35,839 nucleotides of DNA, taken from NCBI GenBank assembly GCA_002898775.1, contig BEHK01000010.1, positions 1 through 35,839 of the forward strand, written 5' to 3'. The position numbers and the translations under genes were made by a program. Below the pieces are notes generated by a model that saw only the letters and a list, made by a program, of their open reading frames with translations, was not told where the DNA came from and searched no databases. How positions within the stretch are numbered: position 1 is the first letter of the stretch; each line of letters starts with the position of its first letter. Source of the DNA: a bacterium HR08 (GTDB taxonomy: Bacteria > Acidobacteriota > Blastocatellia > HR10). Of the stretch, positions 1 to 35,839 are shown piece by piece.

Positions 1-1
1 T

Positions 2-97
2 CGCGCCCGTCGGGCCGAGATCCGCTACGCGCTCTCGAACTCCTTCGGCTTCGGCGGCACCAACGCCGCCTTGCTCTTCAAGCGGTACGAGGAATGA
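2..97 (+). CDS. fabF: 3' end of beta-ketoacyl-ACP synthase II (FabF), partial
   Basis: The first 32 codons read in frame 2 to a TGA and give a C-terminus containing [19 protein letters not shown]. The NSFGFGGTN stretch is the conserved C-terminal motif of FabF-type condensing enzymes; in the family its glycine-rich loop lies next to the active site. FabF condenses malonyl-ACP with an acyl-ACP in fatty-acid elongation. The rest of the gene lies outside the window. It ends four bases before etfB, so the two are probably co-transcribed. A FabF-like KS domain from a larger synthase cannot be excluded from this fragment, but the immediate C-terminal stop favours a stand-alone FabF. Confidence 0.85.
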
Positions 98-101
98 GCG
101 T

Positions 102-881
102 ATGAAGATCATCGTGTGCCTGAAGCAGGTCCCCAAGCGCGATCTCGCCTTACGCCTCAACGAGGCGGGGACGTGGATCGCAGAAGCCGATCTGAGCTGG
201 GAGATCAACGAGCCGGATGCTTATGCGCTCGAAGAGGCGTTGCGATTGAAAGAGCGCCTGGGGGGAGAGGTCATCGTGTGTTCGCTCGGACCGGCGCGCG
301 TCGAGCAAGCCCTGCGGGAGGCGCTCGCCAAAGGTGCGGATCGAGCGCTGCACCTGCTGGATCCGGCCTTCGAAGGGCTGGATGCGTTCAACACGGCGCG
401 CGTGCTTGCCGAAGCGTTGCGCCGCGAATCGTTCGATCTCATCCTCACGGGACTGCAATCGGACGACCACGGGTATGCGCAGACGGGCGTCATCTTGGCG
501 GAACTCCTCGGGCTCCCGCATGCGACGATCGTCATGCAGATCGAGGTGCTCGATGGCCGATTGAAGGTGAAGCGCGAGCTGGAGGCCGGATGGTTCCAAT
601 GGGTCGAGCTGCCGCTCCCCGCACTCCTGACGATCCAATCCGGGATCAATCAGCCGCGCTATGCGACGCTCAAAGGCATCATGGGCGCCAAGAAGAAGGA
701 GATCCGGCGCCTGGCGCTCGCCGACCTCGGCCTCTCGGCCCAAGAGCTGCGCAACAAGCAGGAACTGATGCGCGTCTTCTTCCCCACGAAGGCGAAGCGC
801 ACGGAGTTCCTCGAAGGCACGCCGGAGGAGATCGCTGCCCGACTCGTCGAGAAGTTGAGATACGAAGCGAAGGTCTTGTGA
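102..881 (+). CDS. etfB: Electron transfer flavoprotein, beta subunit
   Basis: This 259-residue protein has the usual EtfB length and opens with MKIIVCLKQVP, the typical EtfB N-terminus. The stretch TGLQSDDHGYAQTG matches the AMP/nucleotide-binding region of the family, and LRYEAKVL is a normal EtfB end. EtfB pairs with EtfA to form a soluble FAD-containing heterodimer that takes electrons from acyl-CoA or other flavoprotein dehydrogenases and passes them towards the quinone pool. A GAGGAA ribosome site lies about 8 nt before the ATG. The gene sits 4 nt after fabF and 13 nt before etfA, consistent with one operon. The sequence alone does not show whether the pair is electron-bifurcating. Confidence 0.93.
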   Translation: MKIIVCLKQVPKRDLALRLNEAGTWIAEADLSWEINEPDAYALEEALRLKERLGGEVIVCSLGPARVEQALREALAKGADRALHLLDPAFEGLDAFNTARVLAEALRRESFDLILTGLQSDDHGYAQTGVILAELLGLPHATIVMQIEVLDGRLKVKRELEAGWFQWVELPLPALLTIQSGINQPRYATLKGIMGAKKKEIRRLALADLGLSAQELRNKQELMRVFFPTKAKRTEFLEGTPEEIAARLVEKLRYEAKVL

Positions 882-894
882 GGAAGGAGCGGAC

Positions 895-1878
895 ATGAAG
901 ATTTTCGTCCTCGCTGAACATCGCGACGGTAAGCTCAATCGGGCGACCTGGGAGGTGATAGTGGCCGGGCAACACCTGGCCGCTCACTTGAAGGGATCGG
1001 TCTCGGCCGTTCTCCTGGGGCGCGACATCCGAGGACTGGCCGAAGAGCTGGCCGCGAAGCGGCTCCACGAGGTCCTGGTGGTCGAAGATGAACGATTGGC
1101 CGAATACACGCCTGACGGATATACGGCAGCGCTCATTGAGGTGATCCGTCAAGAGGCTCCCGCCTTCGTCCTTATGAGCCATACCTATCAAGCGCGCGAT
1201 TTCGCGCCGAAGCTGGCGGCGGCGCTCGGCAAAGCGCTGATCAGCGATTGCCTCGGATACCGCGTGGACGACGGAACGGTGATCTACACGCGGCCGATCT
1301 TTCAGGGGAAGATCCACGCCGATGTCCGATTCGCGGATGATCCCCCATATCTGGTCACCTTTCAAGCGGGGGCTTTTCGCGCGGATGAGATTGAAGCGGC
1401 CTCTGAGCCGGTCCCCATCCGCGCGATCCCGATTGATCTGAGTCCGGTGCCGATTCGGACGCGTCCGCTGGAGGTCTTTCGCGAGGCGAAGCAAGCCGTG
1501 GACCTCAGTTCAGCCGAGCGTATCGTCGCCGTCGGGCGCGGCATCAAGAGCGAGGAGAACTTGGCCCTGATCCGTCAGCTCGCCGAGGCCCTCAATGCGG
1601 AGATCGGAGCCTCGCGCCCCGTGTGCGACAGCGGATGGCTCCCGATGGATCGTCAGATCGGCAGCTCCGGCCAGACGGTCTCGCCCAAGCTCTATCTGGC
1701 TATCGGCATTTCCGGCGCGATCCAGCATGTCGTCGGGATGAAGGGTTCGCGCACCATCGTCGCCATCAATAAGGATCCGGAAGCGCCGATCTTCGATATC
1801 GCCGATTATGGGATCGTCGGCGACCTCTTCGAGATCGTCCCCGCGCTCATCAAGGCGCTGAAGCAGCTCAGGGAATGA
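895..1878 (+). CDS. etfA: Electron transfer flavoprotein, alpha subunit
   Basis: The 327-residue product has the two-domain EtfA layout. The N-terminal alpha/beta domain starts [15 protein letters not shown]. The C-terminal FAD-binding domain carries [34 protein letters not shown] and [15 protein letters not shown], all standard FAD-contact motifs; the protein ends in the usual [13 protein letters not shown]. It holds the FAD that shuttles electrons between dehydrogenases and ETF:quinone oxidoreductase. A GGAAGGAG ribosome site lies 6 nt before the ATG. No ETF:QO or acyl-CoA dehydrogenase gene is in the window, so its partners are unknown. The last codons abut a minus-strand HEPN remnant. Confidence 0.94.
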
Positions 1879-2015
1879 TTCCACGGCCGAAGCGGCGCCT
1901 TCAGGGCCTTCTCGGCCGCCTGCTGCGCCTGAAAGCACTCACAGCCTCTGCTATCCCGCACGGCCTTCAGGTCGCGTCGCGCCCGCGCCCACCCATCCGC
2001 ATGACGCCGCGCCAT
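1879..2015 (-). pseudogene. Degraded HEPN-domain gene remnant
   Basis: Read on the minus strand, this intergenic stretch encodes MARRHADGWARARRDLKAVR followed by CECFQAQQAAEKALKA. The W-x3-A-x2-DL-x-A helix and the CF-x-AQQAAEKALKA helix are the two most conserved pieces of prokaryotic HEPN-domain proteins, often partners of MNT nucleotidyltransferases in toxin-antitoxin pairs. The loop normally found between them, containing G-x-Y/W, is short by several residues. The similarity stops just after ALKA, about 15 residues before the frame runs into antisense etfA. A working HEPN protein is roughly 110-130 residues, so I read this as a truncated, internally deleted relic. No MNT gene remains next to it. 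Confidence 0.6.
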
Positions 2016-2113
2016 GTGCCCGCCCCGGCGTCTCCCGCAGCCGGACAATGAAAAGCAAATCGGCGAAACGCGCCCGACACGCCCTCGGTCGGGCGCACAG
2101 CGCACCCTCCGTT

Positions 2114-2122
2114 TGGTATAAT
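2114..2122 (+). promoter_or_regulatory. Extended -10 promoter for the small coiled-coil gene
   Basis: TGGTATAAT is a perfect -10 hexamer with the extended TGn element. The -35 position 17 bp upstream (CGCACA) is weak, as is common for extended -10 promoters. It lies about 40 nt before the ATG of the 71-residue gene at 2161. Confidence 0.6.
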
Positions 2123-2160
2123 TGCTTCTGACACCATGGACATGAGAGGAGGTGGCGGAG

Positions 2161-2376
2161 ATGAGAGGATGCGCCTGGGGGGTCTTCCCCTTCGGATTCG
2201 GCTTTTACATGGACTGGAAGGATCTCGAGGACTTCTGGCTCTTCGGCCGCCGCTTCTACACGCGCCGGGAGAAGATCGAGTATCTGAAACGGCTTAAAGA
2301 GAAGCTGGAGCGAGAGCTGCAAGGGATCGAGGAGCGCATTCGGGACCTGGAGGCCCAGGAGGCGGCGTCCCGATGA
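2161..2376 (+). CDS. Small aromatic-rich coiled-coil protein (DUF5320-like)
   Basis: The 71-residue product has an N-terminal half full of Phe, Tyr, Trp and Gly (GVFPFGFGFYMDW, FWLFGRRFYTRR). The C-terminal half is a charged amphipathic helix (YLKRLKEKLERELQGIEERI) that should form a coiled coil. This arrangement resembles the small DUF5320-type proteins, whose function I do not know. The ORF track starts at GTG 2152, but the AGGAGG ribosome site at 2147-2152 overlaps that codon and sits 8 nt before ATG 2161, so I chose the ATG. The gene has its own TGGTATAAT promoter and ends 25 nt before the acyltransferase gene. No signal peptide or enzyme motif is visible. Confidence 0.7.
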   Translation: MRGCAWGVFPFGFGFYMDWKDLEDFWLFGRRFYTRREKIEYLKRLKEKLERELQGIEERIRDLEAQEAASR

Positions 2377-2401
2377 TCTCTCGGTACGAGAGAGCGGCCG
2401 A

Positions 2402-3160
2402 ATGAGCCGTGAGAAGCCTCGCCTTCTCCTCCATCCTCCCTTGCGGTCTCTGGACGATGCCCACCTGCACCGTCGCGTCTATGAGTTCGCCGACCTCTCG
2501 TCCTACTCGTTTTGGGAGCGGTGGAGCATCCGGGCACTCGGCGTGCTCGGCTACTGGTGGATCGCCGCCTTCGGGCGCACGATTCGATGGACGGTCGTGG
2601 ATGAGCGGTACTATGAAGAGATTCGCCGCGCGGGCAAACGCATCATCTACGCGTTCTGGCATAATCGCATCTTCCTGGCGACGTGGTTCTGGCGGCACCG
2701 GGGCATCGTCGTGATGACGAGCCAGAGCTTCGACGGCGAGTACATCGCGCGATTCATTCAGCGATTCGGATATGGAGCGGCGCGGGGATCGTCCACCCGA
2801 GGCGGGAATCGCGCGCTGCTTCTGATGGCCGCGTGCCTCCATCGCGGTCTTGATGTCGCGTTCACCATTGATGGGCCACGCGGGCCGGTGTATGTGGCCA
2901 AACCAGGCGCCGTGATGCTCGCCAAGCTGACGGGTCAGGCCATCTTGCCCTTTCACATCTCGGCCGAATCGTTTTGGGAGCTGCCGAGTTGGGACCGCTT
3001 CCAAATCCCCAAACCCTTCACACGGGCGGTCGTTCTGCTGGGACCACCGATCACGGTTCCCGCGGATGCCGATGAAGCGCTCCTTGCGCGGAAACGCGCC
3101 CAATTGCAGGCCACACTCGATGCGCTCCGCGAGCGGGGCGACCGATGGTTCCAAGCGTGA
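2402..3160 (+). CDS. DUF374-type lysophospholipid acyltransferase
   Basis: The 252-residue protein has the DUF374 pattern. An N-terminal hydrophobic stretch (LGVLGYWWIAAF) is followed by FWHNRIFLATW (the catalytic-histidine block, HNR in this family), then MTSQSFDGEYIAR, GSSTRGG and TIDGPRGPVYVAKPG (the acceptor/phosphate-binding blocks). Members are related to PlsC/LpxL-like membrane acyltransferases and are thought to acylate lipid A precursors or lysophospholipids at the inner membrane face; the exact substrate here is unknown. The start is supported by ORF extent more than by the weak GAGAG upstream. It converges on selB with only 12 nt between the two stop codons. Confidence 0.85.
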   Translation: MSREKPRLLLHPPLRSLDDAHLHRRVYEFADLSSYSFWERWSIRALGVLGYWWIAAFGRTIRWTVVDERYYEEIRRAGKRIIYAFWHNRIFLATWFWRHRGIVVMTSQSFDGEYIARFIQRFGYGAARGSSTRGGNRALLLMAACLHRGLDVAFTIDGPRGPVYVAKPGAVMLAKLTGQAILPFHISAESFWELPSWDRFQIPKPFTRAVVLLGPPITVPADADEALLARKRAQLQATLDALRERGDRWFQA

Positions 3161-3172
3161 GCTCCGACCCCC

Positions 3173-5089
3173 TCACAAGATGATGCGCTCGTTGCCCACG
3201 CGGCGCGTGACGTGTTGGCGATCGAGGTATTCGAGGAGAGGAATGGCATACTTGCGCGACACCCCCGTCAGCTCTTTGAACGTGCCCACATCGAGCCGCT
3301 CGCTGATGGCCTTCCGCGCGCGCACGCGTTCGATAAGCGCGCGAAGGGCTTCAGCCGCGAAGGTGTGCTCGCCCACGCGTACGAGCGCTCCTCGATGAAG
3401 GAGTCGGTGATAGAGCTTGCGCGCCTTCTCGGGATCGAGCTGAAAGTGAGCGATCACCTCTTCCAGGACCGGAGGCTGCCACCCGGCTTGCTCAAAAGCC
3501 TCGAGAAGCTTCCGCTCGATCTCCGCCTCTTCGTCCGAGAGCTGCACGACATGCGTCGCCAAGCGCACCCATTCGCGCTCGGCTCGAAATTCGGGCTCCT
3601 GACACAGTCGCGCCAGAAGCTCTGAGATGACGGACTCCGGGATCTCGCGCGGGAGAAGCGCGCGCGCGTCGCGGCGCGGCATCCCGGGATCCAATGGGTG
3701 CTCGCGATGGAACGCCGCGAGCGCATGCCTGAGCTTCCCCCGCATCGCCTCATAAGCAGCGCGCGACAGGAAATGGCGCGGGGTGCTCGCGATCTCAACG
3801 AGGCGTCCCGCCGCGACGTGGGCGCGCAGAGCGTCTTCGAGCTGAATCGCCGTCAAATCCGTGCGCGCGGCGAGTTCAGGATAACTCCGCCCCCGTTCCC
3901 CGGCCATCTCCACCCAGAGCGCGAGCCGCTCTCGCGCATCCGCGGCCTCCAACCGGAGCCGCGTGGTGATGACCGCTTCTCTCCCTTCGACCGCCGGGCG
4001 AAAGGCCCGGTGCTTCTCCGGCAAAGCATCGAGAATCTCCCCCCCGCCGATGGTGAGCGGCGGCGAATAGCGTCGAACGATGAAACGATCGCCAGGCAGC
4101 GCGAACGTGGGTGTCTCCAAGCGAAATTGAACGAGGCCGGACTCGCCGGGCCGCAGCTCCGCGCGATCCAGCAGGACGACGCGCGCCAGGATCTCGGCCG
4201 TCCCCACATGAAGTCGAAGCCGCGCGCGCGTCTGCAGCGCCTGAGGTGCCGTGGGGAGCAACTCCAGACGGGCGTCAATCAGCGAGGTGGGGACGAAGCG
4301 ACGGCTCGCGACGACGACCTGACCGCGCTCGAGCTCTTCGACAGCGACCCCGTGCAGATTCATCGCCGTCCGTTCTCCGGCCACGGCGACGGAGACGGAG
4401 TGCCCATGCACCTGAAGGCCGCGAATCAGCGCGCGACGCTGGAGGGGGAGGATGTCCACCTCATCGCCCACGGCGAACTGCCCGGCGATCAGCGTCCCCG
4501 TCACGACGGTCCCGAAGCCCTTCACCGTGAAGACGCGATCAATGGGCAAGCGCGGGACGGCTTCGCGTCGCTTCTCGGTGACCGTCGCGGCCACGCGCGC
4601 GAGCGCGTCCTTCAACGCCTCGATCCCTTCCCCGGTGCGCGCGCTGACCCGGACGATGGGTGCTCCCTCCAGAAACGATCCGGCCACGAGCTCGCGCACC
4701 TCCGCCTCGACCAGCTCGAGCATCTCCGCGTCCACCAGATCCGCCTTAGTGATGGCGATCAGCCCGGATTTCACGCGCAAGAGCCGACAGATGTCGAAAT
4801 GCTCGCGCGTCTGCGGCATCACCGATTCATCGGCCGCGACGACCAGCAACACCAGGTCAATCCCATGTGCGCCCGCGAGCATGTTCTTCACGAAGCGCTC
4901 ATGCCCGGGAACATCCACGAATCCGAAGCGCGTCTCCCCGAGCGTGAGGAAGGCGAAGCCGATGTCAATCGTGATCCCTCGCTCCTTCTCCTCCTTCAGC
5001 CGATCCGTATCAATGCCGGTCAGCGCCTTCACCAAAGCCGTCTTGCCGTGATCAATGTGACCGGCGGTGCCGACGATGATATGCCGCAT
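3173..5089 (-). CDS. selB: Selenocysteine-specific translation elongation factor SelB
   Basis: The 638-residue GTPase starts [20 protein letters not shown], containing the G1 loop. It continues with [13 protein letters not shown] (switch I), [15 protein letters not shown] (G3), ITKADL (G4, with Thr in place of Asn as is usual in SelB) and VSARTGEG (G5). Two EF-Tu-like beta-barrel domains follow, then roughly 270 C-terminal residues that fit the SelB winged-helix repeats binding the SECIS RNA hairpin. SelB delivers Sec-tRNA to in-frame UGA codons. A GGGAGG ribosome site lies 8 nt before the ATG. The gene is 64 nt downstream of the LolA-fold gene on the same strand. selA, selC, selD and any obvious selenoprotein gene are absent from the window. 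Confidence 0.95.
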
Positions 5090-5153
5090 CGCTGCCGCCC
5101 TCCCACGATCTCCGTTCCATCCCTCGCGGACGCGCGACGTTCGCCCGGAGGCG

Positions 5154-6017
5154 CTACGGCCTCTCGGGCTTCCGCTCTCCGGGTCTCCCCGCAGGCTTCC
5201 CGCTCTTCCCTTTCTCCTCGGGTTCCGGCTCGATGTCGCCGATCTCGATCTTCCCGCTGAATCGGCGATAGTTCGTGTAGCGAATCACCATGCGGACGCG
5301 AACGGAACGTCCCGGGAAATCCAAGACGTCGTCCGCGTAGGTGTAGGTCGGGAACCACAGCTTGTCCTCGATGTTCTCCCGATAGGTCTCAAACCGCGGG
5401 AACTTATTCTCCCGATCCTCGGGCAAGCCTTTGCCCTGGACCTTCACGATCATCAGGTCCACCGTATCCACCCAGATGCGTCCCTGGAAGTATCGCTCGT
5501 GCATCTTCTTCGGATCGGGCGGACGTCGAGGGCGAACATCGAAGACGTAGGTGTCGATCTCATCAATGCGCTCGCGTCCGACATAGGTGACGACGTATTT
5601 GGGGAGGTCCTCCAGCCCCAGCGCGAACGGCTGAATCCCGGCGAAATCGGCGAAATCGTATTGCGTGACGACGATCTCGCGGAGTGTGGGAACGGGGAAG
5701 TAGAGGATGCGCTCCTCTCGCTCGCCCCGATCGTTCACGATGATCTCGGAGACGCGCCGGAATTCCCCCGTCACGAGATCGCGTGGCCCGAGCGTTTGAA
5801 TGGTGATGTCCTGTCGGAAGAGGAAATTCTTGAACTCCTGGCGCAAGCGGCTCTCGTTCTCGGCGAACTTTCGGATGATCTCCTCAACGGGGACCCCATC
5901 CACGGTTTGCGTGGCGCCGACCGATTGACCGACGGCGCGCATCGGGGTGGAGAGGGATCCGAGGAGCAGGAGGAGGACCCACGCGCCGTGAGCCGTCCGA
6001 TGTCGCCGCATAGGCAT
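5154..6017 (-). CDS. Exported LolA-fold (outer-membrane lipoprotein-sorting-like) protein
   Basis: The chosen start gives 287 residues, beginning MPMRRHRTAHGAWVLLLLLG, a clear signal peptide that probably ends near RAVGQS. A GAGGTGA ribosome site lies 6 nt before this ATG; the ORF track start 21 codons upstream has none. The mature part has the beta-rich layout of LolA/LolB-fold periplasmic proteins, including VYVFDVRPR-like strands and FQGRIWVDTVDLMIVKVQG, which matches the WVDxxxxxVVKxxG strand typical of that superfamily. A charged Pro/Glu/Lys tail (EPEPEEKGKSGKPAG) ends the protein. It probably acts in the periplasm, possibly binding lipid, but no specific substrate can be assigned. selB follows downstream. 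Confidence 0.65.
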   Translation of the reverse strand: MPMRRHRTAHGAWVLLLLLGSLSTPMRAVGQSVGATQTVDGVPVEEIIRKFAENESRLRQEFKNFLFRQDITIQTLGPRDLVTGEFRRVSEIIVNDRGEREERILYFPVPTLREIVVTQYDFADFAGIQPFALGLEDLPKYVVTYVGRERIDEIDTYVFDVRPRRPPDPKKMHERYFQGRIWVDTVDLMIVKVQGKGLPEDRENKFPRFETYRENIEDKLWFPTYTYADDVLDFPGRSVRVRMVIRYTNYRRFSGKIEIGDIEPEPEEKGKSGKPAGRPGERKPERP

Positions 6018-6131
6018 CGCGTCACCTCGCACGCTTTCTATTTTACCGAACTCAAGGCGATGTTCGCACATGGCCGCCACCGCACAGGACAGATGCGCCC
6101 GTTGGATGGGGCGCTGCCTCCTGCGCCCAGC

Positions 6132-7112
6132 TCACCCGCGCCCTTCCCAGGCTTCGCGCAACGCCTCGCCGATGACGTGGAAGCAGAAGAGGACGAGCAC
6201 CATGGTCCCGGCCGGGAAGATGAACAGCCAGGGCGCAACGCTCATCGCCTCGACGCCATCGTGGACGAGCGTTCCCCAGCTCGCCTGCGGCGCTTGAATG
6301 CCCAAGCCGAGGAAGCTGATGAAGGCCTCTTGCAGCATGACCGAAGGGATGGTGAGCACCGTGTAGGCGAGGATCGGCCCGCTCGCATTCGGGATGAGGT
6401 GGCGGAAGAGGATATGCCACGTTCCGGCTCCGGCCGCGCGCGCGGCTTCGACGAAGAGCTCATTCTTGAGCGCCAGGACCTGCCCGCGCACGATTCGCGC
6501 TAGCGTCAGCCAGGAGACAGCTCCCAGGGCGACGAAGAGTAGGACCATGCGCACACCCGGGCCCCGCAGCCACTCAGCCCACGCCCCCTCCGGATGCCAT
6601 CGGAGGAGACGGATCAGGGGATCCACGACCTCCGGCTCCGCAAAGAGCGCCATGAGCACGAGCACGAGGAAGAGGTAGGGGAGCGAGAACAACAGATCAA
6701 CCACGCGCATCATCACGTCGTCCACGCGCCCGCCGAGGTATCCGGAGAGGGCGCCGTAGAGGGTGCCGATCACAGTCGAGAGCACCGTGGCGACCAGCGC
6801 CACGAGCAGGGAGATGCGTCCGCCATAGAGGAGGCGCGCCAGGAGATCGCGCCCCAAGATGTCCGTCCCCAGATAATGTCCATTCGAGAGGCTCGGGGGG
6901 GAGAGCCCCAGGTCCAGATCGGTCTGATCGTATCCGTAGGAGAGCCACATCGGGCCGATCACGACGGCGGCACTGATGAGGGCGAGGATTCCGATCGCCA
7001 GAAGAACCGAGGGACGTTGAAGCGGCGCCCTCGTTCTGACCGACGACGGCTCCTCCCCATCTTGCCGATGCTCGCGGCAAACGGATTGTTCTCGATTCAT
7101 GAGGGCGTTCAT
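6132..7112 (-). CDS. oppC: Peptide/oligopeptide ABC transporter permease, OppC/DppC type
   Basis: The 326-residue product begins MNALMNREQSVCREH and has the OppC layout. An N-terminal TM helix (LLAIGILALISAAVVIG) leads to the family motif GHYLGTDILGRDLLARLLYG, then a five-helix permease core. The EAA loop EAARAAGAGTWHILFRHLIP docks onto the ATPase. The ATG overlaps the oppB stop (ATGA), so it is translationally coupled. The 615-residue ORF in the track is an over-extension through oppB in another frame. It is the last gene of the operon; the next gene downstream is the LolA-fold protein, so no oppD/oppF ATPase genes are adjacent. Confidence 0.92.
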   Translation of the reverse strand: MNALMNREQSVCREHRQDGEEPSSVRTRAPLQRPSVLLAIGILALISAAVVIGPMWLSYGYDQTDLDLGLSPPSLSNGHYLGTDILGRDLLARLLYGGRISLLVALVATVLSTVIGTLYGALSGYLGGRVDDVMMRVVDLLFSLPYLFLVLVLMALFAEPEVVDPLIRLLRWHPEGAWAEWLRGPGVRMVLLFVALGAVSWLTLARIVRGQVLALKNELFVEAARAAGAGTWHILFRHLIPNASGPILAYTVLTIPSVMLQEAFISFLGLGIQAPQASWGTLVHDGVEAMSVAPWLFIFPAGTMVLVLFCFHVIGEALREAWEGRG

Positions 7113-8026
7113 CTGAAGGTGACGCGCGGATCCAGGCGCGCCATCGCGATGTCCGCCACCAGATTGAGCACGATGAGTAAGACCGACGTGAGTGAGACGA
7201 TCCCCAGGATCAACGTATAATCGCGATTGAGCGCGGCCTGGACGAAGAAATGGCCGAGCCCCGGGATGGCGAAGATCTTCTCGATGACGACGGTTCCCGC
7301 CAACAGGAACGCCAGTGAGGGACCGGTGAACGAGAGCACGGGCAGCAGGGCCGGACGCAAGGCGTGCCGCAGAAGGATCGTGCGTGGGCGAAGCCCCTTG
7401 GCGCGAGCCGTTCGGATATAGTCCTGCGCGAGCGCCTGTTGCAACCCGCTCTGTGTCAGGCGCGCGATATAGGCGATATAGGCCGCCGAGAGCGTGAGCA
7501 CGGGCAGCACCAGATGGCGCCCTTCTCCCCATCCGGCCGGGGGAACCCAGTAGAGCGTCAGACTGAAGAGTAGGACCAGGAGCGGCCCGAGCACGAAATT
7601 CGGCGTGCTCACGCCGAAGACGGCCAACCCCATCAGCGCGCGCACCCACACGGCTCTCGGTCGAAGAGCCGCCCCCATGCCGAGCGGTATACCGATGCCC
7701 AGAGCCAACGCATAAGCCGCAAAGCCGATCGGCGCGGAGACGCGAAGGCCGCGCCACAGGAGCTCGCGCACCGTCACCGCGGGATACCGATACGAAGGAC
7801 CGAAATCCAGACGCGCGAGCCCCCGCAGGTAGTTCACGTATTGCACATGCCAGGGTTGATCCAAACCATAATGGCGATCCAGATGCGCCTCGATCTCCGC
7901 CGGGAGGGCGCGCTCCCGACGAAAGGGCTTCCCCGGAGCCCACCGCACCAGGAAGAACGTGAGCGTGAGAATGAGCCACAGCAGCGGAAGGGCGAACAGA
8001 AGACGCTTGAGGACGTACCGGCCCAT
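7109..8026 (-). CDS. oppB: Peptide/oligopeptide ABC transporter permease, OppB/DppB type
   Basis: The 305-residue permease starts MGRYVLKRLLFALPLLWLIL, the usual first TM helix of OppB. It carries the periplasmic segment GLDQPWHVQYVNYLRGLARL followed by DFGPSYRY, another family signature. The EAA loop ARAKGLRPRTILLRHALRP precedes the last helices. With OppC it forms the inner-membrane channel that imports peptides delivered by OppA. The ATG follows the oppA stop by one base, and its own stop overlaps oppC by 4 nt, so the three genes form a tightly coupled operon driven from the promoter upstream of oppA. Confidence 0.93.
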   Translation of the reverse strand: MGRYVLKRLLFALPLLWLILTLTFFLVRWAPGKPFRRERALPAEIEAHLDRHYGLDQPWHVQYVNYLRGLARLDFGPSYRYPAVTVRELLWRGLRVSAPIGFAAYALALGIGIPLGMGAALRPRAVWVRALMGLAVFGVSTPNFVLGPLLVLLFSLTLYWVPPAGWGEGRHLVLPVLTLSAAYIAYIARLTQSGLQQALAQDYIRTARAKGLRPRTILLRHALRPALLPVLSFTGPSLAFLLAGTVVIEKIFAIPGLGHFFVQAALNRDYTLILGIVSLTSVLLIVLNLVADIAMARLDPRVTFR

Positions 8027-8027
8027 A

Positions 8028-9836
8028 TCATCGCGCCCGAGTGACGGCCTGGAGATCGAACGCCGTCGCCGTCCTCTCCACGACGACGAACTTCAAAGGA
8101 TGCCGATCGAGGATGTTCGCATGCCATCCTCGAACATACGGTTTGCGAAGGAAGCTCGCCACCGAGCTGTAAATGGGGATGATCGGCATATCCTCGAGCA
8201 GGACGTGCTCGGCGCGCGCCAAAAGCGCCATCCGCCGACGCGCATCCGGTTCAGCATTAGCCTGCTGGACAAGGCGATCGTAGTCCGGATTCCTCCATCC
8301 GGTGGGATTGTTCGGGCTCGTCGAGAGCATGGAATCGAGGAAGCTCGCCGGATCACTGAAATCGGCCGAGAAGCTCCGTCGCGCGAGGTCGAAGTCTCCA
8401 AGCCGCACGGTCTCCAGATAGACTTGCCACTCCTGAGCGATCAACTCGATGCGAATCTGGGGGAAGACGCGCCGCCACTCAGCCTGAAGCGCTTCGGCGA
8501 TCTGCGCATGCAGCGCGCCAGCGTTATAGAGATAGCGCAGGCGAAGGCCGCGTCCCTCCGGGTATCCGGCGGCGGCCAAGAGCCGCCGCGCTTGTTCCGG
8601 ATCATACGCCACGCCCTTCGGGCGCGGATAGAGGCCGTGGAAATCCGAAGGGGTGAACGCCCCCAAGGGCTGCTGTCCGGCCGCGAGCAATCGCCGACAG
8701 AGGCGCTCCCGATCAATAGCCAGCGCCAGCGCGCGCCGCACCCGCCCATCGTCCAGCGGTGGACGACGCACGTTCACCAGCAGGAAATAGCTCAGCAGAT
8801 ATGGTCCGGAGACGTAGTCTCGCGTCCGGCGTAAGAGGCGCAGCGCATAGGGAGGCAAGAGCCCGCTCACCAGGACGTCCACTTCACCCCCCTTGTAGAG
8901 ATTCAACAACGTCGTCGCCTCATCATAGGGATAGAAGATCACGCGCTCCAGTCGCACCCGCGCGGCATCCCAATAGAGAGGATTCTTCTCCAAGACAACG
9001 CGACGTCCCGGCGTGAACTCCACAAGTCGGAAGGGCCCATTGCTCACGATATGCTCCGGGCGCGTCCACGCGCGCCCATGCCGTTCGACGGCCTCGCGGG
9101 GGACCGGCCGATAGATACCGAGGCTGGTGAGCTTGAGGAAGAAGGCCGTGGGGACCTCCGTCTCCACCTCAAGCGTATGCTCATCGAGGGCGCGCACCCC
9201 GACGTCTTCGGCCCGCAACGATACGGCCTCCCACACGAAGCCCTCCAGGCGACGACGGAGCCGCTGAAGGCGAGGCTCGGCGTCTGACCCCTCGCCGCGT
9301 CGGATTCGATCCGCCTCCTCGGCCGTGAGCAGAAGATCGCGCCCGAATTCGTCCCGGAGGAATCGCCCGGTCCGCCGATCCCGAACCTTGAGCTTCCCCG
9401 TGTTATAGGCCTCAGCGTTCTTGATGTAGTAGAGCAGATAGGCATTGGGCGAGGCCGTCTCTGGCGCCAGGGCGCGACGCCAGGAGTACACGAAATCCCA
9501 AGCCGTCACCGGACGTCCAGTGCTCCATCGGGCCGCACGCCGCAGATGGAACCGAAACCGCATGGCGCGCGCGTCCACCTCCCACGCTTCGGCAACGGCC
9601 GGAATCGGTTCCAGCGTCACCGGGTCATATTCGGTCAGGCCCTCGAAGAGATTGATCAAAATCTGCTCCTCGACGCTCCCCGGGGCCCGATGCGGATCGA
9701 GCGACGCCGGATCGGCGCCGTTGCCCACGCGGAGGACGGCTTCCTCAGGCGGCTCGATCTTCCCGAAGTACGCGGCCGGAGGCGCACATGCGCTCAGCAG
9801 CAGCAACCCGACGGTTATAGACGCAAGCCGCTCCAT
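8028..9836 (-). CDS. oppA: Peptide-binding lipoprotein, OppA family (SBP family 5)
   Basis: From ATG 9836 the product is 602 residues and opens MERLASITVGLLLLSACAPP, a lipoprotein signal with the lipobox LSAC, so it should be lipid-anchored on Cys17. The SBP-family-5 signature follows (GADPASLDPHRAPGSVEEQI, NLFEGL, DWVYSWRRAL-like DFVYSWRRALAPETAS). About 60 residues between YNTGKLKVRD and VGVRALDEHTLEV (charged, RRTGRFLRDEFGRD onward) replace the short loop seen in typical OppA. It binds peptides and hands them to OppBC. The track start (TTG 9887) lies inside the -35 region of a good promoter, which supports the later ATG. No strong ribosome site is visible before it. Confidence 0.9.
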   Translation of the reverse strand: MERLASITVGLLLLSACAPPAAYFGKIEPPEEAVLRVGNGADPASLDPHRAPGSVEEQILINLFEGLTEYDPVTLEPIPAVAEAWEVDARAMRFRFHLRRAARWSTGRPVTAWDFVYSWRRALAPETASPNAYLLYYIKNAEAYNTGKLKVRDRRTGRFLRDEFGRDLLLTAEEADRIRRGEGSDAEPRLQRLRRRLEGFVWEAVSLRAEDVGVRALDEHTLEVETEVPTAFFLKLTSLGIYRPVPREAVERHGRAWTRPEHIVSNGPFRLVEFTPGRRVVLEKNPLYWDAARVRLERVIFYPYDEATTLLNLYKGGEVDVLVSGLLPPYALRLLRRTRDYVSGPYLLSYFLLVNVRRPPLDDGRVRRALALAIDRERLCRRLLAAGQQPLGAFTPSDFHGLYPRPKGVAYDPEQARRLLAAAGYPEGRGLRLRYLYNAGALHAQIAEALQAEWRRVFPQIRIELIAQEWQVYLETVRLGDFDLARRSFSADFSDPASFLDSMLSTSPNNPTGWRNPDYDRLVQQANAEPDARRRMALLARAEHVLLEDMPIIPIYSSVASFLRKPYVRGWHANILDRHPLKFVVVERTATAFDLQAVTRAR

Positions 9837-9858
9837 ACCTGGCGCCAAGGAGCAGTAA

Positions 9859-9887
9859 ACCTTATCACGCGCGGCAGAGCGGGACAA
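9859..9887 (-). promoter_or_regulatory. Sigma70-type promoter for oppABC
   Basis: On the minus strand TTGTCC is followed after 17 bp by TAAGGT, with TGA directly before it (extended -10). Predicted transcription begins about 15-20 nt before the oppA ATG. It diverges from the rpsO promoter about 35 bp away. Confidence 0.5.
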
Positions 9888-9921
9888 GAGCGCACGCCCC
9901 AGCTCATCCTCACTTTGTCGC

Positions 9922-9950
9922 TTTACTTCCGGTCGGTTCTGTGCTAGCCT
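9922..9950 (+). promoter_or_regulatory. Sigma70-type promoter for rpsO-pnp
   Basis: TTTACT and TAGCCT are separated by 17 bp, and TGC immediately precedes the -10 hexamer (extended -10). It lies about 50 nt upstream of the rpsO GTG and is the only good match in this divergent intergenic region on the plus strand. Confidence 0.45.
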
Positions 9951-10004
9951 AATCTAACTTGAAGAGGAAGAAAAACTTGAGTGCGAGGGAGGCACGCATC
10001 GCCT

Positions 10005-10274
10005 GTGGCGTTGACGAAAGAGGTCAAACGCGAGTTGATCGAAAAGTTTCGGGTGCACGAGAACGATACGGGATCGCCGGAGGTGCAGGTGGCGATCCTG
10101 ACGTATCGCATTGCGCAACTGACGGAGCACTTCAAGACGCACAAGAAAGACTATCACTCGCGCCGGGGCTTACTGAAGCTGGTGAGCAAGCGTCGCCGAC
10201 TTCTGGAGTACCTGAAGCGGACCGACAGTCGGCGGTACTACCAGCTCATTGACCGGCTCGGGTTGAGAAAGTGA
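10005..10274 (+). CDS. rpsO: 30S ribosomal protein S15
   Basis: Starting at GTG 10005 the product is 89 residues, exactly the usual S15 length, and reads [15 protein letters not shown]. It carries the family blocks [38 protein letters not shown] and [21 protein letters not shown]15 binds the central domain of 16S rRNA early in 30S assembly. The ORF-track start 24 nt upstream would add residues absent from the family. The GGGAGG upstream of the GTG is 12 nt away, a long spacing. The gene is followed by pnp, the classic rpsO-pnp order. Confidence 0.95.
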
Positions 10275-10324
10275 CTTGACGCGACGACGGGACGACCACG
10301 CTCGCCAAGAGGCGGACGTTCGAT

Positions 10325-10363
10325 GCGATCCGGGCCGGAGGGTCGTGCGACCTCGCGGATCGC
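10325..10363 (+). other. Nested stem-loop downstream of rpsO
   Basis: GCGATCC (10325-10331) pairs perfectly with GGATCGC (10357-10363). Inside it, GAGGGTC and GACCTC pair with one bulge around a GTGC loop. It is followed by a G-run, not a T-run, so it does not look like a simple intrinsic terminator. It may be an RNA processing or stability element. Confidence 0.45.
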
Positions 10364-10440
10364 GGGGGGGGCTTTGTGGTGATCCCTTCGCCTCAACAGA
10401 CGGTGTGGTCTTCCCAATACAGATTAGGCCATATGGGGTG

Positions 10441-10476
10441 AGCTCCTACCTCTCCTGTGGAGAGCGGGCCGGAGCT
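10441..10476 (+). other. Two-tier hairpin in the pnp leader
   Basis: AGCTCC (10441-10446) pairs with GGAGCT (10471-10476), and inside it CTCTCC (10450-10455) pairs with GGAGAG (10459-10464) around a TGT loop. It ends 38 nt before the pnp ATG. In enterobacteria the rpsO-pnp leader contains a hairpin cut by RNase III, after which PNPase represses its own expression. By position this is the best candidate for an equivalent element, but that role is inferred. Confidence 0.5.
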
Positions 10477-10514
10477 GACCTGATTCTTTCCCAGTCGAGA
10501 GACTACGAACGACC

Positions 10515-12674
10515 ATGAGGAAGACAGTGTTAAGCGATTCCATTGAGATTGGCGGAAAGCGCATCACGCTGGAGACGGGACGGATTGCTCGACAGGCGGA
10601 TGGAGCGGTGCTCATTCGCTTGGGGGATACGATCGTGCTCGTGACGGCTGTGGCCGAGAAGGAGCCGCGCGAGGGGGTGGATTTCCTTCCCCTCACGGTG
10701 GACTATCGCGAGAACAACTACGCGGCCGGGCGCATCCCCGGGAACTACTATCGCCGGGAGGGGCGACCGACCGAGAAGGAGGTCCTCACCAGCCGCCTGA
10801 TTGATCGGCCCTTGCGGCCGCTCTTCCCCGAAGGGTATCGGTGTGAGACGCAGATCATCGCGCTGGTCGTCTCCGCCGATACGGACTATGATCCCGATAT
10901 TCTGGGGATCACGGGGGCATCGGCCGCGCTCTACCTCTCGGACATCCCCTTCTTCGAGCCGGTCGGAGGCGTCCGCGTCGGCTTGATTGACAACCACTAC
11001 GTCCTGAACCCCACCTATGAGCAGACGCGGCAATCGCGGTTGAATCTCGTCGTCGCCGGAACGGAAGAGGCCATCGTGATGGTCGAGTGTGGCGCGAAGG
11101 AAGTGCCGGAGGAGGTCATCGTCGAAGCGCTCGTCTTCGCCCATTCGGAGATCAAGAAGCTGTGCGCGTGGCAGAAGGCGCTCGGCGAGAAGCTGGGGGT
11201 GCGCAAGCGTGAGGTCACCCCTCCGGCGCTGGATGAGGAGGTCGTGCGCGCGGTGGAAGCGACCTGGGGAGCGGAGCTGCGTCAGGCTCTGGACGTCACG
11301 AACAAGACCAAGCGGGAGAGCCAGGAGGCTCTGGATCAGCTCCGACAGCGCCTCCTGGAGGCGACGCCCGAAGAGCAGCGCGAGATGGCGGCGCGGGCGT
11401 TCGAGTTCCTGCGCGAGCGCTTCTTCCGCGAGGACATCCTCATTCACCGCCGCCGCCCCGATGGACGGCGGTTCACGGAGATCCGCCCGATCGAATGCGC
11501 AGTGGGGTTGCTCCCGCGCACGCACGGCAGCGCGCTCTTCACCCGCGGGGAGACGCAAGCGCTGGTGACGACGACGCTGGGCACACGGGAGGACATTCAG
11601 TACCTGGACAGCCTGGAATTTGGCGAGATCGAGCGGCGCTTCATGCTCAACTATAACTTCCCGCCGTTCTGCGTGGGTGAGGTGGCGCGCCTGGGTGCGC
11701 CGAGCCGGCGCGAGATCGGGCATGGGGCGCTGGCCCACCGCGCGCTGGAGCCGGTCTTGCCCTCGGAGGATGCCTGGCCTTACATCATCCGCGTCGTCTC
11801 GGAGATCACCGAATCCAACGGCTCTTCCTCGATGGCGACCGTCTGCGGCGGAAGCCTCTCCCTCATGGACGCGGGCGTGCCGATCAAAGCGCACGTGGCG
11901 GGCATCGCCATGGGCTTGGTCATGGAAGACGACAAGTACGCGATCCTGACCGACATCGCGGGAGCGGAGGACCATTACGGGGACATGGACTTCAAGGTCG
12001 CGGGCACGCGCGAGGGGATCACGGCCTTGCAGATGGACATCAAGATCAAGGGCGTGGATGCGGAGATCCTCTCGCAGGCGCTGGAACAGGCCAGAGAAGC
12101 GCGCATGGTGATCCTGGACAAGATGGAGCAGACGATCGCTCAGCCGCGACCGGACATCAGTCCGTATGCCCCGCGCATCTTCACCATGCAGATCCCGCCG
12201 GAGAAAGTGCGCGACGTGATCGGCCCCGGCGGGAAGGTCATCCGCAGCATTGTGGACAAGACCGGGTGCAAGATCGACATCCTCGACGATGGGCGCGTGC
12301 ACATCGCCTCGATGAACAAAGAGGCGGCCGACCAGGCCATGCAGCTCATCCGCGAGCTGACGATGGAGATCGAAGTCGGCAAGACCTATGTGGGCCGCGT
12401 CTCTCGCTTGACGGAATTCGGCGCGTTTGTCGAGATCGTGCCGGGGACGGAAGCGCTCCTGCACATCTCGGAAGTCGCCCCGCATCGGGTGCGGGACATT
12501 CGCGAGGTGCTCAAGGAAGGGGATGTCATCAAGGTCAAGTGCATCGCCAACGATGGCATGGGGCGCATCCGGCTGAGCCGCAAGGCGCTGCTCATGGAGC
12601 AGGATCGCTCGACGCGCAGGCGCTCGGACGACCGATCCCGGGCGGAGGATCGTTCCCGTCGGCCTCGACGATGA
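10515..12674 (+). CDS. pnp: Polyribonucleotide nucleotidyltransferase (PNPase)
   Basis: The 719-residue product is full-length PNPase. Two RNase PH domains flank a helical linker; the first has IPGNYYRREGRPTEKEVLTS and LIDRPLRPLFPEGY, the second RGETQALVTTTLGT and MDFKVAGTREGITALQMDIK. A KH domain follows near residue 560 (IPPEKVRDVIGPGGKVIRSI), then an S1 domain near residue 625 (GRVSRLTEFGAFVEI). An Arg/Ser-rich tail (RSTRRRSDDRSRAEDRSRR) closes it. The enzyme degrades RNA 3'-5' with phosphate and can add tails. It follows rpsO after 240 nt containing two hairpins, and the DUF3108 gene begins 21 nt downstream. Only a weak GAGAG ribosome site is seen. Confidence 0.97.
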   Translation: MRKTVLSDSIEIGGKRITLETGRIARQADGAVLIRLGDTIVLVTAVAEKEPREGVDFLPLTVDYRENNYAAGRIPGNYYRREGRPTEKEVLTSRLIDRPLRPLFPEGYRCETQIIALVVSADTDYDPDILGITGASAALYLSDIPFFEPVGGVRVGLIDNHYVLNPTYEQTRQSRLNLVVAGTEEAIVMVECGAKEVPEEVIVEALVFAHSEIKKLCAWQKALGEKLGVRKREVTPPALDEEVVRAVEATWGAELRQALDVTNKTKRESQEALDQLRQRLLEATPEEQREMAARAFEFLRERFFREDILIHRRRPDGRRFTEIRPIECAVGLLPRTHGSALFTRGETQALVTTTLGTREDIQYLDSLEFGEIERRFMLNYNFPPFCVGEVARLGAPSRREIGHGALAHRALEPVLPSEDAWPYIIRVVSEITESNGSSSMATVCGGSLSLMDAGVPIKAHVAGIAMGLVMEDDKYAILTDIAGAEDHYGDMDFKVAGTREGITALQMDIKIKGVDAEILSQALEQAREARMVILDKMEQTIAQPRPDISPYAPRIFTMQIPPEKVRDVIGPGGKVIRSIVDKTGCKIDILDDGRVHIASMNKEAADQAMQLIRELTMEIEVGKTYVGRVSRLTEFGAFVEIVPGTEALLHISEVAPHRVRDIREVLKEGDVIKVKCIANDGMGRIRLSRKALLMEQDRSTRRRSDDRSRAEDRSRRPRR

Positions 12675-12695
12675 CGATCGCCAGGGAGTGAGCGC

Positions 12696-13517
12696 ATGAG
12701 ATCGCGCGCGCAGAGGAGGGTGACCGGCCTGACCCTCGCAATAGGTGCTCTGGCGTTGGTGATGGTCCCCTCCTCTGGAGGACGTCCCCGCGCGGGCGAC
12801 TTCTCTGCCCCTATCGGCGAGCGCCTGACGTACGCGATCTCATGGGCATCGTATCTGGTCGCCGGAGAGATGACGCTGGCGGTGAAAGCGCGCGGGCGTT
12901 TCTTCGATCGCCCGGGCGTGCATCTCGAATTACGGGCTTCCACCATTGGCCCGGTGCGGGCATGGGTGAAGGCACTCGATGAACACTGGGCTTCTTATGT
13001 GGACCCGGAGACGTGGCTCCCCTATCGGGTGGAACTCTCTCGGCGAGAGGGCGATCGGCGCACGGACCTCACGATCGCGCTCGACCATCGGCGAGGAATC
13101 GCCCGCTTGAGCACAGGACGCACGATCCCGATCTCGCCGGAGACGCGGGATGTCGTCGCCTTCCTCTACCACCTGCGCGCGCTTCCACTGGAGCCGGGGG
13201 ATCGCTACCACGGCTCTCTCCTGAGTGAGAGGCGGCGCATCCGCGTTCGCGCAGATGTCGGCTCGCGCGCCTCGGTGGACACGCGCGCCGGACGCTTTGA
13301 GGCGATCGAGATCGTGCTGCGCGTCGAAGACGGCGGGAGGCGAGCGGCCGATGCCCGACGCCTTCGCCTGTGGCTCTCCGCCGATGAGCGACGCGTGCCC
13401 GTACTGATCACCGCCCAGGAAGCGCTCGGAGAGATTCGCGCTGAGCTGGTCGAGCTGGCGACGGGAGCGACCGCGGGCCGCCGGCCGCACGTTTCGCCTC
13501 GGAGCGATCGCGAATGA
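12696..13517 (+). CDS. Exported DUF3108 domain protein
   Basis: The 273-residue protein starts with a signal-like segment (TGLTLAIGALALVMVPSSGG). It then shows the DUF3108 pattern: PIGERLTYAISWASYLVAGE near the N-terminus, ARGRFFDRPGVHLELRA, YVDPETWLPYRVEL, DVVAFLYHLRALPLEPGD and later RRLRLWLSADERRVPVLI. DUF3108 proteins are periplasmic beta-rich proteins of uncertain role in the LolA-like fold space. Its stop overlaps the pyrR start (ATGA), so it is coupled to the pyrimidine genes, and pnp ends 21 nt upstream. No ligand-specific motif is visible, and I assign no function. Confidence 0.75.
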   Translation: MRSRAQRRVTGLTLAIGALALVMVPSSGGRPRAGDFSAPIGERLTYAISWASYLVAGEMTLAVKARGRFFDRPGVHLELRASTIGPVRAWVKALDEHWASYVDPETWLPYRVELSRREGDRRTDLTIALDHRRGIARLSTGRTIPISPETRDVVAFLYHLRALPLEPGDRYHGSLLSERRRIRVRADVGSRASVDTRAGRFEAIEIVLRVEDGGRRAADARRLRLWLSADERRVPVLITAQEALGEIRAELVELATGATAGRRPHVSPRSDRE

Positions 13518-14059
13518 ACGCGCGAGAGAAAGCGCTCGTGATGACGGCGGAGGAGATCGAGCAGGCGCTCGAACGAGTGGCCGCGGAGATCGCCGCATCG
13601 GAGCCCGCGACCGACAAGCTGATGCTCGTCGGCATCCGCACGCGAGGGGTGCCACTGGCCCGCCGCTTGGCGGAGATCCTCAAGCGACGGTACGGGCGAG
13701 ATCTCCCGGTCGGCATCCTGGACATCACCTTCTACCGGGACGATTTGAGTCGGATCGCGCCCAATCCCGTGGTGAAGACGAGCGAACTGCCACACGACAT
13801 CACCGGTCGCGTGATCATCCTCGTGGACGACGTGCTCTACACGGGCCGCACGATTCGCGCAGCGCTCGATCACCTTGTGGACTACGGGCGACCGGATCGC
13901 GTGCGACTGGCCGTGCTCGTGGATCGCGGCCATCGTGAGCTGCCCATTCAAGCCGATTACGTCGGACGGGCGATCCCGACCGAGCGGAACGAGATCGTCA
14001 AGGTCATGTTGCGCGAGGTGGACGGCGAGGATCGAGTCCTTCTCCTGGAGAAGGAGTGA
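13514..14059 (+). CDS. pyrR: PyrR: pyrimidine operon regulator / uracil phosphoribosyltransferase
   Basis: The 181-residue protein has the typical PyrR length. It shows the early [15 protein letters not shown] block, DITFYRDDL, the PRPP-binding loop [20 protein letters not shown], and [18 protein letters not shown] near the C-terminus. PyrR proteins bind pyr mRNA in response to UMP or UTP in many bacteria and can convert uracil plus PRPP to UMP. The ATG overlaps the stop of the DUF3108 gene and pyrB starts 4 nt downstream. I see no clear PyrR-type anti-terminator/terminator pair in the short leader, so any attenuation would have to act elsewhere or translationally. Confidence 0.94.
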
Positions 14060-14063
14060 GCCG

Positions 14064-15071
14064 ATGACGCGTGACTTCGAGGGAGAACGGCGCGACCTCT
14101 CCGCGCGCGCGGAGTTCTCCACCGCACATCCGCGCGCGCGCCTCAAGCGAAAGGACCTGCTTGGCATTCGCGATCTCGATCCCGAAGAGATTCGACTGAT
14201 TTTGGATACGGCTGAGGCGTTCAAGCAGGTCTCCGAGCGTGAGATCAAGAAGGTTCCCACGCTGCGCGGGCGGACGGTCGTGAATCTCTTCTTCGAACCC
14301 TCGACGCGCACGCGCACGAGTTTCGAGCTGGCGGCCAAGCGCCTCTCGGCAGATACGCTCAACATCGCCACCACGACGAGCAGCCTGATGAAAGGAGAGA
14401 CGCTACTGGACACGGTGCGGACCTTACAGGCGATGGCCGTGGATGCGCTCGTCGTGCGCCACTCGATGGCCGGCGTCCCGCATCAACTGGCGCGGCAGCT
14501 TCCCATCCCGGTCATCAATGCGGGCGATGGGGCGCACGAACATCCCACGCAAGCGCTCCTGGACGCCTTCACGATCCGCGAGCGCAAAGGGCGAATCGCC
14601 GGATTGAAGGTCGCCATCATCGGCGATCTCCTGCACAGCCGCGTCGCGCGCTCGAACATCTACCTGCTGACCAAGCTCGGGGCGAGCGTGTGGGTGAGCG
14701 GTCCGCAGACGCTCGTCCCGCCGTATTACGAACAGCTGGTTCCCGACGGCCTCTTCGTCACGCCGAGGATCGAAGAAGCGCTCGAGGGTGCCGACGTCGT
14801 CATGGCGTTGCGCCTTCAGCTCGAACGGCAGCAGGAATGCTTCTTCCCCTCCCTCAAGGAATATGCCCTCCGTTTCGGTCTCACGCGCGAGCGGTTGCGT
14901 TGGGCGAAGGAAGAGGCCATCATTCTCCATCCCGGGCCGATGAATCGCGGGATTGAGATCGCTTCCGATGTCGCTGATGGCCCCCAGGCGCTCATTCTCG
15001 ATCAGGTCGCTAACGGCATCGCCGTGCGCATGGCCGTCCTTTACCTCCTCATGGGCGGATCGTCGGCCTGA
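14064..15071 (+). CDS. pyrB: Aspartate carbamoyltransferase catalytic subunit
   Basis: ATG 14064 has AAGGAG 7 nt upstream and follows pyrR by 4 nt, so the ORF-track start inside pyrR is rejected. The 335-residue product has a non-conserved N-terminal extension of about 25 residues. ATCase blocks follow: [19 protein letters not shown] (carbamoyl-phosphate site), [25 protein letters not shown]-like [16 protein letters not shown] and [13 protein letters not shown]. It condenses carbamoyl phosphate with aspartate in the first committed step of pyrimidine synthesis. pyrC, which often follows pyrB, is not here. The next gene is glcD after 117 nt and a candidate promoter. Confidence 0.95.
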
Positions 15072-15092
15072 CGCATCTGATGCCGCCTCCGC

Positions 15093-15121
15093 TTGGCCAG
15101 CCCTTCGTTCTGCGCTATGCT
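15093..15121 (+). promoter_or_regulatory. Candidate promoter for the glcDEF operon
   Basis: TTGGCC and TATGCT are separated by 17 bp, each matching four of six consensus positions. It lies in the 117-nt pyrB-glcD gap, about 65 nt before the glcD ATG, so glcDEF can probably be expressed apart from pyrRB. Confidence 0.45.
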
Positions 15122-15188
15122 GAATGTTTCGCGCCCCGGCCGCGTGGTTCGGGAGAACCGAGGAAGCATCGTGGGGAGGAACCCGGCG

Positions 15189-16583
15189 ATGATGTCGTGG
15201 ATCGCGGAGCTGAAGGCGATCCTCGGGGATGAGGACGTGATCGCCGATCCCGAGCGGCTCCTCGCGTACGAATGCGATGGGCTGAGCCTCCACAAGCATC
15301 TGCCGTCGGCCGTCATCTTCCCGGAATCCGCCGAGGAGGTCGCGCGCGCGGTCAAGGTGCTGGCGCGGCATCGCGTTCCCTTTCTCGCCCGAGGGGCGGG
15401 CACGGGATTGAGCGGAGGCGCCGTCGCCGTCCAGGGAGGAGTGATCTTCGAGCTCGCCCGGATGAATCGCATCTTGGCGATCGACTATGAGAATCAGCTG
15501 GCCGTCGTGGAGCCGGGGGTGATCAATCTCGCGCTCACGCGCGCCGTGGCCGAGGCCGGGTATTTCTATGCTCCCGATCCCTCCAGCCAGATGGCGTGCA
15601 CGCTGGGCGGGAACGTGGCGGAGAACGCCGGCGGCCCGCATTGCTTGAAATACGGCATGACCGGGCATCACGTCCTGGGTCTGGAGGTCGTCCTCCCCGA
15701 TGGGACGATCGTGATGCTCGGGGGGCATGGTGCGGATGCGGTGGGGTATGATCTGCTCGGTCTCTTCATCGGTTCCGAAGGGACGTTCGGCATCGCGACG
15801 AAGATCACCGTTCGGCTGATGCGGCAGCCCCAAGCGGTGAAGACACTGCTCGCCGACTTCCTCAGCGTGGAGGACGCCAGCCGTGCCGTCTCCGCCATCA
15901 TCGCGGCGGGGATTTTGCCGTCGGCCCTGGAGATGATGGATCGCGCGACGATCGAGGCCGTCGAAGCCTCCGTGTATGCGGCGGGCTTGCCGACGGATGC
16001 GGCGGCCGTGCTGATCATCGAAGTGGACGGATTGGAGGCGAGCGTGGTATATGAAGTCGAACGCGTCGTCGAGATCTGCCGCGCCCATGGCGCGCGTCAG
16101 GTGGTCGTCGCTCGCGACGAGGCGGAGCGCGCGCGCCTCTGGGCCGGACGCAAAGGCGCCTTCGGCGCCCTGGGGCGCATCAGCCCGGACCTCATGGTCC
16201 AGGACGCCGTGATCCCCCGCAGCAAGCTCCCCGAAGTCCTGCCCGAGATCTATCGCATCGCCGCGCGCTACGGACTCCGCATGGCCAATGTCTTTCACGC
16301 CGGCGATGGCAACCTGCATCCCAACATCTGCTTCGATGGGCGGGATCCCGAAGAAGTGGAGCGCGTGAAAGCGGCCTGCCGCGAGATCATGGAACTCTGC
16401 GTGCGCGTCGGGGGGGCGCTCACCGGGGAGCACGGCATCGGCCTCGATAAGATCGCCTACATGCCCCTGGTCTTCACCGAAGACGATCTGGAGGCGATGG
16501 CGCGCGTGCGCGCCGTGTTCGATCCGGAGGGCTTGTGCAATCCCGGGAAGGTGCTGCCGGTGCGACGCTGCCGCGCGTTCTGA
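15189..16583 (+). CDS. glcD: Glycolate oxidase subunit GlcD (FAD-linked)
   Basis: From ATG 15189, with GGGGAGGA 9 nt upstream, the product is 464 residues, normal for GlcD. The ORF-track start (TTG 15093) falls in the -35 box and is rejected. The PCMH-type FAD domain shows FLARGAGTGLSGGAVAVQGG and GGNVAENAGGPHCLKYGMTG. The C-terminal cap domain shows HAGDGNLHPNICFDG and GALTGEHGIGLDK. It oxidises glycolate, and in some members D-lactate, with FAD, passing electrons through GlcE/GlcF to the membrane. glcE follows after 6 nt. A D-lactate dehydrogenase of the same family is possible, but the glcDEF triplet favours glycolate. Confidence 0.92.
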   Translation: MMSWIAELKAILGDEDVIADPERLLAYECDGLSLHKHLPSAVIFPESAEEVARAVKVLARHRVPFLARGAGTGLSGGAVAVQGGVIFELARMNRILAIDYENQLAVVEPGVINLALTRAVAEAGYFYAPDPSSQMACTLGGNVAENAGGPHCLKYGMTGHHVLGLEVVLPDGTIVMLGGHGADAVGYDLLGLFIGSEGTFGIATKITVRLMRQPQAVKTLLADFLSVEDASRAVSAIIAAGILPSALEMMDRATIEAVEASVYAAGLPTDAAAVLIIEVDGLEASVVYEVERVVEICRAHGARQVVVARDEAERARLWAGRKGAFGALGRISPDLMVQDAVIPRSKLPEVLPEIYRIAARYGLRMANVFHAGDGNLHPNICFDGRDPEEVERVKAACREIMELCVRVGGALTGEHGIGLDKIAYMPLVFTEDDLEAMARVRAVFDPEGLCNPGKVLPVRRCRAF

Positions 16584-16589
16584 GGGAAG

Positions 16590-17927
16590 ATGGTGGCCTC
16601 ACCAGAAGTGAGCACAGTCGAACGAGAGCTGATCTCCATCGTGGGGGCGGCGAACGTCCTCTGCCCGGCCCCCGATGAGTACGCGATTGATGACCGGCGC
16701 CCCTTGGCCGTCGTCTTCCCAGGAACGATCGAAGAGGTCGCGGCCGTCCTTCACTTCGCGCAGGCGCGAGAGCTGGCTGTCGTCCCGATGGGATCGGGCC
16801 ACCGCCTCTCGTTCGGGAATCCCCCGGAACGGGTGGACATTCTCCTCTCGACGCGGCGCCTGAACCGCATGCTGGAGTATGAACCGGCCGATCTCACAGC
16901 GAGCGTCGAGGCCGGATGTCGGTTGGAGGCGTTCAATCGAGAGGCTCTCCCACATCGGCAATGGTTGCCGTTCGACCCTCCGGATGCGGATCGTGCGACG
17001 CTCGGAGGGATCGTCGCCACGGACGATTTCGGCCCGCTGCGTCACGGCTATGGACGACCGCGCGACTATGTCATCGGCGTGGAAGTCGTGCGGGCCGACG
17101 GGACGCGCCTTCGCGCCGGCGGACGCGTCGTCAAGAACGTCACCGGGTATGATCTCAATAAACTCTTCGTCGGGAGTTTCGGAACGCTCGGCGTCTTGGT
17201 CCGCGTGAATTTCAAACTCCGTCCCTATCCGGAGGCCGAGGCGACCGCCGTACTCCTCGGTCCGGAGTGGGAACGGCTCGAAACCGCGTCGCAGCACATC
17301 CTGCGCTCGGAGCTTCTGCCGGCGGCGCTGCTGTTCAGCAATGCCGAAGCGACGTCCACGCTTCTGCCCGATCGCCCTCAGAAGGCGCTTCTGGTTCGAT
17401 TTCTGGAGACGCCGCCCGCGGTCGCGTATCAAGTGGACCGCTTGCGGGCGCTCGCCCGTTCGCTCTCGCTCGATCTGGTGGACTTCACGAACGACGCGAG
17501 TCGCTCGTTATGGGAGACGGTGGGCCGACTCCGCCGACGCCTCCCAACGGATCTGCTCCTGCGACTCAGCGTCCTGCCGGCTCACACGATGGCGGCGTTG
17601 CGCGCGGGCGAGCGGGCTCTGAGCCCATGCCTCACCTCGATGTATGTGTTGGCACAACCGGGGACAGGCATCGTTCACATCGGCGGAAGGCTGCGGGCGG
17701 AAGAGGCGAACGGTCTCGCTCGGGTGATGGAAGCTCTCGCTCATCTCCGAACGGCGTGGGAATCTCGTCGCGGACACGTGATCCTGGAGCAAGCGCCACT
17801 GGCGATCAAGCGGAATTTCGACGCGTGGGGGGATGTGGGATCGAGCCTGCCGCTCATGCGGGCGCTCAAGCAGATCTTTGACCCGAAGCGCATCTTGAGC
17901 CCCGGCCGATTCGTCGCGGGCTTATGA
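16590..17927 (+). CDS. glcE: Glycolate oxidase FAD-binding subunit GlcE
   Basis: The 445-residue protein is a second, more divergent PCMH-type FAD protein. It shows VVPMGSGHRLSFGNPP (FAD pyrophosphate loop), LGGIVATDDFGPLRHGYGRP, DYVIGVEVVRADGTRLRAGG and VVKNVTGYDLNKLFVGSFGT, the last being characteristic of GlcE. It forms the glycolate oxidase core with GlcD and the iron-sulfur subunit GlcF. The start lies 6 nt after glcD and the stop overlaps the glcF ATG by 4 nt (ATGA). The length is above that of E. coli GlcE (about 350 residues), mainly in the C-terminal half, which may be an elaborated cap domain. Confidence 0.88.
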   Translation: MVASPEVSTVERELISIVGAANVLCPAPDEYAIDDRRPLAVVFPGTIEEVAAVLHFAQARELAVVPMGSGHRLSFGNPPERVDILLSTRRLNRMLEYEPADLTASVEAGCRLEAFNREALPHRQWLPFDPPDADRATLGGIVATDDFGPLRHGYGRPRDYVIGVEVVRADGTRLRAGGRVVKNVTGYDLNKLFVGSFGTLGVLVRVNFKLRPYPEAEATAVLLGPEWERLETASQHILRSELLPAALLFSNAEATSTLLPDRPQKALLVRFLETPPAVAYQVDRLRALARSLSLDLVDFTNDASRSLWETVGRLRRRLPTDLLLRLSVLPAHTMAALRAGERALSPCLTSMYVLAQPGTGIVHIGGRLRAEEANGLARVMEALAHLRTAWESRRGHVILEQAPLAIKRNFDAWGDVGSSLPLMRALKQIFDPKRILSPGRFVAGL

Positions 17928-19225
17928 ACGAGGAGACGACGATGAGGACCGCTCTGGGTCGTGCGCTCGATCGCGAGGCGGAGAAGCTGTTGGCCTGCAT
18001 CCACTGCGGGTTGTGCGTGAGCGCGTGTCCCACGTACCTGCAGCTCGGCGATGAGAATGACTCGCCCCGCGGACGCCTGTATCTCATGCGCGCCGCCGCC
18101 GAAGGGCGCCTGCCGATGACCTCGCGCGCGCTCGCCCACCACATAGACCTCTGTTTGGGCTGCCGGGCGTGCGAGACGGTTTGTCCCTCGGGCGTGCGGT
18201 ATGGACGGCTGCTCGAAGCCGTACGCGCCGATCTCTCGCGCGCGGGGGCGACGCCCGGACTATGGAGCGTGCGATTTCTCCTGAACCACATCTTCACCTC
18301 ACCCACGCGCCTGCATTGGTTCTTCGCACCGGCTCGCTGGCTGCGCCGCCGGGCCTTCGTGCGCCGATGGGCCAAGGGGAAATTCCTGCCGGCGCGCGCG
18401 CGGCTCGCCCTGGAACTGCTGCTGGCGACGACGCCCGAGGAGATGTCCCCTGGCGATGAGCGCCGAATCATCCCGCTCGCCGCATCTGGACGCCGCGCGC
18501 GTCGCGTCGCTTTCTTCGCCGGCTGTGTGGCCCGCGAACTCTTCGCACACACGAATCGCGCGACCATGGACGTCCTCGCCGCTCACGACTGCGAGGTCGA
18601 GGATCCCCCGGATCAGGTGTGTTGCGGGGCGTTGCACGCACATGCCGGGGAAATCGAGACGGCGCGCGCGCTGGCGCGGAGGAACATTCGCGCCTTCGAG
18701 CGCAGCGCGGCCGAAGCTATCGTCGTCAACGTCGCCGGTTGCGGCGCTATGCTCAAAGAGTATGGCGAGCTGCTCGCCGATGATGCGGAGTATGCCGAGC
18801 GCGCCCGCGCCTTCGCCGCGCGCGTGCGCGATGTCTCGGAATATCTGCTCGAGATCGGGTTGCGTCCGGGACCACGCCCGTTGAACCTCACGGTCACCTA
18901 TGACGCGCCGTGCCATCTCTATCATGCGCAACGCGTCAGGACGGCTCCGCTGGAGATGATCCGCCGCCTTCCCGGCCTCACCGTCGTTCCTCTGACCGAA
19001 GCCGAGATGTGCTGCGGGAGCGCTGGGATTTACAACTTGCGCCACCCGGGACTCGCCGATCAGTTGCTCGAGCGGAAGATCGCACACCTTCGCCGAACGG
19101 GGGCGGACGTGCTCCTCACGGGCAATGCCGGATGCCTCATGCACCTGCGTCGTGGTGTGCAGCGCGCCGGTCTCTCGATGCGCGTCCTGCACCCGATTGA
19201 GCTGCTGGCGCTCACGTATGCGTGA
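17924..19225 (+). CDS. glcF: Glycolate oxidase iron-sulfur subunit GlcF
   Basis: The 433-residue product has two 4Fe-4S motifs near the N-terminus, CIHCGLCVSACP and CLGCRACETVCP. Two CCG-type domains follow, seen as FFAGCVARELF, CCGALHAHAGE, GCGAMLKEYG, YDAPCHLYHAQRV and CCGSAGIYN. This is the GlcF layout, shared with LldE and GlpC. It carries electrons from the GlcDE flavins to the quinone pool at the membrane. The ATG overlaps the glcE stop; a second ATG at 17942 with GAGGAG upstream is an alternative start six codons later. The MBL-fold gene follows after 27 nt. Confidence 0.92.
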   Translation: MNEETTMRTALGRALDREAEKLLACIHCGLCVSACPTYLQLGDENDSPRGRLYLMRAAAEGRLPMTSRALAHHIDLCLGCRACETVCPSGVRYGRLLEAVRADLSRAGATPGLWSVRFLLNHIFTSPTRLHWFFAPARWLRRRAFVRRWAKGKFLPARARLALELLLATTPEEMSPGDERRIIPLAASGRRARRVAFFAGCVARELFAHTNRATMDVLAAHDCEVEDPPDQVCCGALHAHAGEIETARALARRNIRAFERSAAEAIVVNVAGCGAMLKEYGELLADDAEYAERARAFAARVRDVSEYLLEIGLRPGPRPLNLTVTYDAPCHLYHAQRVRTAPLEMIRRLPGLTVVPLTEAEMCCGSAGIYNLRHPGLADQLLERKIAHLRRTGADVLLTGNAGCLMHLRRGVQRAGLSMRVLHPIELLALTYA

Positions 19226-19252
19226 GCGCCCTCTGGAAGAGGAGACGATGCG

Positions 19253-20200
19253 GTGAAGATTCATCAGCTCCACATCCCGACGCCCTTTCCCGTCGGTCCG
19301 GTCAACGTCACGTTGCTCCTCGAAGACCCGATCACGCTCGTGGACACCGGGCCGCAGACCGAGGAGGCGTTCGCCGCTTTGCGCGAGCAGATGCGCGCGT
19401 GCGGCGCGCGCGTGGAGGACATCCGTCGGATCGTGCTGACGCATTCGCACGAAGACCATGCGGGTCAAGCGGCGCGATTGCAAGCCCTCTCAGGCGCGAT
19501 CGTCTACGCGCATCCGTGGGAGGCCGATCGTTTGAACCCCGCTTTCGACTACGCGAGCTATCGCCGCTTGCTCGCGGAGCTGGGCGCGCCCGAAGACGTC
19601 ATCGCTCAATTCGAAGCCCTGCGACAAAGGATTCGCAAATTGATCGCCCCAGTATCTGAGGTCGTCGTGCTCGATGAGGGCGACGAACTGACGTTCGAGC
19701 AGGAATCCTGGCGCGTCGTGCATACGCCCGGACACACGCCTGGCCACATCGGCCTCTTCTCCGAGGGCCGACGGCTCTTCATCGCCGGGGACACGGTCCT
19801 GAAGCGCATCACGCCGAATCCGGTGCTGAATCCGGATCCTCGGGATGCGCATCGGCGCTTCCCCGCGCTCCGTCACTTCCTCGCGAGTGTGGATCGGTTG
19901 CGAGAGCTGGCGCCGAGCGCCATCATCACGGGCCACGGAGAGGTGGTCGAGGACATCGAGGCCTATCGGCATGAGATCCATCGCCAGGTGCGACAGCGGC
20001 AGGAGGCCGTGCGGGCCGCTCTCGGCACGCAAACCCTGACACCATGGGAGCTGTCCCTACGCCTCTTCCCCGATACCCGCACCGACCAGCGATTCCTGGC
20101 GCTCTCGGAGACGATCGCGCATCTGGATCTCGCCCTCACCGAGGGCTTGGTCGTGCGCGAGCGACGAGATGGAGTCGAATGTTATCGCGCCCGGCGATGA
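19253..20200 (+). CDS. MBL-fold metallo-hydrolase
   Basis: The 315-residue protein starts at GTG 19253, preceded by AGAGGAG. It shows the metallo-beta-lactamase motifs in order: VLTHSHEDHAGQAARL (HxHxDH), VVHTPGHTPGHIGLFSEG (third-motif His), LFIAGDTVL (Asp) and AIITGHGEVVED (last His). A C-terminal helical part of about 85 residues (QRQEAVRAALGTQTLTPWEL onward) resembles the LACTB2-type winged-helix tail. Related proteins hydrolyse thioesters such as S-lactoylglutathione or act on RNA; the substrate here is unknown. Its position directly after glcDEF suggests a link to 2-hydroxy-acid metabolism, but that is inference from order only. Confidence 0.88.
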   Translation: MKIHQLHIPTPFPVGPVNVTLLLEDPITLVDTGPQTEEAFAALREQMRACGARVEDIRRIVLTHSHEDHAGQAARLQALSGAIVYAHPWEADRLNPAFDYASYRRLLAELGAPEDVIAQFEALRQRIRKLIAPVSEVVVLDEGDELTFEQESWRVVHTPGHTPGHIGLFSEGRRLFIAGDTVLKRITPNPVLNPDPRDAHRRFPALRHFLASVDRLRELAPSAIITGHGEVVEDIEAYRHEIHRQVRQRQEAVRAALGTQTLTPWELSLRLFPDTRTDQRFLALSETIAHLDLALTEGLVVRERRDGVECYRARR

Positions 20201-20215
20201 GCGGCTCCAATCGCC
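20193..20215 (+). other. Stem-loop at the end of the MBL-fold gene
   Basis: GGCGAT (20193-20198) pairs exactly with ATCGCC (20210-20215) around an 11-nt loop that contains the end of the stop codon. No T-run follows, so termination is doubtful. Confidence 0.25.
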
Positions 20216-20247
20216 ATGAGCACCCTCGCGCTCTCGCCCCCATCAGA

Positions 20248-20277
20248 TTGACGTCCTCCTCGTGCTCTCTCTAAAAT
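20248..20277 (+). promoter_or_regulatory. Sigma70-type promoter for the ferredoxin-NADP reductase gene
   Basis: TTGACG and TAAAAT lie 18 bp apart, each matching five of six consensus positions. This is one of the best promoter matches in the window. Predicted transcription starts near 20284, about 80 nt before the ATG. Confidence 0.65.
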
Positions 20278-20364
20278 TTGAGTGCATATGTGCGGAGATG
20301 CGCAGCGACGAGAGCGAGCCTTCTTCGCTCCCCAGGATTCTCACAAAGGGCAAGGAGGACTCAT

Positions 20365-21731
<1,367 letters not shown>

Positions 21732-21735
<4 letters not shown>

Positions 21736-21833
21736 GCGAGGGTTCCTCCTTGGCGCTCTTGACGATGCTCAGCGACAATGGTACACCTGAAGCCGTGGTG
21801 ATCGAAAACTTCGCATGTGAGGTGGCCCGATGA
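21732..21833 (+). CDS. Possible 33-codon ORF coupled at both ends
   Basis: The ATG overlaps the reductase stop (ATGA) and its TGA overlaps the ATG of the PPC-like gene (ATGA), giving a 33-residue product MSEGSSLALLTMLSDNGTPE and on. It has no recognisable domain or ribosome site beyond coupling, and a candidate promoter lies within it. It could be a translational linker peptide or chance. Confidence 0.2.
21759..21787 (+). promoter_or_regulatory. Candidate promoter for the PPC-like gene
   Basis: TTGACG is followed after 17 bp by TACACC, with TGG directly before it (extended -10). The -10 is poor. It would give a leader of about 35 nt to the ATG at 21830. Confidence 0.35.
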
Positions 21834-23242
21834 AGCACAGTCGCGGGATTCTCGTCTCCTCCCTCACCCTCGCTCTGCTGGCGTTTGGCGCGCTCCCTCC
21901 GATGAAACACTCCGCCGAAGGATTCTCCGCGGTTCAGAGCGAGACCGTCGTTGAGGAGAAAGAGCCGAACGATACTCCTCGAACGGCACAGCTCATTCCC
22001 TTCCCGCGCCCGGGGGAGAAGGTCATCTTCCGGGGGCGTATTGGGCGTGGCGATAAGGGGAGTCGCAGTGAGGAGCTGGAGAGCTTCTTCAATCAATTCG
22101 ACTTTGAAGTGGGCGAAATCCAAGATTGGATCGTCGCCGATCCCGATGCGCTCGGGGAGGCCTCTCCGGGAGACGGACCGATCCCCCTGCGGATCACGGC
22201 GGATTGGGGGCCGGTGACCTCGCCGCAACAGGCCCAACAGGAGGCCGATCTGGACTTCTGGGTCGGCACGCTCGTGGATGACCAGACGTTCTTCATTGAT
22301 GGTTTCAAGGCGCTGAGCGACATCCAAATGGCGACGGATCAACGGCCGGAATCCTGGCCGCGACGCGATCAGCCGCATCAAGCTGTCGTCCTCTATCTGC
22401 AACCGAGGGGCGTGCGAACGGGCGACGGAGAACCGCTGCCCAACGATGGCTTCGCGCGACGGCTCGTGATCGGCATCCAGCACTTCGGCGGCCCACCGGC
22501 CGAATACACGGTGACGCTTGAGAACCTTGGTGCGAGCGGAGCGGAACAGCAGGCTGCGGCCGGATCGGAGTCGCATCAAGTTGATGATGGGTTCATCTCG
22601 GCTCGGTTCTTCGCCGGGCCTTCGGGAGGGATCCTCCTCAACCGGTTCCGTCCCAGCCGCTACCCGGCACGGCTTGTCGCGGTCAGCCATCCTTTCCTCC
22701 ATTTCCGTGATCTTCCGGATCCCACCGGGAAGTCCATCCGTGTGCTCGTGCTCGCCGGGGAAAGCGACCGGCCGGACGCGGCGCCTCCACCGTTGGATCA
22801 AGCGAGTGTTTTGTTCGACAAAGCGCTGCCGATCCCGCGCACGATCGAGATCATCGGTGAAGTCATAGATCTGCCCATTGATCCTCCTGTGACCATCGAA
22901 TCGGGCGTCGTGTACGTGGGCTTTCAATTCCCCGCCGACCCGATCGAGCAAACGGGGATCGCTCTCGCTCTTGATCCTAGTCCGGCTCAATTCCTCCGGA
23001 CGTATCTCTCGACCGACAATGGCCAAACTTGGGGACGCCCTCGACGAGATGAGCCGTTCACGGGCCTGCCCGTCTTCATGAACGCCGACATCCGGGCGAC
23101 CTTCACCTTCGGGAAGGCCGTATCGTCGCAGGTCGTGCGCGAATCGCCGATGAAGGGGCGAGTCCTTCGACGAGCGTCGCTGAAGCCGCTCCGGATCGAA
23201 CGTCCCGGCGAAGTGAAAGCGGGAGAGATCGTCGGTGGGTAA
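21830..23242 (+). CDS. Secreted protein with an N-terminal PPC-like motif, function unknown
   Basis: The 470-residue product has a signal peptide (GILVSSLTLALLAFGALPP). Soon after it comes VEEKEPNDTPRTAQLI, the signature opening of bacterial pre-peptidase C-terminal (PPC) domains. The DLDFWVGTL and YTVTLENLG stretches are consistent with the later beta strands of such a domain. The remaining half is beta-rich with no enzyme motif that I recognise; ends include YLSTDNGQTWGRP and a basic tail. A GAGGTG ribosome site precedes the ATG. PPC domains usually accompany secreted peptidases, but no catalytic domain is seen here, so it may be a stand-alone surface or periplasmic protein. Confidence 0.7.
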   Translation: MKHSRGILVSSLTLALLAFGALPPMKHSAEGFSAVQSETVVEEKEPNDTPRTAQLIPFPRPGEKVIFRGRIGRGDKGSRSEELESFFNQFDFEVGEIQDWIVADPDALGEASPGDGPIPLRITADWGPVTSPQQAQQEADLDFWVGTLVDDQTFFIDGFKALSDIQMATDQRPESWPRRDQPHQAVVLYLQPRGVRTGDGEPLPNDGFARRLVIGIQHFGGPPAEYTVTLENLGASGAEQQAAAGSESHQVDDGFISARFFAGPSGGILLNRFRPSRYPARLVAVSHPFLHFRDLPDPTGKSIRVLVLAGESDRPDAAPPPLDQASVLFDKALPIPRTIEIIGEVIDLPIDPPVTIESGVVYVGFQFPADPIEQTGIALALDPSPAQFLRTYLSTDNGQTWGRPRRDEPFTGLPVFMNADIRATFTFGKAVSSQVVRESPMKGRVLRRASLKPLRIERPGEVKAGEIVGG

Positions 23243-23273
23243 TCGAGGCTCGTGGTGGAAGTAAGGAATAGAT

Positions 23274-23600
23274 GTGCTGCAGCTCATCGCCGAGCGGAAG
23301 ATCGCGGCGGCGATCGAACAAGGGGCCTTCGACGATCTTTCGCTCAAAGGGCGGCCTCTGAACCTCTCCTTCGATCCTTTGGAGCCGCCCGAGCGCCGAT
23401 TGGCGAACACAGTCTTGAAGAACGCGGGCGTCGCTCCCATCGAGATCTCGCTCCATCGGGAGTTGACCGAAGTGCGGCGGGAATTCCACCGCACCAGAGA
23501 TCCGGCGGAGCGAGAACGCCTTGCCCGCGAGATGCGCTGGCTCATTTTGCACCTCAACGTCCTGATGAAAAGCGCTCCATCGCATCTGTGGGCTCCGTGA
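23274..23600 (+). CDS. DUF1992 protein (DnaJC28 conserved-domain family)
   Basis: The 108-residue protein fits DUF1992 end to end. It shows IAERKIAAAIEQGAFDDLSL, KGRPLNLSF, NTVLKNAGVAPIEISL and a helical C-terminus with REMRWLILHLNVLM. The family is found alone in bacteria and in eukaryotic DNAJC28; its role is not established. The GTG at 23274 has AAGGA about 8 nt upstream and is the only start that fits the family N-terminus. It lies 31 nt after the PPC-like gene and converges on the minus-strand repeat-protein gene, with a 65-nt gap that holds only a weak GAGGC/GCCTC hairpin. Confidence 0.85.
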   Translation: MLQLIAERKIAAAIEQGAFDDLSLKGRPLNLSFDPLEPPERRLANTVLKNAGVAPIEISLHRELTEVRREFHRTRDPAERERLAREMRWLILHLNVLMKSAPSHLWAP

Positions 23601-23665
23601 ACCTGTAAGGGACGGAGCGCAGCGCAGAGAGGCTTGAGAGAGCGCCTCCGAGGCAGAAGGATCGC

Positions 23666-24967
23666 TCATCGGCGAATCCCCGTGGGGAAGATGCGGCGGG
23701 CGGAGCCGATATAAATAGCTTCGCGCGCATCTCCACCGGTGAGCGATGCCTGGAAATACGTCTTGCCATTGTCGAGCAGAACGAACTCGCCAATGCGCGT
23801 GATCTCCCCATCCTGTTGAGGAGCTTGATCACCGACCTCCGCAACCGTAGTCGTAATGGTCAAGGGTCCCAAGCTCACCAGGTAGAGACCTTCGGGGGCA
23901 TCCCGTCCGGTGACCGTCGCGCGAAAGACGAGTTGTTCGTTATTATTGCTGCTCAATTCGCCAAAGTGCTCGAACCGCCCCGGGCCGAAGGGAACATTCC
24001 CTCCTTGAAGGACCTTCGATTGAAGGAAAACCAGAGGACCGACGGTGACCGCCTGGAAGATCCCCTCCCCGGCGCGCTCCCCGGTGAGGGTGGCGACGAA
24101 GGTCAGCTCGTTTCGGTTCAGGGAGACGAAACGAAATCGGTGGAAGCGGCCGACGCCGGGTCCTCCCGGGGCATCCTCCCCGGAGAGAACGATCGGTCGG
24201 GCGAATTCGCTGAGCTGTGGGAAGAGCGTCAGGAGGAAGATCCCTTCGGGCACCTCCTCCTCCTCCAACTCGGCGATGAAAGCGATGCGCACAACGCCCA
24301 GCGGAAAAGAGTCGACGGAGAGTGCGGAGAAATCGCCGAACGCCCGATACCGACTCCGACGCGCGCCGACGGGTTGCCCTTGCACCACCAAGGCGCCGAC
24401 ATCCCCTCCGGCCACAAGCGCGAAGAAGAGGCCGCGGCGCTTCTCCTCTCCCTCTTCCACGGTCGCGCGGAAGAGGACGATCTCCGTCTCCGGGATCGGC
24501 AGCACACCGAGCACGCGGATGCGATCGGTCAGCTCCAGGCGTTCGAAAGCGACAAAGCGCCCGCGCGTTTGCGGCGCCGGCTGCCCGGCGAGCACAAGCG
24601 GACGAGCGCGTTCGCGCGCCCGGACGATGAAGAGGCCGCTGGCGACCTCCCCTCCCTCCAACGTCGCCTGGAAGGCCACTGTCCCGCGCCGGTTAATCCG
24701 AACCGGACCGAACGTCCGAAAGCGCCCTCCGCGGGTCATGGGCGCCTCCTCACCGACGGCCACCAATCGAAGCGGACGCGGGCCGCTCTTCAAGAAGATG
24801 CCCTCGGGAGTCGTGTACACAACGTCTTCCAGATCGTTCGCTGAGAAATGAGCCAGCTCGAAGGCCGGCTCCTCGGAAGCCGCGACGCGCGGCTCGTCCC
24901 ACGACTTCCATCCGAACATGAGGATCGCGTGGAGAAAGAGCGCCAGGGGCGTGGACATCCGTCTCAT
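23666..24967 (-). CDS. Secreted six-repeat protein, probable beta-propeller
   Basis: From ATG 24967, with AGGAG 6 nt upstream, the product is 433 residues with a signal peptide (STPLALFLHAILMFGW). The mature part is made of six repeats of roughly 60 residues. Each has a G-x-x-AP-x-RGRF-x-x-F turn (VGEEAPMTRGGRFRTFG, AGQPAPQTRGRFVAFE and later variants) followed by a strand pair of the form VAFQATLEGGEVASGLFIV. This resembles the tandem-repeat domains (DUF7453-like) found in secreted proteins of acidobacteria and planctomycetes. An N-terminal half-repeat (TTPEGIFLKSG) could close the ring with the C-terminal strand. The alternative GTG start at 24991 overlaps the LigB-like stop (GTGA). Its function is unknown. 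Confidence 0.7.
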   Translation of the reverse strand: MRRMSTPLALFLHAILMFGWKSWDEPRVAASEEPAFELAHFSANDLEDVVYTTPEGIFLKSGPRPLRLVAVGEEAPMTRGGRFRTFGPVRINRRGTVAFQATLEGGEVASGLFIVRARERARPLVLAGQPAPQTRGRFVAFERLELTDRIRVLGVLPIPETEIVLFRATVEEGEEKRRGLFFALVAGGDVGALVVQGQPVGARRSRYRAFGDFSALSVDSFPLGVVRIAFIAELEEEEVPEGIFLLTLFPQLSEFARPIVLSGEDAPGGPGVGRFHRFRFVSLNRNELTFVATLTGERAGEGIFQAVTVGPLVFLQSKVLQGGNVPFGPGRFEHFGELSSNNNEQLVFRATVTGRDAPEGLYLVSLGPLTITTTVAEVGDQAPQQDGEITRIGEFVLLDNGKTYFQASLTGGDAREAIYIGSARRIFPTGIRR

Positions 24968-24987
24968 CGTCGTCTCCTGAGTGGGAG

Positions 24988-25812
24988 TCACGTGATCGGC
25001 TCCTCAGGACGATGGTCGGCGAGGACGGCGACGACATAGCCGACGCCGAAGAGAGTCGTGTACGAGAGGACGCGGTGGCGCACCGGCCTCTCGCCGGTAG
25101 CCCCCACGGCGATCAAGATCGGGCGATGACCGCATTCGACGGCGAGGGCGCGAAGCTCGGGCGCGATGCGAGCGAGTCGAGCGAAATCCCCATCTCCCAG
25201 AGAAGAGACGATCTCGCGATCGAACTCGCATGCCCGAGGATGGTATCCCGAGGGGGCGAGGGCGCTCAAGCGATGGCTCAAGTTTGCGCTGCCGATGAAG
25301 ACGGCCCGCCGTCCCAGCGCGCGCGCGGCGCGCTCGACACATCGTCCATAGCCGACATGGTCCCGATCGGGGAGATACGAGCTGCCTAAGACAACGACGC
25401 GCCCCCGCCATCCCGCCTCCCAGAGGACATAGAGCGGCACGAGCGCTCCGTGATCGAGAGGCGTCCCCTCGGGGATCTCAAAGATTTTCATCCGCTCTTC
25501 GAAGACCTCACTGACGAGTTCGTCCACGAGTGCCAGGTCGTTCTCGAAGCGAACGCTCAGGGTCGGGTGACCGTAATGGGCGAACGCCCCCCGCAAGATA
25601 TCCCCCACGTGAAGGCCAAAGGCATCAATGGCGATGGGCGCGTGAGGCGTCGCCAGGATGATCGTCTCCGGGTTCAGGCGCGCGATTCCCTGCGCGAGTC
25701 GGCCGATGGCGCTCAGCAGGGGGACAGCCTCGGACACCGGCTCGCCGCCCAGGGCGCTGATCAGAATCGGCGCATGAGGGACGATGACATTCAAGAGGAT
25801 GCCGACGCTCAT
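24988..25812 (-). CDS. LigB-like (class III extradiol dioxygenase-fold) protein
   Basis: The 274-residue protein matches the LigB-like domain that accompanies AMMECR1/Memo proteins. VPHAPILISALGG at the N-terminus, ATPHAPIAIDAFGLHV, PLDHGALVPLYVLWEAGW and SANLSHRLSALAPSGYHPRA carry the conserved His/Asp metal-binding positions of the fold. Related proteins include true extradiol dioxygenases and members with no known reaction. In many bacteria this domain is fused to AMMECR1, but here it stands alone. The ATG overlaps the stop of the exported phosphatase gene (ATGA) and its stop overlaps a possible GTG of the repeat-protein gene, so the three genes are translationally linked. The substrate is unknown. 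Confidence 0.75.
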   Translation of the reverse strand: MSVGILLNVIVPHAPILISALGGEPVSEAVPLLSAIGRLAQGIARLNPETIILATPHAPIAIDAFGLHVGDILRGAFAHYGHPTLSVRFENDLALVDELVSEVFEERMKIFEIPEGTPLDHGALVPLYVLWEAGWRGRVVVLGSSYLPDRDHVGYGRCVERAARALGRRAVFIGSANLSHRLSALAPSGYHPRACEFDREIVSSLGDGDFARLARIAPELRALAVECGHRPILIAVGATGERPVRHRVLSYTTLFGVGYVVAVLADHRPEEPIT

Positions 25813-26369
25813 GGGTGAGCCGTCACGGGCAGAGAGGCGCGCAACCGCTCAGGGGCCTCCCAGACATATCGTTTCATCCCTCGCAGATACCACCGAAAGC
25901 CGAAGGCGCGCATCTCGCGATAGGCGCGCTCGGGTTCCCATCCCTCGAAAAGGATGCGATAGAGCGCGATGACGACGCCCGTACGATCAGCGCCGCGACG
26001 ACAATGAATGAGAACAGGACGAGAGGCCGGATCGGCGATGATCGTCAGGATACGGTGTATCTCTTCATCGCGAGGGCGTCGCCATCCGCTCAAGGGGACG
26101 TTCACATATCGCATGCCGAGCGACTCCACCAGAGCGCGCTCGGCGGCGGCGCGTTCGCCTGGCCCGCGCAGATCAATCACCGTCCGAATCCCCAACCGAG
26201 CGAGGTATCGGAATCCCGCCTCATCGGGTTGTCCCGAGCGATAGAGGCCATCGGCGACTCGGGCGAAGCGCGGGAGTCCCGGGTTCCCCGTCTCCTGCTG
26301 CGGCCACGCGAACGGAAGCGCGGCGAAGAGGAGGAGGAGAACCCACCACCGTTTGGCGCACGCGCTCAT
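25809..26369 (-). CDS. Exported dual-specificity/tyrosine phosphatase-like protein
   Basis: ATG 26369 has AGGAGG 5 nt upstream and lies 43 nt from a good promoter, so the longer track ORF is rejected. The 186-residue product has a signal peptide (KRWWVLLLLFAALPFAWPQQ). It then shows GLYRSGQPDEAGFRYLARLG and TVIDLRGPGER, typical of the DSP/DUF442-like Cys phosphatases, and the catalytic loop IHCRRGADRTGVVIALYR (HCx5R, intact). A likely general-acid region is PLSGWRRPRDEE. It should hydrolyse a phosphoester in the periplasm; protein, inositol or lipid phosphates are all possible. It is the first gene of an operon with the LigB-like and repeat-protein genes. Confidence 0.85.
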   Translation of the reverse strand: MSACAKRWWVLLLLFAALPFAWPQQETGNPGLPRFARVADGLYRSGQPDEAGFRYLARLGIRTVIDLRGPGERAAAERALVESLGMRYVNVPLSGWRRPRDEEIHRILTIIADPASRPVLIHCRRGADRTGVVIALYRILFEGWEPERAYREMRAFGFRWYLRGMKRYVWEAPERLRASLPVTAHP

Positions 26370-26411
26370 CGTGCCTCCTGACAACGATCTCGCGTCCAAA
26401 AGTCGAGGGAA

Positions 26412-26440
26412 ACCATAGCATAACGCTCGTGCTTCTCCAA
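26412..26440 (-). promoter_or_regulatory. Sigma70-type promoter for the phosphatase operon
   Basis: On the minus strand TTGGAG is followed after 17 bp by TATGGT, with TGC directly before it (extended -10). The phosphatase ATG is 42 nt downstream. Confidence 0.6.
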
Positions 26441-26479
26441 GCGCCATGGCGGCCTCTGACGAGCGCCGCATTCGCCAGA

Positions 26480-27682
26480 TCACTCGAGCACGAGGGTGCG
26501 ATCCGGGGCGCGCAATTCGTACCGAATGCCGCGCCACGAGATGCGACGGGAGAAGGCGGCGATCGCGCAGTTATAGAAGAAGAGCAGGCTCGCCAGGGGA
26601 TAGAGGAACCAATAGGCGGTGCGGTAAGGGCGAAGCTGATCGCGATACGCACTGAGGATTCGCTCGACGACGCGCGTGCGCACCATCGCTTTGAGGACGC
26701 CGGGAATGTACACGGCGAGGAACACGAGCGCTGGCTCGACCGCGCGCTCTCCCGAAGCCAGATGCAGAAGCGCGCGAGCGCCCGACCAGAAGAACGCCAA
26801 CAGGAAGAGGCTCGTGCTCAGCCAAAGCAGCAGCCAGAGGCGCGGGGCGTAGCAGCGCGTGATGATGATCTGGCGCGTGGTGAATTCCAGCACCTCGCGG
26901 AATGAGCATTCGCCCGAGGAAGGGAGCAAGCACCGAGGGACGAAGACGATGACGCCTCCGGCGCGCCGCACGGCCTCCGTCAACCGATAGTCGTCCGAGA
27001 CGCTCCCCCGCCAATATTCGCGCAGACGAATCCGATGGGCGGTCTCGCGCCGAAGGGCCATCGAGCCGCCCCAGGCGAAATTCCGCGGATGCGGACCGAG
27101 GGCCGTGGCGATCGGCGCGTTCCACAACGAGCGCAGGAGCGAGGCGAAGCTTCCAGCCGGGATGTACCAGCGGTATCCGGTCGTCGCCCCCACGCCGAGC
27201 GTCTCCAGCGGGGCCACGAGATGGCGCAACCAGTGGGGATCGCGCTGCACATCGCTATCGGTGAACGCATAGACTTCGGGCTTCTCCCCGCCTTCCGCGC
27301 GGGTCTCCAGATACTCGAGCGCGACCAGCAAGTTGTGCACTTTCTGTCCGCACACACGCGCGCGTCCGGCTTCGAGGATCACCGCCGGAACTTCGCGCTC
27401 CTGGTTCAGAACGCGGCGGATAACAGGATATGCGGGATCCGATCGAGATTCGACGACGAAGATCACCTCGTACTTCGGGTATTCCTGTCGCAGGAGCGCG
27501 CGCACATTCTCGGCCAGCTCCGGATCCACCCCGCGACAGGGCACGATCACGGCGACCGAGGGACAATACCCCGACGGAGGTGAGGTCAAGCACTCGCGCA
27601 CGTACTTCCAATAGCGAATCCCCGCCCAGAGGGATCCCCAGCTTTGTGCGGTTGCCAGGATCACCACAGGCCAAAACATCAT
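26480..27682 (-). CDS. Membrane glycosyltransferase, GT21/GT2 type
   Basis: The 400-residue protein has an N-terminal TM segment, a GT-A catalytic domain and three or more C-terminal TM helices. Motifs are VAVIVPCRGVDPELAENV, VCGQKVHNL, YAFTDSDVQRDPHWL (DxD-like metal site), FAWGGSMALRRE and SVSDDYRLTEAVRRAG. The final block reads TTRQIIITRCYAP where ceramide glucosyltransferase-like enzymes have (Q/R)xxRW. Family members transfer sugar from a UDP-sugar to a membrane lipid on the cytoplasmic face. It is coupled to the cyclase gene (TGATG overlap) and shares an operon with ugd, so UDP-glucuronate is a plausible donor. The acceptor lipid is unknown. Confidence 0.82.
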   Translation of the reverse strand: MMFWPVVILATAQSWGSLWAGIRYWKYVRECLTSPPSGYCPSVAVIVPCRGVDPELAENVRALLRQEYPKYEVIFVVESRSDPAYPVIRRVLNQEREVPAVILEAGRARVCGQKVHNLLVALEYLETRAEGGEKPEVYAFTDSDVQRDPHWLRHLVAPLETLGVGATTGYRWYIPAGSFASLLRSLWNAPIATALGPHPRNFAWGGSMALRRETAHRIRLREYWRGSVSDDYRLTEAVRRAGGVIVFVPRCLLPSSGECSFREVLEFTTRQIIITRCYAPRLWLLLWLSTSLFLLAFFWSGARALLHLASGERAVEPALVFLAVYIPGVLKAMVRTRVVERILSAYRDQLRPYRTAYWFLYPLASLLFFYNCAIAAFSRRISWRGIRYELRAPDRTLVLE

Positions 27683-28470
27683 CAGGGCAAGAGCGCGAAG
27701 ACGCGCGCCGGTCCGCCCGATCCCCCTGCGATCGGGAGCACCCCCACGATGACGATCGCGCCACGCGGCGGCAATTGCTCCAACCGCGCGACGTTCTCCA
27801 GATGATACTTCCCCGCTCCATGCATGATGCGATGTACGCGGAAGTCCTTCGAAGGGCCGAAGTCTACGCTGAGCGTATCAATGCCGATGCCATGAATCTG
27901 CCGCTGGCGCACGAGCCAGGCTGCCGCTTCGGGCGAGAAGCCGGGGAAATGCATCACGCCCTGAGCATCTCGATTCCGATAGGCTTCGGGATCCTCCCAC
28001 CGCGCTCCCCACCCCGTGTGCAGGAAGACGATGGCTCCACGCGGGATGCGACCGTACCGCCGCTCCCATCGCCGAATGTCCGCGAGGGTGAGTTGATAAT
28101 CCGGATCGCGCGCGACTTTCTCCCGCACATCAATGACGACGGCCGGAGCGATCAACTGCTCCGGGCGAAGTTGATCCACCGCGGCTTGACCGGCCACGAA
28201 ATGGTTCGGAGCATCCACGTGCGTCCCCATGTGCTCAGGCATGGCGAAGAAGCCGGAGAAGACGCCATCGCGCTCCAGCGTCGCGATGGTTCGAAACTCG
28301 AAGGGGCGATACGACTCGCCCGGCCAGTACGGAATTGCGGGACTCAGGCGATGCGTCAGGTCCACGACGCGCCCTCGTCCGGAGATCACGCGCTCCAATC
28401 GCCCTTGCGCGGACGCGAGCGCTATGGCCGCCAGGATGGAGAGAGAGATCGCCAATGCCCTCTTTCCCAT
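27682..28470 (-). CDS. Exported cyclase-family (kynurenine formamidase-like) hydrolase
   Basis: ATG 28470 has GAGGAGGC about 6 nt upstream, so the longer track ORF inside ugd is rejected. The 262-residue product begins with a signal peptide (KRALAISLSILAAIALASAQ). It carries VVDLTHRLSPAIPYWPGE and the metal-binding signature HMGTHVDAPNHF (HxGTHxDxPxH) of the cyclase/KynB family. FLHTGWGARWED and GIDTLSVDFGPSKDFRVH are also family blocks. Members hydrolyse amide or lactam bonds, or have unknown activity. A signal peptide is unusual for KynB itself, so a periplasmic substrate is likely. It lies between ugd and the glycosyltransferase gene in one operon. Confidence 0.83.
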   Translation of the reverse strand: MGKRALAISLSILAAIALASAQGRLERVISGRGRVVDLTHRLSPAIPYWPGESYRPFEFRTIATLERDGVFSGFFAMPEHMGTHVDAPNHFVAGQAAVDQLRPEQLIAPAVVIDVREKVARDPDYQLTLADIRRWERRYGRIPRGAIVFLHTGWGARWEDPEAYRNRDAQGVMHFPGFSPEAAAWLVRQRQIHGIGIDTLSVDFGPSKDFRVHRIMHGAGKYHLENVARLEQLPPRGAIVIVGVLPIAGGSGGPARVFALLP

Positions 28471-28493
28471 AGAACGCCTCCTCGAGGAAGCCC

Positions 28494-29873
28494 TCACGGC
28501 ACGGCGGTCGGGCGTCCGATCCCCACGTAGGTGAAACCCGCTCGACGCGCGTCCTCCGGATCGAAGAAATTCCGCCCATCCAAAAGAAGCGCTCCCCTCA
28601 TGACGCGCCGAAGCTCGGAGAGATCGAGCTGCCGGAACTCCTCCCATTCGGTCACGATGACCAATGCGTCGCAGGCGCGCGCGAGGTCCATCGGATCAGT
28701 GGCGTAGATGAGTTCGAGATCGGGATGTTCGGCCCTCATGTTCGCCATGGCGACCGGATCATAGACTTTCACGCGCGCCCCCTCATCCTGCAGCGCTCGC
28801 GCGATCGCCACACTGGGAGCGTCGCGAATATCATCCGTGTTCGGCTTGAACGCGAGCCCGAGCAGGCCGATCCTACGTCCCCGGAGCGATCCGAGCGACG
28901 CGCGGAGCTTCTCGATCACGATCCGGCGCTGATGAGCATTCGTCGCCTGCGCGGCTCGAAGCAGCAACGGATCATACCCACGATGCTCCGCCAATCGAAT
29001 CAAGGCCCCGAGGTCCTTCCCCAAACAGCTCCCCCCCCACCCGATGCCCGCCCGCAAGTAGTGCGGACCAATGCGATGATCCAGCCCGACGGCCTCCATG
29101 ACGCGCGTCACATCCGCGCCCACGCGTTCGCACACATTGGCGATCTCATTGGCGAAGCTGATCTTGAGCGCCAAGAAGGCGTTCGACGCATATTTGGCCA
29201 TCTCGGCGCTGTCCCAATCCATCCAGAGCAAGGGGACGCGCCGTAGTCCCTCCGGGCGAGGCGGGAGATAATCCGGCGTCGGAAACGTCTGCTCCAGGAT
29301 CGGACGATACAAGCGCTGCACCAGAGGAGCAGCTCGCCGATCGCCCGCGCCGATGATGATTCGATCCGGATAGAGGCAGTCCTGCAGGGCATTCCCCTCG
29401 CGCAAGAATTCCGGGTTGCTCACGACGACGATGTCGCTCCCCGAACACGATGCCCGAAACCATTCGGCCATCCATCGCGCCGTCCCAACAGGGACGGTGG
29501 ATTTGCTCACGACAAGGCGCGCGCCGTGATCCGACGCGCGCTCAAGCGCACGCCCGATGGTCCGCAACGCAGCCTCGATGTGACGCAAATCCACATGCCC
29601 GTCCGTGCGCGGTGGTGTGCCGACTGCGATCAAGATCGCCTCCGCATGCGCGATGGCCGATTCCGCATCCTCCGAGAAAGAGAGATTCCCCGCGTCCATG
29701 TGAACCTGCAACATACGGTCCAGACCAGGTTCGTAAATGGGCGAGAGCCCCTTGCGCAGGAGCGCGATCTTGCGCCGATCTATATCCACGCCCACGACCG
29801 CATGCCCGATGTGACTCAAGCAGGCCGCCGTGACCAGTCCGACATATCCGGTCCCAATGACGCACACGCGCAT
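28494..29873 (-). CDS. ugd: UDP-glucose 6-dehydrogenase
   Basis: The 459-residue protein starts MRVCVIGTGYVGLVTAACLS, the NAD-binding Rossmann motif. It then shows VGTPPRTDGHVDL, VSKSTVPVGTA, VSNPEFLREGNAL, DWDSAEMAKYASNAFLALKI and the catalytic-cysteine block GIGWGGSCLGKDLGAL. The C-terminal domain carries GLLGLAFKPNTDDIRDAPS. It oxidises UDP-glucose to UDP-glucuronate in two NAD-dependent steps. The usual GGSCFPKD reads GGSCLGKD here, with the Cys and Lys retained. A GGGAG ribosome site lies 6 nt before the ATG and a strong promoter about 55 nt upstream. The cyclase gene follows after 23 nt. Confidence 0.95.
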   Translation of the reverse strand: MRVCVIGTGYVGLVTAACLSHIGHAVVGVDIDRRKIALLRKGLSPIYEPGLDRMLQVHMDAGNLSFSEDAESAIAHAEAILIAVGTPPRTDGHVDLRHIEAALRTIGRALERASDHGARLVVSKSTVPVGTARWMAEWFRASCSGSDIVVVSNPEFLREGNALQDCLYPDRIIIGAGDRRAAPLVQRLYRPILEQTFPTPDYLPPRPEGLRRVPLLWMDWDSAEMAKYASNAFLALKISFANEIANVCERVGADVTRVMEAVGLDHRIGPHYLRAGIGWGGSCLGKDLGALIRLAEHRGYDPLLLRAAQATNAHQRRIVIEKLRASLGSLRGRRIGLLGLAFKPNTDDIRDAPSVAIARALQDEGARVKVYDPVAMANMRAEHPDLELIYATDPMDLARACDALVIVTEWEEFRQLDLSELRRVMRGALLLDGRNFFDPEDARRAGFTYVGIGRPTAVP

Positions 29874-29925
29874 GATTTCTCCCTCATGGCGTTCTCCGGA
29901 TCACGCGAAGAACCAAAGGTTGACT

Positions 29926-29954
29926 ACTATAACACTCGCTCCGTCCCCCGTCAA
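29926..29954 (-). promoter_or_regulatory. Sigma70-type promoter for ugd operon
   Basis: On the minus strand TTGACG and TATAGT are separated by 17 bp, with TGT before the -10 (extended -10). Both hexamers match five of six consensus positions. It drives ugd, the cyclase and glycosyltransferase genes. Confidence 0.65.
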
Positions 29955-30015
29955 AACTCTCTTTCCCAAAGATCGTCAATGAAGCCGCTCACACTCATGA
30001 TATCCCCCCTCGTCG

Positions 30016-30024
30016 TGGTACAAT
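30016..30024 (+). promoter_or_regulatory. Extended -10 promoter for the coiled-coil/nuclease-like gene
   Basis: TGGTACAAT carries TACAAT with an extended TGn; the -35 position is poor. It lies 24 nt before the ATG at 30049 and diverges from the ugd promoter. Confidence 0.45.
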
Positions 30025-30048
30025 AAGTCTCCTCCGGGAGAGAGGCAT

Positions 30049-31194
30049 ATGCCGAACGGATTGACGCCAGAAGAACGAAGAGAGATCCGCGCTCAACTTG
30101 AGCGAGTGTTCGAGGCTCCCGTCGCCGACGCCTTAGTGGAGGTCCTCGAGCGGCTGGCGGAACGACAGGCGGAGGTCGCCCTTCGCCAGGACATGCGCGC
30201 TCTTTACGGCGCTATTCACGAGTTGGCCACGGCGATAAGAGATCTGCACAAGACCATCGCCCAACTGGCTGAAGCGCAAGCGCGAACAGAGGAGCGGGTC
30301 GGGCGATTGGAAGAAGCCGTCGCCCATCTGATCGAGGCGCAGGCCCGCATGGAGGAGCGAGTTGGGCGGCTGGAGGAGCGGACCGCGCGATTGGAAGAAG
30401 TCGTGGCGCAGCTGGTCGAAGCGCAAGCCCGCATGGAGGAGCGGGTCGGGCGATTGGAAGAAGCCGTCGCCCATCTGATCGAGGCGCAGGCCCGCATGGA
30501 GGAGCGAGTTGGGCGGCTGGAGGAGCGGACCGCGCGATTGGAAGAAGTCGTGGCGCAGCTGGTCGAAGCGCAAGCCCGCATGGAGGAGCGGGTCGGACGG
30601 CTGGAAGAGGCTGTCGTTCGTCTGACCGAAGCGCAGGCGCGGACGGAAGAAGAACTGCGCGCGCTCGCGGCCTCCCATGCGGAAGCGATCAAGCGTCTCG
30701 ATCGGTTAGAACAGATCGTCGCCCAAGTGGTAGAGACGCAGAAGCAGATACTCGACGAACACGTGCACATGCAGAGAGTCTTGCGGCAGCTGGCTCAGCA
30801 GCTCGGTGCGATCAGCGAGACCTTGGGTGCGGATCTGGAGGATATGGCCTATATCGTGCTGCGCGACGTATTGAAGCGAGAGCTGGGATGGGACGTGGAA
30901 CCGCTCGAACGGACGTGGAAGAAGTGGGATGACGAAGTCGAAGAGATCAATATCTTCGGGCGAGCGCGCGATCCAAGGCGCCCCGAAGGCGTGATTTGGA
31001 TTGTGGGCGAAGCTAAATATAACCTGACCGTACGCGAGGTCGAGCAGTTCGCCAAGCTGGTCGAGCGAGCTCGAAAGCATTTGAAAGGAGAAGTCTTCCC
31101 CGTGTGCTTCTGTCGTCGAGCCCGACCGGAAGTGGAGGAGCGCGTGCGGGAGTTGGGTTTTCGTCTCGTGTACTCCTACGGCCGCCTCATTTAG
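30049..31194 (+). CDS. Long coiled-coil protein with C-terminal PD-(D/E)XK-like (DUF3782-type) domain
   Basis: The 381-residue product begins with a short helical head. Residues of about 60-230 form a continuous coiled coil built from repeats such as EAQARMEERVGRLEE. A helical linker (EQIVAQVVETQKQILDEHVH) leads to a C-terminal domain of about 110 residues. That domain reads LGADLEDMAYIVLRDVLKRE, WDDEVEEINIFGRA, VIWIVGEAKYNLTVREVEQF and VFPVCFCRRARPEVEERVRE, the layout of DUF3782-like members of the PD-(D/E)XK nuclease fold. The acidic/Lys pair lies in GEAK, and Glu replaces the usual Asp in EINIFG. The function is unknown. It has its own promoter and a GGGAGAGAGG ribosome site. It contains an exact tandem duplication. 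Confidence 0.75.
   Translation: MPNGLTPEERREIRAQLERVFEAPVADALVEVLERLAERQAEVALRQDMRALYGAIHELATAIRDLHKTIAQLAEAQARTEERVGRLEEAVAHLIEAQARMEERVGRLEERTARLEEVVAQLVEAQARMEERVGRLEEAVAHLIEAQARMEERVGRLEERTARLEEVVAQLVEAQARMEERVGRLEEAVVRLTEAQARTEEELRALAASHAEAIKRLDRLEQIVAQVVETQKQILDEHVHMQRVLRQLAQQLGAISETLGADLEDMAYIVLRDVLKRELGWDVEPLERTWKKWDDEVEEINIFGRARDPRRPEGVIWIVGEAKYNLTVREVEQFAKLVERARKHLKGEVFPVCFCRRARPEVEERVRELGFRLVYSYGRLI
30291..30584 (+). repeat. Exact tandem duplication, 2 x 147 bp, in frame
   Basis: The unit starting GGAGCGGGTCGGGCGATTGG at 30291 recurs at 30438, and by eye the two 147-bp copies are identical base for base. A third, diverged partial copy begins at 30585. The period equals 49 codons (seven heptads), so the reading frame and the coiled-coil register are both kept. 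Perfect identity at synonymous sites indicates a recent duplication or active homogenisation. Confidence 0.9.
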
Positions 31195-31203
31195 AGGCGA
31201 CGG

Positions 31204-32328
31204 TCACGAGCACGCGATCAATCCCAGGGGAGCTGCCAAATGAGAGAGCCGCCAACTCGCGTCCGGCTCAAGCGCATGCTCATTCAGGGAATACAGAGCA
31301 GGAACCGCACCGCTGGGAAAGAGAGCGTGACAGAGCGTTTCGATCTCTCGAGCGAACGGTGAACGCGCCTCTTGCGCGCCCTCGTTGTGGTTGACCACGA
31401 CGATCGTCTGTAATCCTCCACCAAGAGGAGCTGACGGATGTCCCGCCGCTTCCTCTTCGGACACCACCGGAGCAGCCCCGGCTTGAGCAACAGCGTCTTC
31501 GGCCGAGGGCGATCCCCGCACCTGGTGGCTCAACCGATCCTGATAGTAGACGAGCGTGCGATGGATCTCCTCGAGCACAGCCTCGGACCCGCAATGAACA
31601 GCACGTATGGCCAACGGCTCTCGATCTCGCGTGAAGAAGAGCGTGAGCCACTCCCCCTCTACCGAGATGAGCAGCGCATCCTGTCCCGAAGGAAGGGTCG
31701 CCATCCATCCGCTCTCGGCCAGATTGTTCGGGATGAGGAAACCGGGATGGAGTCCCGCCTCTTTGAGGACCTCCTCGTAGGCAGCGAGCACCTCGCTTCG
31801 CGCCGCGACGGCCAGGAATCGCTCGCTTCGCGAAGCGGCCTCGCGCGCCGAAGGTGCAGCTCCCATGACCGATCGTTCGCGCCGGTGAGGGAGGTGTTGA
31901 ACAGCGATCGTCAGCTCGGCCGCCGAGATGCCCACCAAGCGCTCGACCTTCCATCCGATCACGGAGGCTAATTCCTCTTTCGCTTTCGGCGCGTGTTCGA
32001 TCTCCAGCAGGAAGAGGCGACATGCTGCCGAAGGCAAGGCCACAGCCCAACGTCGCGCATGCTGCAGACCGGCTCTCTCCACCGCGCGCTGCAGCGCGCG
32101 TCGCAACGGCTCTTTGGCCCGCACATTCTTCCCGTCAAAGGTGGGCTCCAGCACCCCCTCGGGCACCGGCTCGACGGCGGCACGGCGCACGAGAAGACGT
32201 CCGCGCTTGCAGCGCGCCTCCACCAGGGCGATCTCTCGCTGGCGCAGCGCCAGGGCCGTCCTCGGAAGGGCGGGCGCTGTGAAGAAAGTACGAACGCGCT
32301 CAACAATCTCGAAGATCCCCACACGCAT
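31204..32328 (-). CDS. pilM: PilM-like type IV pilus/type II secretion inner-membrane assembly protein
   Basis: The 374-residue protein (from ATG 32328) fits the acidobacterial PilM pattern. It shows TALALRQREIALVEARCKRG, a VEPVPEGVLEPTFDGKNVR stretch, RRWAVALPSAACRLFLLEIE, ASVIGWKVERLVGI (the conserved W-K position of PilM) and AAYEEVLKEAGLHPGFLIPN. PilM is an actin-like cytoplasmic protein linking the inner-membrane alignment complex to the ATPase. A GTG at 32373 overlapping the pseudopilin stop (GTGA) would add 15 residues and give translational coupling. The C-terminal part after SHQVRGSPSA includes a low-complexity linker before the last domain. No pilN or pilO follows; the next gene is convergent, 9 nt away. 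Confidence 0.75.
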   Translation of the reverse strand: MRVGIFEIVERVRTFFTAPALPRTALALRQREIALVEARCKRGRLLVRRAAVEPVPEGVLEPTFDGKNVRAKEPLRRALQRAVERAGLQHARRWAVALPSAACRLFLLEIEHAPKAKEELASVIGWKVERLVGISAAELTIAVQHLPHRRERSVMGAAPSAREAASRSERFLAVAARSEVLAAYEEVLKEAGLHPGFLIPNNLAESGWMATLPSGQDALLISVEGEWLTLFFTRDREPLAIRAVHCGSEAVLEEIHRTLVYYQDRLSHQVRGSPSAEDAVAQAGAAPVVSEEEAAGHPSAPLGGGLQTIVVVNHNEGAQEARSPFAREIETLCHALFPSGAVPALYSLNEHALEPDASWRLSHLAAPLGLIACS

Positions 32329-32369
32329 CACCGTGATCTCGCGCTCGGTGCTACTCGAACATCGCCCGT

Positions 32370-32783
32370 TCACCACTCGCTGTACGGTGTTCCTTCGGAC
32401 GAGAGTCCTTCGGCGCCACTCTTGACATCCTTGATCCCCGCCTTCCCTTCGACCGAGAGCGGTTGATCCTCCGGGACGGGAACCCACGTCTCGCGCGATC
32501 CCGTGATTGGGTCCAACGGCAGCTCGCGCAAGTATCCCTTCTCGACCAACTCCTGCAGGGACTCCGGATATCGCCCGTAATCGGCGGCGAACTCCTCGAT
32601 CTGGCTCCTCAACAGATGGAGATTCTGCTTGAGGACAGCCTCGCGCGCGCGCAGGATCACCCGCTGGTAGGCGGGAATCGCGATAGAGACCAAGATCGCC
32701 ACGACCGTCAGGACAATGATCACCTCCAGCAGGGTGAAGCCCCGCGCCGGGCGCGCCTCACCAATCGCGATAGCGCGTCCCAT
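32370..32783 (-). CDS. GspG-type major pseudopilin (second copy)
   Basis: From ATG 32783 the product is 137 residues. A short basic leader ends at ARPARG, followed by the prepilin peptidase site and the hydrophobic helix FTLLEVIIVLTVVAILVSIA, with Glu at +5. The globular part carries RYPESLQELVEKGYLRELPL and DPITGSRETWV. It ends in SGAEGLSSEGTPYSEW, the Ca-binding-loop tail of GspG pseudopilins. It should polymerise into the periplasmic pseudopilus. The start lies 26 nt inside the upstream pseudopilin gene and has no strong ribosome site, so reinitiation is likely. The track's longer start adds an unlikely leader. Confidence 0.82.
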   Translation of the reverse strand: MGRAIAIGEARPARGFTLLEVIIVLTVVAILVSIAIPAYQRVILRAREAVLKQNLHLLRSQIEEFAADYGRYPESLQELVEKGYLRELPLDPITGSRETWVPVPEDQPLSVEGKAGIKDVKSGAEGLSSEGTPYSEW

Positions 32784-33246
32784 CCAACGCGGTCCCCTCG
32801 CTGAGCGAATAGACGTCGAACACATTCTGCCCACCCCAGGAACGAGCGTTCGGCTCGTCTTGCGTCGAGCGCAGGCCCCATTCGGCGCGCCCGGTCATCG
32901 GATCTACGGGGATGCGCCGGAGGAATCGAATCTTCCGATCCGGGCTTCCGGCCAGTTGCACGCCGTTGACGAGCACTTCGAGATTAGGCGGGTATCCTTC
33001 GGTCTCCGCCTGCATCTCAAATCGGCTGATGATCCCCGCATCGTAGGCGCGCTTGTACCGATCAATAGCGGTGCGCAACTCGCGAAGGGCGCGACGCAGC
33101 TCGATCTCGCGCTGGCGTTGAATGGCATTTCGCGCGATGGGAATAGCGGCGGCCGTGAAGATGCTCACGATGGCAATCGTGAGGATCAGTTCCAGGAGCG
33201 TGAACCCCTCAGCGCGCCGACTCTCCCCTCGCTTGCGCTCTCGCAT
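32758..33246 (-). CDS. GspG-type pseudopilin (first copy)
   Basis: The 162-residue protein has a basic leader MRERKRGESRRAEG, the cleavage site and the helix FTLLELILTIAIVSIFTAAA with Glu at +5. It then shows RALRELRTAIDRYKRAYDAG, YPPNLEVLVNGVQLAGSPD and RRIPVDPMTGRAEWGLRS. The end, YSLSEGTALDGTRYRDW, is the GspG tail. It sits 15 nt after the secretin gene and overlaps the second pseudopilin. Having two adjacent G-type subunits with no obvious GspH/I/J/K in between suggests they either form a mixed filament or play separate roles. Confidence 0.85.
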   Translation of the reverse strand: MRERKRGESRRAEGFTLLELILTIAIVSIFTAAAIPIARNAIQRQREIELRRALRELRTAIDRYKRAYDAGIISRFEMQAETEGYPPNLEVLVNGVQLAGSPDRKIRFLRRIPVDPMTGRAEWGLRSTQDEPNARSWGGQNVFDVYSLSEGTALDGTRYRDW

Positions 33247-33261
33247 CCGCTGCCCCTCCTT

Positions 33262-35640
33262 TCACCGCACGGCGACCGTCAATGGGAGCGCCTTGCCGCC
33301 CACTGCCCGACCGTCGGCCGCGAGAAATCGCGTATTGGAAACGTCCACCTCTAACTGCGAACTGCCGCTTTGCAGGACCTCGAACAGGAGGACGGCCAGG
33401 CGTCCTCGCGCGGGCCGCGCCGGCCCGGTCGCGCGCACCGTGAGGATGATCCTCCCACTCGGATCCTGTTGCGTGCGGACCTCGGCTGGCGCCTCGCCGC
33501 TGGTGAGCGCTCCCCCATCGGCGACATTGATCAAGCGCAAGAGCTGCGGGTTGTAGGTGAGCGCCACCGTCGCTTCGCGGATCTCTTCCTTCCCGTTCAT
33601 GAAGAGCGCCACCTGCACCCACTCGCCGGCTCGCGGCGTGGCCGTATTCATCTGCAGGACGAGCGGAATCGGCTCTCCTGCCAACGCCGGTGGAGTCGGG
33701 GCGGCTGTCGGAGCTGCGCCCTCAGCTTGAGGGGGCGCGGCCGATGGCTCGGGCGCCCTCTTCTCCTCCGAGGTGACGGCGCCTGCGATTCCCTGCGCCG
33801 TCGCATTCACCTTCTGCGCCCGCGTCTGCTCCAGGAAACGCTCGATCGTCAGATTGGCGCCCTGACTCTGCAAGGTTCCGGCCAAGCGCGCCAAACGGTC
33901 CCGCTCTTCGATCGAAGCCGCGCGCAGAATATGCGGGGTCACCGTGATCAAGATGTCCGTCGTATTGCCCGTCTGCTTGGGGATGCTGAAGAAGCGCCCG
34001 ATCACGGGGAGGAAGCCGAGGAAGGGGATGGTCGTGCGCCCCTGCTCATCGCGCTTCTGCGCGACGGCGGCCATCATCGCGGCCTGACCGGTCCGCACAG
34101 TCGCCACGCTCTTCAGCTTCCGCGTCGTGAAGATCGGCGTCAGGCTCGTCGGCCCCTCGTTGAAGCCCGAGGTCTCCACCTCCATCTCCAGCTTCACGTA
34201 TTCATCGCTGTAGACCGTCGGGGTGATCGTGACGTTCAAGCCGACGGGCCGATACTCGATCTGCGGATATCCGAACCCGAAGATGTTATTGAGGAGCCCG
34301 GGCTGCTGCACGCCCGGTTGCTGCCCCGGCTGCGTCGGCGCCACGTTGACGAACGAGGTCGGGATCGAGGCCGTCTGGATGGGAATCTGGCGGCCGATGT
34401 TCGCCGTCACCTGTTGCCCGTCCAAGGCGTGGACCTGGATGCTGTCAATCAAATGACTGCGCCCACGCGTCTGCAGGAAGCGAATGATGCTCGTGGGAAT
34501 AGCGAGCGCCAACCGCTGCTCGGTGATGATCTGCCCCATCGTCACGCCGAGCAGATTCAACGTGCCCGGGCGAATCGGTCCCTGTGGGGGCGCGGTGAAG
34601 AACCCTTCGTAGAGAAGCTGGTTCCCGATCTCGATGAGATCGTTGCGCGCCACCTCGTAGATGCTGATATCAATCATCACCTCGGGCTTCTCCTTGTCGA
34701 TGCTCTCGATGATCTCCTGGATGAGCCTGAGATTCTCCGGGGTCGCGCGCACGATCAAAGCGCGCAGGTCTTGGTTCACCATGATCTGCGCGCGCAACTG
34801 ACCGGCGATCTGCGCCAGTTGCGTCTGCACCTGCATGGGATCGGCGTGCTTCAGATAGAAGGTCTGCACCTGCGTCTGTTGCAGGCGATTGCGAGTGGCC
34901 GGTTGATCGAGCGCCACGATGATCGTGTTGTCGGCGAGGGGTTGGAAGAAGAGCCCGTTGCTGAGCAAGATGGCATCGAGCGCCTGCGCCTTCGTGACGT
35001 TCCGCAGCTCGACCGAGATGCGGCGCTCGGGCACGCCCTGATCGAAGAGGACATTCAATCCGAGCTGCCGGCCGAGTTGCGCGATGACGGCTTTCAGATC
35101 ATCGCGGAAGATGATGTCCTGCCGCGCCTCCTCTCGGGGAGGCTCCGACGGCGGCTCCGGTCGCGCGCGCCCGGCTTGAAGCTCGGGCGGACCGGGCGAG
35201 CCGAAGGTCGAGCTGGCGGGAACGGAGGCCTCTTTCCCCTCCTTTTGCGCCAACTCCAGGGCGCGGCGGGCCAGCTCCCGGGCCAGATCGTTCGTCTGAT
35301 CGAACTGATAGGCGCGGCGGAAGGCATGATAGGCCTCCTCATATTGTCCGGCTTCCATCAGCTCACGACCACGCCGCGTCAGCAGGAGCGAGGCTTGAAG
35401 CGCCGCGCGACGATAAGCGATGTGATACTCCGGCCGATCGGCTTCGGAGAGCGCCAGCAGATACTGCTCCGCCGCTTGATCGAATTTTCCCGCCGCCTCC
35501 AGCTTCTGGCCCTCCTGAAAGTATCGCTTCCCTTTGGATCCCGCCCAAACCATGGAGGAGGGGGCTGGCCAGCTCCCGAGCATCATCACGCTCAGCGCCA
35601 GGGCCCCCGCGCGCTGTCGAACGGACGATCGCCACCTCAT
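33262..35640 (-). CDS. Secretin (GspD/PilQ type) with TPR-like N-terminus and C-terminal cohesin-like domain
   Basis: The 792-residue protein starts with a signal peptide (AGALALSVMMLGSWPAPSSM). A TPR-like region follows over about residues 35-140 (FQEGQKLEAAGKFDQAAEQY, EEAYHAFRRAYQFDQTNDLA), then an STN/N0-like domain near 175-245. N1-type repeats come next (FYLKHADPMQVQTQLAQIAG), then the secretin core at about 390-605 with VGLNVTITPTVYSDEYVKLE and TTDILITVTPHIL. After a Pro/Ala linker, about residues 680-792 look like a cohesin-type beta sandwich (ATVALTYNPQLLRLINV, GRLAVLLFEVLQSG). It forms the outer-membrane pore of the secretion or pilus machine. GGAGGAG precedes the ATG. Confidence 0.88.
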   Translation of the reverse strand: MRWRSSVRQRAGALALSVMMLGSWPAPSSMVWAGSKGKRYFQEGQKLEAAGKFDQAAEQYLLALSEADRPEYHIAYRRAALQASLLLTRRGRELMEAGQYEEAYHAFRRAYQFDQTNDLARELARRALELAQKEGKEASVPASSTFGSPGPPELQAGRARPEPPSEPPREEARQDIIFRDDLKAVIAQLGRQLGLNVLFDQGVPERRISVELRNVTKAQALDAILLSNGLFFQPLADNTIIVALDQPATRNRLQQTQVQTFYLKHADPMQVQTQLAQIAGQLRAQIMVNQDLRALIVRATPENLRLIQEIIESIDKEKPEVMIDISIYEVARNDLIEIGNQLLYEGFFTAPPQGPIRPGTLNLLGVTMGQIITEQRLALAIPTSIIRFLQTRGRSHLIDSIQVHALDGQQVTANIGRQIPIQTASIPTSFVNVAPTQPGQQPGVQQPGLLNNIFGFGYPQIEYRPVGLNVTITPTVYSDEYVKLEMEVETSGFNEGPTSLTPIFTTRKLKSVATVRTGQAAMMAAVAQKRDEQGRTTIPFLGFLPVIGRFFSIPKQTGNTTDILITVTPHILRAASIEERDRLARLAGTLQSQGANLTIERFLEQTRAQKVNATAQGIAGAVTSEEKRAPEPSAAPPQAEGAAPTAAPTPPALAGEPIPLVLQMNTATPRAGEWVQVALFMNGKEEIREATVALTYNPQLLRLINVADGGALTSGEAPAEVRTQQDPSGRIILTVRATGPARPARGRLAVLLFEVLQSGSSQLEVDVSNTRFLAADGRAVGGKALPLTVAVR

Positions 35641-35718
35641 AGACTCCTCCTGAAGCGAAACTCCCCGCGCGGATCGCGGGCCTCAACCGACCGCCCGCGT
35701 TCCCGCACGCAATTGGCG

Positions 35719-35839
35719 TCATTCCACGAAAGTCACCCGGTTGATCTCGCGCAACGTCGTGATCCCCTCGAGCACCTTCTGCACGGCCGACTCGCGCAGC
35801 GTGCGCAACCCCTCGGCCTGCGCCGCGCGGCGAATCTCC
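35719..35839 (-). CDS. 3' end of a GspE/PilB-type secretion ATPase, partial
   Basis: The minus-strand frame ending at TGA 35719 reads EIRRAAQAEGLRTLRESAVQ and then KVLEGITTLREINRVTFVE. The pattern of M/L-R-x-D/S-x2-K-V-x2-G-x-T-x2-E-I-x-R-V is the conserved C-terminal end of GspE/PilB assembly ATPases. The rest lies beyond the window. The secretin gene starts 78 nt downstream, so the ATPase is probably the preceding gene of the same operon. This fragment cannot tell GspE from PilB. Confidence 0.82.
   Translation of the reverse strand, partial: EIRRAAQAEGLRTLRESAVQKVLEGITTLREINRVTFVE

Follow-up and report, generated by a model that had tools for sequence, protein, structure and literature searches.

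In a member of the Acidobacteriota (bacterium HR08), the coiled-coil stalk of a 381-residue protein has very probably been shaped by expansion and contraction of tandem repeats that preserve the heptad register, under loose constraint on its length. The gene lies in a window of 35,839 nucleotides, contig C10 of a draft genome that is 73% complete and divided into 197 contigs. Blocks would presumably be gained or lost when near-identical cassettes within one gene recombine unequally or when replication slips from one to another. All cassettes consist of complete heptads, so each such change would keep both the reading frame and the register and would be tolerated, and tolerated changes would let stalk length drift between species. 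The exact 147-bp duplication described below would be the most recent of these changes in the present lineage.

Stalk, cassettes and the 147-bp repeat

On one side of the gene lies a UDP-sugar dehydrogenase-like gene and on the other a pilM-like gene; these two neighbours occupy the minus strand and are named from reading their translations. The 381-residue product has a short head, followed by about 224 residues of helix in heptad register and, at the C terminus, by a PD-(D/E)XK-like domain (Table 1). In the full-length AlphaFold2 model, one continuous helix spans residues 23-252 with moderate confidence. The protein would form a soluble, presumably oligomeric rod, in which a coiled-coil stalk about 33 nm long joins a small head to a terminal domain of the nuclease type. 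Matches of the coil to Pfam and NCBIfam models (SMC, DUF1664 and others) reflect coiled-coil composition only, and no Rfam RNA was found within the window.

Table 1. Features of the gene and of its repeat array, in positions of the window.
Feature	Positions	Strand	Basis or remark
Whole gene, 381 aa, stand-alone	30049-31194	+	ORF; same-position orthologues in three congeners, decayed remnant in a fourth
Head at the N terminus (residues 1-35), helical with low confidence	30049-30153	+	AlphaFold2 full-length model; kept in relatives
Coiled-coil stalk, residues ~36-259, single heptad phase	30154-30825	+	Phase scan; helix in model
Cassette 1, 21 residues (IAQLAEAQARTEERVGRLEEA)	30256-30318	+	
Cassette 2, 28 residues	30319-30402	+	
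Cassette 3, 21 residues	30403-30465	+	
Cassette 4, 28 residues	30466-30549	+	DNA identical to cassette 2
Cassette 5, 21 residues	30550-30612	+	4 differences from cassette 3 within the first 60 bp, all towards the 3' end
Full array at period 147 bp: 2.5 copies, 93% matches, without indels	30271-30638	+	Tandem Repeats Finder
Exact 147-bp-period block, 161 identical bases	30289-30596	+	Identity at that period
PD-(D/E)XK-like domain, residues 260-381	30826-31191	+	AlphaFold2 mean pLDDT 86.5; Foldseek
Motif II, E299-I-N301	30943-30951	+	Alignment A2
Motif III, E321-A-K323 (E-x-K), invariant (24 sequences)	31009-31017	+	Alignments A2, A3

Positions 30291-30437 and 30438-30584 differ at 0 of 147 bases. 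The first-pass annotation had described these as two identical copies, and the exact run proves longer than it claimed, with identity at this period extending over 161 bp, for which chance is an implausible origin. The third, diverged partial copy that it described is likewise recovered, as the 2.5-copy array, in which the number of copies is that assembled in the draft contig. The repeat unit comprises 49 codons (28+21 residues), in frame with the ORF, and is itself composed of smaller cassettes that run 21, 28, 21, 28 and 21 residues along the array. Glutamine occupies a core "a" position in every cassette (30256-30612) and T or M the next "d" position (QAR[T/M]EER), forming a regular polar layer at 21- or 28-residue intervals. 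A phase scan found one heptad phase kept across the array, in agreement with the earlier suggestion that a unit of this size leaves the register unbroken. That the unit is an exact multiple of the heptad is no independent signal, since the cassettes are already 7n and unequal exchange among them can only produce steps of 7n.

The constant C-terminal part of the gene differs from that of the nearest congener (G002) at 31 of 543 bp (5.7%), with 16 of 86 fourfold sites changed. Because the repeat has 0 differences in 161 bp, the 147-bp duplication, or a conversion resembling one, is dated by sequence divergence as younger than the split from G002; conversion between adjacent units could imitate a recent duplication. 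The G002 orthologue has repeats of its own, with periods of 84 and 231 bp. The host genome, whose paralogues were read from selected stretches, contains several further array genes with a similar coil and different terminal domains. Exact repeats of at least 40 bp, reaching 266 bp, are present in 13 of the 14 array genes or gene parts scanned, and their periods are always multiples of 21 bp. Different paralogues have only stretches of about 10-28 bp in common, and exchange between paralogues was therefore rejected; homogenisation is local to each gene. One paralogue of 590 aa carries the same terminal domain (minus strand, G000:C20 ~18505-20300, within L014, G000:C20:15500-23500), and its array is built of 35-residue units with exact identity up to 209 bp.

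Exact and recent within-gene repeats in so many paralogues are also consistent with a contingency locus akin to phase variation, in which the repeat is kept unstable and stalk length shifts fast within a population. However, every observed change keeps the frame, there is no on/off switch and no surface signal was noted, making this explanation extremely improbable.

Length variation among congeners

Congeneric Acidobacteriota carry orthologues at this locus, between neighbouring genes that the congeners have in common on both sides; the orthologues are 332 aa (G004), 381 aa (the present gene) and 430 aa (G002, the HRbin10 genome) in length. Their cassettes total 70, 119 and 168 residues, respectively, in steps of exactly 49, and are ordered 21-21-28, 21-28-21-28-21 and 21-21-28-21-28-28-21. 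The equality of these differences is partly fortuitous, because different mixtures of 21 and 28 sum to them. The G001 orthologue, which has an assembly gap of 100 N inside the array, was left out of this count. In G003 (contig C4), the gene has been lost, and a decayed C-terminal remnant lies between the same neighbours (L065, ~4200-4500). Alignment of the relatives and counting of their units exclude a single copy number common to all, and the variation in coil length that had been expected between strains is observed between species of one genus, in whole heptads. Close relatives include HRbin10 and JZ-3.bins.73 (Acidobacteriota) and one further relative named Blastocatellia. The bins HRbin10 and JZ-3.bins.73 presumably come from hot springs.

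The stalk had also been proposed to act as a molecular ruler between head and nuclease-like domain; on this view, its length would set how far apart the two stand and would be under selection in each lineage. A single continuous helix in heptad register, to which 49 residues add about 7.3 nm, is compatible with this role, and coiled-coil rulers do exist, but coiled coils acting as spacers or rulers conserve their length (PMC5082667). Here, length is what changes: the orthologues of a single genus are 49 or 98 residues apart in length, relatives sharing the terminal domain range from about 230 to 590 residues in total length, and the loss from one congener indicates that the gene is dispensable. 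A ruler is therefore very unlikely, and the variability of length suggests that stalk length is near-neutral.

The register rule extends beyond the orthologues. In 33 array ORFs, from paralogues as well as distant relatives, the distance from one AQxRxE-type anchor to the next is 0 mod 7 in 154 of 164 cases and 4 mod 7 in the other 10, and never 1, 2, 3, 5 or 6 mod 7. Coiled coils are known to tolerate a +4 offset, classically called a "stutter". Since multiples of 7 follow from cassette sizes of 7n, the heptad rule by itself is no proof of selection; the 4 mod 7 offsets are a better hint of selection on register, although they probably trace back to only a small number of events, most of them within a single group of relatives.

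Copy number at the locus is provisional, because related arrays repeatedly break assemblies. An assembler may have passed through the repeat one time too many or too few, so that the true number of 147-bp units differs from that in the contig: the 161-bp exact repeat exceeds usual assembly word sizes, the gap in the G001 orthologue falls inside the array, and the two parts of one paralogue in the host genome lie on contigs C158 and C68, with 143 bp of array present on both. In addition, 8 of 23 relatives' contigs start no more than 600 bp upstream of the domain, where 0.94 would be expected (P ~8e-7, for a 600-bp limit set after the data were seen). Against an artefact, the arrays of the congeners have diverged independently, follow the same cassette logic and are 49 residues shorter and longer than the present one, and conserved synteny continues on either side within the contig. 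As the congeners have related, diverged arrays, the variation in length is independent of the present contig, and an artefact is unlikely. The G002 orthologue (L071) of the split paralogue at the contig ends C68/C158 (L016 2-1084, L020) is intact, at 429 aa.

The terminal domain and its relation to DUF3782

The first-pass annotation had called for a structural check of the C-terminal domain, and prediction with AlphaFold2, built with 24 sequences, recovered the PD-(D/E)XK core fold. Its Foldseek matches in the PDB are EndoMS/NucS, MspJI, Card1, Can2, SSO0001 and BamHI, the top matches being PD-(D/E)XK enzymes. EndoMS/NucS, MspJI, Card1 and Can2 (PDB 5gkj, 5gke, 2vld, 4f0p, 6xl1, 8q3y) have this fold in common with the predicted domain (Foldseek E 4e-4 to 1e-2), but TM-scores are modest (0.36-0.49 by query), identity is 10-17% and their partner domains are different. 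Sequence searches of the PDB found no homologue of solved structure.

The (D/E)-x-K of motif III is present, while the acidic metal ligand of motif II, an aspartate in the superfamily, is replaced here by N301 (30949-30951). Asparagine stands at this position in 17 of 24 sequences and aspartate in 7, and E299, two residues ahead, is invariant (alignment A2). Since the motif II aspartate is replaced by asparagine, catalysis is uncertain, and the protein is filed as nuclease-like by fold rather than as an active nuclease; judged from these residues, the proteins possibly form an inactive or altered nuclease subgroup. The predicted fold makes nucleic acid the most likely target of the domain.

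The protein is related to Pfam DUF3782 (PF12644), though below the cut-off. Against a gathering score of 24.4 bits, it reaches 17.5 bits, or 21.5 in the genome search, and the G004 orthologue reaches 23.4 bits; the sub-threshold match sits at the junction of stalk and domain. DUF3782 comprises coiled-coil PD-(D/E)XK proteins of bacteria and Crenarchaeota, in which, as in the present protein, an N-terminal coiled-coil stalk precedes a PD-(D/E)XK-type domain (Hartmann et al., 2016; PMC4786415). The stalk here differs in being made of 21- and 28-residue cassettes, and the present subgroup differs in its motif II asparagine. The register is heptad with no nonads seen, as also reported for bacterial members of DUF3782 (PMC4786415). 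Several relatives have an ATREDI/ATKTDV-like motif at the junction of head and stalk (alignment A3, columns 44-53), where the present protein has ALRQDM (~30172-30201). The motif of the relatives resembles the beta-layer consensus of the DUF3782 paper (PMC4786415) and may mark a trimeric stalk. No relative was found in the viral collection searched, leaving a phage origin unsupported, and assignment to a defence system was dropped, as PADLOC returned nothing beyond a weak coiled-coil match to ZorA.

Precedents and significance

Register-preserving change of repeat number in this stalk introduces no new mechanism but belongs to a type of repeat-length evolution that is already known, with precedents for heptad steps in Mycoplasma pneumoniae DUF16 and in the tails of chicken BG proteins (PMC3472980; PMC5938342). 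In DUF16/RepMP1, likewise a large paralogous coiled-coil family that gains and loses whole heptads, 21-nt tandem repeats add or remove heptads between strains, for which slippage and unequal crossover have been proposed (PMC3472980). Its sequence and terminal domains are unrelated to those described here, its steps are 7 or 14 residues rather than 21-49, and its variation is known between strains rather than between species of one genus. Chicken BG cytoplasmic tails have whole-heptad polymorphism of coiled-coil length in common with the present stalk, but belong to a eukaryotic membrane receptor and are encoded by separate 21-nt exons (PMC5938342). The natural coiled-coil linkers between sensor and effector in phytochrome-diguanylate cyclases are alike in falling into few length classes, mostly multiples of 7 with one main offset; unlike the present stalk, they are short and under strong selection for length, and their offset is -4 (3 mod 7) rather than +4 (PMC9587094).

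On a more far-reaching reading, which is considered rather improbable, these proteins would form a family of nuclease-like rods widespread in bacteria; stalk length could vary freely in register-keeping steps (7n or 7n+4) and no others, would evolve rapidly, perhaps with functional consequences, and would be adjusted through tandem duplications affecting many paralogues within a single genome. The arrays are also a warning that copy numbers of such repeats are unreliable in metagenome-assembled genomes. The orthologues of 332, 381 and 430 aa represent a clean natural series, with exact seven-heptad steps and a constant enzyme-like domain, that is convenient for asking whether the length of a coiled coil matters and how register filters insertions and deletions.
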